DNA from: Hydrogenothermaceae bacterium
GTDB taxonomy: Bacteria; Aquificota; Aquificia; Aquificales; Hydrogenothermaceae
NCBI GenBank assembly: GCA_026418455.1
Contig: JAOABH010000004.1
Location: forward strand, 186,001 to 250,000
Direction of reading: 5' to 3'
DNA: 64,000 nt
Positions 1 to 64,000 of this stretch are shown here, piece after piece. Numbering within the stretch: position 1 is the stretch's first letter; every line of letters begins with the position of its first letter. Position numbers and translations under genes: made by a program. Below the pieces are notes generated by a model. That model saw only the letters and a program-made list of their open reading frames with translations, was not told the origin of the DNA and did no database searches.

Positions 1-51
1 AACTCATCTACAAACCCTCATAGGTTTTAATTTATCAAAAATTTTACCATA

Positions 52-969
52 TCAGCTGTAGCTTTCGTTTCTCTTTTTTGATATTAGCCAGTAAACTATT
101 CCAAGTATTAGAATAACAACACCAAAACTTAATATCTCCAGAGCTTTTTTTTCATCAGCAGGAGAGAGAGAAGCTATAAGTAGTTTCCTTATCATGGCTG
201 CAAGGGCTATGCCTATGAATGCGTAAAGGGCAAATCCGCCTCCTCTAAAATGTTTTATCTCTTCATTCATAAGCTCTCCTACAGCCCAAAGAATCAGTAG
301 GCTACCTAAGGTTGCTACTATGGCTTCTTCAAAAGGTACTATATTGAAAAGTAGTTTATAAATATCATAGAAGAAAAGACCCACAACAAAAATTGCAACA
401 ATCACTAAAGCAGACAGTATAGATAGATCTATAAAATCTGCAAACTTCCTAGCAAAGCTGAATAATTTTTTTTCTAACGGAGACATAACAGCATATTTTG
501 AAAGCTCCTCTTCTCTATAAGCCATTGTAAGCATATCCAAATTCATATCAAGTAGTTTCCCTACGGAAGCTACATACATATTTCTCTCTTTTCTGTCCTC
601 TATTTCCATATCTATTTTTTCAATGATAAATCTTCTAACGAAGTTAAAGCTGGCGTTTACATAGTGAGTAGGGAGTCCTATATTGACATGAACCTGACCA
701 ATCCTATTTAGCTTTAGAAAATACTCAATTCCATAGCTTCCACTAAATAAGTCTAAAAACCATCCTTTTACTTTTTCTCTATGTCTTTTTATTATCTCTT
801 CATTTTTTAAATATCTTTGGGCTTCTGGAAATTTAAATATAAATTTGTAAAATCTATCTATAAATTCTGTTTGGTATTTTTCCATAATTGGTTTTAATTT
901 AACTATTCTATCAATGTCAGATTCATCAAACTCATAATCTTTTTTCAGTTGTTCAATGTTTTCTATCAT
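52..969 (-). CDS. Protoglobin-PsiE membrane protein (globin-coupled)
   Basis: The protein has 305 residues. Residues ~1-150 look like a protoglobin/globin-coupled sensor domain. The segment IGQVHVNIGLP puts a candidate proximal haem ligand at H94, and W70 follows a helix typical of these sensors. Residues ~165-300 form a hydrophobic region with about four membrane helices (approx. 183-201, 215-232, 246-262, 279-297) resembling the PsiE (phosphate-starvation-inducible E) family. The expected role is sensing of O2, NO or redox state by haem, coupled to a membrane output of unknown function. It reads away from the small ORF at 1027, and the spacer holds an inverted repeat. The ATG at 969 follows an AGAGG ribosome site. 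Haem binding is inferred, not shown. Confidence 0.7.
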   Translation of the reverse strand: MIENIEQLKKDYEFDESDIDRIVKLKPIMEKYQTEFIDRFYKFIFKFPEAQRYLKNEEIIKRHREKVKGWFLDLFSGSYGIEYFLKLNRIGQVHVNIGLPTHYVNASFNFVRRFIIEKIDMEIEDRKERNMYVASVGKLLDMNLDMLTMAYREEELSKYAVMSPLEKKLFSFARKFADFIDLSILSALVIVAIFVVGLFFYDIYKLLFNIVPFEEAIVATLGSLLILWAVGELMNEEIKHFRGGGFALYAFIGIALAAMIRKLLIASLSPADEKKALEILSFGVVILILGIVYWLISKKRNESYS

Positions 970-982
970 TGAATATATCCTC

Positions 983-1003
983 TTGTATATATAAATTATA
1001 CAA
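983..1003. promoter_or_regulatory. Perfect inverted repeat in divergent spacer
   Basis: TTGTATA, a 7-base spacer, then TATACAA form a perfect inverted repeat between the protoglobin-PsiE gene (minus) and the zinc-ribbon ORF (plus). The arms also resemble outward-facing -35 hexamers (TTGTAT), with TAAATA 16 bases downstream on the plus strand. It could be an operator, overlapping promoters, or chance in AT-rich DNA. Confidence 0.35.
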
Positions 1004-1026
1004 ATAAATATACATTGGAAAGTTTA

Positions 1027-1137
1027 ATGTGTAAAGAATATAAATTTAAAGAGATTGAATGTCTTAAATGTAGCAGTAAAAGAGATCTAAAAGAAGACCC
1101 TAACATAGAAGGGATATATTTTTGTGAGGAATGTTGA
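1027..1137 (+). CDS. Zinc-ribbon microprotein (36 aa), hypothetical
   Basis: A short ORF of 36 codons begins with ATG, preceded by GGAAAG about 4 bases upstream. It encodes two Cys pairs, C-L-K-C near residue 12 and C-E-E-C at the C-terminus, separated by about 17 residues, which is the pattern of a small treble-clef or rubredoxin-like zinc ribbon. The frame stays open for 13 more codons after the TGA at 1135-1137 (rich in Glu and Arg) and ends with TAA at 1177-1179. The product could therefore be longer if the TGA is read through or is an error. No family was recognised; the regular Cys spacing is the main support. Confidence 0.4.
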   Translation: MCKEYKFKEIECLKCSSKRDLKEDPNIEGIYFCEEC

Positions 1138-1185
1138 GAAGAAAGAGAAAGAACGGAGATTAATGAAAAGTTGGGATAAGATTAT

Positions 1186-1209
1186 AGCTTACCCGACGAC
1201 GGGTAAGCT
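1186..1209 (-). terminator. Hairpin terminator after sco gene
   Basis: AGCTTACCCG and CGGGTAAGCT form a perfect 10-bp stem with a 4-base loop, 11 bases past the stop of the minus-strand sco gene. On the minus strand it is followed by ATAATCTTATCC, which is only weakly T-rich, so termination may be inefficient. It also lies just after the extended frame of the zinc-ribbon ORF and could serve both strands. Confidence 0.55.
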
Positions 1210-1220
1210 CTGGAGAGTAC

Positions 1221-1823
1221 CTACTTCTTTATAAGTTCTTCTACATCTTCTACAATTTTTTCAACTGGTAGATATATACCAAGCCACTCTTCAATCTGTT
1301 TTCCATCTTTATCTATTATTATAGTTCTAACCGGTGTATGAGTTATCATTTTATGTTTCATTTTATGGCCTCCATGATCCATTTCCATTATCTTCTCTTT
1401 AACTTCTATTCCGTAAGCATCCCAGACTTTCTTTAAATCTTTTGGATTACCTGTTAAAAATGCAAAATCATCAAGGTTTCTTGTGGTTTTATACTCTTTT
1501 AAAACTTCGGGACTGTCTTTTGGATCCACTGTTATAAAAACTATCTGGTATTTACCTTTATAACCCTTTTCATTTAGTTTTTCACTAACTTGTTTTAATG
1601 CTGCAGTTAGAGTAGGACATACATGCATACAGTTTGTAAATCCAAAGTAAAGTATGACCACCTTTCCTTTAAAGTCCCCTAACTTTGTAGGTTTTCCTTC
1701 TTCATTTACTAAGTTTTCAACTTCTACCACCGGTTTTGGAAATCCCTTTGTACTTCCCTGTAATGCAAAGGAACCTGAGAAGATAAAAAACGGCAAGATC
1801 AACATTAAAACTATCCTTTTCAT
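1221..1823 (-). CDS. Sco1/SenC family copper chaperone
   Basis: This 200-residue protein has an N-terminal signal or membrane anchor (residues ~1-21) and a thioredoxin-fold domain. The diagnostic CxxxCP motif is present (C65, C69), as is the distal copper ligand His in T-H-T (H162). Sco proteins deliver copper to the CuA site of cytochrome c oxidase or act as thiol-disulfide reductases facing the periplasm. An unusual His/Met-rich stretch (residues ~146-159, with H150, H153 and H157) precedes the distal His and could bind extra copper. The gene is alone on its strand, followed by a hairpin; no oxidase genes are adjacent. Confidence 0.9.
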   Translation of the reverse strand: MKRIVLMLILPFFIFSGSFALQGSTKGFPKPVVEVENLVNEEGKPTKLGDFKGKVVILYFGFTNCMHVCPTLTAALKQVSEKLNEKGYKGKYQIVFITVDPKDSPEVLKEYKTTRNLDDFAFLTGNPKDLKKVWDAYGIEVKEKIMEMDHGGHKMKHKMITHTPVRTIIIDKDGKQIEEWLGIYLPVEKIVEDVEELIKK

Positions 1824-1958
1824 CTTTTTACCTCCAATATTGGTTTATATCAATTTTAGTTTAAAGTAATGTTAAAATCAAGTAAAAATTTAACATAGAA
1901 AAACTGTCCTGTTTTGAAGTGTTAAAATATATTAAGTGAATTTTTGAAGAGGTAAAAG

Positions 1959-3746
1959 ATGGAAGATAGATTAAGTAAAATCAGGAACTTTTCTATAATA
2001 GCCCATGTTGACCATGGAAAATCTACTTTGGCAGATAGGTTGATAGAGTTTACTGGAGCCCTTGAAAAGAGAGAGATGAAAGACCAACTTCTTGACACTC
2101 TTGATATAGAAAGAGAAAGGGGAATAACTATAAAACTTCAAGCTGTGAGATTGAAATATAAGGACTACACTCTCCATCTTATAGATACACCGGGACACGT
2201 AGATTTTGGATATGAAGTTTCAAGATCCTTGGCTGCCTGCGAAGGTGCTTTACTACTTATAGATGCTACACAAGGTATTGAAGCTCAAACTATAGCAACA
2301 TTCTGGCAAGCTCTAAACCTTAACCTTGAAATTATACCTGTAATAAACAAGATAGATCTTCCTTCTGCAGATATTGACAGGATAAAGAGACAGATAGAGG
2401 AGGTTTTAGGACTTGACCCAGAAGGAGCTATACTGGCATCTGGAAAAGCTGGAATAGGAATAGAGGATATTCTTGAGGCTATAGTAAAGAGAATACCACC
2501 TCCGAAAGGAGATGAAAAAGCTCCACTGAAAGCCCTCATATTTGACTCTTACTACGACCCTTACAGAGGGGCTGTTGCTTTTGTTAGAATTGTTGACGGT
2601 GAAGTAAAAGTAGGGACAAAAATCAGACTTATGTCAACAGGAAAGGAGTTTGAAGTTACAGAAGTAGGAGCCCAAACTCCTAAAATGGAAAAATTAGAAT
2701 TTTTAAAAGCAGGAGATGTTGGTTATGTAGCAGCTGCCATAAAAGATGTAAGGGATATAAGGGTTGGAGATACAATTACAGATGCAAAGAGACCAGCAAA
2801 AGAGCCAATAGAGGGTTTTAGACCTGCAAAACCTATGGTATATGCTGGACTTTATCCTACTGGCTCTACAACCTTTGAAGACATGAGAGATGCTTTGGAA
2901 AGATACTCAATAAACGATGCAGCACTTACTTACGAAGTAGAATCTTCACCAGCTCTTGGAATGGGATTTAGATGTGGATTTTTGGGACTTTTACACCTTG
3001 AGATTGTACAGGAGAGATTAGAGAGGGAGTATAACATAGAGCTTATAACAACAGCTCCAAATGTTATATACAAAGTTATAACAACAAAGGGGGAAGAGAT
3101 AGAGATAAGAAATCCTTCTCAACTGCCAAATCCTACCCATATAGATAAAATTTTGGAGCCATACATAGAGGCAAGTATAATCACTCCAAGTGAGTATGTA
3201 GGTGCTATAATGCAACTTGTCCAGGATAAGAGAGGAATACAGAAAGGATTTGAATACTTAGACCAAAAAACAGTTTTACTTAGGTATGACATACCTCTTG
3301 GAGAAGTTCTCTTTGATTTCCATGATAAACTAAAAACTGCAACAAAAGGGTATGCTTCATTTGATTATGAGTTTATAGGTTATAGGGAAGGAGACCTTGT
3401 TAAGATGGATATCCTTATAAACGATGAGCCTGTCGATGCTCTTTCTTTTATAGTCCATAGGGATAAAGCTTACAGAGTTGGAAGAACCTTGGTTGATAAA
3501 ATGAAAGAAGTTATTCCAAGACAGCTTTTCGAAGTGAAGATACAGGCTACCATAGGCTCAAAGGTTATAGCATCTGCAAGAGTTGCACCTCTCAGAAGGG
3601 ATGTACTGGCAAAATGTTATGGTGGAGATATTACAAGGAAAAAGAAACTTTTAGAGAAACAAAAGGAAGGTAAAAAGAGAATGAAACAGTTTGGTAAAGT
3701 GGAACTTCCTCAAGAGGCATTTTTAAGTATACTTAAGGCTGATTAA
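1959..3746 (+). CDS. lepA: Elongation factor 4 (LepA) GTPase
   Basis: This is a full-length 595-residue LepA/EF4, a ribosome-binding GTPase related to EF-G that acts on stalled or mistranslocated ribosomes. Visible G motifs are AHVDHGKST (G1, near residue 15), DTPGH (G3) and NKID (G4). The C-terminus is the LepA-specific domain, basic at the end ([16 protein letters not shown] region) and closing with the conserved QEAFLSIL-type segment. The ATG at 1959 follows GAGGT. Upstream, TGTTAAAAT (around 1930) could be an extended -10 promoter. The stop is one base before birA, suggesting co-transcription. Confidence 0.97.
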
Positions 3747-3747
3747 G

Positions 3748-4698
3748 ATGATAGATAGTGTTGAGTTTGTAAAGTTATTGAAAGAGAGAAAATATTCCGG
3801 AGAAGAGTTAGCAAAGATATTTGGAGTGTCAAGGTCTGCTGTTTGGAAAAGGATAAATAAACTTAAAGAAGAAGGTTATGATATTGATGTTTCAAAAGAA
3901 GGTTACCATATAATCTCTTCTCCTGATAAACTCATACTGGAAGAAGTTAAACCATTACTGAAAACAAAATTTATAGGTTATAACTACATCTATTTTGATA
4001 AGATAGACTCTACAAATGAGTATCTAAAATCTGATGACTTTCCTGATGGTACAGTAGTAGTAGCGGAAACTCAAACGGCAGGTAAAGGTAGAAAAGGCAG
4101 AAAATGGATATCTCCTTATGGTAAAGGTCTTTACTTTTCTATCCTTCTTAAATCAAGATTAGAAGTTTATTATGTCTCTAAACTCAGTTTGGTTTTTCTT
4201 TGGTCTGTGTTTGAGACTTTAAAAAAGTACACTGCCAGTTGTGATTTAAAGATAAAGTGGCCTAATGATATATATCTAAATAACAAAAAATTAGCCGGCT
4301 TTTTGATAGATACATCTATAGAAAACAACGAAGTTGTAAAAGTAGTTGTAGGAGTGGGAATAAATATTAATAATGATGTTGAAGACTTTAACGATTTAGA
4401 TATTGCAACATCTCTTAAAATTGAATGTAATAAAACTTTTGATAGAAAAAAACTTTTAGCTGATATACTTTATCAGGTAGAAGAGAGTTATTATAAATTT
4501 TTGGATACAAAATTTTTCAATGTCAAAAACGTAGAAAAAAATCTCCTCTGGCTTGGAGAAACAGTAAAGATAGTTGAAAATGGAACTGTTATACTTGAGG
4601 GAATAATAGAAGGTTTAAACGATGATGGGTCTCTCATTTTAAAAGTGAAAGATAAAATAGAGCTTATTTATGTAGGAGAGCTCTCTGTCAGAGTTTAA
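3748..4698 (+). CDS. birA: Biotin-protein ligase / biotin repressor BirA
   Basis: This 316-residue protein has an N-terminal winged-helix DNA-binding domain (residues ~1-60, HTH_11 type) followed by the biotin-protein ligase catalytic domain with the GKGRKGRKW glycine-rich biotinyl-AMP loop and KWPNDIY motif, and a C-terminal SH3-like domain. It makes biotinyl-5'-AMP and attaches biotin to a lysine of carrier proteins such as AccB, encoded at 54.9 kb. The HTH suggests that it also represses biotin genes. It starts one base after the lepA stop, and its TAA overlaps the stop codon of convergent trpE. Confidence 0.95.
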   Translation: MIDSVEFVKLLKERKYSGEELAKIFGVSRSAVWKRINKLKEEGYDIDVSKEGYHIISSPDKLILEEVKPLLKTKFIGYNYIYFDKIDSTNEYLKSDDFPDGTVVVAETQTAGKGRKGRKWISPYGKGLYFSILLKSRLEVYYVSKLSLVFLWSVFETLKKYTASCDLKIKWPNDIYLNNKKLAGFLIDTSIENNEVVKVVVGVGININNDVEDFNDLDIATSLKIECNKTFDRKKLLADILYQVEESYYKFLDTKFFNVKNVEKNLLWLGETVKIVENGTVILEGIIEGLNDDGSLILKVKDKIELIYVGELSVRV

Positions 4699-6170
4699 CC
4701 TTCTGCCATCTCTATGGCTTTCATCATAGCTTTTGCTTTATTGACAGTCTCTTCGTACTCTTTTTCAGGTACAGAGTCTGCTACTATACCAGCTCCAGCT
4801 TGGACATAAACTGTGTTGTTTACTATAACGGCTGTCCTTATTGCTATTGCTGTATCTAAATTACCATCAAAACTTATATAACCAACTGCTCCGGCATATA
4901 TATTCCTCTTTTCTGGCTCAAGTTCTGAAATTATCTGCATAGCTCTGACCTTTGGAGCACCACTTACTGTCCCAACAGGAAATACAGATTTTAAAACATC
5001 TATTGGGTGAAGTCCTTCTTTTAACTCTCCCGATACATCAGAAACTATATGCATAACGTGTGAGTAGTTTTCAACATACATAAATCTATCAACCTTTACA
5101 GTTCCGGCTTTTGCTACCTTTCCAACATCATTTCTGGCAAGGTCAACAAGCATCAGATGTTCCGCTTTCTCTTTTGTATCTTGAAGTAAATCCTCTTTCA
5201 ACTTCCTGTCTTCTTCCTCTGTTTTGCCTCTTGGTCTTGTTCCGGCTATTGGTTTTGTTAATATTTTGCCATCTTTAACCGTCACAAGTATCTCAGGTGA
5301 AGAGCCTACAACCTTTATATCCTTAAAATCAAGGTAAAAAAGATAAGGAGATGGATTTATGTATCTTATAGTTCTATAGACATTTAGAGCTTCTGTACTT
5401 AGTTTTTTGTAAAACCTCTGAGATAAAACAACCTGTATTATATCTCCTTCTTCTATGTACTTTTTTGATTTCAAAACTGCTTTGATAAACTCATCTTTTG
5501 TAAAATTTGATTTCCATTCGGAAGGTTCTCTTGATATATCTTTTAGCGGAATTCTATCAATCTTTATCTCTCTATTCAACTTCTCTTCAATCTGTTCTAT
5601 TTTTTTAACAGCAGAGTAAAAAGCTTCTTCCGGATTATTCTCTATAAATGCTGAAACTATAATCTTTATACTGTTTTTTAAATTGTCAAAAGCCACTATC
5701 TCATCACTTAAAAAAAAGTATATATCTGGAATTCCAAGATTATCTGGATTTTTATCTCCAACAGGTTCATAAAAATTTACAACATCATAACCTATATAGC
5801 CTACATATCCTCCCCAGAAAGGTGGTAAATTGCTGTCCTTAAACGGCTTTATACCTGCTAAAAGATTTTTCAACTCTCCTATGGGGTCTTTTGTTGTTTT
5901 ATAATTAATCTTCCCTTTATTGTAAACTTCAAAGTATTCACCTTTTGTTCGGATATAGAAATTTTCTGAAGAGCCTATAAATGAGTATCTTCCTTTTTGG
6001 TCTGCCTTCTCAACACTCTCTAATATAAAGTTAAATCTGTCAGGTTGAGCTATCTTCAAAAATACAGATAAAGGTGTATCTATATCAAGGAGTATCTCTT
6101 TATATATGGGAATAACGTTATAATCTTTTGAAAGCTCCTTAAACTGCTGAATGTCTAAGTTTAAACTCAT
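4695..6170 (-). CDS. trpE: Anthranilate synthase component I
   Basis: The product has 491 residues. It converts chorismate plus ammonia (delivered by the TrpG subunit) to anthranilate, the first committed step of tryptophan synthesis. The N-terminal domain carries the LLESVE-like segment ([19 protein letters not shown]) linked to tryptophan feedback binding. The C-terminal chorismate-binding domain shows IAGTRPRG, the VDLARND motif and [14 protein letters not shown] near residues 390-410. It overlaps surE by 4 bases (ATGA), so the two are translationally coupled. No trpG is visible in this window. Confidence 0.95.
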
Positions 6171-6952
6171 TTTTGTAGCTCCCTGAGTTTCCCAATAAAG
6201 TTTTCTCTATCTAAAAATTCAAGTCCTTCATAGTCTGTTAAATCTAATCTTATAGGTGTTATTGATACATACCCCTCTTTAACTGCTGTGTAGTCTGTTC
6301 CAGGTTGACACTCCTCTGTAAGCTCTTCTTCTCCACCTATCCAGTAGTACTCTTCTTTTGAAGGTGAGAGATACTTCACTATCTCTTCTTTGTAGGCACT
6401 TCTACCTTGTTTTGTAAGGAGATATCCTTTTATACTTTCTTTCGGAATGATTGGAATATTTACATTTAAAAAAGTTCCCTTTGGTAAACTGTAAAGCTCA
6501 ACAGCTTTTATTATAGGTATAGAAATTTCTGCTACAGTTTTAAAGTCTGGATTTTTTGATGAAGATACAGATAGAGCAATGGAAGGTATTCCGAAGAGAC
6601 AGCCTTCTCTTGCTGCTCCTACTGTTCCGGAATAGAAAACATCATTTCCTATATTAGGTCCTGTGTTAATTCCGGACACTAATATATCCGGCTTTTTACC
6701 TTCAAGTACTATATTTATTCCAAGGTGAACACAATCTGCCGGTGTCCCATCAACTATGTAATAAAAATCTTCTGAAAGTTTCTGAATTTTTAATGGTCTT
6801 GTAAATGTTAAAGAATGGCTTGTTCCGGACATATTTCTATCCGGAGTTATAGTTATAACTTTAAAACCTTCTTCTATCAACTTTTCTCTTATAGCATGAA
6901 TACCAGGTGATTGATATCCATCATCGTTTGTCAGTAATATTGTAGGTTTCAT
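6167..6952 (-). CDS. surE: 5'/3'-nucleotidase SurE
   Basis: This 261-residue protein is the survival protein SurE, a metal-dependent nucleoside monophosphate phosphatase. The N-terminal LTNDDGY motif holds the two Asp metal ligands, and the later SGTSHS and [10 protein letters not shown] motifs complete the active site. The start ATG follows GGAGAAG. The gene begins only 22 bases after the end of tRNA-Pro and overlaps trpE at its own 3' end, so it sits in a dense minus-strand operon. Confidence 0.95.
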
Positions 6953-6974
6953 AACTTCTCCTTATATATTCAAG

Positions 6975-7047
6975 TCGGAGCGACCCGATTCGAACGGGCG
7001 ACCTCTGGCCCCCCATGCCAGTGCGCTACCACCTGCGCCACGCTCCG
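6975..7047 (-). tRNA. tRNA-Pro (anticodon GGG)
   Basis: The minus strand folds as a 73-nt cloverleaf. It has a 7-bp acceptor stem CGGAGCG/CGCTCCG with C1-G72 and A73 (typical of tRNA-Pro), D stem GCGC/GCGC with a GG-containing loop, anticodon stem CTGGC/GCCAG with loop ATGGGGG, and T arm GCCCG-TTCGAAT-CGGGT. The anticodon GGG lies at 7012-7014, followed by G37 as expected for proline. The 3' CCA is not encoded. It begins 5 bases after the stop of the HU-like gene and ends 22 bases before surE, so it is probably cut from a polycistronic transcript. Confidence 0.95.
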
Positions 7048-7052
7048 TTAAA

Positions 7053-7349
7053 TTACTTACCATTTATTTTCTTCTTAAGGATTTTACCGACTTTAAAAGA
7101 TATACCGAATCTCTCCGGAATCAATTTTTCCTCTTTTGTTTTAGGGTTTCTCCCAACTTTCGGTTTTCTCTTCTTAACTATAAAACTTCCAAATCCGGAA
7201 ATCATCACTTTTTTACCTTCATAAAGGTCATTACTGAGATAGTTGCTCATTATCTCAAAAGTCTCATCAACGATATTAGCTATATCTTTCTTATCAAGTT
7301 TTACATCTGAATTTTTAGCTATCCAATTAACTATGTCTGCTCTCTTCAT
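7053..7349 (-). CDS. HU/IHF-family DNA-binding protein
   Basis: The protein has 98 residues, the usual length for HU/IHF subunits. It shows the family layout: N-terminal helices (residues 1-45), the GFGSF beta-turn and a beta arm with GRNPKT and the following E-K-L-I-P. The proline in the arm intercalates DNA. The long N-terminal region and basic K-R-K-P-K-V arm fit either IHF alpha-like or HU. It shapes the nucleoid and assists recombination or transcription. The ATG lies inside the 3' end of the 55-aa ORF upstream and tRNA-Pro follows directly, so expression is tied to both. Confidence 0.88.
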   Translation of the reverse strand: MKRADIVNWIAKNSDVKLDKKDIANIVDETFEIMSNYLSNDLYEGKKVMISGFGSFIVKKRKPKVGRNPKTKEEKLIPERFGISFKVGKILKKKINGK

Positions 7350-7494
7350 CCTTTACCTCTTTTTGATAATATTTTTTATCTCTTTCATCTGCTACAGTAT
7401 TATTCTTACTCCAGTAAACCATAAATCCTACTATGGCTAAAGCTGCAATTCCAAATATTGCTACTGTAAGGATAAGCTCAAAGGTTTCATTCAT
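7327..7494 (-). CDS. Small single-pass membrane protein (55 aa), hypothetical
   Basis: The ATG at 7494 overlaps the TGA of the gamma-carbonic-anhydrase-like gene (ATGA coupling). The ORF encodes 55 residues: a short N-terminus, one strong membrane helix (~8-27, rich in Ile, Ala, Leu and Val), a YWSK interface and a charged hydrophilic tail. It ends 23 bases inside the HU-like gene, whose ribosome site is within it. The layout resembles small accessory subunits of respiratory complexes (CcoQ/CcoS-like in size), but there is no recognisable motif, so the function is unknown. Support is the fit between two coupled genes and the clean helix. Confidence 0.65.
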   Translation of the reverse strand: MNETFELILTVAIFGIAALAIVGFMVYWSKNNTVADERDKKYYQKEVKDEESRHS

Positions 7495-8012
7495 AATCCT
7501 TCCTCTAAATAAATATTCTTATATTTTACATAATTTTCAGCTGATTTTTCCAGCCAGGATAACTCTTCTTCTGTTAATTTCCTTACAAATTTAGCTGGAA
7601 TACCTGCCCATAAGGACTGTGGTTCTATAATTTTACCAGGTGTAACCAAAGCTCCAGCACCTATTATAGACTGTTTTCCCACAACCACTCCATCCATCAC
7701 CGTAGAAGACATGCCTATAAGACAGTAATCTTCTATGGTACAGGCATGTATCATAACATTGTGCCCTACAGTTACATTACTTCCTATGATGGTAGGGTAT
7801 CTTTTATGGTCAACATGTATAATAGTCCCATCCTGTATATTTGTCCTATCTCCTATTCTTATGTAATTAACATCTCCTCTTATAATTACGTTATACCATA
7901 TACTACAACCCTCTCCTATCTCTACATCTCCTATTATAACCGCATTCTCCGCTATAAAAGCTGAAGGATGTATCTTAGGATATTTCCCTTTAAATGGTTT
8001 TATTATAGCCAT
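7491..8012 (-). CDS. Gamma-carbonic anhydrase-like hexapeptide protein
   Basis: This 173-residue left-handed beta-helix protein belongs to the YrdA/PaaY/gamma-carbonic anhydrase group. Hexapeptide repeats such as AVIIGDVEIGEG run from residue ~20 to ~130. The His ligands of the trimeric metal site are visible in IHVDHK (two His) and GHNVMIHA. Arg and Asp of the NVIIRGDVN segment also match. It may hydrate CO2 or act as an acyltransferase-like metal protein; whether it is active as carbonic anhydrase cannot be told. Its stop overlaps the ATG of the 55-aa membrane protein. Confidence 0.88.
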   Translation of the reverse strand: MAIIKPFKGKYPKIHPSAFIAENAVIIGDVEIGEGCSIWYNVIIRGDVNYIRIGDRTNIQDGTIIHVDHKRYPTIIGSNVTVGHNVMIHACTIEDYCLIGMSSTVMDGVVVGKQSIIGAGALVTPGKIIEPQSLWAGIPAKFVRKLTEEELSWLEKSAENYVKYKNIYLEEGL

Positions 8013-8031
8013 TAAAACTCCTCCACTATTC

Positions 8032-8526
8032 TTACAGACTATTAATATTTTTATCTAATGCATCTTGATAACTATATGGACATTCTTCTGGTATAGAAAA
8101 ACTATCTGGATTGTATCCATTATCATATAACCATATTTTTAGTCTTGCAACTGCTATATTCCAAGCTTTATCAATTTCGTATGGTAACTTAACTTTTAAA
8201 CTTGGATAGTTTTTAAACATAGCCTCAAGCTCTACCCTAGAATTAAATATACTCTTTCTCCAACTACTTCCAGCTGTTTCTCCTCCAGCAATCAATTTAA
8301 AATTATCAAGTTTGTATAGATGTTCTAATATTACGGCAAGATAACTTATGCAAGCTTTTAAGTCAGACCTGCCCATATCCTCAATCTCCTCAAGTAGATT
8401 ATCCCAGTCCACTAACTCATAGGCTTTTTCTTTAAGAAGTTGAAGGTTTATCTCAACCCAAAGTGGATAATCTTTATCGTAAAGTTGCTTTAACTCTTCT
8501 TTTGAGATAACTTTTGTGTCCATCAT
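8032..8526 (-). CDS. DUF29 family protein
   Basis: The product has 164 residues and the DUF29 pattern: an N-terminal segment ending DYPLWVEINLQLLK, then DWDNLLEEIEDMG, followed by a helical region LAVILEHLYKL and W-R-K-S-I. The function of this helical family is unknown; members are common in thermophiles and cyanobacteria. The gene starts with two ATGs (8526 and 8523) overlapping the TGA of the 32-aa membrane ORF upstream, indicating translational coupling within the operon. Confidence 0.85.
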   Translation of the reverse strand: MMDTKVISKEELKQLYDKDYPLWVEINLQLLKEKAYELVDWDNLLEEIEDMGRSDLKACISYLAVILEHLYKLDNFKLIAGGETAGSSWRKSIFNSRVELEAMFKNYPSLKVKLPYEIDKAWNIAVARLKIWLYDNGYNPDSFSIPEECPYSYQDALDKNINSL

Positions 8527-8621
8527 TTTCTCCTTGCCTTTTTCAAAAATTTAACCCCTATCACAAAATAGGCAAGTGTAAATACTATCATTATCAGAGC
8601 TGGGACTAAGATATCAAACAT
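8523..8621 (-). CDS. Membrane microprotein (32 aa), hypothetical
   Basis: The ATG at 8621 comes immediately after the TAG stop of queD (8624-8622), and the TGA at 8525-8523 overlaps the start of the DUF29 gene. The 32-residue product is one membrane helix (residues ~4-24, mostly Ile, Leu, Val and Phe) followed by a KFLKKARRK basic tail, suggesting an N-out, C-in orientation. The exact fit between two genes with no spare bases and the AGATTAG context argue that it is real, yet there is no homology evidence. An alternative is a leader that only couples translation of DUF29 to queD. Confidence 0.55.
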   Translation of the reverse strand: MFDILVPALIMIVFTLAYFVIGVKFLKKARRK

Positions 8622-9107
8622 CTAATCTCCGGAGTAAGTAGCTTTTCCTGTTGCTGTTTCCCAGAGTGTTACCCTTACTACTTTTATATCTTCTTCTAAG
8701 TTTGCCTCTTTAAGTTTCTTTACCAAAAAGTCGTAAAAATATTTTGCTAAAGCTTCCGCAGTAGGACAAAAATCAACCTCTGTTATCTTAAAACATCCGA
8801 ATAACTTCTTAAACTCCGGATATATAGGATCGTTTACATCTATTATAAATGAGTGGTCAAAAACATTATCAACCAAATCTTTTAATGCCGATTTTATATG
8901 ATAAAAATCTACAACAACATCTTGCTCATTCAAAGTATCAGAACCAACTGTAACCTCTAAAACATAGCTGTGTCCATGTAAATTTACACATTTATTATCT
9001 ATCTGAACTCCTTCAGATAATTTTGCTGACTTTCCTTCTCTTAAATTCTGCTTCCAGACTCTGTGTCCTGCTTCAAATCTAAATATTTTGGTTATCTCGT
9101 ACTTCAT
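8622..9107 (-). CDS. queD: 6-carboxy-tetrahydropterin synthase QueD
   Basis: The 161-residue protein belongs to the 6-pyruvoyl-tetrahydropterin synthase/QueD family. Zinc ligands are visible as H in FEAGH and the pair in NLHGHSY; the catalytic HSF/D-H-S segment (NVFDHSF) and the substrate-binding E in ETATGKA are also present. QueD converts dihydroneopterin triphosphate to 6-carboxytetrahydropterin for queuosine. A PTPS-III/folate role is possible. I place the start at the ATG at 9107 rather than the GTG at 9110, because TAGGAGG is better spaced for it. Confidence 0.9.
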   Translation of the reverse strand: MKYEITKIFRFEAGHRVWKQNLREGKSAKLSEGVQIDNKCVNLHGHSYVLEVTVGSDTLNEQDVVVDFYHIKSALKDLVDNVFDHSFIIDVNDPIYPEFKKLFGCFKITEVDFCPTAEALAKYFYDFLVKKLKEANLEEDIKVVRVTLWETATGKATYSGD

Positions 9108-9115
9108 CACTCCTC

Positions 9116-9892
9116 CTAAAACTCTATTTCTGATGCTTCAAATACTGGTCCTTCATAACAAACCCTGACATAGTTATCACTTTGTATATCTTTAACAACA
9201 CAACCTATACATATCCCTATTCCGCAAGCCATCTTTGTTTCTAAAGATAGATAACAGGGAACATTCTTCTGTTTTGCTATTTTTGCGACAGCTTTCATCA
9301 TAGGAGTTGGACCACATACAGCCAAAGCTGAACCTGGATTTTCCTCTATTATAGATTCTAAATCTTGTGTGATAAGTCCCTTTCTTCCAAAGCTTCCATC
9401 ATCTGTATAGTATATAACATCAAAACCATTCTCCTTTATCCACTCAATCATAGAGAGATCTTCTTTAGTTCTTGCTCCGTATAGAGATACAAATTTTTTA
9501 CCTTTCTCTCTCAGGTACTTCATTAAGAAAGAAAGTCCGGCAAATCCAATACCACCACCTACTAAGATGTATGAATTATAATCTTCTGGAAATAGTTGTT
9601 TTCCAAGTGGTCCCAAAACATCTATATACTCTCCGGATTTTCTCTCCGATAAAACTTTTGTCCCCCTTCCATGAATATCATAATACAACACCACTTCATC
9701 ACCTACAACATCTGCAATAGCAAAAGCTCTTCTAAGAAGTGGGTCAAAGCTTTCCTCAGTAGTTGGTTTTACCATGATAAATTGAGCTGGCTTTGAATAC
9801 TTTGCTATCCCAGGAGCTTCTAACCTCATTAACCAAGTTTTACCTGATATAAATCTGTTTTCCAGTATTTTAGCCTTTATATCAACTATCAC
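9116..9892 (-). CDS. pyrK: Dihydroorotate dehydrogenase electron transfer subunit
   Basis: This is a 258-residue ferredoxin-reductase-like flavoprotein with an FAD domain (residues 1-100, RRAFAIAD motif), an NAD domain (VGGGIGFAGLSFL) and a C-terminal [2Fe-2S] site with Cys spaced C-G-I-G-I-C-I-G-C followed by a fourth Cys ~13 residues on. This matches PyrK, which moves electrons from dihydroorotate via PyrD to NAD+. The start is GTG at 9892, overlapping the TGA of bcp (GTGA). No pyrD is seen in the window, so a role with another dehydrogenase is possible. Confidence 0.88.
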   Translation of the reverse strand: MIVDIKAKILENRFISGKTWLMRLEAPGIAKYSKPAQFIMVKPTTEESFDPLLRRAFAIADVVGDEVVLYYDIHGRGTKVLSERKSGEYIDVLGPLGKQLFPEDYNSYILVGGGIGFAGLSFLMKYLREKGKKFVSLYGARTKEDLSMIEWIKENGFDVIYYTDDGSFGRKGLITQDLESIIEENPGSALAVCGPTPMMKAVAKIAKQKNVPCYLSLETKMACGIGICIGCVVKDIQSDNYVRVCYEGPVFEASEIEF

Positions 9893-10347
9893 TTGCTCTC
9901 TCCATAAAATTTAAGTATCTGTTCTACATGTCCTTTTGCTTTTACATTTTTCCAATGTTTCTTAATTGTTCCATCTGGAGCTATTATATATGTGCTTCTT
10001 ATTACCCCCATGCTTTTTTTACCATACATATTTTTTTCACCATAAGCATCATAGGCTTTTAGGACTTCTAAATTTTGATCTGAGGCAAGGATAAAGTTAA
10101 GATTATACTTCTCTTTAAATTTTTTATGACTTTCTATACTATCTGGACTAACTCCAACTACTATAGCAAAATCCTTCAATCTGTTTAAGTTATCTCTAAA
10201 ATCACAAGCCTCTGTAGTACATCCCGGAGTATCATCTTTTGGGTAAAAATATAGGATTATATCTTTACCTTTTCCCAGGTAATCTTTAAGACAGAATGTA
10301 AATTCTTGTCCATTTTCGTCTATTGCCGGTAAACAGAAATCTTTCAT
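9889..10347 (-). CDS. bcp: Peroxiredoxin (Bcp/PrxQ type)
   Basis: This 152-residue thiol peroxidase of the Bcp/PrxQ group reduces H2O2 and organic peroxides in the cytoplasm. The motif YPKDDTPGCTTEACDF contains the peroxidatic Cys (PGCT) and, five residues on, a second Cys (EAC) that acts as the resolving residue in the atypical 2-Cys type. The stop overlaps the GTG start of pyrK. It lies in the long minus-strand run between hisIE and pyrK, with good spacing to its ribosome site (GGAGG before ATG). Confidence 0.95.
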   Translation of the reverse strand: MKDFCLPAIDENGQEFTFCLKDYLGKGKDIILYFYPKDDTPGCTTEACDFRDNLNRLKDFAIVVGVSPDSIESHKKFKEKYNLNFILASDQNLEVLKAYDAYGEKNMYGKKSMGVIRSTYIIAPDGTIKKHWKNVKAKGHVEQILKFYGESK

Positions 10348-10357
10348 AGCGAACCTC

Positions 10358-10978
10358 CTATTTATACCTTTTTAGTAATTCATTCTGGATATCAGAAATT
10401 TCAACTTCCGCATCTACTAAAGCAACTACAAGATGAAATAATAAGTCAGACACTTCCATAACTATCTCTTCTTTATCTCTATTTTTCAAAGCTATAACTG
10501 TTTCAACAGCCTCTTCTCCAACCTTTTGGATAATTTTATCACTTCCTTTCTTAAAAAGAGATGCTATATATGAGTTTTCTGGCATACTTTTTTTTCTTTC
10601 AACAGCCAAGTTATAAAGACTATATATTATCTCAAATCCATCTGGTTTTTGAGTATCAGTTATTAGATTTCTGTAAAAACAACTTACCGCACCTGTGTGG
10701 CAAGCTGGTCCTTCTTCTATTACCGTGTATATTAGACTATCTTCATCACAATCAACTTTTATATTGACTATCTTTTGTCTATTTCCGGAGGTTTCTCCTT
10801 TTTTCCAGAGAGACTTTCTTGATCTGGAATAGTATGTAGCATATCCGGATTTTATAGTCTCCTCAATAGCCTCCCTATTAGCATATGCTTGCATGAGGAC
10901 TTTTCCGGTATGAAAACTTTGAGTAATAACCGGAATCAACCCATTCTCATCAAATTTTAAATTATCAATATCTATCAT
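10358..10978 (-). CDS. hisIE: Bifunctional phosphoribosyl-AMP cyclohydrolase/PRA-PH
   Basis: The 206-residue fusion carries the HisI domain (residues ~1-110) with the TSG(N)RQ motif, metal-binding DCDED and CHTGAVSCF, followed by the HisE pyrophosphohydrolase domain with EEAVET and DLLFHL. It catalyses steps 2 and 3 of histidine synthesis (PR-ATP to PR-AMP to ProFAR). The ATG at 10978 follows AGAGG and is preferred over the GTG at 10984. It is the first gene of the minus-strand run and diverges from the Pel operon. Confidence 0.95.
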   Translation of the reverse strand: MIDIDNLKFDENGLIPVITQSFHTGKVLMQAYANREAIEETIKSGYATYYSRSRKSLWKKGETSGNRQKIVNIKVDCDEDSLIYTVIEEGPACHTGAVSCFYRNLITDTQKPDGFEIIYSLYNLAVERKKSMPENSYIASLFKKGSDKIIQKVGEEAVETVIALKNRDKEEIVMEVSDLLFHLVVALVDAEVEISDIQNELLKRYK

Positions 10979-11098
10979 ATTCACCTCTTGTTCGTAATAG
11001 TATAATAATTTTACCTGAAAGTTAAAAGTTTGTTAAACTTTACCGATAATAAAATGAAGATAGAATATATTTGATTTAAAAAAGGAGGTTGAGCATTT

Positions 11099-11596
11099 AT
11101 GGTTAGAAAAATTTTTCTTTTGTTTGGAGTTGTTTTTGCTATTTTAATAACTTCATGTGCAAAAGTTGTTAATACTACATCAGTTAATCTAAGGAAAGAT
11201 GCTGTTTATGTTGTTTTACCTTTTGAAAATCTAACAGAAACTCCATTGGCAGGTCTTAGAGTTGCATCTATTGTTGAAGGTGTTGCACTTTCGAAAGGTT
11301 ATAAGGTAAAAAATGGTCTTTATGAAATGGAATCAAAGGAATACACTAAACAAGATATAGATAATATACTAAATAAAATAAGGGATTCTGGTGTTGATTA
11401 TGTAATAACAGGATCTATAAATGAATTTAGATATAAAACTGGTATAGATGGAGAACCTGCTGTTAGCATAACTTTAAAGATATATGATTTAAAAAATGAT
11501 AAAACCATTTTAACCAACGTCGGTTCAAGGACAGGTTGGTCTCATGAATCAGTTACCACTGTTGCTCAGAAAGTGATAAATAACTTAATGCCATAA
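11099..11596 (+). CDS. pelC: Pel lipoprotein PelC
   Basis: The product has 165 residues with a lipoprotein signal (basic MVRK, hydrophobic stretch, lipobox ending T-S-C at C20). The mature part resembles PelC, the small outer-membrane lipoprotein that forms a dodecameric funnel in the periplasm guiding Pel polysaccharide to PelB (P. aeruginosa PelC is 172 residues). Features include VLPFENLTETPLAG, typical of the LpoB/CsgG-like fold. A strong AAAGGAGGT ribosome site precedes the ATG. It opens the operon C-D-E-F-G-A-B; all following genes overlap or nearly touch. Confidence 0.85.
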   Translation: MVRKIFLLFGVVFAILITSCAKVVNTTSVNLRKDAVYVVLPFENLTETPLAGLRVASIVEGVALSKGYKVKNGLYEMESKEYTKQDIDNILNKIRDSGVDYVITGSINEFRYKTGIDGEPAVSITLKIYDLKNDKTILTNVGSRTGWSHESVTTVAQKVINNLMP

Positions 11597-11609
11597 ATTG
11601 GATTAAAAT

Positions 11610-12899
11610 ATGGATTTAAAATTAAAGAATATTTATAGAGAAGTAAATTTAAAATTTATAGTTGTAGAGATAGTACTGTTTATTACTGTAATCTATCTAA
11701 TAGGATACTTTTTAAATAAAAGTGACCCATTATTTTTTAACTCTAAATTAAATTTTCTTTTACATCTTTTACCTATCTCAATTATAACACTTTTTTACGG
11801 TATATTTGCTGGACTTTTGTATTTTATAGCTTTTAGTGGGTCAGCTATCTTAATATACGGTAAAGTAGATTACGAATATCTATTATCTTTACTTTTATTT
11901 TTACTTATATTTTCTGAATTTTGGTTTTACTGGGATAAAAGGATAAAAGAAGCAGAGGAAAAATTTAAATATGCAGATGATAAATTAAGAGATACAGCTC
12001 GAACATTACTTTTAACCAAGTTATCCCATGATATGTTAGAAAGATTTTATATAGCTAAACCAGTAAGTTTAAGAAAAGTTATTTTTGATTTAAAAAGAGA
12101 GATTTTAGAAAATGGGAATAAAGAAGAGATATTGAAAAAATTATTTTTAATAATAACAGCTAACTTCTCTGTAGAAAAGGGTGGTATATTTGAAGTGAAT
12201 GAAGATCTTAAATTAAAATTTATAGCTGGAAATACGGATATTAAAGAGCTTAACATAAAAGACCCTCTTATAAACTCAGCTATAAACAGTAAAGTGTTAA
12301 CCTACATATCTAACTTTGCAGAAGAGAAATCAGATTATCTTGCTGTTATACCTATTTTGGAAAATGATAACATCAAATATATTTTAACTATAGAGAAGAT
12401 GCCATTTTTAAATTTTAATCTGGATAATTTACTGTCTATAAATTTAGTAGCTGATTATGTGGTTTTGTCAATTAAAGATTTAGTTAGTATAAAAGATATA
12501 TATAAAAATTTTAAAGAGTTTGACATTGATTTTATAAAAGAATTAAATCGGATGTTTATCCTTAATAAGAAATTTGGTATTGACTCGACGGTTATATATA
12601 TTTATGTTAAAGGTTTAGATGAATCGTTATATGATTTCATAATTTCAAATATCAGAGGACTTGATATTGCAATAAAATTAGATTTTAAAGCTCAAAATTT
12701 TCAAGGTATTGCTCTATTACTACCTTTTACAGATATTTATGGTGCCAATCTCTTTGTAAAAAGAATAAAGAAGGCTATCATTGAAAGTTATTCAGTAGAG
12801 TATATTGAAAAAAATGTAAAATATAAATTTTTTAAAATAAATAAACCTGAAAGGTTATTAGATGAATTTTATACTTTCGAGGGTTTTAATGGAACTTAA
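11610..12899 (+). CDS. pelD: c-di-GMP receptor PelD
   Basis: The 429-residue inner-membrane protein has about four N-terminal helices (residues ~17-35, 52-80, 90-108), then a linker helix, a GAF domain (~160-290) and a degenerate GGDEF domain (~300-425) lacking the GGDEF sequence. The inhibitory-site motif RxxD is present as R349-G-L-D352, the position where P. aeruginosa PelD binds dimeric c-di-GMP through RGLD-like residues. It thus should switch on Pel polymer synthesis when c-di-GMP is high. PelD of Pseudomonas is 455 residues, so length fits. Confidence 0.88.
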   Translation: MDLKLKNIYREVNLKFIVVEIVLFITVIYLIGYFLNKSDPLFFNSKLNFLLHLLPISIITLFYGIFAGLLYFIAFSGSAILIYGKVDYEYLLSLLLFLLIFSEFWFYWDKRIKEAEEKFKYADDKLRDTARTLLLTKLSHDMLERFYIAKPVSLRKVIFDLKREILENGNKEEILKKLFLIITANFSVEKGGIFEVNEDLKLKFIAGNTDIKELNIKDPLINSAINSKVLTYISNFAEEKSDYLAVIPILENDNIKYILTIEKMPFLNFNLDNLLSINLVADYVVLSIKDLVSIKDIYKNFKEFDIDFIKELNRMFILNKKFGIDSTVIYIYVKGLDESLYDFIISNIRGLDIAIKLDFKAQNFQGIALLLPFTDIYGANLFVKRIKKAIIESYSVEYIEKNVKYKFFKINKPERLLDEFYTFEGFNGT

Positions 12900-13908
12900 A
12901 AGTTTATATACTTCTTTAATTTTAGAATTTATTCCATTTGTATTCATTTTAAATTTAGATAGTACAGAAAAAGTGATTTTTATGCTTTTATTTCACTCTA
13001 TTGCTCTGTTTTTAATTTTAATTACACTGGCAAATATATCTCCTGAAAGGTTTAGAAAAAATAAAAAGGAGTTTGTTTTTACAATCTTCGTTATTATATT
13101 TCCCACTTTACAGATCGGGTACATGATAATTTTTGTTTTAATTTTTTATATACTTAGATATCAGAAGAAGGTTGAAGAGACACCAAGCAAATTTTTTAAT
13201 GTGGAAGATATACTCTTTGAGAACATTGAATTTAGTAACAGAAAATTTGGTGAAGGTGGATTAATCAGTATAGGGAAATCGGAAGATGTCTCTAAAGAGC
13301 TAAAGGAGAGAGCCATTTTGTCAATTTCTGAGATAAAAAATCCAGTTAGTATAGCAATTATTAAGGAAAATTTAAGTAGTAAATTTGATGAAGTTAGACT
13401 TTACGCTTTTAGTGTTATTTCCAAAATGGAAAAAGAACTCAATGAAAAAATACATCTTATAAAAGAAAGGTTAAAAGATGAAAATTTAAAAAATGAGGCA
13501 AAAGCAGGCTTGTATTATGAACTTGCTTCTGTTTACTATGACTTTGTTTACTTTAATATAGTAGATGAAGAGTTTAAAAACTTTATGATTGAAGAATCTT
13601 TTTACTATGCTAAAAAATCTTTAGATATTCAAGAAACTCCGGAAGCTATCTTGCTTACAGCAAGAATCTATATGAGAAAGGGAATGTTAGAAAAAGCTTA
13701 TGGGGAGTTTATAAAAATATTTAAATTTAAAGATGTATCCCCTTTGAAGTATGTTCCATATCTTGCAGAGATTTACTATAAGTTTGGTTTATATAAAGAA
13801 GTAAACCATCTTTTTAGAAGTTCTCCGGAATTGTTAGTTATAACAAATCCAAATTTACATTTTGTAATAAAACTTTGGGAAGGAAAATATGGAAGTATTG
13901 ATAGATAA
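12889..13908 (+). CDS. pelE: Pel membrane TPR protein PelE
   Basis: The N-terminus has two or three membrane helices (residues ~8-90), followed by a soluble alpha-helical region with TPR-like repeats (EALLTARIYMRKGMLEKAYGEF near residue 245). This is the layout of PelE, which forms an inner-membrane complex with PelD, PelF and PelG. I choose the ATG at 12889 (preceded by CGAGGG) over 12862; it overlaps pelD by 11 bases, and its 3' end overlaps pelF by 20 bases. Sequence identity to characterised PelE is not obvious by eye, so the call rests on layout and position. Confidence 0.8.
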   Translation: MELKSLYTSLILEFIPFVFILNLDSTEKVIFMLLFHSIALFLILITLANISPERFRKNKKEFVFTIFVIIFPTLQIGYMIIFVLIFYILRYQKKVEETPSKFFNVEDILFENIEFSNRKFGEGGLISIGKSEDVSKELKERAILSISEIKNPVSIAIIKENLSSKFDEVRLYAFSVISKMEKELNEKIHLIKERLKDENLKNEAKAGLYYELASVYYDFVYFNIVDEEFKNFMIEESFYYAKKSLDIQETPEAILLTARIYMRKGMLEKAYGEFIKIFKFKDVSPLKYVPYLAEIYYKFGLYKEVNHLFRSSPELLVITNPNLHFVIKLWEGKYGSIDR

Positions 13909-15412
13909 ATCAAAAAAGATAGATGTTTTATTGATAGCAGAAGGAACATATCCTTATATAAGAGGTGGAGTATCTACATGGATACATGACCTTATTACAG
14001 GAATAGAAGAACTTAATTTTGGTGTTGTATTCTTAGGAAGTAGAAAAGAGGATTATACAGAGATAAAATACAAGCTTCCGGAAAATTTGGTTTATCTATT
14101 AGTTACTTATCTTTTTGATGAAACAGAGAAACCAAAACCAATTGAAATAGAAGGTGATAAAAAAGTTTTTGATTATATAGATCAATTACATAAATGGTTT
14201 AAATCTGAAGACCTACCTGAACTTCCAAATGAACTCAAAAAATTAGATTTTTATACAGAATTTGTTAAATACTCAGATTTTTTGTACAGTAAAAGGTCTT
14301 GGGATTTTATTGCAAACATGTATGTAAACTATGCTCCTGAAGAGTCCTTTGTGGATTATTTTTGGACTATAAGAAATATACATGCACCAGTATGGGTTAT
14401 AGCAGATGTTGCAAAAAATGTTAAAGAGTTTGATATTGTTCATAGTCCTTCCACGGGATATGCAGGTTTTTTAGCATCTTTACTTAAGAACCATCATAAT
14501 AAACCATTTATTCTGACAGAACACGGTATATACACAAAAGAGAGGAAAATAGACCTTTTAAATGCAGACTGGTTGAAAGATAATAGATTGTTTTTTCAAA
14601 AAGATATGGGAGAGATTGATCATATCAGAAATATATGGATAAGATTCTTTTTTGGTATAGGTAAATTTATATACAACAGTGCTGATAAAATAATATCTCT
14701 ATTTAACGATGCAAGAGAAGTTCAGATAGCTTACGGTGCAGATCCTTCTAAATGTATTGTTATTCCTAATGGTGTAGATATAGATGGACTTCTTCCTTTG
14801 GTAGAAAAAAGAGGAGAACAGTATCCAAAGGTTATTGGATTACTTGGAAGAGTTGTTCCTATCAAAGACATAAAAGCATTTATAAAAGCAATGAAAATAA
14901 CTGTTGATAAAGTTCCGGAAGCTCAAGGGTGGATAATTGGACCTACAGATGAGGATCCTGAATATTATGAAGAGTGTAGAAATTTAGTAGAATCTTTAGA
15001 ATTGGAGGACAAAGTTTTATTTTTGGGATTTCAAAATATAAAGGAGATTTTACCTGAAATAGGTTTATTGACTTTAACATCTATAAGTGAAGGTATGCCT
15101 CTGGTTGTTTTAGAGGGATTTGCTGCTGGACTCCCATGTGTAACTACAGATGTAGGCTCTTGCAGACAACTTATATACGGTGGGCTTAACGAAGATGATA
15201 TAAAGATAGGTAAAGCTGGAGAAGTAGTTCCTATAGCAAATCCACAGAAACTTGCAGAAAACTATATAAAGCTTCTTAGAGATGAGAATCTTTGGAAAGA
15301 ATACCAAAAGAATGGATTGGAAAGAGTAAAGAGGTTCTATACAAAAAAGATGTTTTTAGATAATTATAGACAGATATACAGAGAGGTAAGAGATGGCAGG
15401 GATATCCTTTGA
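13889..15412 (+). CDS. pelF: Pel glycosyltransferase PelF (GT4)
   Basis: The 507-residue protein is the cytoplasmic family GT4 retaining glycosyltransferase that polymerises Pel, using UDP-GalNAc/GlcNAc in Pseudomonas. The N-terminal signature EGTYPYIRGGVSTW (residues ~18-31) is typical of PelF. The C-terminal GT-B half has LGRVVPIKD, WIIGPTDEDPEY and the E-x7-E motif EGMPLVVLEGFAAGLP. It should dock with PelD, PelE and PelG. Length matches Pseudomonas PelF (507). Overlaps are 20 bases with pelE and 20 with pelG. Confidence 0.95.
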   Translation: MEVLIDKSKKIDVLLIAEGTYPYIRGGVSTWIHDLITGIEELNFGVVFLGSRKEDYTEIKYKLPENLVYLLVTYLFDETEKPKPIEIEGDKKVFDYIDQLHKWFKSEDLPELPNELKKLDFYTEFVKYSDFLYSKRSWDFIANMYVNYAPEESFVDYFWTIRNIHAPVWVIADVAKNVKEFDIVHSPSTGYAGFLASLLKNHHNKPFILTEHGIYTKERKIDLLNADWLKDNRLFFQKDMGEIDHIRNIWIRFFFGIGKFIYNSADKIISLFNDAREVQIAYGADPSKCIVIPNGVDIDGLLPLVEKRGEQYPKVIGLLGRVVPIKDIKAFIKAMKITVDKVPEAQGWIIGPTDEDPEYYEECRNLVESLELEDKVLFLGFQNIKEILPEIGLLTLTSISEGMPLVVLEGFAAGLPCVTTDVGSCRQLIYGGLNEDDIKIGKAGEVVPIANPQKLAENYIKLLRDENLWKEYQKNGLERVKRFYTKKMFLDNYRQIYREVRDGRDIL

Positions 15413-16769
15413 ACTCCGTAAAGTTTTAAGAGAAAAAACGATCTCTGCCATATTCAAAGCTTTTGGATACTCTTTTGCTTTAAGCTCCGGTCCATATGTT
15501 ATCACCATACTTTCTCTTGTAATATCTTATTTTTTATCATATGGTGTAATAAAACAGAAAATAGTGTTAACTCAATTTCAAGTTAGTATAACATATCTTA
15601 TAGCTTTTAGTTTAATATATACCGGATTTTCACAGCTTTTTTTTACAAGATATGTAGCAGATAGATTTTTTGAGAGAGATTATTTTAGGATATTACCTAA
15701 TTTTATTGGTATTCTTATATTAAATATGGCACCGGCATTTCTTATTTCTCTTTTATTTAGTTTTATCTTTCTAAATAGATATACTGGTATATTTTATACT
15801 CTATTTTTCTCTTTAACCTTCACAATCCTTGTTGGTATATGGATAGTAAATATAATTCTTACAGGTTTAAAAAGTTATAAATATATACTGTTTTCTTTCT
15901 TTGTATCTTACTTAATTTTTGTTATAATCTCTTACTTTATGGCATCTTTTGGATTAAATGGGTTAATGTTTTCTTTCTTCTTAGGTCAATCAGTACTATT
16001 TTTACTTTTGCTGTTTTACTTTGTTTACCATAACTATTCAGAAAAGCTTATAGAGTTTGATTTTTTAAAGAAAGATAGAATATTTATATCTCTTATATTT
16101 ACTGGTTTCTTTTATAATCTTGCAATTTGGACAGATAAATTTGTCTTTTGGTTTAATGAATCTACATCTACTTCTGTAATAGGTCCGATGATAAGATACT
16201 CTATAGTTTATGATATTCCGATTTTTCTCGCATATCTTGCTATATCACCAGGTATGGCTGTTTTCTTTTTAAAACTTGAGGCTGAATTTGCATCTTATTA
16301 CGAAAGATATTACGATGCTGTTAGGCAGGGTTTGACTCTTCAAAAGATATATCAGTATGGAGATGAGATGATAGAGGCAGCAAGAACAACAATTTTAGAT
16401 ACTATCAGGATACAGGGGATATTTAATATAGTTATAATAATTTTTGACAGGTTTCTGTTTGAGATGTTTAAAATACCTCTTATATATCTTCCACTTTTCC
16501 ATATTATGCTTTTAGGGACATATCTTCAACTTATACTACTATCATTATTTGCTTTATTTTTCTACTTTGATAGAAGAAAGGAATCATTAATACTTTCTAT
16601 AACTTTATTTTCATTTAACCTTTTGTTTAGCGTGATTTCCATAATTCTGGGACCTTATTTTTACGGATATGGCTTTACTCTCTCTATATTTTTCACTGTG
16701 ATTATCTCTTTAGTAATGTTAAGGAGGTTCCTGTATGAGATTCATTATCATACTTTTATGCTTAGGTAG
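15393..16769 (+). CDS. pelG: Pel exporter/flippase PelG
   Basis: A 458-residue polytopic protein starting MAGISFELRKVL, the diagnostic PelG N-terminus, with about 12 membrane helices spread over the sequence and MATE/MOP-superfamily character. PelG is thought to carry nascent Pel across the inner membrane in complex with PelD, PelE and PelF. It follows pelF with a 20-base overlap; its 3' end contains a perfect AGGAGG site that serves pelA. The length matches P. aeruginosa PelG (456). Confidence 0.93.
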   Translation: MAGISFELRKVLREKTISAIFKAFGYSFALSSGPYVITILSLVISYFLSYGVIKQKIVLTQFQVSITYLIAFSLIYTGFSQLFFTRYVADRFFERDYFRILPNFIGILILNMAPAFLISLLFSFIFLNRYTGIFYTLFFSLTFTILVGIWIVNIILTGLKSYKYILFSFFVSYLIFVIISYFMASFGLNGLMFSFFLGQSVLFLLLLFYFVYHNYSEKLIEFDFLKKDRIFISLIFTGFFYNLAIWTDKFVFWFNESTSTSVIGPMIRYSIVYDIPIFLAYLAISPGMAVFFLKLEAEFASYYERYYDAVRQGLTLQKIYQYGDEMIEAARTTILDTIRIQGIFNIVIIIFDRFLFEMFKIPLIYLPLFHIMLLGTYLQLILLSLFALFFYFDRRKESLILSITLFSFNLLFSVISIILGPYFYGYGFTLSIFFTVIISLVMLRRFLYEIHYHTFMLR

Positions 16770-19482
16770 TTTTTTGACTTTAAAAGCTCAGGATTTATCG
16801 GTTGGATTTATATATAAAAAGGATATCCCGGAGGAAGCTTTTTACTTATATGATTGGCTGGTAGTTGATCCGGATAACTTTAAATTAGAAAGTTTGAAAG
16901 AGAAATTTTATATAAAAAAAAGAAAAGCAAAGTTAATAGCTTATGTAAGTGTTGGAGAGATAGAGCCATATAGAGAATACTATAAGAAAGTAGATAAAAG
17001 CTGGATTATAGGTGAAAATAAAGGGTGGAACTCTAAAATAGCAGATTTAAGGAGAGATGATTACATTAGATTTCTACTTAATGAAGTCTTTGAGAAACAT
17101 AAAAATTTTGATGGATTTTTCCTTGATACGATGGATAGTTATCAGTTAGTTTTAAAAGATGAAACTGAAAAAAAGAAGTATGAAGAAGGTTTAATTAATC
17201 TTGTGAATATATTAAGACAAAAATATCCAGATAAAGTTATCCTTGTAAATAGACCTTTTGAGATTATAGACAGAATAAAAGATAAAGTTGATGGGTTCGT
17301 TGCTGAAAGTCTATTTTATGGGTTGGAAGTTGGTAAAGAAATAAAATATAAGAAGATGAGAGAGGAGGATACAAAATGGCTTTTGGATAAACTTAACTAT
17401 GTAAAATCTTTGGGGGTAAAAGTTATCGTTATAGACTACATAGACCCCAAAAATAGAAAGCTACAGAGAGAAGTTACAAAGATGATATATCAAAAAGGCT
17501 TTATACCGTATGTTACTGATAGATTTTTAAATAGCTTAGGAGTTAGTTTATATCAACTTATACCAAGAAAAGTACTGTTAATATACGACGATAAAGTTTT
17601 TAAAGATCCCATATACTCTGATATCCATAGACTTATCCAGCCATGGGTTGAGTATTATGGGTATGTTCCTGTTGTTAAATCTGCTAAACAAGTTATAGAT
17701 GAAAATAGATTTAAAGATAGTATGATTGATGAATATGCCGGTATAGTTATAAATATTTCTGAAGATAGATATCCGGAAATCACAAAATGGTTGATAGATA
17801 AAAAAATGGAAGGCATTAAAATATTTTTTGTTGATAGAATTCCATCTACAGATGACAAATTTTTAAAGGAGTTTGGTATTACAAAAGAAGGAGATTTAGG
17901 ATTATTTGATAAATATAAATTAATTAAATCTGACTTTAAATTTTTCGAAACTGAGCCAAGATTTGAAGAGATACCACTGTTAAAGGTGGAAAATGTTAAA
18001 TACTCCATAGAGTTTATAAATGAAAAAAATAAAAAATTTGTTCCTTTTGTAATAACAGATTGGGGAGGATATGGATTAGAAGGATCTTTTCTGCTGACTT
18101 CAGGTAAAGACAGTTTATTTGTTATTAACCCTCTGGAAGTTTTTAAAAAAGTTTTTGATCCAAAATTCCCTATTCCAGATATAACAACGGAAAATGGTAA
18201 AAGGATACTTACCGCTCATATAGACGGTGATGGTTTTTTTGGGGTTGCAGATTTTAATCCATCTAAAAATACTGGAGAAATTATAAGAGATGAGATATTA
18301 AAGAAGTATAAAATACCTCATACAGTTTCTATTATAGAAGGAGAGATAGCACCTTACGGGTTATATCCTGAAAAATCCACTTTTTTAGAGTCAGTGGCAA
18401 AATCCATATTTCAGCTTGAAAATGTAGAACCTGCAAGTCATTCATTTTCTCATCCTTTTAAGTGGCAACTCCTCGAAAAATCCATTTCAAAGGATGAAAA
18501 AAATGAAAATTACAGCTTAAATATAAAAGGTTATACTTTTGACCTTAAGAGAGAAATTATCGGCTCTATTGATTATATAAATAAAAATCTTTTACCAAAC
18601 AATAAAAGTGTAAAAGTTTTTTTATGGACTGGAGACTGTGCTCCTTCAGAAGATGCTTTAAAGCTTACATACGAAATAGGTGTGTATAACGTAAATGGAG
18701 GAGACACTTGGATAAGTAAAAAAGATCCTTTTTATAGTTTCATATCTTCAATGGGACTTGATAGAAATGGTTATTTCCAAGTTTACTCTTCTGTTCAAAA
18801 TGAAAATGTATACACGAACCTGTGGAGAGATTATTTTGGATATATAAATGTAATAGATACTTTTGAATATACAGAAAAACCTGTGAGACTAAAACCTATA
18901 TCTATATATTATCATTTTTACAGTGGACAGAAAATAGCTTCTTTAAAAGCATTAAAAAAAGTTTATGAATATACCATGAATCAAGATGTAAATCCTATGT
19001 TTTTATCGGAATATGCTCAGAGGGTTTTAGAATTTAGAAATATGGCTATAGCAGAAGATATAAGAGATGATAATATAATAATTAGATCAGAAGGAAACTT
19101 AAAAACTGTCAGATTAGATAGTATAGATAAATATCCAGATATCTTTAAGAGTAAAGGAGTAGCAGGGTTTTCTATAATAAACAACTCAACATATCTTAAC
19201 ATGGATAATTCTGGAGAGTACAAAATAATATTTTCAAACTCTGTTCCCAACTTTTACCTTAAGGATTCAAACGGTCAAATTACAGAAATGAAACAGGAGA
19301 ACCGAAAGATTATTATAAAGCTAAAGTCATATGTTCCATTAGAGCTTTCATTTTACAACGAAAATTGCGAAATTTTAATTAAACCGGAAGGTTATTTGAT
19401 AGAGAAAAATGGAAAAAATATTACAAGAATTAGATACAAAGAAGAGAAAGAAAGTTATGTGGAAGCCAACTGTTCAAGGTAA
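16735..19482 (+). CDS. pelA: Pel hydrolase/deacetylase PelA
   Basis: The 915-residue periplasmic protein has a signal peptide (1-18). Residues ~20-270 are a TIM-barrel glycoside hydrolase with DGFFLDTMDSY (D131, D134) and E191 in GFVAESLFYG as candidate catalytic acids. A Rossmann-like middle region (~278-470) follows, then a polysaccharide deacetylase: HIDGDGF (D497, D499) and SHSFSHPFKW (H569, H573), matching the Asp/His metal ligands of P. aeruginosa PelA. It partially deacetylates Pel and can cleave it. The start has AGGAGG eight bases upstream. It overlaps pelG by 35 bases. Confidence 0.93.
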   Translation: MRFIIILLCLGSFLTLKAQDLSVGFIYKKDIPEEAFYLYDWLVVDPDNFKLESLKEKFYIKKRKAKLIAYVSVGEIEPYREYYKKVDKSWIIGENKGWNSKIADLRRDDYIRFLLNEVFEKHKNFDGFFLDTMDSYQLVLKDETEKKKYEEGLINLVNILRQKYPDKVILVNRPFEIIDRIKDKVDGFVAESLFYGLEVGKEIKYKKMREEDTKWLLDKLNYVKSLGVKVIVIDYIDPKNRKLQREVTKMIYQKGFIPYVTDRFLNSLGVSLYQLIPRKVLLIYDDKVFKDPIYSDIHRLIQPWVEYYGYVPVVKSAKQVIDENRFKDSMIDEYAGIVINISEDRYPEITKWLIDKKMEGIKIFFVDRIPSTDDKFLKEFGITKEGDLGLFDKYKLIKSDFKFFETEPRFEEIPLLKVENVKYSIEFINEKNKKFVPFVITDWGGYGLEGSFLLTSGKDSLFVINPLEVFKKVFDPKFPIPDITTENGKRILTAHIDGDGFFGVADFNPSKNTGEIIRDEILKKYKIPHTVSIIEGEIAPYGLYPEKSTFLESVAKSIFQLENVEPASHSFSHPFKWQLLEKSISKDEKNENYSLNIKGYTFDLKREIIGSIDYINKNLLPNNKSVKVFLWTGDCAPSEDALKLTYEIGVYNVNGGDTWISKKDPFYSFISSMGLDRNGYFQVYSSVQNENVYTNLWRDYFGYINVIDTFEYTEKPVRLKPISIYYHFYSGQKIASLKALKKVYEYTMNQDVNPMFLSEYAQRVLEFRNMAIAEDIRDDNIIIRSEGNLKTVRLDSIDKYPDIFKSKGVAGFSIINNSTYLNMDNSGEYKIIFSNSVPNFYLKDSNGQITEMKQENRKIIIKLKSYVPLELSFYNENCEILIKPEGYLIEKNGKNITRIRYKEEKESYVEANCSR

Positions 19483-20596
19483 ATTTGTCTCAAATGGGGA
19501 GATATTTTTATTTAGTTTTATGGTTATTTTGATAATGATTTTACTTTTTCCAAAAGGTAAATTGGAAAAACTTATTTTAGAGTATAAAGACTCTAATATA
19601 GATCTCGCAAATATATACCTTGAAAACTTAATAAAAATAAATCCTGATCCGCAGCTAAAACTTCTTTTGGCTCAAAGATATTTTGAGATAGGTAACTATA
19701 AAAGATCAGAAGAGATGTTATCAGAACTTGAAAAGTCAGGATTAAAATCCGAAGTTGCATTTTTAAGATATGAAAAGTTGAAATTTCTATACTTTTCTTC
19801 ACAGGATGAAAATGAAAAGAGTGTTTATTTAAAAAAAATGGAACAGCTATTATACGAAAGTTATAGAGAATCTTCTGATATAACAACATTAGAAAAGATT
19901 TTTAAAGAGTCACTTTCTATGAATATGCCATATTTAGCATTAGAAGTTGCAAAAAAGATAAGTAAATTAAAATCAGATAGAGATTTAAAATGGCTTGAAA
20001 CTGTCTATAAGCAGTCTCTCCAGGTAGAAGATTATAAAACAGCAATAGAATATCTATCTGTATTGAAAGAATTAGATAGGGAAAGATATGGATACTGGCT
20101 TAGGGAACATTATAAAGTATCAATAGCATTAAAAGATTATACAGCTGCGTTGAGAGACGCTATCGAAATTTTAAATATAAACTCTAACGATCCGGTTAAA
20201 AAGGATATAGTTTTTCTTCTATTAAAGGAAAAAAATCCAGAAAATACAGTTAAACAACTTATAGAGATATATCCATCACAGAGAATATTCTTACTTACTT
20301 CATTGGCAGAAACATATAAGGTAAAAAAAGAGTTTAGTAAAGCTTATCATTTATATTTAAACCTTTTTAATTCTTCCAAAAGTTTTGAAATCCGTAAAAA
20401 GCTATTTGTGGAAACAGTTAATCTATTACTTGCCTCAAAAGATTATGAATCTACAAAACAGTTTATATCTCAGAATTATACTGAATTTTTGAAAGACAAG
20501 GAAACAGCTAAATTTATACTTAAATCTGCCTTAGCAACAGGAGATCCTAAGTTTGCATATAAAATAGCGTTGGATATAAAGAGGAGCTTAGAATGA
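19409..20596 (+). CDS. Membrane-anchored TPR protein, N-terminal PelB-like half
   Basis: The 395-residue protein has one membrane helix near residues 30-48, a short basic N-terminus (KKRKK) and then an all-helical TPR-like periplasmic region. In P. aeruginosa the single PelB (1193 residues) has exactly these parts at its N-terminus, followed by more TPRs and a beta barrel. I read this gene and the next as a split PelB. The ATG at 19409 would overlap pelA by 74 bases; ATG at 19457 (M17, overlap 26) is also plausible, preceded by GAAAG. Function inferred: TPR scaffold linking PelA and the exporter. Confidence 0.7.
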   Translation: MEKILQELDTKKRKKVMWKPTVQGKFVSNGEIFLFSFMVILIMILLFPKGKLEKLILEYKDSNIDLANIYLENLIKINPDPQLKLLLAQRYFEIGNYKRSEEMLSELEKSGLKSEVAFLRYEKLKFLYFSSQDENEKSVYLKKMEQLLYESYRESSDITTLEKIFKESLSMNMPYLALEVAKKISKLKSDRDLKWLETVYKQSLQVEDYKTAIEYLSVLKELDRERYGYWLREHYKVSIALKDYTAALRDAIEILNINSNDPVKKDIVFLLLKEKNPENTVKQLIEIYPSQRIFLLTSLAETYKVKKEFSKAYHLYLNLFNSSKSFEIRKKLFVETVNLLLASKDYESTKQFISQNYTEFLKDKETAKFILKSALATGDPKFAYKIALDIKRSLE

Positions 20597-23412
20597 AAAA
20601 AGTTGCTAAGATTGGATTTATTTTGTTAATACACGGGGGATTTATATACTCAGATGCTAATGAATATTTAATTAGCTCCCTATTCTCAAAAGATAAAGAA
20701 ACACTACTAAAGGAAAAGAATTTAAAAAATATTCAAGATGAAGAATTATTAAAATTGTTGATGTTGACATTTCTTGGAAATAATGATTTAGAGAATGCGT
20801 ATCAAGTTGCGAAAAAGGGAGTAGAACTTTTTCCAAAAAATCCGTACTGGTGGGAGTGGTATGGAAAGACAGCACTCTGGACAAAACGTTTTGAAGAGTC
20901 TTTAATAGCTTATCAACAACTATTTAAATTAAATCCTACAAAAGGGAATCTAAAAAATCTGTTTAACTTGGCATTAGCTTCAAATAGATTTGATTTGGCA
21001 TCACAGCTTATATTAGAAAATAAAGAACTTTTCAATGAGATAAAAAGCTTAAAAGATTTAGTTTATATCTTTACACAAAGTGGAAATATAGATGAACTTA
21101 TAAAACTTCTAAATAAAAAATTTACTGAGGAAAAAAATCCGGAATATCTTTCTAATTTAGCATATTTAAATTACAACTACGGTCAGATTAAACAAGCTAT
21201 TAAAAATTTGGAAGAACTTTCAAAATACAGACCTTTAAATATATCAGAGATACTTCTCTACTCTCAGGCTTTATATGCTTTAAAATCTTACTCTAAATCC
21301 TATGAAGTTTTGAAATCTAATTTAAGATATGTTGAAAGCTTAAGACCAAAGGATAGTGAAGAAGAAAAACAGTTGATAGAGTATTATCAAACACTCTCAG
21401 ATTTAGGATGGTTTGTCAAAGATTTTGAATATGCTGTATATGCAAGTAATAAGTTGATAAAACTAAATCAGCCAAGACTTGTTGATTATATTAGACTATA
21501 TGTGTATTTTTTCAATAAAAAAGATTATCAGCAATCTCTTATATATGCAAAAGAAGGTTTTAATAGATTTAAAGATTTCTATCTTTTGACTGGATATATA
21601 GAATCTTTAAATAGGTTGAATAGATGGAAAGATATATATCAAGTTCTCTCCAAAATAGATATAAAAGATTTATACAAAAATCCTTACCTTTTGTCACTGT
21701 ATATTAAATCTGTTTACAAAGGAGAAGGAGATAAAAAGGCAAAGCAAATTTTGATAGAAGCATTGAAACAATCTTTTTCCGAAAATTTACTATCAGAAGC
21801 TATCTTTTTTTCTATAGAAACATCTGATAAAGATTTTGCAAGATATATCCTAAATAATTTTAAAATGTACGAGGATAAAATTCCAAAGCAGTTTATAACT
21901 CTTTATATGTTTTTACAGAACTCCCAAAAAGCTTTAGAGCTATCATCTAAAATAGAAAAAGAAAGTGATGAAGATTTACTATTTTATGCTGATATACTAT
22001 ACACTTATGGGAGAGTAGATGAAGCAGAAAAATTAAGGTATGAAATCTTTAGAAAACTATCTAAAAATTTAGCTGATACATATCAAAATCCGCAAAAATT
22101 AGAAACATACCTAAAGGTTGCTATAGATTATCTTCCAGCAGTAGAGTTAGAGAAACTTTTTCAGATTGCTAAAAATGTAATAGATCCGGCTATTTTTGAT
22201 GATATTTACTATTCTTATCTTTTAAAGATAGAAGAACACCAAAAAGTTGAATATCTGATGAATAAACATAAAAAGATATTAAGACCTTGGATGTATCTAA
22301 ATATTGCTCTATGGCAAGATGACAGATTTTGGCAAGATGAACTTCTAAATAGATATTCAGATATTCTTCCAATAAGAGATAGAGTGGAGGCTTTACGGAG
22401 AACCGGACAGATAAACAAAGCTGGATACTACGGTTATAAAGGTTTAGAAGAAAATAGAGAAGATTATCTTTTATATAAACAGTATAGAGATCTAATTACT
22501 ACTTATTACTCAAAGATAGAGAATACAGTTTCGTATAGTAATTGGGATAAAGTATCTTCAATAAATGACAACTTTCTTATAAGATACTATCTTGCAAAAG
22601 GTTTTTATATAAACTATCAGTTTATCAGTTACTTTGGAATTGATAGCAATAACTCGATATATAAAGATTTGAAAAATTTAAGTTATAACTTATTTAAAAT
22701 TGGGAAAATATTTGATGAAGGATACGGTGAGATAGGAGTCTCTTACTTGAATGGTTTAAAGGGAAATACAGGAATAACTTTCAGATATAATCAATATTTA
22801 AATAACCAAACAAATTTAGAGATCTCTGGAGGTATAAATCAACTTTCCTACGAAAGTTTATATATGTTCTTTGGAGGAATGAAAGATTACATTAATTTAT
22901 CTCTATCTCATAGTTTAACAAATAGAGCTTTTGCTTTTTTGTCTGTAAATAAAGATTTTTACAAATCTCAGGATAATAAAAATATAGGAGATGGTTTTAG
23001 CATATACGGAGAATTATCTTATAAATTAAGAATAGGGTATCCGGATTATACATTTCGTATATATATACAAAACAGCAATTTTAATGAGAAAAACACAGAC
23101 AAAGGAGTTATAAACAAAATATCATCTCAACCTAATCCAGATGTTTTACCTCAAAGTTATAGCTTAGTAGGAGCAGGATTTTTATTTGGATTTGACAATA
23201 GAGATAACTACGTAAGGGTTTTAAGACCATTTTTTAGTAGTGATATTACTTTTAATAGCAGAACAGGAGTAGGATATGGTTTTTCAGCTGGATTTGGAGG
23301 AACAATGTTTAGACAGGATAATTTATCTTCCGGATTTAGATATATAAAAGATTTTAAAGGGACAACTGCATCTTTCTGGGAATATTTCTTAAAATATTTA
23401 CTATTCTTTTAG
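20593..23412 (+). CDS. pelB: Outer-membrane Pel exporter PelB (TPR + beta barrel)
   Basis: The 939-residue protein has a signal peptide (residues ~1-20), TPR-rich helical repeats through ~residue 650, and a beta-strand-rich C-terminal third with alternating aromatic strands (YGEIGVSYLNGLKG, then TGITFRYNQY and others). It ends in Phe, as beta-barrel proteins do. This corresponds to the C-terminal part of PelB, the outer-membrane secretin-like porin for Pel that binds PelA through its TPRs. Its ATG overlaps the stop of the upstream TPR gene by 4 bases (ATGA). No terminator is seen after it. Confidence 0.83.
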   Translation: MKKVAKIGFILLIHGGFIYSDANEYLISSLFSKDKETLLKEKNLKNIQDEELLKLLMLTFLGNNDLENAYQVAKKGVELFPKNPYWWEWYGKTALWTKRFEESLIAYQQLFKLNPTKGNLKNLFNLALASNRFDLASQLILENKELFNEIKSLKDLVYIFTQSGNIDELIKLLNKKFTEEKNPEYLSNLAYLNYNYGQIKQAIKNLEELSKYRPLNISEILLYSQALYALKSYSKSYEVLKSNLRYVESLRPKDSEEEKQLIEYYQTLSDLGWFVKDFEYAVYASNKLIKLNQPRLVDYIRLYVYFFNKKDYQQSLIYAKEGFNRFKDFYLLTGYIESLNRLNRWKDIYQVLSKIDIKDLYKNPYLLSLYIKSVYKGEGDKKAKQILIEALKQSFSENLLSEAIFFSIETSDKDFARYILNNFKMYEDKIPKQFITLYMFLQNSQKALELSSKIEKESDEDLLFYADILYTYGRVDEAEKLRYEIFRKLSKNLADTYQNPQKLETYLKVAIDYLPAVELEKLFQIAKNVIDPAIFDDIYYSYLLKIEEHQKVEYLMNKHKKILRPWMYLNIALWQDDRFWQDELLNRYSDILPIRDRVEALRRTGQINKAGYYGYKGLEENREDYLLYKQYRDLITTYYSKIENTVSYSNWDKVSSINDNFLIRYYLAKGFYINYQFISYFGIDSNNSIYKDLKNLSYNLFKIGKIFDEGYGEIGVSYLNGLKGNTGITFRYNQYLNNQTNLEISGGINQLSYESLYMFFGGMKDYINLSLSHSLTNRAFAFLSVNKDFYKSQDNKNIGDGFSIYGELSYKLRIGYPDYTFRIYIQNSNFNEKNTDKGVINKISSQPNPDVLPQSYSLVGAGFLFGFDNRDNYVRVLRPFFSSDITFNSRTGVGYGFSAGFGGTMFRQDNLSSGFRYIKDFKGTTASFWEYFLKYLLFF

Positions 23413-23423
23413 AGGATATATCT

Positions 23424-23987
23424 ATGGAGTGTGTTATAAAAGGGACTACTATAAAGTTTATAGTGGGAGATATAACTGAAAGTGATACAGAGGCTATAGT
23501 AAATGCTGCCAACTCTTCTCTTATGGGTGGTGGAGGTGTTGATGGTGCTATTCACTCAAAAGGTGGTCCGGCTATACTTCAAGAGTGTAAAGAAATAAGA
23601 AAAACTCTATATCCAGAGGGACTGCCAACTGGTAATGCGGTGATAACAACAGCTGGAAAGTTAAAAGCTAAGTATGTAATTCATACCGTAGGTCCAATCT
23701 GTAATGGAAAGATGACGGATGAGGAGAAAAATCTCTTATACAGTGCATATAAAAACAGCTTAAAGTTAGCCAAAGAGGTGGGAGTAAAATCTATATCTTT
23801 TCCTTCTATAAGCACCGGAGCATATAGATGTAATATAGAAGAAGCCTCTGAGGTTGCTGTAAAATCAGTTATAGATTTTATAGATGAAGAGCAACATTTT
23901 GAGATTATTCAGTTTGTCCTCTTTACTCCAGAGATTTATAATATCTATACAAAAACTTTTAAGAATCTGGTAACTGAATGCAGATAG
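23424..23987 (+). CDS. Macro domain protein (ADP-ribose binding, YmdB-like)
   Basis: This 187-residue protein is a stand-alone macro domain. Visible motifs are the ADP-ribose-binding VGDITE (Asp contacting adenine), NAANSSLMGGGGVDGAIH (Asn and the Gly-rich catalytic loop) and SISTGAYR. Relatives hydrolyse O-acetyl-ADP-ribose or remove ADP-ribose from Asp/Glu and modulate RNase III. It follows pelB by 11 bases and overlaps the next gene by 10 bases, which could place it in the end of the Pel transcript, although no functional link is known. Confidence 0.93.
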   Translation: MECVIKGTTIKFIVGDITESDTEAIVNAANSSLMGGGGVDGAIHSKGGPAILQECKEIRKTLYPEGLPTGNAVITTAGKLKAKYVIHTVGPICNGKMTDEEKNLLYSAYKNSLKLAKEVGVKSISFPSISTGAYRCNIEEASEVAVKSVIDFIDEEQHFEIIQFVLFTPEIYNIYTKTFKNLVTECR

Positions 23988-24769
23988 ATGTAGTTGATAT
24001 AGTTATAATCACTGGAATTTTTATGGTTGTAGGTTATTATGCATTTTTACGGTATAAAGAAGAAAAGAGAAAAGAAGAGGCTTTACTTATCCCTACTTTA
24101 GAGTCCTATAAAGAGAAATTTTTAAAAGAAAAAGAAGATTACATTTTAAGAGCTAAATCTTACGAGGATAAATTAGAAGATATAAAAATCCAATTACAAG
24201 ATTTAAAAAGTAAAATAGCTCTGTATCCATGGACAGAATCTCAGATTGAGTATTTTAAGAAGATGAAAGGCTCAGAATTTGAGTATTTCCTAAATACCAC
24301 TTTCCAAATGCTTGGGTTTGAGATTATTGACCCGGAGTATTTCAAAGAGTTTCATATAGATACTATACTGAAGTTTGAAGATGAAGATAGGATTGACTAT
24401 ATAATAGTGGATTACGTAGATTTTACAGAAGTTAAGAAAATTGATGAAAACTATCTTAAGGATTTAGAAAAAGGTAAAGAAAAGTATTCTATATCAAAAG
24501 TCTGGATTATAACCAATGGGAAATTAGATGAATCTGTTGTTAAAAAGATTTATGATTATGACTTTAACTTACTTGATACTGAAAATATAGTAAAGCTTCT
24601 ACCATCTTTAAATTTTTTCTATGAATATGAAGATTTAAAAGCTAAGTTTCACGCTACACAGATACTCCATAAAGAGATGTTTGATGAAGTTATAAGAAGG
24701 GAACATTGGTTGGAAGAGGTAGATAAGAAATTATTTGAAGCTATTGAGAAGAGAAATAAATTATCTTAA
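23978..24769 (+). CDS. Membrane-anchored coiled-coil protein with Mrr-like domain
   Basis: The 263-residue protein has an N-terminal membrane helix (residues ~6-24), a long coiled coil (~25-85) and a domain (~85-200) that resembles the restriction-endonuclease-like Mrr_cat fold: MKGSEFEYFLNTTFQMLGF, then FHIDTILKF and a strand-rich region ending KVWIITNGKLD. The usual Mrr catalytic QxK is replaced around IIVDYVDFTEVKK, so the active site looks altered or lost. It may tether to the membrane and bind nucleic acid. Function unknown; fold assignment by eye only. Confidence 0.5.
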   Translation: MQIDVVDIVIITGIFMVVGYYAFLRYKEEKRKEEALLIPTLESYKEKFLKEKEDYILRAKSYEDKLEDIKIQLQDLKSKIALYPWTESQIEYFKKMKGSEFEYFLNTTFQMLGFEIIDPEYFKEFHIDTILKFEDEDRIDYIIVDYVDFTEVKKIDENYLKDLEKGKEKYSISKVWIITNGKLDESVVKKIYDYDFNLLDTENIVKLLPSLNFFYEYEDLKAKFHATQILHKEMFDEVIRREHWLEEVDKKLFEAIEKRNKLS

Positions 24770-24788
24770 AAGGAGTAAGAGGGTTAAG

Positions 24789-25586
24789 ATGATATCAGTG
24801 AGAAAACCGGCAGTAGCAAATTTATTCTATCCGGCAAAAATAGAAAAACTAAGAGATATGATAGAGTCCTATTTAGAAGAAGCTCACCTGTTTAATTACA
24901 AACCGGAAAGTTTAATATCTCCTCATGCAGGTTATATATACTCTGGAAAAACTGCTGCAGTATCCTATAAGCAACTTCTCAATTTAGAAAGAGGTAAACA
25001 TTACACATTTCTATTGATAGGACCATCTCACTATGTATATATGAATGGTATATCTTTTGGTTATTATGATTACTGGTTGACACCTCTTGGAGAGGTTAAA
25101 GTAAATAAAGAGAAAATATTACAGTTTGCGAAGGACTATCCTCATTATCCTATAACTTTAAATACCGTCCCTCATCAAAGAGAACATTCTTTAGAAGTTC
25201 AAGTCCCATTTTTACAGGTAGTTATGGAAGATTTTGATATAATTCCTGTAGTCTATGGAAATATAGATCCTCTATATATTAAAAGATTGATAGAGTATTT
25301 TAAAGACGAAAATACAGTTGTAATAGTGAGTTCTGATTTAAGTCATTACTATCCAGATAATGTTGCAAGACAACTTGATAAAAATTGTCATTTAGCGGTG
25401 GAAAAACTGGATACATCATACCTGGAAAAGTGTGAGGCCTGTGGTAAAATAGGAATTGAAGGTATGATATTGTATGCAAAAGATAATAACCTTAAAGGAA
25501 AACTTTTGGACTATAAAACTTCCGGTGATACTTCCGGAGATTACTCAGCGGTGGTTGGATATGGAAGTTATATCTTCTATAAGTAA
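24789..25586 (+). CDS. Memo family protein (AmmeMemoRadiSam system B)
   Basis: This 265-residue protein is a bacterial Memo homologue. The pattern SPHAGYIYSGKTAA, LIGPSHYVYMNGIS, then QREHSLEVQVPFLQ and SSDLSHYYP holds the His and Asp residues of the metal-dioxygenase-like (LigB) fold. The GIEGMILYA and SGDYSAVVGYGSY ends also fit. Known human Memo1 binds metal and lacks clear catalysis. I prefer the ATG at 24789 over 24735, because the upstream residues overlap the preceding gene and the Memo core starts ISVRKPAVA. It overlaps the AMMECR1 gene by 26 bases. Confidence 0.9.
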   Translation: MISVRKPAVANLFYPAKIEKLRDMIESYLEEAHLFNYKPESLISPHAGYIYSGKTAAVSYKQLLNLERGKHYTFLLIGPSHYVYMNGISFGYYDYWLTPLGEVKVNKEKILQFAKDYPHYPITLNTVPHQREHSLEVQVPFLQVVMEDFDIIPVVYGNIDPLYIKRLIEYFKDENTVVIVSSDLSHYYPDNVARQLDKNCHLAVEKLDTSYLEKCEACGKIGIEGMILYAKDNNLKGKLLDYKTSGDTSGDYSAVVGYGSYIFYK

Positions 25587-26142
25587 AGAGGAAGGTCAAT
25601 TTCTCTTAAAACTTGCCAGATTTTCTATAGAGTATTATCTAAAAACTGGTAAAATTCCTCTTATCAACCAAGAAGATATCCCTTATGAGAATCTTAAAAA
25701 GTTAGGTGCATCATTTGTTACACTTGAAACAAAACAGGGAAGCCTACGAGGATGTATAGGGTCTATTATACCTCACAGACCACTGTATGAAGATGTTATA
25801 CATAATGCAATATCATCAGCCGTATCTGACCCCAGATTTTATCCTCTATCTTTAGATGAGCTTACTAATATAAAAATTAAAGTATCTGTTCTCACTTATC
25901 CCCAACCTTTACATTATGATAACTGGATAGATTTATTTAACAAAATAGAACCTTTCAAAGATGGTGTTATTATAAAGTATGGAAATCATTCAGCAACTTT
26001 TCTACCTGATGTGTGGGAGGATCTTCCTGAAAAAGATAAATTTTTTGCTCATCTATGTTTGAAAGCAGGACTACCAGCAGATTGTTATAAAAAATATAGA
26101 TTGGAAGTCTTTACTTACAAAACTATATCTTTTAGTGAGTAA
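25561..26142 (+). CDS. AMMECR1 domain protein (AmmeMemoRadiSam system A)
   Basis: The 193-residue product carries the AMMECR1 domain: FVTLETKQGSLRGCIGSI with the RGCIG motif, SAVSDPRFYPLS and IKYGNHSATFLPDVW. The family is of unknown function but co-occurs in prokaryotes with Memo and a radical SAM protein; here both neighbours are present. The start at ATG 25561 gives the normal N-terminus MEVISSISKEEGQFLLKLA; a longer frame from 25474 is unlikely. Its stop abuts the convergent stop of the radical SAM gene with no gap. Confidence 0.9.
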   Translation: MEVISSISKEEGQFLLKLARFSIEYYLKTGKIPLINQEDIPYENLKKLGASFVTLETKQGSLRGCIGSIIPHRPLYEDVIHNAISSAVSDPRFYPLSLDELTNIKIKVSVLTYPQPLHYDNWIDLFNKIEPFKDGVIIKYGNHSATFLPDVWEDLPEKDKFFAHLCLKAGLPADCYKKYRLEVFTYKTISFSE

Positions 26143-27165
26143 TTACTTCCAAACTCCAGCTATCTCTGTATTACACTTTGGACATTTCCCATCAATAAGA
26201 TGGTTTTTAACATACTGTCCTACATATCCACTTCTCTCAATTACTTTAAAATGGCAATTTGGACAGTAAGTAGATTCTCTATCTTCATCAATAATGTTTC
26301 CAACATATATATATTTAAGTCCTTCCTCTTTACCTATCTCATAAGCTTCCTTTAACTTCTCTATGGGTGTAGGTGGTTTGTCTAACATTTTATACATTGG
26401 GAAAAATCTTGATATATGCCAAGGTATATTTTTATCTATAGAAGCTATAAATTTAGCTATATCTCTAAGTTCTTCTTTTGAGTCATTTTCACCTGGTATT
26501 ATGAGAGTTGTTATCTCTATCCATATACCTTGCTTATAAGAATACTCTATAGCTTCCAAAACTGGCTTTAACCTTGCACCACATATTTCTCTATAAAATC
26601 TGTCAGTAAATGCTTTTAAATCTATATTAGCGGCATCAAGGTAAGGTTTTATTGTGTCTATTGCATCTTTTGTTTCATAACCACTACTTACAAAAACTGT
26701 TTTTATACCATGTTGTTTTGCCAATTTAAATGTATCATAAGCATATTCAAAAACAACAACAGGTTCGTTATAAGTAAATGCAATTGAAGGTATTTTTCTG
26801 GTTTTTGCTATATTTACTATTGTTTCTGGGAGTAAAGTTGTTCCAAAAACTTCGAAGTTATGTTCTTGTGGATACTGTGATATATCAAAATTTTGGCAAA
26901 ACTGACAGCTAAAATTACAACCAACTGTTCCAACTGAAAATATCTCTGTTCCGGGTAAAAAATGAAAAAGTGGTTTTTTCTCAATTGGGTCAATATTATA
27001 AGCAGCAGCAAGTCCATAGACAGTTAGATATAAATCTCCATTTTCATTTTTCCTTATTCCACATTTTCCATACTCACCTTCTGCTAATACACATCTCTGA
27101 GAACAAGCCTTACACAAAACTTTATTATCCTTTCTCTTCTCAGATAACCAAGCTAATGCTTTCAA
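26143..27165 (-). CDS. Radical SAM protein of the AmmeMemoRadiSam system
   Basis: The 340-residue protein has the radical SAM cluster CNFSCQFC near residue 84, preceded by N-terminal zinc-like Cys pairs (CKACSQRC and CGIRKNE) and followed by C-terminal pairs (CPNC and CPKC). It resembles pyruvate formate-lyase activating enzymes but belongs to the AmrS group. It is convergent with Memo and AMMECR1, its expected partners. The start is read as TTG at 27165; an ATG at ~27172 is out of frame. Reaction unknown; a SAM-dependent radical modification is inferred from the cluster. Confidence 0.9.
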   Translation of the reverse strand: MKALAWLSEKRKDNKVLCKACSQRCVLAEGEYGKCGIRKNENGDLYLTVYGLAAAYNIDPIEKKPLFHFLPGTEIFSVGTVGCNFSCQFCQNFDISQYPQEHNFEVFGTTLLPETIVNIAKTRKIPSIAFTYNEPVVVFEYAYDTFKLAKQHGIKTVFVSSGYETKDAIDTIKPYLDAANIDLKAFTDRFYREICGARLKPVLEAIEYSYKQGIWIEITTLIIPGENDSKEELRDIAKFIASIDKNIPWHISRFFPMYKMLDKPPTPIEKLKEAYEIGKEEGLKYIYVGNIIDEDRESTYCPNCHFKVIERSGYVGQYVKNHLIDGKCPKCNTEIAGVWK

Positions 27166-27238
27166 CTTTCATACCCCATTTTATTTTACTTTGATTTAAA
27201 TATATGCCAAAACTATCAGAAATCTATGAAAAAATCTT

Positions 27239-28591
27239 CTAACATCTTCCAAACCTCTCAACATACTTTTTTATATCAAACTTTCTCTCTAAACCTTTAT
27301 CATTCATATATCTAACTTTTCCGAAAACTTTTCTCTCTTGCCAAGGTCTATCGTGAGTTCCAAAACACCAAGATATTCCAGCATAACCATTTGGATCTCT
27401 TCCATCAAGCTCATATTTGTCATTTAGATAACATGCAATATCAAAAGCTTCCTTAGGATGTTTTGTCCATTCTATCAATTTCTTTGCCCAATACATTCTC
27501 ATATAGTTATGCATTTTACCTGTTTTTAATAGCTCTCTCTGAGCGGCGTTCCAGTATTGGTCATGAGTTTTTCCTTCTTCCAACTCGGAAATAGAATATA
27601 TATACTCTCTCTTATCTTTAATGTGTTCCTCTAAGGTCTGTTTTGCCCATTGAGGTATGCCATTGTATTGGTTATATAAAGGATTATAGAAACAGAAATT
27701 CCTGGCAAGCTCTCTCCAAACTATCAACTCATTGAAAAAAGATTTAACATTTTCATCATATATATGATATTCTTTTAATATATCCTTGACTATCTTCACT
27801 GGAGATATCTGTCCAAAGTGTATATATGGACTTAAATTTGATTGATAGTCAACAGTAGGGTCTGACCTTAAATCTTTGTATCTATGTAGCTTTTCTTCTA
27901 TAAAAATTTTTAATAACTTTTGTGCTTCATCATATCCACCTATGAAATTTTCTGATGGTTTTACAGACTTATCTATGTTGAGTTGGTTTATATAATCATC
28001 TACACTATCTAAATCCCAACTTTGAATATCAAAATTTTCTGATTTAATCTTTGGAGGAGTTATCTGTATAGAAGTAATAAATCTGTCCATCATACCGTAT
28101 ATTTTAGGTCTTATCGTCATGGCATAAGGTTCTTGTTTGTTAGAAACTAATCTAACTGGGACAATAACATCAGACTCTATCTCAAAAACAGCAACATCTG
28201 AAATTTTTCCAATATACTCACGCCACATTCTTTGGGTTTTTAGATAATTTGTATCTGTTATTACAACAGAAGCATTTTTTAAAAACTTTTTACAGCCTTC
28301 AGTATAACTATTTTTATTTATAACAAACTTTATTCCCAGTTTTTTGAAATCTTCTCTTAACTTTAAAATTCCTTCTATCATAAATTTATAGTATCTTATG
28401 TTTGAGTGTTTATAGTTATCAGTTATGTTAAAAACAGTTATCAATGGCTTTTTAATCTTGTCAGCTAATTTTACGGCAAAATATAATGCATAGTTGTAAT
28501 CTATTCTTTGGGAGCTTTCCATACAGTAAAGGATATATTTTTTGGTTGTGTCTATCTCTTTTGAGTTTATTTTAAAAACTCTCTCTTCCAT
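27239..28591 (-). CDS. Class II CPD photolyase
   Basis: This 450-residue flavoprotein uses blue light to split cyclobutane pyrimidine dimers. The class II signature is clear near the C-terminus: HDQYWNAAQRELL, RMYWAKK, DPNGYAGISWCFGTHDRPW and VFGKVRYMN. The N-terminal alpha/beta domain carries the antenna site. Class II is found in plants, archaea, some bacteria and viruses, so it differs from the class I enzyme of E. coli. The ATG follows GGAGGTAGT. It is divergent from the operon starting near 28681, which includes a DUF1722 (YbgA-like) protein often found beside photolyases. Confidence 0.95.
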   Translation of the reverse strand: MEERVFKINSKEIDTTKKYILYCMESSQRIDYNYALYFAVKLADKIKKPLITVFNITDNYKHSNIRYYKFMIEGILKLREDFKKLGIKFVINKNSYTEGCKKFLKNASVVITDTNYLKTQRMWREYIGKISDVAVFEIESDVIVPVRLVSNKQEPYAMTIRPKIYGMMDRFITSIQITPPKIKSENFDIQSWDLDSVDDYINQLNIDKSVKPSENFIGGYDEAQKLLKIFIEEKLHRYKDLRSDPTVDYQSNLSPYIHFGQISPVKIVKDILKEYHIYDENVKSFFNELIVWRELARNFCFYNPLYNQYNGIPQWAKQTLEEHIKDKREYIYSISELEEGKTHDQYWNAAQRELLKTGKMHNYMRMYWAKKLIEWTKHPKEAFDIACYLNDKYELDGRDPNGYAGISWCFGTHDRPWQERKVFGKVRYMNDKGLERKFDIKKYVERFGRC

Positions 28592-28680
28592 ACTACCTCC
28601 TTGGTTTTTATCAATTCTAACAGATTAAAAGAAGAAGAAAAATACAAATTATAAATAAAATTACAAAAACCATACATAAA

Positions 28681-28842
28681 ATGAATAAAACACTCTTTTT
28701 TAAACTCTATAACCTAACTAAACTTATATTAAATCAAAACAGGAGGTATGAAATTTATGATAAATTTGTTCTATACATATCACCTATTTTAATTGTGGCT
28801 GGTATTTTGATTTTATATTTTGCAGTTTTTAAAATAGTATAG
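28681..28842 (+). CDS. Possible small membrane protein (53 aa) or frame-disrupted ORF
   Basis: An ORF of 54 codons from ATG 28681 encodes a single strong membrane helix in its second half (ISPILIVAGILILYFAVF) and ends at the TAG at 28842, just before the response regulator. The expected ribosome site is weak for this start. A strong AGGAGG (28741-28746) lies inside the ORF, but the ATGs after it (28748, 28757) are in another frame that stops after 11-14 codons. A one-base error or shift near 28757-28780 would join that start to the membrane helix. I am unsure which is real. Confidence 0.35.
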   Translation: MNKTLFFKLYNLTKLILNQNRRYEIYDKFVLYISPILIVAGILILYFAVFKIV

Positions 28843-28855
28843 AGAGGTGTGTGTT

Positions 28856-29593
28856 ATGAAAGCTTTTGTTTTGGAAGATGAGTGTCTATCAAGAGAGAGA
28901 TTGAAAAGAATACTTGGCAATCTTAATGTAAAGGTTGAGGGAGAGGCGGAAAACAAACAGGAAGCATTGGAGAAATTAAAATTTATAAATCCGGATGTTG
29001 TGTTTTTAGATGTTAAACTCCCAGATGGGACAGGAATTGAAGTAGCATCTTACATAATATCAAACTTTGAAAATCCACCCTATATAGTTTTTGTCACAGC
29101 TTACGGAGAGTATGCTTTAGAAGCTTTTAAGGTAAATTCAATAGATTATGTTTTAAAACCATATAAAGAAGAGGATATAAAAAGAGTTTTAGAAAAAATT
29201 AATAATTTTGAAAATAAAAAAGTTGCTATTACTAATATGTTACCCCTTGTATCAAAAAGTGAAGATATATTTATACCAGTTAAGTATCTAAATAAATATA
29301 TCCTTTTAAAACCATCAGATATTTATTATATAAAAGCTGAGCTTTCAGAAACGGTTATCAGAACAAAGGATCATGAGTATCTGTCTAACAAAAGACTTTA
29401 CGAATTTGAACAACTTCTATCAAATAAAGGTTTCTTCCGTACCCATAAAAGCTTTATAGTCAATCTATCAAAAATAAAAGAGATGAAGGTTGTTGAACAG
29501 AGTAAATTTTTAATATCTTTTGATGGAATTCCTGATACAATAAAGACAAGTAGAGACGGGGCAAAGTTTTTAAGGGAGTTTTTAGATGTATAA
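28856..29593 (+). CDS. LytTR-family response regulator (LytR/AlgR-like)
   Basis: The 245-residue protein has an N-terminal receiver domain with DVVFLDVKLPDGTG (phosphoacceptor Asp near residue 50), TAYGEYALEAFKV and KPYKEEDI, and a C-terminal LytTR DNA-binding domain (residues ~140-245) with FIPVKYLN, RTHKSFIVNLSKI. LytTR regulators bind upstream repeats. The start is ATG 28856, which has AGAGG upstream, rather than GTG at 28847. Its probable partner is the LytS-type kinase at 32380, four genes on in the same run. Confidence 0.93.
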   Translation: MKAFVLEDECLSRERLKRILGNLNVKVEGEAENKQEALEKLKFINPDVVFLDVKLPDGTGIEVASYIISNFENPPYIVFVTAYGEYALEAFKVNSIDYVLKPYKEEDIKRVLEKINNFENKKVAITNMLPLVSKSEDIFIPVKYLNKYILLKPSDIYYIKAELSETVIRTKDHEYLSNKRLYEFEQLLSNKGFFRTHKSFIVNLSKIKEMKVVEQSKFLISFDGIPDTIKTSRDGAKFLREFLDV

Positions 29594-30512
29594 ACCAAGA
29601 GTTGTTATCAGTAGATGTATAAATATAGCACCTGTTAGATATAACGGTGGAATTGTAACAGATGATTTTGCTAAAAAGTTGGGGCAGTTTGTTGAATATA
29701 TCGATATATGTCCGGAAGTTGATATAGGTATGTCTGTCCCACGTCCTTCTGTAATACTTGCAAAGTATCCTGAGAAGATAAGAATGATAGAGCCAATCTC
29801 TAAGACTGATTACACGGAAAAAATTGAAGATTACTCTAAGAAGATGATGGAATCTTTCAAAAATATAGATGGCTTTCTGTTAAAATCAAAATCTCCAAGT
29901 TGTGGTGTTGGAGATACAAAACTTTATAAAGATGATTTAGTTCATTCCGTAGGAAAAACAGATGGTATATTTGCAAGGTTTGCCAAAACACACTTTCCCT
30001 ATCTTCCGGTAGAAGATGAAGGAAGAGTCCATGATATTTGGATAAAAAGGGATTTTTTAACTAAGATATTTACATTTGCCAATGCTAGAAACACTCTTTC
30101 AAATATTGAATCTATAAATCAACTTATAAAATTTCACCAAAATAACAAGTATTTATTAATGCTATATTCTCCGTCTAAACAAAAGAAACTTGGTCAGATA
30201 ATAGCAAACTGGGATAAAGTGGGTTTAAATGAAACGGTAAAAATTTACAGAGAGCTGTTTTATCAAACATTTTTAAAAAGACCGGGATTAAAGTCCCATA
30301 TAAATGTCTTACAGCACATATACGGACATTTTTCTGACCTTTTAAAATCTTCTGAAAAAAGACATATACATAATCTTTTAAACAAAGCTTTAGATGGAAA
30401 AGTTGATATTAAAACAGTTATTGAGTATATAAAAGGCTTTGTATTTAGATTTGATGATGAATATCTCAAAAGCCAAACATATCTATCTCCTTATCCGGAG
30501 GAACTTGATTAA
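29586..30512 (+). CDS. DUF523-DUF1722 protein (YbgA-like fusion)
   Basis: This 308-residue fusion has an N-terminal DUF523 domain with conserved SRC and the SPSCGVG Cys motif near residue 104, and a C-terminal DUF1722 (YbgA) domain from residue ~180 with KYLLMLYSPSKQKKLGQI and HINVLQHIYGHF. In E. coli ybgA is next to phrB, and DUF1722 proteins recur near photolyases; here the class II photolyase is close. The function is unknown; thiolation, thiouracil removal and DNA-related roles have been suggested for the DUF523 fold. It overlaps the response regulator by 8 bases. Confidence 0.88.
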   Translation: MYKPRVVISRCINIAPVRYNGGIVTDDFAKKLGQFVEYIDICPEVDIGMSVPRPSVILAKYPEKIRMIEPISKTDYTEKIEDYSKKMMESFKNIDGFLLKSKSPSCGVGDTKLYKDDLVHSVGKTDGIFARFAKTHFPYLPVEDEGRVHDIWIKRDFLTKIFTFANARNTLSNIESINQLIKFHQNNKYLLMLYSPSKQKKLGQIIANWDKVGLNETVKIYRELFYQTFLKRPGLKSHINVLQHIYGHFSDLLKSSEKRHIHNLLNKALDGKVDIKTVIEYIKGFVFRFDDEYLKSQTYLSPYPEELD

Positions 30513-30546
30513 CCACAGGTTTATAAACTTAAAAAACAGATTTATG

Positions 30547-30566
30547 AAACAGATTTTACTCTGTTT
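30547..30566 (+). terminator. Possible weak terminator in operon gap
   Basis: AAACAGA and TCTGTTT form a 7-bp stem with a 6-base loop, followed by ATTGATTTTTATTT. It lies in the 108-base gap between the DUF523-DUF1722 gene and the next ORF. The low-GC stem suggests weak or partial termination, which would tune the downstream genes in the same direction. Confidence 0.35.
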
Positions 30567-30622
30567 ATTGATTTTTATTTAAGCTTTATCTTTTATTTTA
30601 AATAAACTCCGGAGTATCTGTG

Positions 30623-30922
30623 ATGAAAACATTAAATACCGGTGTGATTGTTTTCAAAAATATAAGAGAAGGTTTTTGTTTTGAAGGGTTGGGATACTTA
30701 GATACACAACTAACTTTTATTTCACAAGGAGAGTATATTTTGGAGATAAAGTATTATTATGAAGATGAAGAAAAAGTTTTAACACTTAAAGGCAAAAATA
30801 TATCGAGGGTTGTTTTAAATATGGATAGATTTGTTATCACAAAAGTTAGAAGTGATAACCAAATAAAACTTGTAGTCAATAACATAAAAGATTACTTTTT
30901 TGATTTACTTTCAGAAAACTAA
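30623..30922 (+). CDS. Hypothetical protein (99 aa)
   Basis: The protein has about 99 residues with no family recognised. It is predicted to be mostly beta strand (alternating hydrophobic residues in ITFISQGEYILEIKYYY), with a charged middle and an acidic end. There is no signal peptide or membrane helix. The ATG at 30623 follows CCGGAG by eight bases, better than the GTG at 30620. It precedes the FAD enzyme by 10 bases and is transcribed with it. It resembles a small PilZ-like or PASTA-sized beta-domain only in length; this is not a claim of homology. Confidence 0.6.
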   Translation: MKTLNTGVIVFKNIREGFCFEGLGYLDTQLTFISQGEYILEIKYYYEDEEKVLTLKGKNISRVVLNMDRFVITKVRSDNQIKLVVNNIKDYFFDLLSEN

Positions 30923-30932
30923 AGGAGATCTG

Positions 30933-32408
30933 ATGTTAGATTATGTCATAGTTGGTGGTGGGATAGGTGGCGTTGTAGCTTTTTCTTTACTTAAAAAACT
31001 TGGTAAAAATACTTTGCTGTTTGAAAAACTTAACTATCTTGGAGGTTGTGCCGGAACATTTCAGAAAGATAATAACTTTTATAATGTGGGAGCTACTACT
31101 CTTGTAGGATTAGAAGGAAATCTTCCATTAGCTGTTTTGATGAGAATTTTAGGTAAAGACAATATTCCTGTTAAAAAATCAGACCCTTCTATAAAGGTTT
31201 ATATAAAAGATAAAGTTATAAATAGATATAAGGATAAAGAGAGAGCTTTAGAAGAGATAAATAAAAATTTTTATAATCCACAGAATAAGAGACTTTGGCA
31301 AGAGATATACAAAACAGCAGATAAAAACTGGAGTAATCTTTATAACTTTATTCCCTATACTGGTCTAAACTTAAAAACTTTTTCAACTTATCTAAAAAAA
31401 TTTCCACATATATTATCAACTTTAAAGTATGTAACATCTACAGCAAAAGATGTTATACATAAAATATCAGGAGATTTATCTGAAGATTATATAAAATTTC
31501 TAAATTCTCAAATACTTATGACTGCACAAGGTTATTACGATGAGGTAAGTTTCTCTGTTGCAACAATGGGACTCACTTATCCTAACCTTGACAACTACTA
31601 TGTTATTGGTGGAATGGGAAGAATGTTTGATTTTCTAACTGAAAGTTTAGATGGGATACATCTAAGGGAAAAAGTTTTAAAAGTTAAAAAGGTCGGTGAT
31701 TTTTTTGAGGTGAAAACAAATAAAAACTCATATCTATCAAAAAGGGTTATACTAAATTCAACCATCTGGAATTTTTGTGATATTTTGGAAGGTTTTGATA
31801 ATGTATGTTACTCATTTCGTAAAAAGTATAAAAAGATGTGGGGATCTTTAACTTTATACTTTACAGTAAATGATCCAGATAACTTGTTAAATGACCATCA
31901 TTATCAGATTTTACACGATAAAAATCCATATACCGGTAGCTATTCCTTTTTTGTGTCTGTTTCAGACAAAGATGATACTGTAATCTCAAAAACTGGTTAT
32001 AAGACTGTAACAGTATCAACTCACTGTGAGATAGATTTATGGAAAAATATTGATGATTATATTTATAAAGAGAGAAAGGAAAAAGCAAAAGAGTTTATTT
32101 TAGAAAATCTTTACAGACATATACCATACTTTAAGATGTTAGAGAAAAGTGATATATTTGTGGGAACTCCGAAAACATTTGAGAGATATACAGGAAGATT
32201 CAGAGGTTCTGTTGGAGGTGTTCCGTTGTTAAAAAAATACTTTTCCTTTTTTTATCCAAAAACATTTACACCTATTGAGAATCTCTATATTGTGGGGGAT
32301 ACTGTTTTCCCTGGACAAGGTTGGCCTGGGGTAGTTTTAGGTGTTTTTAACCTTTTAATTTGCATAGAAGAGGATTTTAATGAGTTACTATATAAACATA
32401 TCAAATAA
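30933..32408 (+). CDS. FAD-dependent oxidoreductase, CrtI/CrtISO-like
   Basis: The 491-residue flavoprotein begins with a dinucleotide fold VIVGGGIGGVVAF, then FEKLNYLGGCAGTF, and ends with the second FAD signature (NLYIVGDTVFPGQGWPGV). This is the pattern of phytoene desaturases and carotenoid isomerases (CrtI/CrtISO/RetSat). It may act on carotenoids or another polyene or lipid. ATG 30933 follows AAAGGAG. Its context, between light-repair genes and a LytS/LytR pair, fits photoprotection, but no other crt gene is visible, so substrate is unproven. Confidence 0.75.
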   Translation: MLDYVIVGGGIGGVVAFSLLKKLGKNTLLFEKLNYLGGCAGTFQKDNNFYNVGATTLVGLEGNLPLAVLMRILGKDNIPVKKSDPSIKVYIKDKVINRYKDKERALEEINKNFYNPQNKRLWQEIYKTADKNWSNLYNFIPYTGLNLKTFSTYLKKFPHILSTLKYVTSTAKDVIHKISGDLSEDYIKFLNSQILMTAQGYYDEVSFSVATMGLTYPNLDNYYVIGGMGRMFDFLTESLDGIHLREKVLKVKKVGDFFEVKTNKNSYLSKRVILNSTIWNFCDILEGFDNVCYSFRKKYKKMWGSLTLYFTVNDPDNLLNDHHYQILHDKNPYTGSYSFFVSVSDKDDTVISKTGYKTVTVSTHCEIDLWKNIDDYIYKERKEKAKEFILENLYRHIPYFKMLEKSDIFVGTPKTFERYTGRFRGSVGGVPLLKKYFSFFYPKTFTPIENLYIVGDTVFPGQGWPGVVLGVFNLLICIEEDFNELLYKHIK

Positions 32409-33390
32409 AGACTGGTTTTTGGTTTTCTCTTTCGGATTAGTTTTTGGTGGTTTTTTAGGAGTATTTATATCTTTACTATCCGGATTAACAAGCTCTTTAA
32501 TAGATGGTTTTTTAACAGGAGTTTTATTCGGCTTTTTTATATTCACTTTCTCTTACCTGCTTATAAATTTTTCTAACAGTTATTTACTTAAAATTTTACC
32601 TGAAAAAATCTGGATTCCCTTTAGTCTTTTTGTTTCGTTTATTGCCGGAATAATCGGCTCTCTTTTATCTTATACTGTTATCAAGTATCTAAACTTAATA
32701 GATTTAAATCTATCCTACAGCACTGTTATAACAGGATCCCTAATTGTAGGTTCTTTAACGGCACTTATAGGTTACCTTCTATACAAGATAGTTTCGTTGA
32801 GAAAAAAAGAATCTGACCTCGAAAAATCTATTATAGAAACGAAGCTAAAAGCTTTGGAATATCAGATAAACCCCCATTATCTCTTTAACTCCTTAAATGT
32901 TATAGCTGAGCTTATCCATATAGATAAAGAAAAAGCAGAAGAAGCATTGATTAAACTCTCTAAATTTTTGAGAGATATAATAGAGGAAGATAGTTGGATA
33001 ACTTTAGAGAAAGAAATTGAGATAGTGAAAAACTTTCTATTTATACAGACTATGAGATTCCCAGGTATATCTATTCATATGGATATAGACAAAAAAACTC
33101 TACATTACCTTGTACCAAAGTTATCACTACAGATATTAGTAGAGAATGCCATAAAACATGGAGTGAAATCAAAAGGTAATATATGGATAAATGTAAGGAA
33201 AAGTAATAACTCTCTGGTTGTGGAAGTTATAGATGATGGCAGAGATTTTAATGGTATAAAAGAAGGAATTGGATTGAGAAATCTCAAAAATAGACTTTCT
33301 ATTTTTGGTGGTAACCTGTCTTATTTTAGAGATGATGAAAAAACTATTTTTATCTTTAATATACCAATAAATATAGGGAATATGATATAA
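32380..33390 (+). CDS. LytS-type histidine kinase (His_kinase family)
   Basis: The 336-residue sensor kinase has four N-terminal membrane helices (residues ~12-35, 40-62, 72-98, 108-135), a short linker, and the LytS/YpdA kinase core: ALEYQINPHYLFNSLN with the phosphoacceptor His at about residue 168, then ILVENAIKHGV (N box) and GIGLRNLKNRL (G box). It lacks an extra sensor domain, so the membrane region must sense the signal. It overlaps the FAD gene by 29 bases and should phosphorylate the LytTR regulator at 28856. The operon ends in a strong terminator. Confidence 0.92.
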   Translation: MSYYINISNKDWFLVFSFGLVFGGFLGVFISLLSGLTSSLIDGFLTGVLFGFFIFTFSYLLINFSNSYLLKILPEKIWIPFSLFVSFIAGIIGSLLSYTVIKYLNLIDLNLSYSTVITGSLIVGSLTALIGYLLYKIVSLRKKESDLEKSIIETKLKALEYQINPHYLFNSLNVIAELIHIDKEKAEEALIKLSKFLRDIIEEDSWITLEKEIEIVKNFLFIQTMRFPGISIHMDIDKKTLHYLVPKLSLQILVENAIKHGVKSKGNIWINVRKSNNSLVVEVIDDGRDFNGIKEGIGLRNLKNRLSIFGGNLSYFRDDEKTIFIFNIPINIGNMI

Positions 33391-33425
33391 TAATTTTCGA
33401 ATTTTCATGATACTAACCTCCCTTT

Positions 33426-33451
33426 CCCCCTAAGGTTAGGGGGATTTTTTT
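33426..33451 (+). terminator. Strong intrinsic terminator of LytS operon
   Basis: CCCCCTA and TAGGGGG form a 7-bp GC-rich stem with an AGGT loop, followed by A and seven T (33445-33451). It is oriented for the plus strand, 35 bases after the kinase stop. The right arm and T-run lie inside the 3' end of the convergent metallophosphoesterase gene, whose last codons encode Ile-Lys-Lys-Ser-Pro. Confidence 0.9.
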
Positions 33452-34539
33452 ATCTCAAAGATAGCCACATCTGGAAATGCTCCTATTCTTATAGGAGGTC
33501 CTCCGGTTCCAACTCCTCTACTTACAAAGACATATTCATTGCCTAATCTTACTAATCCCGCATCTATGATAAATATTTCTCTCAGTATGTATCTAACTGG
33601 AAATAAAACACCACCGTGTGTATGTCCAGCTAATGCTAAATCAAACTTATCTTTGTATCTCTCATCTATCTTAGGTTGATGTTTTAAGAATATGATGAAT
33701 TTACTTTTATCAACTTTATCTAATAGTTCCAAATCATCTAAATTCCTCTTTACACCGAATCTCTCTGCCTCCTCATCATCAACTCCTACTAATACGATAT
33801 TATCCTGTAAGTAAAAAATATTATCTCTTAAAAGTTTAAATCCGGCTTTTTCTGTAAATTCTATAGACTGCTCTACATCTGCATAATACTCGTGATTTCC
33901 TAAAATTGCATATTTCCCCAGAGGTGGATTTATTTTTTGGAGAAGTTTTATATATGGTTCTTTGTATCTTAAATTTCCATCAACTAAATCTCCTGTGGAT
34001 ATCACTATATCTGGTTTTTCTTTGATATATATATCCAATACCATCTGTATTTTGTCTTCTCTCATGACCTGATTGAGATGTAAATCAGATATCTGCATAA
34101 TCTTTATATCTCTTTTAACTTTTTTAGAAGGGATTGTAAATCTGTAAATTTTTAGGTTTAATGTTTCAATGTATCCGTAAGTTGTTGTAAATAAAGTCAG
34201 CAAAAATATAACTATAAATACTTTTCTACCAGATAGTGAAGGAAGAGGATTATGTCCAGTTATATGGTGTATAACTTTTAAACTTATGTTATAGATATCT
34301 ATTAAGAAAAAAAATATGAAGAAAAGTATAACAAATCCCATCCATAAGAGTATCAAAAAGGACAGTAAAAAGTTATCATGTCCGGCTTTATCATAGGTTT
34401 TATAGAAAACAGGAGAGAGTGTGAAAAGAAAAGCTGGAATATATATAGATTTGTCTTTCATATAAAAAACACTTCTTATTTTTCTAAAAAAATACAAATT
34501 TATCAAAAAGTAAATACTTAAAAACACAAAGACAAACAT
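33436..34539 (-). CDS. Membrane metallophosphoesterase (YkuE-like)
   Basis: The 367-residue protein has about four N-terminal membrane helices (residues ~2-18, 35-48, 58-82, 108-122), then a calcineurin-like phosphoesterase domain with the full set of metal motifs: DLHLN, GDLVDG, GNHEYY and GHTHGG. This arrangement is that of YkuE/YpbG or lipid-A-precursor-hydrolase-like enzymes working at the membrane. The substrate cannot be read from the sequence. The gene is convergent with the LytS operon and its stop codon lies inside that operon's terminator; the ATG follows GAGGTG. Confidence 0.9.
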   Translation of the reverse strand: MFVFVFLSIYFLINLYFFRKIRSVFYMKDKSIYIPAFLFTLSPVFYKTYDKAGHDNFLLSFLILLWMGFVILFFIFFFLIDIYNISLKVIHHITGHNPLPSLSGRKVFIVIFLLTLFTTTYGYIETLNLKIYRFTIPSKKVKRDIKIMQISDLHLNQVMREDKIQMVLDIYIKEKPDIVISTGDLVDGNLRYKEPYIKLLQKINPPLGKYAILGNHEYYADVEQSIEFTEKAGFKLLRDNIFYLQDNIVLVGVDDEEAERFGVKRNLDDLELLDKVDKSKFIIFLKHQPKIDERYKDKFDLALAGHTHGGVLFPVRYILREIFIIDAGLVRLGNEYVFVSRGVGTGGPPIRIGAFPDVAIFEIKKSP

Positions 34540-34622
34540 TTACACCTCAAAATTTTACAATTTTACCCGATAATAATAACATGATAAACTATTTACGTTA
34601 AACTAAAAATTTGGGTGTTTGT

Positions 34623-34844
34623 ATGATAGGAAAGATTATTTGGGAATCGTTTTCTATATTACTTCTTTTGTATGGACTTTATCTTACCTATATCTTTATA
34701 TGGTTTAGTATGTATAGAATAGGCATTATGGATATAGGAAAATCTAAGTTAACTGCGGCGGTTATAACTCTCTCCATACTTGCTTTTTCTTCCATTAAAT
34801 GGTTTATAAAGAAACACCGGCAACTAAATAAAGAAGAAAGTTAG
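34623..34844 (+). CDS. Small membrane protein (73 aa), hypothetical
   Basis: The product has two membrane helices (residues ~6-28 and ~40-57) and a basic, Lys/Arg-rich C-terminus, with no known family recognised. The ATG at 34623 is chosen over the TTG at 34611 because the latter lacks a ribosome site. It ends 1 base before the next ATG, so it forms an operon with a small soluble protein and the PAS-GGDEF-EAL protein. It could anchor or assist that signalling protein, but this rests on position only. Confidence 0.65.
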   Translation: MIGKIIWESFSILLLLYGLYLTYIFIWFSMYRIGIMDIGKSKLTAAVITLSILAFSSIKWFIKKHRQLNKEES

Positions 34845-35057
34845 ATGTTTTTTGAGATAGACAAAAACACTTACATATTGGTTGAAAACATAGCGGCTGT
34901 GTCATTACATGAGGAAAATGGTAGATTTTACTGGTTGTTCTATACAAATCATCCAAGTCCTATAAAGTCTATGTATTTTGAAACAAAGGAAGAGGCTATA
35001 GTTTGGTTTAGAAATTTGAAATACGATTTTTACAGGAAGAAAAATGAAAACGAATGA
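34845..35057 (+). CDS. Hypothetical protein (70 aa)
   Basis: A short 70-residue protein with no membrane helix, rich in aromatic residues (YWLFYTNHPSP, FRNLKYDFYRKK). Its strand pattern FEIDKNTYILVENIAAVSL resembles small sensor-like beta domains; no family is recognised. Its end overlaps the start of the GGDEF-EAL gene by 14 bases, indicating translational coupling. Likely accessory to that c-di-GMP protein, by position. Confidence 0.6.
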   Translation: MFFEIDKNTYILVENIAAVSLHEENGRFYWLFYTNHPSPIKSMYFETKEEAIVWFRNLKYDFYRKKNENE

Positions 35058-37026
35058 AAAACAGTTTACACATTTAGATTTAGACCTCGTTTGTAAAATT
35101 ATAGATAGATCTCCGGATATTATTTTTACGATAAATGTAGATGGAATAATACAGTATGTTAATGAATCTTTCTGTGAGATATTAGGATATTCTAAGGATG
35201 AGGTTATAGGAAAAAATATAAGGGAAATATCTATAGAAGAGTCAATTTATAATGCCTGTATGATTTCTGTGAAAGAAACTGGGAAATGTTTAGATCAAGA
35301 AACTCATTTTCGTCGAAAAGATGGGGAAATTATTCACGTAGTCAAAAATGTAAATGCTCTATACGATGAAAATGGAAATATATCATCAATAATTGTAAAT
35401 GCCAGAGATTTAACCCATATAGATAATCTTAATAAAGAGCTTTTTGAAGCTAAAGAAAAACTTGAAAGTAGATTAAGTATTATAGAGGAAGTTTTCCTAA
35501 ATATAAATGAAGCTGTAGCTATTATAGATAAAAATGGCTTTTATATAGAGCAAAACAAAGCTCATGAAAAATTACTTGGCTACTCACAAGAAGAGATTAA
35601 GGGTAAAACTCCGTTAATACATATGAAAAAATCAGACTTTGATAAAATTATAAAAGAAGTCTTAGAAAAAGGTTCATTTACTGGAGAGGTATCTGTTAAA
35701 ACAAAATCTGGAGATATAAAAGATATAGAGTTAATCGTAATTCCGATAAGAGATAGAACTGGAGAAATAGCTTACTTTATAGGTATAAAAAAAGATATGA
35801 CAGAGAAGAAAGAAAGACTTTATATAGATTATTTAACAGGACTTCCAAATAGATTTAAGTTAACTATTGACCTTGATAGAGTTTTCAATCCTAAAGTAAT
35901 TCTCATAAATATAGATTCTTTTAAAGAGATAAATGATGTTTATGGTTTTAGTATTGGAGATAAAATTCTGATAAGTGTAGCCAATAGAATTAAAAATTAC
36001 ACTCAAAAACATAACTTTCAGCTTTACAGAATAGGTGGAGATGAATTCGCAATTATTATAGATAGATTTATATCCTCCTCTAGTTTAGATATCTTTGTTA
36101 ACGGTTTAATTGCTTATATACAATCCAAACCTTTTGATATTGAGGGATATGAGATAAATATAGATGTGACTCTCGGTATAGCTATACCTACTGAATTTAA
36201 TGCAAGGAATATACTTGAAAAAGCTGATATGGCTTTAAAGTATGCAAAGGAAAATAGGAAATCTTTCTTTATTTACACTGAAAATCTTGAGTTGCAAAAA
36301 AAATACGAGGAAAATCTAAAATGGGTAAAAATCCTTAAAAATGCAATAAAGCAAAATAGGATAGCGTTATTCTATCAACCTATATTTAATAACAACACAG
36401 GAAAGATAGAAAAGTTTGAAGCACTTGTAAGAATAAAAGAGGGAGAAAAATTTATATCACCATTTTATTTCTTAGATATAGCAAAAAAAGCAAAACTATA
36501 TCCTCATATAACGTTGGAAGTAGTAAAACAGGCATTCCAGACTTCGAGAGATTACAATGTAGAGGTATCTATAAATTTATCTATAAAAGATATATTGAAT
36601 GATGTAGTTGTTCTTGAAATATTTAACCAGCTTAAAAATAATAGTGCTAACATAACCTTTGAACTTTTAGAGTCAGAGGGTATTCAAAACTTTGATGAAG
36701 TTCTTGAATTTATAAAGCAGGTAAAAACCTACGGAGCTAAAATCGCAATAGATGATTTTGGTAGTGGTTATTCTAACTTTGAATATCTGTTAAAATTGAA
36801 AGTGGATTATCTTAAAATAGATTCGTCTTTAATCAAGAATGTACATACAGATAAAGAATCAAGAATTATAGTAGAAACTATAACAGATTTTTCTAAAAAA
36901 CTTGATATAAAAACAATCGCAGAGTTTGTCCATTGTGAGGAAGTTTTTAAAGTAGTTAAAGAAATCGGAATAGATTACTCTCAAGGTTTTTATCTTGGGG
37001 AGCCAAAACCAGAGATAACTATTTAA
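35044..37026 (+). CDS. PAS-PAS-GGDEF-EAL c-di-GMP protein
   Basis: The 660-residue protein has two PAS domains (residues ~15-125 and ~145-255), a GGDEF domain with YRIGGDEFA (~335) and an EAL domain (~425-655). EAL motif FEALVRI, NLS, DDFGSGYSN, KID and QGFYLGEPKP are kept, so phosphodiesterase activity is likely. The GGDEF motif is intact and no inhibitory RxxD was found directly upstream of it. It could make or degrade c-di-GMP in response to the PAS signals. It is the only such enzyme in the window and may feed PelD. Confidence 0.93.
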   Translation: MKTNEKQFTHLDLDLVCKIIDRSPDIIFTINVDGIIQYVNESFCEILGYSKDEVIGKNIREISIEESIYNACMISVKETGKCLDQETHFRRKDGEIIHVVKNVNALYDENGNISSIIVNARDLTHIDNLNKELFEAKEKLESRLSIIEEVFLNINEAVAIIDKNGFYIEQNKAHEKLLGYSQEEIKGKTPLIHMKKSDFDKIIKEVLEKGSFTGEVSVKTKSGDIKDIELIVIPIRDRTGEIAYFIGIKKDMTEKKERLYIDYLTGLPNRFKLTIDLDRVFNPKVILINIDSFKEINDVYGFSIGDKILISVANRIKNYTQKHNFQLYRIGGDEFAIIIDRFISSSSLDIFVNGLIAYIQSKPFDIEGYEINIDVTLGIAIPTEFNARNILEKADMALKYAKENRKSFFIYTENLELQKKYEENLKWVKILKNAIKQNRIALFYQPIFNNNTGKIEKFEALVRIKEGEKFISPFYFLDIAKKAKLYPHITLEVVKQAFQTSRDYNVEVSINLSIKDILNDVVVLEIFNQLKNNSANITFELLESEGIQNFDEVLEFIKQVKTYGAKIAIDDFGSGYSNFEYLLKLKVDYLKIDSSLIKNVHTDKESRIIVETITDFSKKLDIKTIAEFVHCEEVFKVVKEIGIDYSQGFYLGEPKPEITI

Positions 37027-37600
37027 AGTTTTCTTTAATACTTCTAACTATATTACTTTTTAAATCTTGAATATCTATATCTATACCTTCTTCTTTTAGA
37101 GATGTCGCCTTATATCCTTCAAGTCCACATGGATTGATTACATTGAATTTTTCAAGATTTACATTGTGATTTATAGCTACTCCGTGTAAAGAATATCCAT
37201 TTTTATATCTAAATCCTAAAAAACCTAATTTTCTGTTGTCTATGTAAAATCCTGGAATTTTTGGTAAATAAACTATCCTGTTATCTAACTGCCTTAAAGG
37301 TTTATAGAAAGAATCTATGATTTTTCTGTAAAAGATTCTTGGAGACTTAACTGCAAAGACAAAGTAAAATATCTGTTGTCCAGGTGTGTGAAATACTATA
37401 GATCCTCCTCTGTCTGTTTTAATGGTTTCTACTGGAAACTCTCTCTTTTCATTAAATCCCACTGTATAAACATCATAATGTTGACATAAGATAAGATAAT
37501 TTCTTTCTCTTTTATTGGAAGCATCAATATGTATTTTCTTCATAAACTCTATACATTCTCTATAGTCAGTTAAACCTATATCTATAACTTCTATATCCAT
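37019..37600 (-). CDS. lipB: Octanoyltransferase LipB
   Basis: The 193-residue protein moves octanoyl groups from acyl carrier protein to lipoyl domains. It shows the LipB signature DRGGSIVFHTPGQQI near residue 68, and NPCGL with the catalytic Cys around residue 158, followed by the conserved Lys in GYKATSLKE. It is convergent with the GGDEF-EAL gene and overlaps it by 8 bases. A LipA partner is not in the window. Confidence 0.93.
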   Translation of the reverse strand: MDIEVIDIGLTDYRECIEFMKKIHIDASNKRERNYLILCQHYDVYTVGFNEKREFPVETIKTDRGGSIVFHTPGQQIFYFVFAVKSPRIFYRKIIDSFYKPLRQLDNRIVYLPKIPGFYIDNRKLGFLGFRYKNGYSLHGVAINHNVNLEKFNVINPCGLEGYKATSLKEEGIDIDIQDLKSNIVRSIKENFK

Positions 37601-37702
37601 TTATATAACCTCTATTTTTATAATCAAAATAAAACATCGTTTTAAAATTTTAAAATTAGGATAAAATATTATAGGTGAAATTAATTAAGTTGAGGTAATG
37701 AT

Positions 37703-40273
37703 ATGGGATTTTTGGCAGAGTATAGAAAACATGTAGAGGAGAGAGCTAAGTTAGGAATACCTCCTTTACCATTAAATGCAAAGCAGGTTGCTGCTGTTGT
37801 TGAGCTTTTGAAGGAAGTTCCTATTATAGAAGAAGAGTTTTTGATGGATCTTCTTGTTAACAGAGTTAGTCCAGGAGTAGATGAAGGTGCTTATGTTAAA
37901 GCTGCATTTTTAAATGATATAGTTCAAGGAAAAACTCATTCTCCGGCAATATCTCCTAAAAAAGCTGTCCAAATACTTGGGACTATGCTTGGTGGTTATA
38001 ATGTTAAACCTCTCATTGATGCTTTATCTCATAAAGATCCGGAAGTTGCTCAAGAAGCAGCAAATGCACTTAAAAACACATTACTGGTTTATGATGCTTT
38101 TAACGATATCGTAGAACTTTCAAAGACAAATCCTTATGCTAAACAAGTTTTAGAGTCTTGGGCAAATGCAGAATGGTTTTTAAATAGGGAACCACTACCA
38201 GAAAAGATAACAGCGATAGTTTTCAAAGTTCCTGGTGAAACAAACACTGATGATTTTTCTCCAGCTACAGAGGCATCTACAAGAAGTGATATACCTCTTC
38301 ATGCTTTAAGTATGCTTAAATCTAAGATGCCAGATGCGATAGAAAAGATAAATGAGCTTAAAAAGTCTGGATATCCTGTTGCTTTCGTAGGTGATGTTGT
38401 TGGAACAGGTTCAAGTAGAAAATCTGCTGCAAACTCTCTTATATGGCATATAGGAAGAGATATACCTCATGTACCAAATAAAAGAACAGGTGGAATTGTT
38501 ATAGGTGGAATAATAGCACCTATATTTTTCAACACTCTTGAAGATTCTGGAGCTTTACCTATAGAGGCTGATGTAACAAAACTGGAGACCGGTGATATTA
38601 TAGAGATATACCCTTATGAAGGAAAGATAGTTAAGAATGGTGAAGTTGTATCTAAATTTAAATTAAAACCAAACACATTACCAGATGAAGTAAGAGCTGG
38701 TGGAAGAATACCTCTAATAATAGGTAGAGGCTTAACAAGAAAAGCAAGAGAAGTATTAGGTTTACCGGAAGAAAACATATTTATAAGACCAGAACAACCT
38801 CCGGAAAAAGAAGGTGTAGGTTATACTCTTGCACAAAAGATAGTTGGAAAAGCATGTGGTATGCCAGGAGTTAGACCTGGAATGTATGTTGAGCCACAAG
38901 TTTTAACAGTAGGTTCTCAGGATACAACTGGACCAATGACAAGAGATGAAATAATAGAGCTTGCAGCTCTTGGATTTAGTTGTGATTTTGTATTACAGAG
39001 TTTCTGTCACACTGCAGCTTATCCAACACCTGCAGATGTAAAACTTCATCACACTTTACCTCCATTTATAATAAGCAGAGGAGGAGTATCATTAAGACCT
39101 GGAGATGGAATTATACACTCTTGGCTTAACAGAATGGTTTTACCTGATACAGTTGGAACAGGAGGAGATAGTCATACAAGATTCCCAATAGGGATATCTT
39201 TCCCTGCAGGTTCTGGTTTAGTAGCCTTTGCAGCTGTTACAGGAACTATGCCTCTTGTTATGCCGGAATCTGTCTTGGTAAGATTTAAAGGAGAGATACA
39301 GCCAGGAATAACAATAAGAGACCTTGTAAATGCAATACCTTATTATGCTATAAAACAAGGATTACTTACAGTAGAGAAAAAAGGAAAGAAAAATGTATTT
39401 GCCGGAAGGATACTTGAGATAGAGGGATTACCTTATCTTAAAGTTGAACAAGCTTTTGAGTTTGCAGATGCATCTGCTGAAAGAAGTGCTGCTGCTTGTA
39501 CTGTAAGACTGGACAAAGAGCCTGTAATAGAGTATATAGAGTCAAATATAAAGCTTATAGAAGCTATGATTGAAGCAGGTTATCAAGATGCAAGGACACT
39601 ACAGAGAAGAGCAGATAAAATGAAAGCTTGGCTTGATAATCCTGTACTACTTGAACCAGATGAAAATGCAGAGTATGCAGCAGTTATAGAGATAGATTTA
39701 AGTGAGATAAAAGAGCCTATAGTTGCATGTCCTAATGACCCAGATGATGTTGCAACATTATCAGAGGTCCTTGCAGATGAAAGAAGACCGAAACATATAG
39801 ATGAAGTTTTTGTAGGTAGTTGTATGACTAATATAGGACATTATAGAGCTCTGGGTGAAATTCTTAGAGGAGAAGGGCAAGTTCCTACAAGGTTGTGGAT
39901 AGTTCCTCCTACAAAGATGGATGAGAGACAGTTAAGAGAGGAAGGATACTATGCTATATACGGGAAAGCCGGAGCAAGAACTGAAATCCCAGGATGTAGC
40001 TTATGTATGGGTAACCAAGCAAGGGTAAGAGATGGTGCTGTAGTATTCTCTACTTCTACAAGAAACTTTGATAACAGGATGGGTAAAGATGCGAAAGTTT
40101 ACCTTGGTTCTGCTGAACTTGCAGCTGTCTGTGCAATACTTGGAAGACTTCCAACTGTTGAGGAGTATATGAGCATAGTTCCTAAGAAACTTGCTGGAAA
40201 AGAAGATGAGATTTACAGATATCTAAACTTCCATCAAGTTGGTAAAGACGAGCTTATATATTTAACGGTATAA
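37703..40273 (+). CDS. acnB: Aconitate hydratase B
   Basis: The 856-residue protein is a full-length AcnB: HEAT-like N-terminal domain with [14 protein letters not shown], swivel domain ([17 protein letters not shown]), then the 4Fe-4S domain with the three Cys ligands, one in QSFCHTAAY and two in [11 protein letters not shown]. It interconverts citrate and isocitrate, and in Aquificales it works in the reductive TCA cycle for CO2 fixation. The ATG follows GAGGTAATGAT. It ends in a terminator hairpin. Confidence 0.97.
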
Positions 40274-40287
40274 TAATACAATACAAC

Positions 40288-40315
40288 TCTTCTCCCTTCC
40301 GGGAGGAGATTTTAT
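40288..40315 (+). terminator. Terminator after acnB
   Basis: TCTTCTCCC and GGGAGGAGA form a 9-bp stem with one G-U pair and a TTCC loop, followed by TTTTATAT, 14 bases past the acnB stop. It suits the plus strand. The T-tract is short, so termination may be partial. Confidence 0.7.
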
Positions 40316-40374
40316 ATCTATCTGTATCCTAAATTCAGTCTAATTTATAGATAATTTTTTGAAACAGAAAGTTT

Positions 40375-40908
40375 CTATATATATTTTGCTATTTCGTCTA
40401 ATAGAGTTAGTAAAACCCTCTTAACGTTCTCTTTATCTGTGGCTACTAAAGGTAGAACTTTTATATCGTCTCCTAAGTCCAGAGCTGTCCTTATATCTTC
40501 CGGACTCCAGGCACCCTTCAAATCCTGTTTATTACACCCAACTACAAAAGGAGCTGGATATCTTGCTTCAAAGTAGTTGATTATTCTTCTTGCTTCGTGG
40601 AAGGTTGCTGGGTCTGTACTATCAACTAATACAACCAATCCAACCATACCTTTACCTAATATATCCCACATAAAATCAAATCTTGACTGCCCAGGAGTTC
40701 CAAAAAGGTATAATGTATGTTCATCATCTATCTTTATCCTTCCAAAGTCCATCGCAACAGTTGTGTAATCTTTCTTCTCTTTTTCGCCGGCTTTCGTTGT
40801 TTTTGCTTCTGTCTTTACAGTCTCTATCTCACTTATTGTGTTAATAAACTGAGTTTTACCTGCAGCATATGGTCCTGAAATAACTATCTTTATCTTCTTC
40901 TCTGCCAT
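40375..40908 (-). CDS. Ras-like small GTPase (conservon CvnD / MglA-like)
   Basis: The 177-residue P-loop GTPase has GPYAAGKT (G1, residues 11-18), a threonine-rich switch I region ending DYTTVAMDFG, the altered G3 GTPGQ (no canonical Asp), and NKQD (G4). This places it among the prokaryotic Ras-like GTPases near COG2229, which include conservon CvnD; MglA is the related polarity GTPase. It ends the operon after the DUF4388 and roadblock genes, 2 bases after the DUF4388 gene stop, so these proteins probably form one signalling module. Confidence 0.85.
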   Translation of the reverse strand: MAEKKIKIVISGPYAAGKTQFINTISEIETVKTEAKTTKAGEKEKKDYTTVAMDFGRIKIDDEHTLYLFGTPGQSRFDFMWDILGKGMVGLVVLVDSTDPATFHEARRIINYFEARYPAPFVVGCNKQDLKGAWSPEDIRTALDLGDDIKVLPLVATDKENVKRVLLTLLDEIAKYI

Positions 40909-40909
40909 T

Positions 40910-41605
40910 TTATAGACCCTTAATCTTAGATATTATTTTATTTAGAAGTGATTTTGTTAACTCAAATCCTATCTTTCTTTCTTTTTTCTTCTCCCTCTGT
41001 ATGATACCGCAGGCTAAAAATCCGTATAATGCTCTTTTAACTATCAAATCATTCATCTTTGATTGGTAAATTATATCTGCAACCTTATTTTTTCCATCAA
41101 TAAGGTGTAGTATCTTTTTCTCATAATCGGTAAGAAATGCCTTTTTGGCAATCTCTTCAAAATTTTCAGATTTTTCAAAAACCAAATTTAAATCCGATAT
41201 CTTCCTCTCAACTTCTTCCGGAGTTAGCTGTCTTGAAAGATACATAATCAACTTTTCTATGGGAATCTGTGGATTTATATCAGGTGAATATCTTATAAAG
41301 CCCGGAGTGAAAGAAAACTTCCCTTCTTTTATATTTAAAAGGTGAGGAAGTCTCGCGACTAAGATGTTATACATTTCATCTTTAGATACATTCTCTTTTT
41401 TTAAAACTACCTCAAAATCTACATCAAGATAGACATAAAACACCTTTTGAACTTCTCTTATATAGACTATATCACCATTTTTGAAATAAACTGCAAAATT
41501 TTTACCATCCCTCTCTATTACCAAAATTCCATCTTTCTTGTCTTTTCTTAAAATCTGGAATATATCCACAAAGTTAAATATTCTCAAATCCCCGGCTATT
41601 GCCAT
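40910..41605 (-). CDS. DUF4388 domain protein
   Basis: The 231-residue protein starts with a DUF4388 domain (residues ~1-100, AGDLRIFNFVDIFQILRKDKKDG and the FKNGDIVY strand pattern), found in many response-regulator-like and motility proteins of unknown mechanism. The second half is helical with a winged-helix-like arrangement (residues ~155-215, LTDYEKKILHLIDGKNKVADI). A DNA- or protein-binding role is possible. It is sandwiched between the roadblock and GTPase genes with 2-4 base gaps. Confidence 0.8.
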   Translation of the reverse strand: MAIAGDLRIFNFVDIFQILRKDKKDGILVIERDGKNFAVYFKNGDIVYIREVQKVFYVYLDVDFEVVLKKENVSKDEMYNILVARLPHLLNIKEGKFSFTPGFIRYSPDINPQIPIEKLIMYLSRQLTPEEVERKISDLNLVFEKSENFEEIAKKAFLTDYEKKILHLIDGKNKVADIIYQSKMNDLIVKRALYGFLACGIIQREKKKERKIGFELTKSLLNKIISKIKGL

Positions 41606-41608
41606 ACT

Positions 41609-41962
41609 TTACCCCAATTCAGTTTCTAATTTCTTTATAGCCCTCTGTATCTCCATTAAAAGTAGTCCTAATTTAGCGTTTGCAGGTGCTAAAACACCAA
41701 GGACAGCTACATCTTTAACACCGGTAAATATAACATATCCTGTTGAACCCTTTATATACAACTGCTCAAGCTGTCCTTTATTCAATTCCGCTGTAACCCT
41801 TTCTCCTAATGATAGTATAGCAGCGCCCATTGCTGCAACACGATCCTCATCAACTCCTGCAGGTAATACAGAGGCTATTGCTAACCCATCAACACTTACT
41901 AAAACAGCACCTTCTGCTCCAGCATCTCTAACAAGATTCTCAAGAACATCATAATACTTCAT
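41609..41962 (-). CDS. Roadblock/LC7 domain protein (MglB/CvnB-like)
   Basis: The 117-residue protein is a single roadblock/LC7 domain: a first helix LENLVRDAGAEGAVLVSVDGLAIAS, an ALLM-rich helix at the end and the strands between. Such proteins bind Ras-like GTPases as activators (MglB for MglA) or partners (CvnB for CvnD). The Ras-like GTPase lies two genes downstream, so the pair is likely to interact. The ATG follows GGAGGATAAAT. Confidence 0.9.
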   Translation of the reverse strand: MKYYDVLENLVRDAGAEGAVLVSVDGLAIASVLPAGVDEDRVAAMGAAILSLGERVTAELNKGQLEQLYIKGSTGYVIFTGVKDVAVLGVLAPANAKLGLLLMEIQRAIKKLETELG

Positions 41963-41977
41963 ATTTATCCTCCGACT

Positions 41978-42916
41978 TTACAGATTTATAAGCAGAGATT
42001 TTGCATTCTCAATAAATTCATTTCTACGCTTCTCAACACTAATCTCTTCGGCCAAAAGTTGTATAAACTTTAAAATTTCAAATTTGGTAACGTTCCTCGT
42101 TTTAAAATACTCTTCTTTCTTCTTTTTAAATAGAAGCATCCCAAAAGGACCTATTTCTCTAACAAACTCATTTTTTATTTTTTCAAGGATTTCCTCTGTA
42201 TTTATAAGACTATCTTCCGAAACAGATCCTCTATCTGAAATGATTTGTTCTAAAGATGGCGGTTCTAACTTTTCTTCTTCTGTTTTCGCAGTTAGTATCT
42301 CCTCTAAAGGTGGTGGTTCGTAAGAAAGTTCTTCTTCTTTTTGCGTTGTTAATATATCTTCAAGAGATGGTTGAGTTATGTCTTCTTTTAATTCATATTC
42401 TTTGAAGGATAAGACTTTTTCTAACTCATTTATTTCATCTTTAAAGAAATCTCTATTCTCATCTTGTTTAAACACTTCTTGTTTTACTTGTGTAGCTTCT
42501 TCACTTGTTTCCTCTTTTATAGTTATAGTTTGAACTTCTTGTAGATAGATCTCTTTTAGCTGGTCTTTATATTTTTTTATCTCTTTTGCTAAATCTAAAC
42601 CTACTATCTTTAACATAGAAAAATTTGGTTTTCCGATATGTATCATACCTATGGATAGTTCTTCCTCAACATAGTAAACAAACAGTGAGTAATCTTTACC
42701 TTCCGAAAATAGGAACTCTTCTTTGAAATTCGGTAATATCTCATTTAGTTCAAGGGATCTTTCAATGAGTCTGCCAAAAGAGATAGAAAGCTTATCTGAT
42801 TTTGAAGAAGTTCTTGAAACAATCTCTTTATTTTTTATAAAGATACCTATATAGTATAAATTGGCATCTCTATAAGCCTTATTTATAAGGTCAAGAAGTT
42901 CTTCAGGTAGTTCCAT
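41978..42916 (-). CDS. Roadblock-like protein with tandem PxLExIL motifs, uncharacterised
   Basis: The 312-residue protein has a globular N-terminus (residues ~1-120) whose strand-helix layout (YIGIFIKNKEIVSR, YSLFVYYVEEELSIGMIHIGK) resembles a roadblock/longin fold, although this is inference. Residues ~125-245 are acidic, mostly disordered, and carry a repeated motif: QPSLEDIL (182-189), PPPLEEIL (201-208) and PPSLEQII (219-226), spaced 18-19 residues. The C-terminus (~250-312) is helical. No database family was recognised. It lies 12 bases from the HAMP gene and 15 from the roadblock gene, so it is likely part of the same complex. Confidence 0.6.
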   Translation of the reverse strand: MELPEELLDLINKAYRDANLYYIGIFIKNKEIVSRTSSKSDKLSISFGRLIERSLELNEILPNFKEEFLFSEGKDYSLFVYYVEEELSIGMIHIGKPNFSMLKIVGLDLAKEIKKYKDQLKEIYLQEVQTITIKEETSEEATQVKQEVFKQDENRDFFKDEINELEKVLSFKEYELKEDITQPSLEDILTTQKEEELSYEPPPLEEILTAKTEEEKLEPPSLEQIISDRGSVSEDSLINTEEILEKIKNEFVREIGPFGMLLFKKKKEEYFKTRNVTKFEILKFIQLLAEEISVEKRRNEFIENAKSLLINL

Positions 42917-42928
42917 ATAAGCATCCCC

Positions 42929-43318
42929 TTAGAGTTCCCCTTTCTCAAGCTTTTCCATTATCGTTTTCATACTTATCCTCATTCTCTCAAAAGAATCTGC
43001 TAATTCTTCCAATTCATCACCGGTTTTTTCTACCTTTATCTCGTAATCAAGATTCCCCATACTGACTTCATTCATAGCCTTTGAAACTTCTCTTAACTTG
43101 CTTACAACAAATTTATCTACTAATGCTCTTATGCCGAAAACGAGACCGAGGGACAATATCTGAGATATGATTACTGATATCAGAGTTTTTTTAATGATAT
43201 TAGGATCGGAAGAAAAAAGAACAAATACCATGATTCCTACGAATGTTACTCCTAAGAAGGATCCTCCAAGGACTATAAAAGAGATTTTGTTTAATACTGA
43301 CCCTTTCTTCTCTGCCAT
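42929..43318 (-). CDS. HAMP-domain membrane protein without kinase
   Basis: The ~129-residue protein has two membrane helices (residues ~10-30 and ~38-60) followed by a HAMP domain (~62-115, with LREVSKAMNEVSMGNLDYEI and DELEELADSFERMR). It stops after the HAMP helix, with no kinase, methyl-accepting or cyclase domain, and a minimal periplasmic part. It could transmit a membrane state to the roadblock/GTPase proteins. I chose the ATG at 43318 over 43333 because GGGGGTAAGGA is well placed for it. The first in a six-gene arrangement like conservon CvnA, but shortened. Confidence 0.75.
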   Translation of the reverse strand: MAEKKGSVLNKISFIVLGGSFLGVTFVGIMVFVLFSSDPNIIKKTLISVIISQILSLGLVFGIRALVDKFVVSKLREVSKAMNEVSMGNLDYEIKVEKTGDELEELADSFERMRISMKTIMEKLEKGEL

Positions 43319-43339
43319 ATTCCTTACCCCCATTTTTTC

Positions 43340-43843
43340 TTAGCTTTTCGGCTTAATTATTGTAATCCTTAAAAATGTAAAAATCAAACCTGTCATAATG
43401 ATGATATTTATCATATTGAGTGTAGATGATATCTTGTGAAATGTATCGAATTTCTCTTTTATATCTTTGGCAGTTTCTATATGATTCTCTTGAACTAAGT
43501 TGTAATACTCCAGTAGTAGAGATTTTGCAGTTGGATATATAGCTCTGTCAAGAGCCATACCTATGATAACAAATAATCCTACTAATATGAGAAATAGTTT
43601 TAATCTCTTTATTGCTTCTTTATCTATATAACTATAAATGCCTATAAGTGTGTAAATTATAATCCCACCTATCCACTGTATCTTAAAATAATATGGAAAT
43701 ATAAGATTCATAACAGAGCCAGCTAATTTACTGTCAAAATTTGAGAATAAAACTGGACCTACGATGAATGTAAAGAAAATCATCCCTCCAAATAGGAGGG
43801 ACAAAACCATATATACTGAGCCTAATATATACTTATCCCACAA
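43340..43843 (-). CDS. DUF4149 (TMEM205-like) membrane protein
   Basis: The 167-residue protein has four membrane helices (residues ~5-27, 45-65, 78-98, 135-155) with the GPVLFSNFDSKLAGSVMNLIFPYYF pattern of the DUF4149 family. The function is unknown; eukaryotic TMEM205 relatives are linked to secretion. It starts at TTG 43843, 11 bases inside the end of ndk; an ATG-led version (M12) would lose little. It sits before the HAMP gene in the operon. Confidence 0.75.
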   Translation of the reverse strand: MWDKYILGSVYMVLSLLFGGMIFFTFIVGPVLFSNFDSKLAGSVMNLIFPYYFKIQWIGGIIIYTLIGIYSYIDKEAIKRLKLFLILVGLFVIIGMALDRAIYPTAKSLLLEYYNLVQENHIETAKDIKEKFDTFHKISSTLNMINIIIMTGLIFTFLRITIIKPKS

Positions 43844-44249
43844 GCTCTAACCCACTAAAGAAGAATGGAATTTCATAAGCTGCAGATTCTGGAGAGTCTG
43901 AACCATGGACTGCATTCTCTCCTATATTACTACCATAGAGTTTTCTCAGTGTACCTTCTTCTGCTTTTGATGGATCTGTTGCTCCCATTATCTGTCTAAC
44001 TCTTGAAATTGCGTTTTCACCTTCTAAAACCATGGCAACTATAGGTCCAGAAGACATAAACTCACATAACTCATCATAGAATGGTCTGTCTTTATGGACC
44101 ATATAGAACCTTCCAGCTTCCTCTTTGGAAAGCTTCACTTTCTTTAAAGCAACAACTTTAAAACCTTCATCTTCAAATCTGGAAATTATCTTCCCTGCTA
44201 CATTTTTTCTAACTGCATCTGGCTTTACTAAAACGAGAGTCTTTTCCAT
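43833..44249 (-). CDS. ndk: Nucleoside diphosphate kinase
   Basis: The 138-residue enzyme balances NTP pools by transferring phosphate from ATP to NDPs. The active-site His is in NIGENAVHGSDSPE (near residue 116), and KPDAV and RQIMGATDPSKA are also present. It is the first gene of the minus-strand operon and could favour GTP supply for the GTPase at its end, though ndk is a common neighbour of many genes. The ATG follows AAGGAGG. Confidence 0.97.
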   Translation of the reverse strand: MEKTLVLVKPDAVRKNVAGKIISRFEDEGFKVVALKKVKLSKEEAGRFYMVHKDRPFYDELCEFMSSGPIVAMVLEGENAISRVRQIMGATDPSKAEEGTLRKLYGSNIGENAVHGSDSPESAAYEIPFFFSGLELVG

Positions 44250-44350
44250 GAAACCTCCTTTTGGTTTTTGATTTTTTCTTATTATAACACACTGACTAAA
44301 TCTAATGTATGTTAAAATTTTTCTGAAAAATCAGTTAAGGGAGGTTTGTA

Positions 44351-45769
44351 ATGGCAAAAGTTTTTACTTCTTTTGAAGAGGTTTTATCCCATCTCAAAGG
44401 TGTAGTTGATATCTCTGAAAGTAAAGTCAAGATTTTGGATGAATCAAAATTAAGAGAAAGTATTATTGATGATCTTATCTATACAGCTGTGTTTTCGGAA
44501 GATTATAGCTTAAAGGAAGAAGTTAAATACTTAATAAGAGAGATTGCAAATGAGTATGGAGCTGTAGCTTCATCTATACATGATCTGTATATGGCTATGG
44601 GAAAAGGAGAAACTAAAAACTTCACTACTCCAGCTGTTAATATAAGAGGAATGACTTACGATATAGCAAGAAGGATGTTTAAGGTTGCTATAAGAAATGA
44701 TATAGGAGCTTTTATATTTGAGATAGCAAAATCTGAAATAGAGTATACATATCAAAGACCTTCTGAATATGCTGCATGTGTTCTTGCAGCTGCAATAAAA
44801 GAAGGTTACAGGGGACCTGTGTTTATCCAAGGAGATCACTTCCAGTTTTCTGCAAAAAGATATTTTGAAAACCCTGAGAAAGAGCTTAACTCAATAAAGG
44901 AACTTACAAAAGAGGCAGTAGATGCGGGATTTTACAATATAGATATAGACCCTTCAACTCTTGTTGACTACTCACAACCTACATTAAAACAGCAGCAGTA
45001 CCATAACTATTTGAACACTGCTAAGATGACAGATTTTATAAGAGATATACAGCCGGAAGGTATAGATATATCTGTTGGAGCAGAAATAGGACATATAGGT
45101 GGTAAAAACTCAACTGTTGAGGAATTTGAGGCGTTTATGGAAGGTTATCTTGAGACTTTAACTAAAAAACCTGGAATATCCAAAATATCAGTTCAAACAG
45201 GAACTGAACATGGTGGAATACCTCTTCCTGATGGAACTGTTGCAAAGGTAAAACTTGATTTTGAAGTTTTAAAAAGCATTGGTGAAGTTGCAAGAAAAAA
45301 ATACGGGCTTTCTGGAACAGTTCAACATGGGGCATCTACTTTACCAGAAGAACTTTTTGATAAATTCCCTCAGAATAACTGCTCAGAAATACACCTTGCA
45401 ACAGGTTTCCAAAATATCATGTTTGATTTAGCTCCTGAGAGTTTTAAAGAGGAAATATACAGATTTATAGAAGAGAACTTTAAAGATGAGTGGAAAGAAG
45501 GAATGACAAGAGAACAATTTTTGTATAAATCAAGGAAAAGAGGATTAGGACCATTTAAATATAAATGGTGGACTTTAGAAAATAAAGAAGAGATACTTGA
45601 TGCCATAGAAAAAAAGTTTGAGTTTTTATTTGAAAAGTTAAATGTATTTGGGACTAAGGGGTATACGGATAAATACATCAAACTAGTGAAAACTCCTTAT
45701 GTAAAAGGCTCTACTAAAGATGTTAAGCAGAAAGCAAAAGATATAAAACTTGAAGCTGGAGCAGATTAA
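44351..45769 (+). CDS. Class II fructose-bisphosphate aldolase
   Basis: The 472-residue protein is a long form of the class II (zinc) aldolase, longer than the ~360 residues of E. coli FbaA. Zinc ligands are seen in IQGDHFQF (His), AEIGHIGG and VQHGAST. It cleaves or forms fructose-1,6-bisphosphate from DHAP and GAP. As FBPase follows in the same transcript, the direction is probably gluconeogenic from CO2-derived triose phosphates. The ATG follows GGGAGG. A candidate -10 TTAAAAT lies near 44312. Confidence 0.92.
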   Translation: MAKVFTSFEEVLSHLKGVVDISESKVKILDESKLRESIIDDLIYTAVFSEDYSLKEEVKYLIREIANEYGAVASSIHDLYMAMGKGETKNFTTPAVNIRGMTYDIARRMFKVAIRNDIGAFIFEIAKSEIEYTYQRPSEYAACVLAAAIKEGYRGPVFIQGDHFQFSAKRYFENPEKELNSIKELTKEAVDAGFYNIDIDPSTLVDYSQPTLKQQQYHNYLNTAKMTDFIRDIQPEGIDISVGAEIGHIGGKNSTVEEFEAFMEGYLETLTKKPGISKISVQTGTEHGGIPLPDGTVAKVKLDFEVLKSIGEVARKKYGLSGTVQHGASTLPEELFDKFPQNNCSEIHLATGFQNIMFDLAPESFKEEIYRFIEENFKDEWKEGMTREQFLYKSRKRGLGPFKYKWWTLENKEEILDAIEKKFEFLFEKLNVFGTKGYTDKYIKLVKTPYVKGSTKDVKQKAKDIKLEAGAD

Positions 45770-46285
45770 TTGAGTCTTGATAGACAGATAAAAGCAATAA
45801 AAGAGATATACTCTGAATTTAAAAAGGCTGGTGTTAAACACCGGCCTATCATTGTTGGAAAGTTTGCACTGACGGTTTATACTCAGGGGATGTATCCTGC
45901 AAATATCATATCTCTTCTATATCCTGATTTACCTCTACTTGAAAAGATACTTACAGATCTTGGTTACAAAAAGTTTGCAGATCTATGGATAAGAGATGAT
46001 ATAAACATAGAAGTAAGTAAAGATTTTTATCTATTAATCGGAACTATAAACCAGATAGAGGTAGATAGAGAGGAAATTCTGAATGTAATTTCCATTGAAG
46101 ATTTAATAGTGGATATGATGAAGTTCTGTGTAGAAGGAGATGATGTTGTATGTGAGTTAGTTAAGATGCTTATTAAATCCTACTATAAAGCTTTGGATTT
46201 TCATTATCTATATCGGAGAGTTACAGATAAAAGAATGATTCCTTTTTTAAAAGAGTATAAAAATTTAGCAGAGGGAGTAAAATGA
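45770..46285 (+). CDS. Hypothetical protein between aldolase and FBPase (171 aa)
   Basis: The 171-residue protein starts with TTG immediately after the aldolase stop (TAA-TTG) and ends overlapping the ATG of fbp (ATGA). The pattern VGKFALTVYTQGMYP resembles the start of small nucleotidyltransferase-like proteins that read a sugar or nucleic acid, but catalytic residues are not obvious. The rest (LEKILTDLGYKKFADLW, then two helices at the C-terminus) is mixed alpha/beta. The tight coupling to both enzymes suggests a link to sugar phosphate metabolism; no function can be assigned. Confidence 0.65.
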   Translation: MSLDRQIKAIKEIYSEFKKAGVKHRPIIVGKFALTVYTQGMYPANIISLLYPDLPLLEKILTDLGYKKFADLWIRDDINIEVSKDFYLLIGTINQIEVDREEILNVISIEDLIVDMMKFCVEGDDVVCELVKMLIKSYYKALDFHYLYRRVTDKRMIPFLKEYKNLAEGVK

Positions 46286-47253
46286 AGAAGTTAGGAATGG
46301 ATTTAAACAGCTTTATTTTAGATCAAGAGAGAAGATATCCAAATGCAACTGGGTCATTATCAAGAGCTCTTGTAGCTATAGAGTCTGCTGTTAAAGTTAT
46401 AGCATCTCATGTTAGAATGGCTGGACTTGTTGATATACTCGGAAAAGCTGGAAAAACTAATATACAAGGTGAAGAAGTCCAAAAGTTAGATGAGCTTGCT
46501 AATAATTTGATGATTGAGTATCTATCTTCAAGTGGAGAGTTTTTTGCCCTTGCTTCTGAAGAGCTTGATGAACCCATATTTCCAGAAGAAGGTAAAGATG
46601 CAAAGTATGTTATAGCATTTGATCCTCTTGATGGCTCATCTAATATAGATGTAAATGTCAGTATAGGGACGATATTTTCAATACATAAGAGAGTTAATTC
46701 AGATAGCTCTGATTTCTTACAGGAAGGATACAAACAGGTTGCAGCTGGATATGTGGTTTATGGTTCTTCAACTATGTTTGTTATTTCTACAGGTAATGGA
46801 GTTAATGGTTTTACATTAGATCCATCTGTAGGTATGTTTTTACTGTCCCATCAGGATATAAAACTTCCGGAAAAAGGAAAGATATACTCCTTTAATGAGT
46901 CTAATATCAAAAAATGGGAGCCTCAATCACTTGTAAGTTACGTTGAAACATTGAAAGAAGAGGGATACACATCAAGGTATATAGGCTCAATGGTTGCAGA
47001 TGTCCACAGGACACTAATAAAAGGAGGTGTATTTGCCTATCCAGCTGATACAAAAAATAAAAATGGTAAATTGAGATTACTTTATGAGGCTTCTCCAATG
47101 GCATTTTTGATAACACAAGCTGGTGGAATGGCAACAACTGGAAAAGAAGATATTCTGAATATAAAACCAACAGACATACACCAGAGGGTACCTGTTTTCT
47201 TAGGAAGTAAAAAAGAGATACAACAACTTTTATCTTTCATAAATAATGGATAA
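46282..47253 (+). CDS. fbp: Fructose-1,6-bisphosphatase class I
   Basis: The 323-residue enzyme hydrolyses fructose-1,6-bisphosphate to fructose-6-phosphate in gluconeogenesis. Motifs are DPLDGSSNIDVNVSIGTIF (metal binding), SEELDEP, YIGSMVADVHR and GKLRLLYEASPMAF. The class I type fits a bacterial autotroph. It follows the unknown 171-aa gene with 4-base overlap, and crcB starts directly at the next base after its stop. The AMP-binding allosteric site is not evaluated. Confidence 0.97.
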   Translation: MKKLGMDLNSFILDQERRYPNATGSLSRALVAIESAVKVIASHVRMAGLVDILGKAGKTNIQGEEVQKLDELANNLMIEYLSSSGEFFALASEELDEPIFPEEGKDAKYVIAFDPLDGSSNIDVNVSIGTIFSIHKRVNSDSSDFLQEGYKQVAAGYVVYGSSTMFVISTGNGVNGFTLDPSVGMFLLSHQDIKLPEKGKIYSFNESNIKKWEPQSLVSYVETLKEEGYTSRYIGSMVADVHRTLIKGGVFAYPADTKNKNGKLRLLYEASPMAFLITQAGGMATTGKEDILNIKPTDIHQRVPVFLGSKKEIQQLLSFINNG

Positions 47254-47631
47254 ATGGATAAGTATATAGTTATTGCGGTAGGTGGCTCTATTGGAGCTAT
47301 CCTCCGGTATTTAACTGGTGTTTACAGTGCAAAATTTATAGGAACTTCTCTACCCTATGGAACATTAATAGTAAATGTTATAGGCTCTTTTATACTGTCT
47401 TTTTTTATGGTACTGTTTTTAGAAAAATTATCATTAGATCCTCTTTGGAGACTTTTTGTAGCTGTTGGTTTCTGTGGTAGCTTTACGACCCTTTCTTCTG
47501 TAACATACGAAACATTAATTCTTTTTATGGAAGGGGATTATTTAAAAGGGGTTTTAAATGTAACTCTCAACTTTTTCTTATCATTTTTATCTGCTATCCT
47601 TGGTATAATTTTAGCCAGGATATTAGTATAG
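47254..47631 (+). CDS. crcB: Fluoride channel CrcB/Fluc
   Basis: The 125-residue protein has four membrane helices, with VGGSIGAILRYLTG at the N-terminus and GFCGSFTTLSSVTYE (the Phe-box and TTLS signature) in the third. It exports fluoride as a dual-topology dimer. Its ATG directly follows the fbp stop, so it is co-transcribed; no fluoride riboswitch can fit in zero spacing. A DUF190 protein follows, a common partner in bacterial crcB loci. Confidence 0.95.
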   Translation: MDKYIVIAVGGSIGAILRYLTGVYSAKFIGTSLPYGTLIVNVIGSFILSFFMVLFLEKLSLDPLWRLFVAVGFCGSFTTLSSVTYETLILFMEGDYLKGVLNVTLNFFLSFLSAILGIILARILV

Positions 47632-47637
47632 TCAGAG

Positions 47638-47991
47638 GTGATAACTTTGAAGGTTCAGTCTGAGGCTGTGTTACTTAGAATCCACATAGGAGAAGCAGAT
47701 AAGTTTGAAGGAAAACCTTTGTATAAAAAGATTTTATCTGTTTTGAGAGAAAACAAGATAGCCGGAGCAACAGTTATTAGAGGTATAGCCGGATTTGGAA
47801 AATCTACTGTATTACACACTGCCTCTATAATTGATATATCAGAAGATTTACCAATAGTTATAGAAGTGATAGATAGAGAGGAAAATATAAATACAGTTTT
47901 ACCCAAGATAGATGAGCTCATTAAAGATGGACTTATAACTATGGAAAAAGTTAAAGTTATAAAATATAGTTCATCAAAGGACAAAACCTAA
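47638..47991 (+). CDS. DUF190 family protein
   Basis: The 117-residue protein belongs to DUF190, a small PII-like fold, with IGEADKFEGKPLYKKIL and the ARGIAGFGKSTVLH-like loop (GATVIRGIAGFG). The family often sits beside crcB and may bind nucleotides or ions, but its role is not settled. The frame starts at GTG 47638, although TTG 47647 with AGAGGTGAT upstream is an equal candidate. It lies 6 bases from crcB. Confidence 0.85.
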   Translation: MITLKVQSEAVLLRIHIGEADKFEGKPLYKKILSVLRENKIAGATVIRGIAGFGKSTVLHTASIIDISEDLPIVIEVIDREENINTVLPKIDELIKDGLITMEKVKVIKYSSSKDKT

Positions 47992-48061
47992 TTATAATCA
48001 TACACAGAATGGTGGAAAAACTTTATTATCTGATAATTAATAAATTTCAAAAAGGTGTAGT

Positions 48062-48661
48062 TTGTATTTAGGAGTTGAGTATTTAAAGAGTAATTTATTT
48101 CTAACCTCAATTATGGACGATAATGCAAAAGTGATACAGCTTTCTCAGTATACATATGAAGGTTTGTTACATCTTTTAGACCATAGAGATATATCTGTAA
48201 TAAGTTTTAATTATGACTTTAATGTGAAATTTGGGTCTAGCTTATCAAATCGGGTAGTTAAAAATATATCTTCAAAGTTATTTGAGTACTTTGATTATAG
48301 AGTTGTAGAAAGTAGAAATGATAGTTATGAGAAAGCTATAATTTACTCTGATGTAGAGGAATTTTTCAGGAAAGTTATAAGAAAAGATCTGATTGATGAA
48401 GACACTCCGGAAGGTTTAGAGCAGAGGATTTATAACTTACCGAAAACAGGAATAAAACTAAACAGAAATTGGATATCAAAAGACAGGAAAGTTGCTGTTA
48501 AGCAGTTAAATGCGGTAATTCTTTCATTTGCTGCATACAGTTATGGTGTTAGAAATTTTGATTTCATTACAGATGAAAACTCTTTTTATATCATTCCTAA
48601 ATATAGGTATATATCAAAAGCCAAAAGAGAACAGGAAGAACTTTCTAATAATTCTACTTAA
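48062..48661 (+). CDS. Hypothetical protein (199 aa), possibly RNase H-fold (DUF429-like)
   Basis: The 199-residue protein starts at TTG after AAAAAGGTG. It opens with a strand-turn-strand (YLGVEYLKSNLFLTSI), has NYDF as a possible second acidic position, and later EGLEQRIYNLPKTGIK and NAVILSFAAYSYG. This order reminds me of DUF429/RNase H-like nucleases (GVD, EAR and a C-terminal A-Y-x-A) but the acidic residues are shifted. No firm family. It is separated by 70 bases from DUF190 and overlaps the end of the convergent YdcF-like gene by 8 bases. Confidence 0.5.
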   Translation: MYLGVEYLKSNLFLTSIMDDNAKVIQLSQYTYEGLLHLLDHRDISVISFNYDFNVKFGSSLSNRVVKNISSKLFEYFDYRVVESRNDSYEKAIIYSDVEEFFRKVIRKDLIDEDTPEGLEQRIYNLPKTGIKLNRNWISKDRKVAVKQLNAVILSFAAYSYGVRNFDFITDENSFYIIPKYRYISKAKREQEELSNNST

Positions 48662-49385
48662 ACAGCATAAAATGTATGTAATATCCAAATAAACCTATAT
48701 ACTCCCTTATAGCTTTTGTGGAGTCTTGAAGAACATTCATCTTTGGAAAATAACTGTAAATTGTATATTTTTTATCCATTTTAAAATCTGTCGGATATGG
48801 AATAACATCGAGTCCAGCTTCTTTGAAAGTTAAAACAGATCTTGGCATATGGTATGCTGAAGTTATAAGTATAATTTTTTTGAAACCTTTCTGATTACAT
48901 ATCTTTTTTGTAAAGTAAGCATTTCCTAATGTATCTCTACTATAAACATCGGTGAATATCTTTGATTTATCAACTCCAAGCTCTATTAATACATTCTTCA
49001 TAACTTCTGATTCTGGAAGATTTGTTATAGCAGAACCTCCAGATAGGATAATTGGAATATCTAACTTTTTTTGTAAAACAAAACCTGCGAGAAGTCTTTT
49101 CAGGGAATCTTCTGTTAATACTCCAGTGTTATAACTACCACCTCCCAAAACAACAATAACATCTCCCTGAACTTCTCTTTTCTTTGGATATCTCTCTTCA
49201 AGAGGTGATAAAAGGAAATCTTTGACAGGCTCAATGGATATTAGGTATATAAATAATGCTGATGTAATGGATATTGCAGATATTAACTTATACCTCTTTC
49301 TTAAAAAGAAGATAGTTATCAGTAAAACAACAAAAACTCCAGGAGGCAGTATAAAAAAAGTTATCAGTTTTTTTAAGAAAAACAT
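48654..49385 (-). CDS. YdcF/ElyC-like DUF218 membrane protein
   Basis: The 243-residue protein has two N-terminal membrane helices (residues ~8-26, 34-52) and a DUF218 domain with VVLGGGSYN, ILSGGSAI, VYSRDTLGNAYFTKKIC and LITSAYHMPRS. Relatives SanA and ElyC act in envelope integrity and peptidoglycan or undecaprenyl handling. The substrate is not known. It lies in a minus-strand set with patatin, guaA and glycosyltransferase genes. Confidence 0.88.
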   Translation of the reverse strand: MFFLKKLITFFILPPGVFVVLLITIFFLRKRYKLISAISITSALFIYLISIEPVKDFLLSPLEERYPKKREVQGDVIVVLGGGSYNTGVLTEDSLKRLLAGFVLQKKLDIPIILSGGSAITNLPESEVMKNVLIELGVDKSKIFTDVYSRDTLGNAYFTKKICNQKGFKKIILITSAYHMPRSVLTFKEAGLDVIPYPTDFKMDKKYTIYSYFPKMNVLQDSTKAIREYIGLFGYYIHFMLFK

Positions 49386-49405
49386 AGAACTATTATAACT
49401 TATTT

Positions 49406-50158
49406 CTAAATCTTAATTGATTTTAACAGCTCTTTTGTATAATCATATCCTATTTTGATAGCATCTTCTTTTTTCCATATGGCAAATAAAGGTATGTTTG
49501 TGAGCTCTGGTGGTTGTATAAACAGATTACAAAACTGTTTTCTTGATTCTGTGTTTGACTTAATAGCCAAATCAAAGCTTCTTATTCCTATGGAGATTAA
49601 ATTACTAAAATCTTTTTCTTCTGGCAAGAATGGATTCACATCAACACCTATTATATAATCAACTTTACTAACTAACGGTTCAACCGGAAGGTTATTCATC
49701 ACACCACCATCTATATAGTAAAATTTATCTATCTTTACAGGTCTAAACAATACAGGAAGAGAACAAGAAGCCCTAACTATCTTTTTTATATCTCCAGAGT
49801 TTTTGTATTCAACAGATGCTGTGTTTAGGTTTGTTATTGCTACGTGAAACTCTTTTGGTAACTCTGAGATATCTTTATAATGGATATACTTTTCTAAAAA
49901 AGTATCCATAGATTCTATTGAAAAGAGAGCTTCTTTTGAAAAAGATGGTTTTACATAACTTTTAAAGTCTGTTTTTATAGCTAAATCCTCTATATCTGAA
50001 GGAGAATAGCCTGCTGAGTAAAACAGTCCTATTATTGACCCAGCACTTACGCCGGAGACTACAGATGGTTTTATTCCATGTTCTTCTAAGGCTTTTAAAA
50101 CACCTATATGTGCAAGACCTCTAACTGCTCCTCCGGATAAAACTATTCCAAATCTCAA
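49406..50158 (-). CDS. Patatin-like phospholipase (RssA-like)
   Basis: The 250-residue protein shows the patatin signature: GGAVRGLAHIGVL near residue 10 (oxyanion hole), GVSAGS (nucleophile Ser) near residue 40, and the dyad Asp in DGGVMNNLP. It likely hydrolyses lysophospholipids or other acyl esters. The TTG start at 50158 follows GGGAG, which lies at the guaA stop. It is co-transcribed with guaA, the gene upstream of it on this strand. Confidence 0.9.
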   Translation of the reverse strand: MRFGIVLSGGAVRGLAHIGVLKALEEHGIKPSVVSGVSAGSIIGLFYSAGYSPSDIEDLAIKTDFKSYVKPSFSKEALFSIESMDTFLEKYIHYKDISELPKEFHVAITNLNTASVEYKNSGDIKKIVRASCSLPVLFRPVKIDKFYYIDGGVMNNLPVEPLVSKVDYIIGVDVNPFLPEEKDFSNLISIGIRSFDLAIKSNTESRKQFCNLFIQPPELTNIPLFAIWKKEDAIKIGYDYTKELLKSIKI

Positions 50159-50159
50159 A

Positions 50160-51695
50160 TTACTCCCACTCTATAGTAGCCGGTGGCTTAGAGGATATAT
50201 CATAAACAACTCTGTTTACACCTTTCACTTCGTTTATTATTCTTCTCATTATTCTGTCTAATAAATCATAAGGAAGCCTTGCCCAGTCTGCTGTCATTCC
50301 ATCTGTGCTTTCTACTGCTCTTATGGCTATAACTTTCTCATAAGTTCTGTAATCACCCATTACTCCAACAGTTTGTATAGGAAGTAAAACAGCAAAAGAT
50401 TGCCAAAGTTGTCTATATAAACCTGCATTTTTAATTTCTTCAAGGACTATTGCATCTGCTTCTCTGAGTATATTTAAATCCTGCTCATTAACTTCACCTA
50501 TAACTCTTATGGCAAGTCCTGGACCAGGAAATGGTTGTCTGTATATAATTTCATCAGGAAGTCCAAGCTCTTTACCAAGTTCTCTAACTTCATCTTTGAA
50601 AAGTTCTCTGAGAGGTTCTATAAGTTTAAGATTCATTCTCTCTGGTAATCCGCCAACATTATGGTGTGTTTTTATAACTGCTGAAGGTCCTTTTACAGAT
50701 ACACTCTCTATAACATCAGGATATAGAGTTCCTTGGACTAAAAATTCAGCATCTTTTATTTTTTTTGCTTCTTCTTCAAAAACTTCTATAAAGAGATTTC
50801 CTATTATTTTCCTTTTTTTCTCTGGATCTGTTATGCCTTTTAAAGCATTTAAAAATCTATCTTTAGCATCAACTACTATAAGATTTATATGGAAGTTGTC
50901 TCTAAAAGTCTTTTCTACCTGTTCTCTCTCTCCTTTTCTAAGTAAGCCATTATCAACAAATATACATGTAAGATTATCTCCAATAGCATTATGGACTAAA
51001 ACTGCCGCAACAGATGAGTCAACTCCTCCAGATAAAGCACAGATAGCTTTTTTATTACCAACAATCTCTCTTATCTTTACTTGTTCTTCCATAAGGAAGT
51101 TGCCCATAGTCCAGTCTTGATTACAACCAGCTATACCCACAGCAAAATTTTTTAATATCTCTTTTCCAAGAGGTGTGTGAGCAACTTCCGGATGAAACTG
51201 AACTCCCCATATTCTTTTCTCTCTGTTTCTTATTGCTGCAAATGGAGCATTGAAAGTTCTTGCTATTACCTCAAAACCTTCCGGAAGTTTTATGACCTTA
51301 TCTCCGTGGCTCATCCAAACATGCATATATTTAGGTAGATCTTTAAATAAATCTTCTCTGTCTAAGATTTCTATTTCTGCTTTCCCGTATTCATGTTTAT
51401 CAGACTTAACTACTTCACCACCAAAATGGTGAGATATAAGCTGAAGCCCATAACATATACCTAAAATTGGAACTCCTAAATCAAAAACTCTCTCATCAGG
51501 TTTTGGAGCATCTGGTTCATAAACAGATGCTGGACCTCCGGAGAATATGATACCTTTTGGATTATGTTTTTTTATCTCTTCTACGCAAGTATTATACGGA
51601 AGTATCTCACTGTATATATGTAACTCTCTTATCCTTCTTGCTATAAGTTGTGTATATTGAGATCCAAAATCAAGAATAACTATTCCTTGATGCAA
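50160..51695 (-). CDS. guaA: GMP synthase (glutamine-hydrolysing)
   Basis: The 511-residue enzyme converts XMP to GMP. The N-terminal glutamine amidotransferase has [17 protein letters not shown] (nucleophile Cys) and GVQFHPEV; the synthetase half has [12 protein letters not shown] (PP-loop) and [14 protein letters not shown] place the start at TTG 51695 ([14 protein letters not shown]), eight bases after AAGGAG, rather than the longer frame from 51746, which would add 17 unlikely residues. Confidence 0.95.
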
Positions 51696-51762
51696 CTTTA
51701 CTACTCCTTTTAAATATTTAATCTTCTTAAAATGCAAAATTTCCAATATTATAACATACTGG

Positions 51763-52539
51763 CTACTTCCAAAGTTTGTCTTTATATTTTTCTTTAAGCT
51801 CTATTTCATAGAGGAATAAATATTTTAGAAAAACATAGAAGAAAGATGACATTGCAACAAAAAAGCCTCTGTATCCGTCAAGAAAGCCAAGTTTTAAAAA
51901 GTAATTTTTAAAAAACATCATAAAAGGACTTAAAATAAGTTTATAGAGTTTGAATTTTTTCCCATTTTTATGATAACTTTCTGCCATAGTTTTAGCATAA
52001 TCAATTGTTTTTATATACTGATGATAAAGATTTCGGTATGAATAATGGTATAAATCTCCTTTTAACTTTCCTACTTTTATATTTTTATCTAAAAAAACCG
52101 GAGTTTCATGAAGATCTCCTTCAAATCTTAGAATACCTTTCTTAAAAAGCCGTAATCTCCACTCTGGATACCATGTATATCTCAAAAATTTTCCCAGATA
52201 GTATGTTCTTCTTGGGATTTCATAAGCCTGATACTTTGGATTTAAAAGCTCCTGCTTTATGTTTAGTTTCAACTCTGAACTTACTTCTTCATCAGCATCT
52301 ACCATTAAAATCCAATTACATAAAGATTTTTCTATGCCAAAATTTCTTTGATTTGCAAAACTATCCCAACGTCTAAAATAAACTTTTGCTCCCAAAGATG
52401 TTGCTAAATCAACAGTTTTATCTGTAGAGCCACTATCTATAACTATAATCTCATCAGCTAAATCTTTCAGGCTTTTTATAGCTCTTTCAATATTTAGTTC
52501 TTCATTTTTTGTTAAAATAACTGCAGAAATTTTTTCCAA
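51763..52539 (-). CDS. Glycosyltransferase family 2 (LPS core type)
   Basis: The ~258-residue GT-A enzyme has the N-terminal VILTKNEE and [20 protein letters not shown] as the metal-binding motif, and [15 protein letters not shown] with the WaaE/KdtX-like pattern [23 protein letters not shown] membrane-associated hydrophobic C-terminus follows. The donor is probably a nucleotide-activated sugar added to lipid A core or another glycolipid. The start at TTG 52539, eight bases after GGAG, is preferred to 52554. Confidence 0.85.
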
Positions 52540-52578
52540 AGTTTTAAACTCCAATGAAGTTTTACGGAATTTATTATA

Positions 52579-53319
52579 CTAATCTTCCAATTTGTAGTAT
52601 GCTTTCTTTGATTTTACAAAGATAAATCTATCTTCTATAGGAATGTATCCGGTTAATTTGTTTCCTAAACAGGCTCCGGTGTCTATTCCATAACAGTTAT
52701 TGTTTATATATGGCTCATCATAAACTACGTGTCCATAAATTATTTTTGGAGAGTTTTCTGATATTTTTCTTTCTTTTGTCCAATCTACCCTCTCCGGAAA
52801 ACCTTTTTCCGTATATCTTCCGGTAGTCTGTCCATATAAAACGAAACTTTTTACCTGTTTATCTGTCCTACCTATAAATTCATCTTTTATTCCGGCATGA
52901 GCAACTACAACATTAAAGTTGATAATCATATAAATAGGTATTTCCTCATAAAACTTTATAACTTCTTCTTTTAACTTTTCCTGTAAATTTTTATTTAAAG
53001 CTAAAAACTGATTTACTGTTTTCTGCATACCATGGGAGATATTGACATTAGAACCTTTTAACCATCTAACAAATTTATCAAGATGATTGCTTTTTACTTC
53101 GTAATATCTGCCTTTTTTGTATAAATCTAAACACAACTTTAATGTTTCTATATTGTAATCTCCTCTGTCTATTGTATCTCCAACAGATATTATAAAGCTT
53201 TCTTTTCCATAAGTTTCATCTACTATCTTTATAAGCTCTTTAAACTCTTCAAAACAGCCGTGAATATCACCAACTATCACATATGGTTTGTCTGTATTAA
53301 TATTTAGAAATCTCTCCAT
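52579..53319 (-). CDS. PrpE/ApaH-like metallophosphatase
   Basis: The 246-residue protein has the PPP-family set: VGDIHGCF, VGDTIDRGDYN, the SNHLDK variant of GNHE, and VVAHAG, as in PrpE bis(5'-nucleosyl)-tetraphosphatase or serine/threonine phosphatase. It may hydrolyse Ap4A or act on phosphoproteins. It lies between the glycosyltransferase gene and the ZnuA-like gene, spaced by 2 bases from the latter. Confidence 0.87.
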   Translation of the reverse strand: MERFLNINTDKPYVIVGDIHGCFEEFKELIKIVDETYGKESFIISVGDTIDRGDYNIETLKLCLDLYKKGRYYEVKSNHLDKFVRWLKGSNVNISHGMQKTVNQFLALNKNLQEKLKEEVIKFYEEIPIYMIINFNVVVAHAGIKDEFIGRTDKQVKSFVLYGQTTGRYTEKGFPERVDWTKERKISENSPKIIYGHVVYDEPYINNNCYGIDTGACLGNKLTGYIPIEDRFIFVKSKKAYYKLED

Positions 53320-53321
53320 AC

Positions 53322-54170
53322 TTAATAATTTAGCCCTTCATAAACTTTATCTATGTTATATCTCATCATATCTAAATAAGTTGGATTTTCTCCCTGAGAA
53401 TCTAAAAATATAATCTTTACTCCTGTTTTTGACACTATTAAATCTAATACTTTCTTATTGTAAAACTGCTTTGATGTAAATATGGCTTTTACATTGTTTA
53501 ATTTTATTTTTTGTATAACATCTAATAGATGTTTTGGTGTTGGTTCTCTTCCATGTCCCATCTCTATCTCTGCAAGATATTTAAGTCCAAATCTGGCTAT
53601 AAAATATGGAAACTCATAATGATATGATACAAAATTTTTATTCTTTACTTTTGACAACTTCTCGTTACCATAATTTATAATGGTATCTATATTTTGGCTA
53701 AATTTTTGATAATTTTTATTATAAAAATCTTTATTTTTTGGATCTTTTTGTGAGAGATAATCTGTCATAAACTTTGCTATAACTTTTGCATTGTAAGGAT
53801 CAAGCCATAGAGCTGGATGTATCTCATCTGGATGGTCTTCTTCTCTTATAAGTACTAATCCTTTTAATGAGCTGATTTTGACTGCTTTATCTTTAGGAAT
53901 GTTTTTAACTATGCCTGTTATGTTTGGTTCCCCCGAACCTATATACAGGAAAAGATCGCTTTCTGATATCTTTTTTATATCAGAACTTTTATACTCGTAT
54001 AAGTGGAAATTTACATTCGGAGGTATTATATAAGAAACATCTGCTTTGTCTTTAGAAATTTCTTTAACAATATCGGCAATAGGTTTTACAGTAGTAGTTA
54101 TCTTTACCTGTCCATAAGAATTAAAGAATGTTAACATAGTTAAAACAAAGGATATAATAAGAGCTCTCAT
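53322..54170 (-). CDS. ZnuA/TroA-like metal-binding periplasmic protein
   Basis: The ~282-residue periplasmic protein has a signal peptide (MRALIISFVLTMLTFFNSYG) and the cluster A-I pattern of metal solute-binding proteins: TVKPIADIVKEI, NVNFHLYEYK (His), HPALWLDPYNAK (His and Asp), SYHYEFPYFIARF (His) and the C-terminal LDSQGE. It captures Zn or Mn for an ABC transporter, but no permease or ATPase gene is adjacent. ATG 54170 is preferred; GAGG nine bases upstream fits better than for the ATG at 54185. Confidence 0.88.
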   Translation of the reverse strand: MRALIISFVLTMLTFFNSYGQVKITTTVKPIADIVKEISKDKADVSYIIPPNVNFHLYEYKSSDIKKISESDLFLYIGSGEPNITGIVKNIPKDKAVKISSLKGLVLIREEDHPDEIHPALWLDPYNAKVIAKFMTDYLSQKDPKNKDFYNKNYQKFSQNIDTIINYGNEKLSKVKNKNFVSYHYEFPYFIARFGLKYLAEIEMGHGREPTPKHLLDVIQKIKLNNVKAIFTSKQFYNKKVLDLIVSKTGVKIIFLDSQGENPTYLDMMRYNIDKVYEGLNY

Positions 54171-54283
54171 TTTTGGATACCTCATAAATATTTTTAAAAA
54201 TTTTACATTAAAGTTAACAAAATTTTTATGAGAATGTTTGTAAATGATATAATTATATTTTCAAAAAATTTTTGGAGGTAATT

Positions 54284-54856
54284 ATGGGTGTAAAGATTGA
54301 TATTAACAGAATTGCAAGAGACCAATTTATATTGGTAGATAACAACCCTTATAAAGTAGTTAGTTATGAACATGTTAAACCTGGAAAAGGACAAGCTTTT
54401 GTTAGAGTTAAAGCTAAGAATATGAGAACTGGAAACGTTACAGAGTTTACATTTAAATCTTCAGACTCAATAGAGCTTGCAGATTTTGAGCAAAGATTTA
54501 TGAATTATTCTTATTCAGATGGGTCATATTACTACTTCTTAGATACAAATACCTATGAAACTTTTGCTGTTCCAGCTGAAAATATGGAACATGAAGCACA
54601 GTTTCTCAAAGAAGGTATGCAGGTAGTTGTTTTCCTTGATAGAGGAAATCCAATAGGTATAGAACTTCCAAAACATGAAGTTTACGAAGTTATAGAAACA
54701 GAGCCTGGATTTAAAGGTGATACTGCTACAAATACATTAAAACCTGCTAAAATAGAAACCGGGGCAACTATACAAGTCCCTCTCTTTATAAACGTAGGAG
54801 ATAAAATTAAGGTTGATACAGAAAAAGGAACCTATATAGAGAGAGTAAATAAATAA
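54284..54856 (+). CDS. efp: Elongation factor P
   Basis: The 190-residue protein helps ribosomes pass proline stretches. Three beta-barrel domains are evident; the tip loop [10 protein letters not shown] carries the Lys (K in PGKG) where modification occurs in other bacteria. No EpmA/YmdB-like modification gene is visible here. The ATG at 54284 follows TTGGAGG and is preferred to 54272. It begins a long plus-strand operon that includes accB and on to folD. Confidence 0.97.
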
Positions 54857-54864
54857 ATTTAAAT

Positions 54865-54878
54865 CTCCCGAAAGGGAG
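54865..54878 (+). promoter_or_regulatory. GNRA-capped hairpin before accB ribosome site
   Basis: CTCCC-GAAA-GGGAG forms a perfect 5-bp stem with a GNRA tetraloop, ending two bases before the accB GGAGG site (54880-54884) in the 34-base gap after efp. There is no T-tract, so it is not a terminator. It might tune translation initiation or stabilise the mRNA. Confidence 0.4.
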
Positions 54879-54890
54879 CGGAGGTTTAAT

Positions 54891-55352
54891 ATGGATAAGA
54901 ACTTTGTCTTTGAGCTTATCGAGAGGATTAAAGATTCTAAAATTGAAGAGCTTGAGCTTATAACTTCAGAAGGTAAGATTGTTATAAAACAGTATCAAGG
55001 ACCTAAGGAAGTTCAGATATCACAGCTACAGACTCAGCCGGTTATAGGTCATACTCAACCTGCCTATACAGAGAAAATGTCTCCGATAGAATCTATACCA
55101 CACATAGAGAAAAATTACCATGTTATAAAATCTCCCCTTGTAGGTACATTTTACAGAGCACCTTCTCCTGGAGCACCACCTTTTGTTGAAGAAGGTGATA
55201 TGGTATCAAAGGGACAGGTTCTATGTATCATAGAAGCTTTAAAAGTGATGAATGAGATTGAGAGTGATGTAGATGGTAAAATTGTAAAGATACTTGTTGA
55301 AAATGGACAACCTGTTGAATACGGACAAGAACTTTTCTATATAGAGGTTTAA
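54891..55352 (+). CDS. accB: Biotin carboxyl carrier protein of acetyl-CoA carboxylase
   Basis: The 153-residue protein has an N-terminal linker with Pro/Gln/Thr-rich residues (~45-75) and a biotinyl domain ending with EALKVMNEI, where the Lys is biotinylated (E-A-L-K-V-M replaces the usual E-A-M-K-L/M). It moves carboxyl groups from AccC to the transferase. Biotin is attached by BirA (3.7 kb). It overlaps no gene and starts hldD 4 bases after the stop; accC is not adjacent. Confidence 0.94.
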
Positions 55353-55355
55353 AAT

Positions 55356-56294
55356 ATGTTTCACAACATTTTGATAACCGGAGGAGCAGGATTTATAGGC
55401 TCAAACTTAGCTTTAAAACTTCAAAAAGATTATCCAGATGCAAATATACTTATCCTTGATGACTTTTCAAGTGCAAACTTTAAAAATCTCAAAGGTTTCA
55501 AAGGGATAGTTTTATCCTGCGATGTTTCAACCGATGAGATATTTTTTAAAGTAGAAGACTTTAAACCTGATATTATCTTCCATCTTGCTTCAATAACGGA
55601 CACAACTGTAGTAGATCAAGATCTTATGATGAGAAAGAATGTGGATGGATTTAGGAATATCTTACAGTTTGCTTATGATGAGGAATGTCCGGTAGTTTAT
55701 GCATCTTCTGCTTCTGTTTATGGGAATGTGAAAGATTCTGTTCCCTTAAAGGAGGACAGAGAAAAATCTCCGGAAAATGTGTATGCATTTTCAAAGTATA
55801 TAATGGATAATATAGCTATGGAGTTTTCCGAAAAATCTGGAATAAAGGTTGTAGGAGTTAGATACTTTAATGTCTATGGACCAAGAGAAGCCCATAAGGG
55901 AAAGTTTGCAAGTATGATATACCAGCTTTATCTACAGATGAAAAACGGACAAAGACCGAGAATATTTAAATGGGGACAGCAGAAGAGAGATTTTGTTTAT
56001 GTGAAAGATGCAGTAGAAGCCACAATAATAGCTTCAAAAGCACAAAAGAGTACAGTTTATAATGTAGGTAGTGGTCAGGCAACATCTTTTAACGAGGTGA
56101 TACAGCTTTTAAACCAAGCATTAGGAACTAACTATGAACCGGAATATTTTGACTGTCCTTATGATTTTTACCAAGAGTTTACACAGGCAGATATGACGAA
56201 GATAAAAGAAGAGTTAGGTTTTGTCCCTAAATATAGTATTCAAAGAGGAATTAAAGAGTACGTAGATATACTTGAAGGAAGGATAAATGAGTAA
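55356..56294 (+). CDS. hldD: ADP-L-glycero-D-manno-heptose 6-epimerase (HldD-like)
   Basis: The 312-residue short-chain dehydrogenase/epimerase has TGGAGFIGSN (NAD(P) loop), SSASVYG with Ser, YAFSKY (catalytic Tyr and Lys) and RYFNVYGPRE. The CPYDFYQEFTQADM segment near the C-terminus is characteristic of HldD/RfaD, which epimerises ADP-heptose for LPS inner core. A related sugar epimerase is possible. It overlaps thrB by 8 bases. Confidence 0.87.
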   Translation: MFHNILITGGAGFIGSNLALKLQKDYPDANILILDDFSSANFKNLKGFKGIVLSCDVSTDEIFFKVEDFKPDIIFHLASITDTTVVDQDLMMRKNVDGFRNILQFAYDEECPVVYASSASVYGNVKDSVPLKEDREKSPENVYAFSKYIMDNIAMEFSEKSGIKVVGVRYFNVYGPREAHKGKFASMIYQLYLQMKNGQRPRIFKWGQQKRDFVYVKDAVEATIIASKAQKSTVYNVGSGQATSFNEVIQLLNQALGTNYEPEYFDCPYDFYQEFTQADMTKIKEELGFVPKYSIQRGIKEYVDILEGRINE

Positions 56295-57201
56295 GAAAGT
56301 AGTTAAAGTAAGAGTTCCAGCCACAACTGCTAATTTAGGAGCAGGATTTGATACATTTGGACTTGCTCTAACTTTATATAATGAGTTTATAGTAGAGGAA
56401 GCTGAGGGTATTTATATAGAAACATATCCTAAATCTGAATTTTTGGAAAACCCTGAAAACAATCTCTATATAAAAATCGTCAAATATCTCTGTGAAAGAG
56501 AAGGAAAAACCTTTTACGGTGCAAAACTTAAACAGATATCAGATATTCCTGTTGCAAGGGGGCTTGGAAGTAGTGCTTCTGCAATTGTTGCTGGAATATT
56601 AACCGCTTATGCAGTTCACCATAAAGAGCTTACAGACGAAGAGTTTTTTGAAGTTGCATATAAATTTGAACCTCACCCTGATAACCTACTACCTGCTTGG
56701 AAAGGTGGATTTATAACAGCAGTTAAAACAGAAGATAAAACCTATTACCAGAAAGTAGATTTTCCGGAAGATATAAAGGCTGTTGTTGTTATCCCTGACT
56801 TTGAACTTTCTACCGAAAAAGCAAGACAGGTTTTACCTTCATCTATACCATACAAAGATGCTATATTTAACCTTCAGAGGGCTGCTTTGTTTATCACGGC
56901 AATACAAAACAGAAGATATGACCTTATTAAGGTAAGTATGGAAGATAGATTACATCAGCCGTACAGAAAGACACTTATACCTGGATTTGATAGAGTGATA
57001 AAAAATGCTCTTGATAACGGAGCTTTGGGAGCATCTTTAAGTGGAGCTGGAAGTACTATGTTAGCTTTGGCAACCCATAACTTTGAAACAATAGGAAAAT
57101 CTATGGTAGAAGCTTTCAAGGAAGAAGGTATAAATGCAGAGTACAAAGTTTTAGATATAGACAGAGAAGGTGCAAAAGTAGAGATTTTAGAGAAAAACTA
57201 A
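56287..57201 (+). CDS. thrB: Homoserine kinase
   Basis: The 304-residue GHMP kinase phosphorylates homoserine in threonine synthesis. VPATTANLGAGFDTFGLA (motif 1) and PVARGLGSSASAIVAG (motif 2) are intact, as is the C-terminal GASLSGAGSTMLAL. Length and motifs match ThrB. It lies in the efp-to-folD operon, overlapping hldD, with no threonine synthase next to it. Confidence 0.96.
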   Translation: MSKKVVKVRVPATTANLGAGFDTFGLALTLYNEFIVEEAEGIYIETYPKSEFLENPENNLYIKIVKYLCEREGKTFYGAKLKQISDIPVARGLGSSASAIVAGILTAYAVHHKELTDEEFFEVAYKFEPHPDNLLPAWKGGFITAVKTEDKTYYQKVDFPEDIKAVVVIPDFELSTEKARQVLPSSIPYKDAIFNLQRAALFITAIQNRRYDLIKVSMEDRLHQPYRKTLIPGFDRVIKNALDNGALGASLSGAGSTMLALATHNFETIGKSMVEAFKEEGINAEYKVLDIDREGAKVEILEKN

Positions 57202-57216
57202 TACAGGAGAGTAAAG

Positions 57217-58461
57217 ATGTCTGAGAATATCACAAAACCAAGGGTTGTGTTTTTAAAAACACCTGACCCAAGAGGTCTTACAGATTGGATAATAGAAGGT
57301 ATATCTAAATCTATATCCGCAAATGGATTTGAAACAAAAATAGTTGATGTATCAGACCCAAATACAATATCAGAGAAGGTTAATGAAATAATAGAATTCA
57401 GACCTCTCTTCACATTTGATACTAACTTAGATGGTATGATTTTCGGTGAGAAGGAGAATCAAAAATTACCACTGTGTGACATCATCGGTAATATACATAT
57501 AACGTGGTTTATAGATGACCCGATGATACATTTTTCAAAGTTAAAACCTGTTCTAAACTCTAATCAGGTGTTATATATGACGATAGATGTTGAACACAGT
57601 CAATGGATAGCTTCAGCAGGCAAAAACGTTGCTATAGTTCCTCCCGGAGTTAATCCTTCCAAAATACCACCACTTATGGAAAAGGACTTTGAAGTTGCTT
57701 TTATTGGACCTATAACGGAGCCAAATATAATTGAGAGTAACTGGAGAGAGAGATTTGATGATGCTCTTTTTGGATTTGCTGTTGAGCTTGGAAGGTTAAT
57801 TTACAGAAATCCGGATATACCTGTAAGATTTGCAAGTGGATATCTTTTATCTCAACTTGCTCCAGAGTTTCAAAATGCTCTCTTAAATTTCCAAAGGGAG
57901 AATGAAGAAGAGTTTATGAACTTACTAACAGAGATAGGTCTTTACGCTATGAATCTCAGAAGATGGAATATATTAACAGCCATTGAAAACTTTGAGGTAA
58001 ATGTTTTGGGACCTGTAGCAGGAGAGGTTCCTGAAAATGTTGTAATCCATGAGGATATAACTTTACAAAAAGATATTGTTGAGTTTCTTGCAAGGACAAA
58101 AGTTTCTTTACTAAGTCAGCCTCCCTTTATCCCCACAGCTTTAGGATTTACCGTTTTTGACAGTGTGGCTTGCGGAACTTTAACAATGGTTGAAGAGAGA
58201 CTTTCCTCAAAATCTTTCTTTACACCAGATAGAGAGATTATCACATACCATCCGATAGATGTTGTTGAGATAGAAGGTAAAATAGCTTACTATCTCGAAG
58301 ATAATCCATCTGAGAGAGAAGAAATAGCAAAAGCAGGAAGAGAAAGGGCTTTAAGGGAACATACAATTTACAGCAGAGGAGAGATTATATCTAACATAAT
58401 GAAAGATATAATAAAACAGTCTTTAGCGGAAGAACAAAAACAAGAAGGAGAGCAAGCTTGA
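57217..58461 (+). CDS. Glycosyltransferase-like protein (CgeB-type), hypothetical
   Basis: The 414-residue protein looks like a GT-B fold protein. The N-terminal VVFLKTPDPRGLTDWI and TFDTNLDGMIF segments and the C-terminal CGTLTMVEERL resemble Glyco_trans_1_2/CgeB-type enzymes that use UDP-sugars. A large middle insert (~residues 190-260, rich in Ala/Leu/Glu) is unusual. No donor or acceptor is indicated. It follows thrB by 15 bases and its end overlaps the TTG of purH. Confidence 0.6.
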   Translation: MSENITKPRVVFLKTPDPRGLTDWIIEGISKSISANGFETKIVDVSDPNTISEKVNEIIEFRPLFTFDTNLDGMIFGEKENQKLPLCDIIGNIHITWFIDDPMIHFSKLKPVLNSNQVLYMTIDVEHSQWIASAGKNVAIVPPGVNPSKIPPLMEKDFEVAFIGPITEPNIIESNWRERFDDALFGFAVELGRLIYRNPDIPVRFASGYLLSQLAPEFQNALLNFQRENEEEFMNLLTEIGLYAMNLRRWNILTAIENFEVNVLGPVAGEVPENVVIHEDITLQKDIVEFLARTKVSLLSQPPFIPTALGFTVFDSVACGTLTMVEERLSSKSFFTPDREIITYHPIDVVEIEGKIAYYLEDNPSEREEIAKAGRERALREHTIYSRGEIISNIMKDIIKQSLAEEQKQEGEQA

Positions 58462-59999
58462 AAAGAGCATTGATATCTGTTTCTGACAAAACCGGAATTT
58501 TAGAATTTGCAAAATCTTTAAGAGAACTTGGATATGAGATAGTATCGTCTTCCGGAACTGCAAAATATCTAAGAGAAAATGGTATAGAAGTTATAGAAGT
58601 TTCTCAAATAACAGGCTTTCCAGAGATACTTGATGGAAGAGTTAAAACACTTCACCCTAAGATACACGGCGGATTATTAGCATTAAGAGATAATCCAGAA
58701 CATCTAAAACAACTCCAAGAAAACGATATAAAACCGATAGATATAGTTGCAATAAATCTCTACCCTTTTGAAAAAACTGTTAAAAAAGGTGCAGATATTG
58801 ATGAAATCGTTGAAAACATAGACATAGGTGGTCCTGCTATGGTTAGGGCTTCTGCAAAAAATTACAGATTTGTAGCAATAATAACAGACCCATCTGACTA
58901 CAATAAAGTTATACAAGAACTAAAAGAAAATGGAGAAGTTTCTTTAAGTACAAAAAAATATCTCTCTGTCAAAGCTTTCAGACATACAGCCTTTTATGAT
59001 GGAATGGTTTCTAATGTATTAGCAGAAAAATTTGAGATAACCGAAGATTTTCCTACTGAGTTATCAATACCATTAAGAAAACATACAACTTTGAGATATG
59101 GAGAAAATCCTCATCAAAAAGGCTCTCTCTATATAAATCCTCTGGAAGATATTGGATTTTCCGTTTCAAATTGGCAGATTTTACAGGGTAAAGAGATGTC
59201 TTTTAATAACTACCTTGATACAGATAGTGCATTAAATTTGGTAAAAGAGTTTGAGGAGCCTGCTTGTGTTATAGTAAAACATAACAATCCTTGTGGAGTA
59301 GCAACTGCAGATAATGTAAAAAATGCCTATGAAAAAGCGTTGAAAACAGACCCTAAATCTGCTTTTGGTGGTATAGTGGCTGTAAATAGAGAAGTAGATA
59401 CTGAACTTGCCAATAAATTAACAGAGATATTCCTTGAAGTTGTAGCTGCACCATCTTTTACAGCTCAAGCTTTAAATATTTTAAGCTCAAAGAAAAATTT
59501 GAGAGTTGTTAAAGTAGATAACTTTGACAAAGAAGTGATAGGAAAAGATTTACGGAGAGTTTCCGGCGGTATGTTAATACAGGATAGAGACAGACAGCTT
59601 TTTAACGAATTAAAAGTAGTTACAAAGACAAAACCAACAGAAAAGCAGCTTGAAGATATGGTATTTGCCTATAAAGTTGTGAAACATCTTAAATCAAATG
59701 CTGTTGTTATAGTGAAAGATAAAATGACTTTGGGTATAGGTCCAGGGCAAACTTCAAGGGTTGATAGCTTAGAAACAGCAGTTAAGAAAGCAAAAGAGTT
59801 TGGTTTTGACCTTGAAGGTAGTGTTATTGCATCTGAAGCTTTTTTCCCTTTTAGAGATAGTATAGATTTTGCATCAAAGTATGGGATAAAAGCTGTAATA
59901 CAACCAGGTGGCTCAATAAGAGACCAGGAAGTTATAGATGCCTGTGATGAGTATGGAATAGCAATGGTATTTACAGGTATGAGACATTTTAAACATTAA
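58458..59999 (+). CDS. purH: Bifunctional AICAR formyltransferase/IMP cyclohydrolase
   Basis: The 513-residue enzyme performs the last two steps of IMP synthesis. The N-terminal cyclohydrolase begins ALISVSDKTGI with GTAKYL and GRVKTLHPKIHGG; the formyltransferase half shows LRYGENPHQKG and CVIVKHNNPCG. The TTG start at 58458, preceded by AAGGAG, overlaps the TGA of the preceding gene. Confidence 0.97.
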   Translation: MKRALISVSDKTGILEFAKSLRELGYEIVSSSGTAKYLRENGIEVIEVSQITGFPEILDGRVKTLHPKIHGGLLALRDNPEHLKQLQENDIKPIDIVAINLYPFEKTVKKGADIDEIVENIDIGGPAMVRASAKNYRFVAIITDPSDYNKVIQELKENGEVSLSTKKYLSVKAFRHTAFYDGMVSNVLAEKFEITEDFPTELSIPLRKHTTLRYGENPHQKGSLYINPLEDIGFSVSNWQILQGKEMSFNNYLDTDSALNLVKEFEEPACVIVKHNNPCGVATADNVKNAYEKALKTDPKSAFGGIVAVNREVDTELANKLTEIFLEVVAAPSFTAQALNILSSKKNLRVVKVDNFDKEVIGKDLRRVSGGMLIQDRDRQLFNELKVVTKTKPTEKQLEDMVFAYKVVKHLKSNAVVIVKDKMTLGIGPGQTSRVDSLETAVKKAKEFGFDLEGSVIASEAFFPFRDSIDFASKYGIKAVIQPGGSIRDQEVIDACDEYGIAMVFTGMRHFKH

Positions 60000-60008
60000 G
60001 GAGAGTAG

Positions 60009-60863
60009 ATGATACTACTTGATGGTAAAGTTTTAGCTCAAAAGATAAAAGAGGATATCAAGAAAAATATAGAAAACTTAGTATCAAAAGGATACAGACC
60101 ACCTACATTATCCGTTATACTCGTAGGAGATAATCCTGCAAGTCAGATATATGTAAATAAGAAGATAAAGGATTGTCAGGAGGTAGGTATAAACTCAAAA
60201 CCTTTTTTCTTACCTCGGGATATAACACAGTTAGAACTTGAAGAGCTTATAGGCTCTTTAAACGGAGATGATGAAGTTGACGGTATATTAGTTCAGCTTC
60301 CTCTCCCTTCCCACATAAATACATTAGAAGTTATAGAGTATATAAATCCAAAGAAAGATGTTGATGGATTCCATCCTGAGAATGTGGGAAAACTTGCAAC
60401 TGGAAGAGATGACGGAATTTTACCCTGTACTCCTTATGGTATTATGAGATTACTTCAAGAGTATAACATAGATACCTTCGGTAAAGATGTGGTGATTGTA
60501 GGTGCAAGTAATATAGTTGGAAAACCTATGGCTTTACTGTTTTTAAAAGATGAAAAATCTACTGTAACAATCTGTCATAAAAATACAAGAGACCTAAAAA
60601 GCCATACCTCAAAAGCTGATATACTTGTAGTTGCAACAGGTGTTCCTCATCTTATAAAGGCAGATATGGTAAAGAAAGGTGCTGTAGTTGTAGATGTAGG
60701 GATAAATAGGATAGATGGAAAGATAGTTGGAGATGTAGATTTTGAAAATGTAAAGGAAAAGGTATATGCAATAACTCCAGTTCCAGGTGGAGTAGGTCCT
60801 ATGACTGTTGCCATGTTGTTACAGAACACGTTCGATATATATAAAAGAAAATTTACTTCTTAG
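60009..60863 (+). CDS. folD: Methylenetetrahydrofolate dehydrogenase/cyclohydrolase
   Basis: The 284-residue FolD interconverts methylene-, methenyl- and 10-formyl-THF, supplying formyl donors to PurH, which sits 9 bases upstream. The typical motifs are VGDNPASQIYVNKKIKDC (YxxxK), GILVQLPLP and DVDGFHPENVG, plus the NADP site VVIVGASNIVGKPMA. It overlaps the convergent moaB gene by 11 bases. Confidence 0.97.
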   Translation: MILLDGKVLAQKIKEDIKKNIENLVSKGYRPPTLSVILVGDNPASQIYVNKKIKDCQEVGINSKPFFLPRDITQLELEELIGSLNGDDEVDGILVQLPLPSHINTLEVIEYINPKKDVDGFHPENVGKLATGRDDGILPCTPYGIMRLLQEYNIDTFGKDVVIVGASNIVGKPMALLFLKDEKSTVTICHKNTRDLKSHTSKADILVVATGVPHLIKADMVKKGAVVVDVGINRIDGKIVGDVDFENVKEKVYAITPVPGGVGPMTVAMLLQNTFDIYKRKFTS

Positions 60864-61383
60864 GTCTAAATGTTTTTACCTTTGAAGGATCTGTATCTAT
60901 AAATGCACCTTCTATTAGGTCAATACAGTAGGGTATAGCTGGAAATACTGCATCAAGACATAATTTTATAGATTGAGGTTTACCTGGAAGATTTACAATA
61001 AGACAGCTTCCTCTAATACCTGCTGTCTGCCTTGATAGTATAGCGGTTGGTACCTGTTGTAGAGATACCTGTCTCATAAGCTCTCCAAATCCAGGCATCA
61101 TCTTCTCACAAACCGATTCTGTAGCCTCTGGAGTAACATCTCTCTTAGCAGGACCTGTCCCACCTGTTGTAAGGATAAGACTACAACCTCTATTATCAAC
61201 CATATCTATTAATGTTTCCTTAATAAGTTCCAACTCATCTGGAATTACTCTATAATCAATATCAAAAGGTGTTATCAATACATCATTTAGATACTCTATT
61301 ATAGCTTTTCCACTAATATCTTCATAAACTCCCTTACTTGCTCTATCTGATATTGTTAATACACCTATTACCGCTTTTCTCAT
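60853..61383 (-). CDS. Molybdopterin adenylyltransferase/MoaB-MogA family
   Basis: The ~176-residue protein has the MogA/MoaB fold: VLTISDRASKGVYEDISG, LILTTGGTGPAKRDVTPEA (the TGGTG motif with catalytic Asp) and LPGKPQSIKLCL. It adenylates molybdopterin or its tungsten equivalent for cofactor maturation. ATG 61383 follows GAGGTGAAG and is better than the GTG at 61389. The gene is convergent with folD and sits 7 bases downstream of the Cys-rich gene on the same strand. Confidence 0.9.
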   Translation of the reverse strand: MRKAVIGVLTISDRASKGVYEDISGKAIIEYLNDVLITPFDIDYRVIPDELELIKETLIDMVDNRGCSLILTTGGTGPAKRDVTPEATESVCEKMMPGFGELMRQVSLQQVPTAILSRQTAGIRGSCLIVNLPGKPQSIKLCLDAVFPAIPYCIDLIEGAFIDTDPSKVKTFRPKK

Positions 61384-61390
61384 CTTCACC

Positions 61391-61927
61391 TCACCTTATA
61401 AAGACAAATCTACATTTCTGATTTTCATAATCTCTTTCCACCCACTGAATACCTTTTACACCTTCCTCAAGCCCTCTTACAAAGCCTTCTATAAATCCCC
61501 ATCCACACCAACATACACAGTGCTCAACAGGTCCAAAGTTTCTTGCCTTTAACACTCCTTCATAAAACACACAATTACATATATAAGCCTCATTCTGATC
61601 CCTCTCAATTTTGTATGCAAAACCGAAAGTGTTTAAACTCTTTTCCAGTAAGCTTTCCCATTCTTCCTTAGGGTGATTCTGCATAAGGACTTTTGCTACT
61701 TCCCTTCCAAGCTGTCTGATTATTGCATATCCACCTTTCTGTCCGAACATGTTTTGAACTTCATCAGCAAAAGCAAAAACTATATCTCTTCCGGAAGCAT
61801 TCTCAGAAGCCTTTTTAGAAACTTCATTAAGTATCTGGTTTACTGCCTTTTCTCCTAAAATATTCTTGGTAAGAGAGATTAAAGTATCAATAACTTCCTG
61901 ATTTATTTCTCCTTCTATAGTAGCCAT
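61391..61927 (-). CDS. Cysteine-rich V4R-like protein, hypothetical
   Basis: The 178-residue protein ends with ICNCVFYEG, a Gly-Pro bend and EHCVCWCGWGFIEGFVRGL, giving five closely placed Cys and one His in the C-terminal third. The helix-strand layout with CWxxxGFIEGF resembles the V4R/heme-NO-binding-related superfamily, whose members bind small hydrophobic or metal ligands. The six-residue cluster suggests a metal or Fe-S site. It is upstream of moaB in one transcript. Function unknown; the fold is a by-eye suggestion. Confidence 0.55.
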   Translation of the reverse strand: MATIEGEINQEVIDTLISLTKNILGEKAVNQILNEVSKKASENASGRDIVFAFADEVQNMFGQKGGYAIIRQLGREVAKVLMQNHPKEEWESLLEKSLNTFGFAYKIERDQNEAYICNCVFYEGVLKARNFGPVEHCVCWCGWGFIEGFVRGLEEGVKGIQWVERDYENQKCRFVFIR

Positions 61928-62003
61928 AACGATAACCTCAAACTATTTTTCATATAATGATATAACAAATTAATTTTAATTGAAAAATGATTTAAATCAA
62001 ACT

Positions 62004-62294
62004 TTAAGAGTTTTGATTACTACCGTAATTTTTCCACATTCTATACATACCTACTACAAAAACAACTAAGATAGTTAGCCATACTAAAAATAGAGCTATA
62101 TATCCGGATTTTGCTATTATCCATTCTACTTTTAAGCCACCAAACTCAATGAGAGTAGTAATAGCTATCACAAAGAATATAGAAGTTAAAAGCATATATC
62201 TCATAACCTTTATCTTCCAAGATAAAAGAAGTCCAACACCTAAAAATATCAACAACCAAACCGCTATTATATTTCTTAGTATCAATTCAAACAT
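62004..62294 (-). CDS. Small membrane protein (96 aa), hypothetical
   Basis: The protein has three predicted membrane helices (residues ~8-26, 31-50, 65-87) and short basic loops, with no recognised family. The ATG at 62294 is preceded by AAGGAGAGG and is preferred to the TTG at 62309. It reads from the same strand as clpB upstream, but the clpB terminator lies between. A 76-base gap with no hairpin separates it from the Cys-rich gene. Confidence 0.6.
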   Translation of the reverse strand: MFELILRNIIAVWLLIFLGVGLLLSWKIKVMRYMLLTSIFFVIAITTLIEFGGLKVEWIIAKSGYIALFLVWLTILVVFVVGMYRMWKNYGSNQNS

Positions 62295-62344
62295 TTCCCT
62301 CTCCTTCAAAAAGTAGTTATTAAAAAATATTATAAACCTTTACA

Positions 62345-62374
62345 AAATAAAAAAGCCCCCTTTAAAGGGGGCTT
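62345..62374 (-). terminator. Intrinsic terminator after clpB
   Basis: AAGCCCCC and GGGGGCTT form a perfect 8-bp stem around TTTAAA; on the minus strand it is followed by TTTTTATT (62352-62345). It lies 22 bases past the clpB stop and is one of the clearest terminators in the window. The sequence is palindromic, but the plus strand lacks an equivalent T-tract. Confidence 0.92.
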
Positions 62375-62396
62375 AAATAATTATTTTTTACTACTT

Positions 62397-64000
62397 TTAA
62401 CCTTTTACTGTAAAGGTGAAGTTTTCTCCATCTGCATCTATAAGGACAGTATCACCTTCTTTTATCTCTCTTCTTAGTATCTTTTCAGATAGAGGTGTTT
62501 CTATATACTTTTGGACAGCTCTTCTTAAAGGTCTTGCTCCATAGACTGGGTCATATCCAAGTTTTACAAGTAGCTCTTTTGCGTTGTCTGTAAGCTCCAC
62601 TTTTATATTTCTGTCGTATAATCTCTTGTTTAGAGAGTTTATCATTAGGTCTATTATCTGTTTTATCTCTTTCTTAAATAGAGGTTTAAATACTATTATT
62701 TCATCTATCCTGTTTAAAAATTCTGGTCTAAAGTAATGTTTAACTTCTTCTACGACCTTATCTTTGGCTTTGTTAAACTCTCTTTCTATTACATCTTCTT
62801 CAGCATCAAAAGGTATGCTTATGAGATACTGACTACCTATATTAGATGTCATAATTATTATTGTGTTTCTAAAATTAACGGTTCTTCCCTGAGAGTCTGT
62901 AAGTCTTCCGTCATCTAAAACTTGTAAGAAAAGGTCAAACACTCTTGGGTGAGCTTTTTCTATCTCATCAAGGAGTATAACAGAGTATGGTCTTCTTCTT
63001 ACAGCCTCTGTAAGTTTTCCACCTTCCTCATAACCTACATATCCCGGAGGTGCTCCTATAAGTTTTGCAACAGAGTGTTCTTCTTTAAATTCAGACATAT
63101 CAAGTCTAATAAGTGCATCTTCATCATCAAATAGCAGCTCTGCTAATGTTTTTGCAAGTTCTGTTTTACCTACTCCTGTAGGACCAAGGAACATAAAAGA
63201 TGCAAGTGGTTTTCTTGGATCTGATAGTCCTGCTCTTGCTCTTCTTATAGCCTCTGCTACAAGTTTAACAGCATGTTCTTGGTCTATCAATCTCTTATGC
63301 ATCTCTTCTTCAAGATGTAGTAATCTTTCCATTTCTTCTTCTTTCATCTTTGATATAGGAATACCAGTCCATTCAGATATCACCTCTGCCACATCATCTT
63401 CTGTTACTACTGTGGCTTGAGCAACTTTCTGTTGAAGTTCTTTTATCTGTTTTTCTACTTGTACTCTCTTTATCTTATACTCTGCCTCTTTCTCGTAATC
63501 TCCTTTCTCTGCAGCTGCTTCTATCTGTCTGTCTATCTCTTCAAGCTGTTTCTCAAGCTCTGTAAGTTTGAGTTTATCACTGGAAGATTTGGTTAAAACA
63601 TCTTTAAGCTGTTTTTCCAAGTTTGCTTTCTCTATTTTTAGTTTTGCCTCTTTTTCGTAATCTCCATCTAAGGAAGCTTTCTCTATCTGCTCATCTAAGG
63701 ATTTTATTCTCCTTTCAAGTTCTATGACCTCTGGTGGAGCATATACAAGTTTAAGTTTCTTTCTTGCACAAGCTTGGTCTAATGAGTCTATGGCTTTGTC
63801 CGGAAGTTTTCTTGCAGGTATGTATCTATGTGTTAATTTTGCTGCTGCAACTATTGCAGAGTCATCTATTTTAACATTGTGATGTTTTTCAAGTCTTGGT
63901 CTGAGAGCTTTTAGTATCTCTATGGTTGTATCTACATCAGGTTCATCTACAAAAACAGGTTGGAATCTCCTCTCTAATGCAGGGTCTTTTTCTATATACT
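62397..64000 (-). CDS. clpB: ClpB disaggregase, C-terminal part (runs off window)
   Basis: The frame is open to the window edge, so 534 C-terminal residues are visible. They include the end of AAA+ domain 1, a coiled-coil middle domain, VVTEDDVAEVISEWTGIPISK, and AAA+ domain 2 with GPTGVGKTELAKTL (Walker A), VILLDEIEKAH (Walker B) and RPEFLNRIDE. The lack of a GF loop after TSNIGS favours ClpB over ClpA/ClpC. It rescues aggregated proteins with DnaK. The middle domain appears to hold two copies of a GDYEKEAxxKI segment. Confidence 0.93.
   Translation of the reverse strand, partial: YIEKDPALERRFQPVFVDEPDVDTTIEILKALRPRLEKHHNVKIDDSAIVAAAKLTHRYIPARKLPDKAIDSLDQACARKKLKLVYAPPEVIELERRIKSLDEQIEKASLDGDYEKEAKLKIEKANLEKQLKDVLTKSSSDKLKLTELEKQLEEIDRQIEAAAEKGDYEKEAEYKIKRVQVEKQIKELQQKVAQATVVTEDDVAEVISEWTGIPISKMKEEEMERLLHLEEEMHKRLIDQEHAVKLVAEAIRRARAGLSDPRKPLASFMFLGPTGVGKTELAKTLAELLFDDEDALIRLDMSEFKEEHSVAKLIGAPPGYVGYEEGGKLTEAVRRRPYSVILLDEIEKAHPRVFDLFLQVLDDGRLTDSQGRTVNFRNTIIIMTSNIGSQYLISIPFDAEEDVIEREFNKAKDKVVEEVKHYFRPEFLNRIDEIIVFKPLFKKEIKQIIDLMINSLNKRLYDRNIKVELTDNAKELLVKLGYDPVYGARPLRRAVQKYIETPLSEKILRREIKEGDTVLIDADGENFTFTVKG

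Follow-up and report, generated by a model that had tools for sequence, protein, structure and literature searches.

The 64,000-nt stretch of DNA analysed here (the window) derives from a Hydrogenothermaceae bacterium (assembly GCA_026418455.1, contig JAOABH010000004.1, positions 186,001-250,000, forward strand) and carries a set of genes that behaves as a real unit across the Aquificota: its members co-occur, cluster, outlast rearrangement and decay jointly. On balance, we favour reading this set as an Aquificota cassette that responds to near-UV/light damage and regulates itself through LytS/LytTR. Gene calls and Pfam/NCBIfam matches bear out the six genes which a first-pass annotation had placed at 27239-33390, in the same order and on the same strands, with a class II photolyase divergent from the genes for a LytTR regulator, a DUF523-DUF1722 protein, a 99-aa protein, an FAD enzyme and a LytS kinase. 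The features of the locus are as follows:

27239..28591, minus strand: predicted class II CPD photolyase, 450 aa (TIGR00591, PF00875, structure matches)
28657..28690, plus strand: predicted LytTR operator 1, between photolyase and LytTR operon (motif register, spacing, rank)
28732..28842, plus strand: HemJ-like membrane protein gene remnant (identity to the L014 protein, alignment)
28856..29593, plus strand: LytTR response regulator (PF00072 and PF04397)
29586..30512, plus strand: predicted RudS, TudS (DUF523) fused to DUF1722 (PF04463 and PF08349, residues)
30525..30558, plus strand: candidate LytTR operator 2, ahead of the 99-aa/FAD/LytS genes (model ranks)
30623..30922, plus strand: 99-aa protein (family alignments, AlphaFold2)
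30933..32408, plus strand: CrtD/CrtISO-like FAD oxidoreductase, 491 aa (TIGR02733, 4rep)
32380..33390, plus strand: LytS-type sensor histidine kinase (PF06580, PF02518, invariant residues)

The regulator starts at ATG 28856, with GTG 28847 as the alternative, and the FAD enzyme is best read from 30933, which gives it a 29-bp overlap with LytS.

Across 136 Aquificota genomes, LytTR and photolyase occur together in 26, LytTR only in one, photolyase only in four and neither in 105, while the corresponding figures for the FAD enzyme and LytTR are 25 (both), three (FAD enzyme only), two (LytTR only) and 106 (neither). These LytTR counts exclude two below-cut-off matches (G016, G114), and for the FAD enzyme everything weaker than E 1e-80 was set aside (60 of 88 genomes; most of these hits were short and N-terminal). 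At the genus level, LytTR and photolyase are distributed 6/1/2/21 in the same order (p=3e-4; the Fisher values ignore shared ancestry). In 23 of the 26 genomes the LytTR gene and the photolyase share a contig and are less than 10 kb apart, and membership persists even though gene order varies strongly between genera. The photolyase is of class II in the window, in G066 and, judged by similarity to that of the window, in the Hydrogenothermaceae and Thermocrinis-type loci, whereas a class I photolyase occupies the same cassette in G076 of genus g16. Decay is likewise shared: in G038 the cassette is gone along with half of the photolyase; in G086 the photolyase is split, LytTR is partial, and the FAD enzyme, LytS and the membrane peptide described below are missing; and in G077 a stop interrupts LytTR, LytS is short and the peptide is absent. 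Furthermore, trees suggest transfer of the cassette across the two Aquificota families, and it is probably mobile; a megablast against plasmids returned no match.

By full-length similarity, the product of 27239..28591 is a class II CPD photolyase for which light-dependent CPD repair is predicted. Residues 20-448 match the solved photolyases 8oet/2xry over their full length (E about 1e-107), and the protein scores 50 bits against PF00875 and 525.3 bits (E 1.8e-157) against TIGR00591 phr2, narrowly under the cut-off of 550.05. The DUF523-DUF1722 protein, in which both domains are fused (PF04463, 112.8 bits; PF08349, 115.3 bits), is predicted to be a tRNA 4-thiouridine (s4U) desulfidase of the RudS family. 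It keeps C11, C42-P-E44 and S105-C106, the layout of the cluster cysteines and of the catalytic Glu and Ser, which passages of PMC11417400 give for RudS as Cys17/49/114, Glu51 and Ser113. The frequent proximity of DUF1722 to photolyases, noted in the first-pass annotation, is indeed in print with RudS as the named function, and the same passages place RudS and photolyase in light-responsive operons of other bacteria, where RudS counters near-UV damage (PMC11417400). RudS is broader than the cassette, with a strong match in 38 genomes, 13 of them without LytTR (a count without the 24.7-bit DUF1722 hits of G004 and G012 and a sub-threshold hit of G041), and in g16 it is located elsewhere than the cassette.

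Matches to PF02568 occur in 132 of the 136 genomes, including that of the window, and were considered as ThiI. The two that were checked (own genome and G076) are PP-loop/NFACT-R_2 proteins of 346 and 348 aa, far under the ThiI cut-off (48 bits against 264.5 for TIGR00342 in the own genome), and a weaker match in G066 reads, from its translation alone, like GMP synthase. Profile matches thus recognised no canonical ThiI in the own genome. Since these ThiI-like matches turned out to be non-canonical, our confidence in the light-damage reading was lowered, and that in the alternative of a redox-sensing kinase, weighed below, was raised.

Domain matches and retained residues indicate that the window encodes a LytS/LytTR two-component system. 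The regulator combines a receiver (PF00072, 71.1 bits), in which Asp52, assigned by position, is presumably functional, with a LytTR domain (PF04397, 81.8 bits), and is the single LytTR match in its own genome. Its best named models are BtsR (136.3 bits, cut-off 246) and LytR (129.3 bits, cut-off 375), and it falls far below both. The kinase matches PF06580 (84.8 bits) and PF02518 (29.3 bits), and keeps its His and ATPase residues: H166, N256, D285 and G287 are invariant in alignments of 11 and 8 sequences. A structure model places the kinase after four predicted N-terminal transmembrane helices. This N-terminal region matches no Pfam family at E values up to 0.1 and has no recognised input domain, and no photoreceptor or sensor domain was recognised in the cassette. 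A fold search returned mostly kinase domains and barely probed the N-terminal part, while the solved kinases closest by sequence include DesK, a sensor of membrane state.

The gap between photolyase and regulator (28592-28855, 0.26 kb) contains two elements beyond the first-pass list, namely a LytTR-type direct repeat and a HemJ-like C-terminal remnant; a second candidate repeat, also beyond that list, precedes the 99-aa/FAD/LytS genes. LytTR-type direct repeats, suggested earlier as something to look for before the photolyase and FAD genes, are present in both window leaders with a 9-12-9 bp layout, at 28657 (photolyase/LytTR) and, in weaker form, at 30525 (FAD operon). The half-sites of predicted operator 1, AAATTACAA (28658-28666) and AAATGAATA (28679-28687), are separated by a 12-bp spacer, in agreement with the spacing that passages of PMC6193735 give for LytTR-family repeats. 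An EM run (350 seeds for the real set, 150 for shuffles; near-duplicate loci L019, L021, L065, L075, L076 and L081 left out) found the motif in register in 18 of the 19 LytTR/TM35 leaders supplied, and a lag of 21 bp stands out among the leaders (z 6.1, 18 loci). With its own genus left out of training, site 28657 ranked first of 127,934 positions, in a leave-group-out test where the Sulfurihydrogenibium loci were split by cassette type and the training of one group contained the other. Across 20 model settings (four training sets by five column sets), it ranked first in 13 and within 1-4 in 17.

Site 30525 is the weaker of the two candidate operators. Spotted by eye and scored afterwards (post hoc), it ranked second of 127,934 with all columns and training on seven class II-type sites from other genera, and 17th with the full 17-site model. 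Over the 20 settings it ranked 1-2 in 11, 15-28 in four and 129-4331 in five trained on g16 only, the models from this class I genus missing it. In five loci whose photolyase and LytTR leader are not arranged divergently (L019-L021, L074, L076), no clear site precedes the photolyase, and on this account we infer direct photolyase control for the window's arrangement only. No operator was recognisable in the cassette leaders of L015 and L073, and the four g16 FAD-enzyme leaders scored were low on their own strand; the LytTR site of L066 (g16) lies inside the gap common to the divergent genes. Sigma-70-type promoters in the leader numbered one, against 2.1 expected by chance. A genome-wide regulon search with a 20-base degenerate pattern was uninformative (37 matches versus 36 in reversed controls, 12 genomes).

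The 99-aa protein, kept in the family's class II-type cassettes according to alignments, matches no Pfam or NCBIfam family at E values up to 0.1. It is predicted to be all-beta (AlphaFold2 pLDDT 79.5); a fold search gave no specific match but many chains of unrelated beta-sandwich and jelly-roll proteins (Z 8.3 at best). The HemJ-like remnant comprises the C-terminal ~35 codons and is 50% identical to the segment 109-144 of the complete protein that L014, a genome of the same genus, still encodes. Read from an upstream ATG it forms a 53-aa ORF (28681-28842), which was rejected as a new small gene, being the tail of that HemJ-like gene. The cassettes of relatives carry, in addition to a HemJ-like protein, a membrane peptide of 34-38 aa (TM35; counts exclude five matches above E 1e-3) with a single helix, a His and an invariant GWW.VH motif. 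The window lacks this peptide and an intact HemJ-like protein, and neither, therefore, is essential.

The FAD enzyme reaches neither curated cut-off of the carotenoid models it resembles (CrtD TIGR02733, 194.7 bits against 549.7; CrtISO, 131.3 against 586.9), although positions 1-473 match 4rep (E 5e-17). Phytoene/squalene synthase (PF00494) was found in none of the 136 phylum genomes, own included (controls 7/14), and carotenoid photoprotection, as first put forward, was rejected on this count. Of the broader proposal that a two-component system controls repair and photoprotection, the carotenoid part is not supported, while the link between regulator and DNA repair gains support from co-occurrence, joint decay, the two photolyase classes and the repeats.

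We envisage that LytS, given its family and intact residues, phosphorylates the genome's only LytTR regulator, which would bind the 9-12-9 bp operators located by comparison, in the photolyase/regulator gap and probably also before the 99-aa/FAD/LytS genes. Such binding would autoregulate the cassette and, in the window's arrangement, could drive the photolyase. By family, the photolyase would reverse cyclobutane dimers and RudS would strip 4-thiouridine from tRNA, so that no near-UV crosslink forms and translation does not stall. As no phytoene/squalene synthase was found in the phylum, we propose that the FAD enzyme acts on another polyene, an isoprenoid or a lipid, or serves the adjoining sensor. 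The signal may be an oxidant produced by light, or else the membrane's porphyrin/heme state, a guess prompted by the HemJ-like protein and His-bearing peptide which relatives add.

Alternatively, the kinase could sense membrane, heme or respiratory/redox state rather than light, with photolyase and RudS belonging to a wider oxic/oxidative stress response. This fits the HemJ/DUF2269-like, flavin-reductase-like and globin-like genes and the cytochrome pair in or beside relatives' cassettes, the sequence proximity of DesK, and the three Hydrogenobaculum-type genomes which have the FAD enzyme without LytS/LytTR. However, the most constant partner is the photolyase, a light-dependent enzyme of which two classes fill the same cassette, and in other bacteria RudS, too, is directed against damage by near-UV (passages of PMC11417400); we consider this alternative rather unlikely, if worth serious attention.

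The FAD enzyme and LytS might themselves form a light sensor, the flavoprotein informing the kinase of light or of the redox state of its flavin, with help in relatives from the HemJ-like protein and from a peptide that would bind heme. LytS lies directly downstream in 25 of the 28 FAD-enzyme loci, overlapping in the window, no carotenoid pathway was found for the enzyme to serve, and the GWW.VH motif is invariant; yet the Hydrogenobaculum-type genomes have the enzyme without LytS, and heme binding by the peptide is a guess. We know of no sensor of this kind, and regard the idea as improbable. An equally slim chance is given to passive co-inheritance, in which a mobile block of unrelated genes spreads between families of the Aquificota and degenerates as one piece. 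The trees and the patchy carriers (28 of 136 genomes) would agree with it, but membership persists through strongly different gene orders, photolyases are not all of one class, and operators resembling one another precede differently arranged genes.

Light responses are not commonly associated with the chemolithotrophs of hot-spring outflows. A conserved, apparently transferable cassette with its own kinase, regulator and putative operators suggests photodamage sensing in these organisms, and a single switch governing both the photorepair of DNA and the removal of 4-thiouridine from tRNA would offer a defined test bed. This leads to the questions as to what a carotenoid-desaturase-like enzyme does where phytoene synthase was not found, and what RudS targets where canonical ThiI was not recognised. 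Should the flavoprotein be the light or photo-oxidation input of LytS, improbable as we consider this, it would represent a novel type of light sensor in bacteria, driving repair of DNA and tRNA photodamage.

The titles and abstract openings searched, and passages of PMC2628731, PMC5459899 and PMC11417400, contain no description of this cassette. The light-inducible phrB-rudS operons of Pseudomonas, under LitR/MerR (adenosyl-B12), likewise place photolyase and RudS under a dedicated regulator (passages of PMC11417400), whereas the window has instead a LytS/LytTR system, the FAD enzyme and the 99-aa protein, and none of the ten proteins scanned in the window matched a MerR or B12-binding family. 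The RudS protein shares both domains and the Cys/Glu/Ser layout of known desulfidases, but the own genome's best ThiI-like protein is non-canonical, while 94% of DUF1722-encoding species encode ThiI according to the same passages. The FAD enzyme is alike to the CrtD/CrtISO desaturase-isomerases (4rep being a gamma-carotene desaturase) over about 470 residues, in contrast to its low CrtD score and the missing synthase. LytTR Regulatory Systems (LRS), which pair a LytTR regulator with a membrane inhibitor, have similar 12-bp-spaced direct repeats in the leader, and relatives encode small membrane proteins beside the regulator as LRS do (passages of PMC6193735); the receiver domain and the adjacent LytS kinase, however, argue against LRS membership. 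BtsS/BtsR and LytS/LytR share a PF06580 sensor and receiver-LytTR regulator with the window, but its gene partners differ and its regulator scores far below those models' cut-offs. Operons pairing photolyase with RudS were already known; on our best reading, the window holds a new form of them, a near-UV response under LytS/LytTR control.

Gene calls and profile searches recovered all six genes that the first-pass annotation had grouped in the window, whose genome (G000) comprises 1.535 Mb in eight contigs:

27239-28591, minus strand: class II photolyase (profile matches)
28856-29593, plus strand: LytTR response regulator (profile matches)
29586-30512, plus strand: DUF523-DUF1722 protein, RudS (profile matches)
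30623-30922, plus strand: 99-aa protein
30933-32408, plus strand: CrtD/CrtISO-like FAD enzyme (profile matches)
32380-33390, plus strand: LytS kinase (profile matches)

The five plus-strand genes overlap or lie no more than 10 bp apart, with the exception of the 99-aa gene, which follows a gap of 110 bp, and the LytTR domain is matched only once in the whole genome. Directly adjoining the photolyase, the segment 24735-27165 holds an AmmeMemoRadiSam radical SAM gene (TIGR04337, 377.8 bits) with Memo-like and AMMECR1-like ORFs, and a macro-domain-like ORF (23424-23987) adjoins the Memo-like region; translations were the sole basis for naming these three ORFs. A PAS-PAS-GGDEF-EAL c-di-GMP protein (35044-37026) is encoded two genes downstream of LytS. 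Among the gene lists of the other loci, a radical SAM homologue was seen only near the separate photolyase of genome G092 (locus L084), where it adjoins a PAS-PAS-GGDEF-EAL homologue.

Across 136 genomes of the phylum, a PF00875 photolyase was found in 30, LytTR above cut-off in 27, the FAD enzyme as a strong match (E<1e-80) in 28, and TM35, a membrane peptide of the relatives, in 24 (E<1e-17); any FAD-enzyme match at E 1e-3 was present in 88, mostly short and N-terminal. LytTR and photolyase occur together in 26 genomes, LytTR only in one (69% complete), photolyase only in four and neither in 105, while the FAD enzyme and LytTR give 25 genomes with both, three with the FAD enzyme only, two with LytTR only and 106 with neither. 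Fisher's test yields p <1e-21 for both tables, ancestry being ignored, and p=3e-4 for a genus-level LytTR/photolyase table (6/1/2/21). In 23 of the 26 genomes having both, LytTR and photolyase are no more than 10 kb apart on the same contig; the other three (G039, G084, G092) have them on separate contigs. Within the Hydrogenothermaceae, the family of the window, photolyase and FAD enzyme are each present in 10 of 41 genomes, nine being common to both; the unshared cases are a photolyase fragment in G038 and a distant FAD-enzyme homologue (28%) in G031. The latter, a CrtI-like protein of ~28% identity (L022:9366-10760), stands in another context, in a genome that gave no photolyase match.

G038 lacks the cassette between flanks matching those of G033, and its photolyase is reduced to the C-terminal half. 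The photolyase of G086 is split into two frames and its LytTR match is partial; the FAD enzyme, LytS and TM35 were not found there. G077 carries an in-frame stop in LytTR and a short LytS next to an intact photolyase frame, and TM35 was not found in it. On these genome comparisons, the gene set is a conserved, co-decaying unit, of which the literature searches made found no description. The FAD-enzyme gene of G035 (L021:8888-10350) is interrupted and reads as two overlapping frames, in a cassette whose other members, LytS included, look intact.

As annotated, gene order varies between loci and membership stays. L014 (from the genus of the window, which has a single further genome, G014, in the set), L016 and L017 have the photolyase on one side and, on the other, TM35, a ~143-aa HemJ-like membrane protein, LytTR, RudS, the 99-aa protein, the FAD enzyme and LytS; in L015, RudS and the HemJ-like gene are placed on the photolyase side, and S. 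yellowstonense-type loci have a cytochrome pair inserted. A contig of the cultured S. yellowstonense SS-5 contains part of the cassette. The typical order in g16, a genus of another family, is FAD enzyme, LytS, TM35, a flavin-reductase-like protein, a ~83-aa membrane protein, HemJ-like protein and photolyase, with LytTR convergent beside them. Of the 28 FAD-enzyme loci, 25 have the enzyme immediately before LytS; in the other three, from Hydrogenobaculum-type genomes, it is on its own. There it occupies one site (L059, L060, L061), and G073 (L090) has the same neighbours without it. The inserted pair consists of ~455-aa membrane proteins between RudS and the 99-aa gene (L020:13107-15853, L021:5458-8216, L029:1-2526), one member having a CBB3-type cytochrome c domain. 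Other recurrent neighbours are a flavin-reductase-like protein (L020:9057-10001, with PF01613; L027:12421-13365; L063:11607-12254) and a small ORF, present in some of the loci and called globin-like from its translation only.

The photolyase of G076, a g16 genome, is class I (TIGR03556 308.7 bits, phr2 26.1), and PF00875 scores of the other g16 photolyases (82-98 bits) are like its own; class II carriers score 45-57, with phr2 at 525.3 bits in the window and 482.8 in G066. That photolyases of two classes occupy the same kind of cassette points to function more than to mere inheritance. In the midpoint-rooted FAD-enzyme tree and in that of LytTR alike, Thermocrinis-type G093-G095 group with S. 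yellowstonense-type G035, G037 and G039 on starred branches; these groupings cross both families and suggest that the cassette was probably transferred between them. G066 groups with G034 in the FAD-enzyme tree only.

LytTR-type direct repeats, envisaged in the first-pass annotation, emerged in part: there is a predicted site before photolyase/LytTR (28657) and a weaker candidate before the FAD operon (30525), and none in photolyase leaders not shared with LytTR. An EM motif search covered 26 leader regions, including 19 that precede LytTR or TM35. The single motif it gave is in register in all of these 19 except L015, with an objective of 502 against 301-325 in six shuffles, a comparison that gives no clean p value as the loci are related. 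Within the motif region, a 21-bp lag gave the strongest 9-mer recurrence among the 39 lags compared (z 6.1, with 4.2 at 15 bp as runner-up); of the nine positions in the second copy, seven fall outside the EM-discovered motif. When each locus was scored by a model trained without its group, 12 of the 18 leader sites came first and the remaining six ranked 2-21. The predicted site at 28657 ranked 1 over 64 kb on both strands, scoring 22.7 without its own genus (14.5 for the next position) and 23.4 after training on all 17 others (13.9 for the next).

The candidate at 30525, before the 99-aa/FAD/LytS genes, was noticed by eye. A 34-column model from seven class II-type sites of other genera placed 28657 and 30525 first and second of 127,934 (scores of 18.7 and 13.8, against 13.5 for the runner-up). 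Under the 17-site model, the candidate came 17th when all columns were used and second when the half-site columns were; models trained only on g16 missed it. The matching leader ranked 2 within the locus in L018, L074, L075 and L076, fourth in L017, 10-101 in L014, L016 and L019-L021; its ranks in g16 were low. Photolyase leaders not in common with LytTR gave ranks of 39-91 in L019, L020, L021, L074 and L076, and a genome-wide regulon search from a degenerate pattern gave nothing usable. By these motif models, the regulator leader has a 21-bp-period repeat, and the FAD operon of the window is preceded by a second candidate. The 12-bp separation of the leader repeats is that of the usual LytTR layout of direct repeats 12 bp apart, as described in PMC6193735. 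LytTR would bind the predicted repeats, and the photolyase would be co-regulated with the cassette in the arrangement of the window.

Carotenoid photoprotection, also put forward in the first-pass annotation, fared poorly. Full-length similarity of the FAD enzyme to CrtD (194.7 bits) and CrtISO (131.3 bits) lies far below both cut-offs; its closest solved structure in a profile search is gamma-carotene desaturase 4rep (E 5e-17). Because phytoene/squalene synthase (PF00494) was found in none of the 136 genomes (7 of 14 control genomes matched), it is unlikely that the enzyme serves carotenoid synthesis through the usual pathway. The proposed two-component control of DNA repair loses this carotenoid part and keeps the conserved LytTR/photolyase unit and the repeat in the regulator leader.

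LytS combines four predicted N-terminal helices with a complete kinase (H166, N256, D285 and G287 invariant) closest to GanS and DesK, and no input domain was recognised in it. The 99-aa protein is predicted to be all-beta (pLDDT 79.5), and a fold search found no specific structural relative. The cassette-carrying genera probably live in sunlit springs. We lean slightly towards a light-damage response, for which near-UV or light damage would be the stimulus. A redox, heme or membrane stimulus we regard as rather doubtful. TM35 (34-38 aa) has 16 invariant positions in nine sequences (LPE..RF...GWW.VH..GI..V.Y.G), that of L014 having no Pfam match, and its invariant His might, at a guess, bind heme or porphyrin; the HemJ-like protein is distantly like UPF0093/HemJ (PF03653), passing the 34.2-bit cut-off in L014 (36.2 bits) and falling under it in four others tested, and two of five pass the DUF2269 cut-off. 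In the window, TM35 has no match and the HemJ-like gene is reduced to its final ~35 codons, while LytTR, LytS, FAD enzyme, RudS and photolyase are all intact; both membrane parts are therefore dispensable there, which counts against either as an essential sensor.

The light-damage reading also touches tRNA 4-thiouridine. A profile search found the ThiI Pfam domain above cut-off in 132 of 136 genomes. In G000 it belongs to a 346-aa PP-loop protein with NFACT-R_2, scoring 48 bits to the ThiI model (cut-off 264.5), which the G076 protein resembles; the ThiI-like gene of the phylum (L091:1019-2059, L092:228-1274) is, in the two proteins checked, a PP-loop joined to NFACT-R_2 and not canonical ThiI. 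This protein may supply the 4-thiouridine synthase that is otherwise missing, or have another function. PMC11417400 describes TudS fused to DUF1722 as RudS, a tRNA 4-thiouridine desulfidase whose genes are frequently housed in light-responsive operons with photolyases, those of Pseudomonas being under B12-dependent LitR; the DUF1722-photolyase neighbourhood, noted at first pass, is thus a published one. The RudS of the window retains C11, C42-P-E44 and S105-C106, the layout of Cys17/Cys49/Glu51/Ser113/Cys114 given there for the published RudS (PMC11417400).
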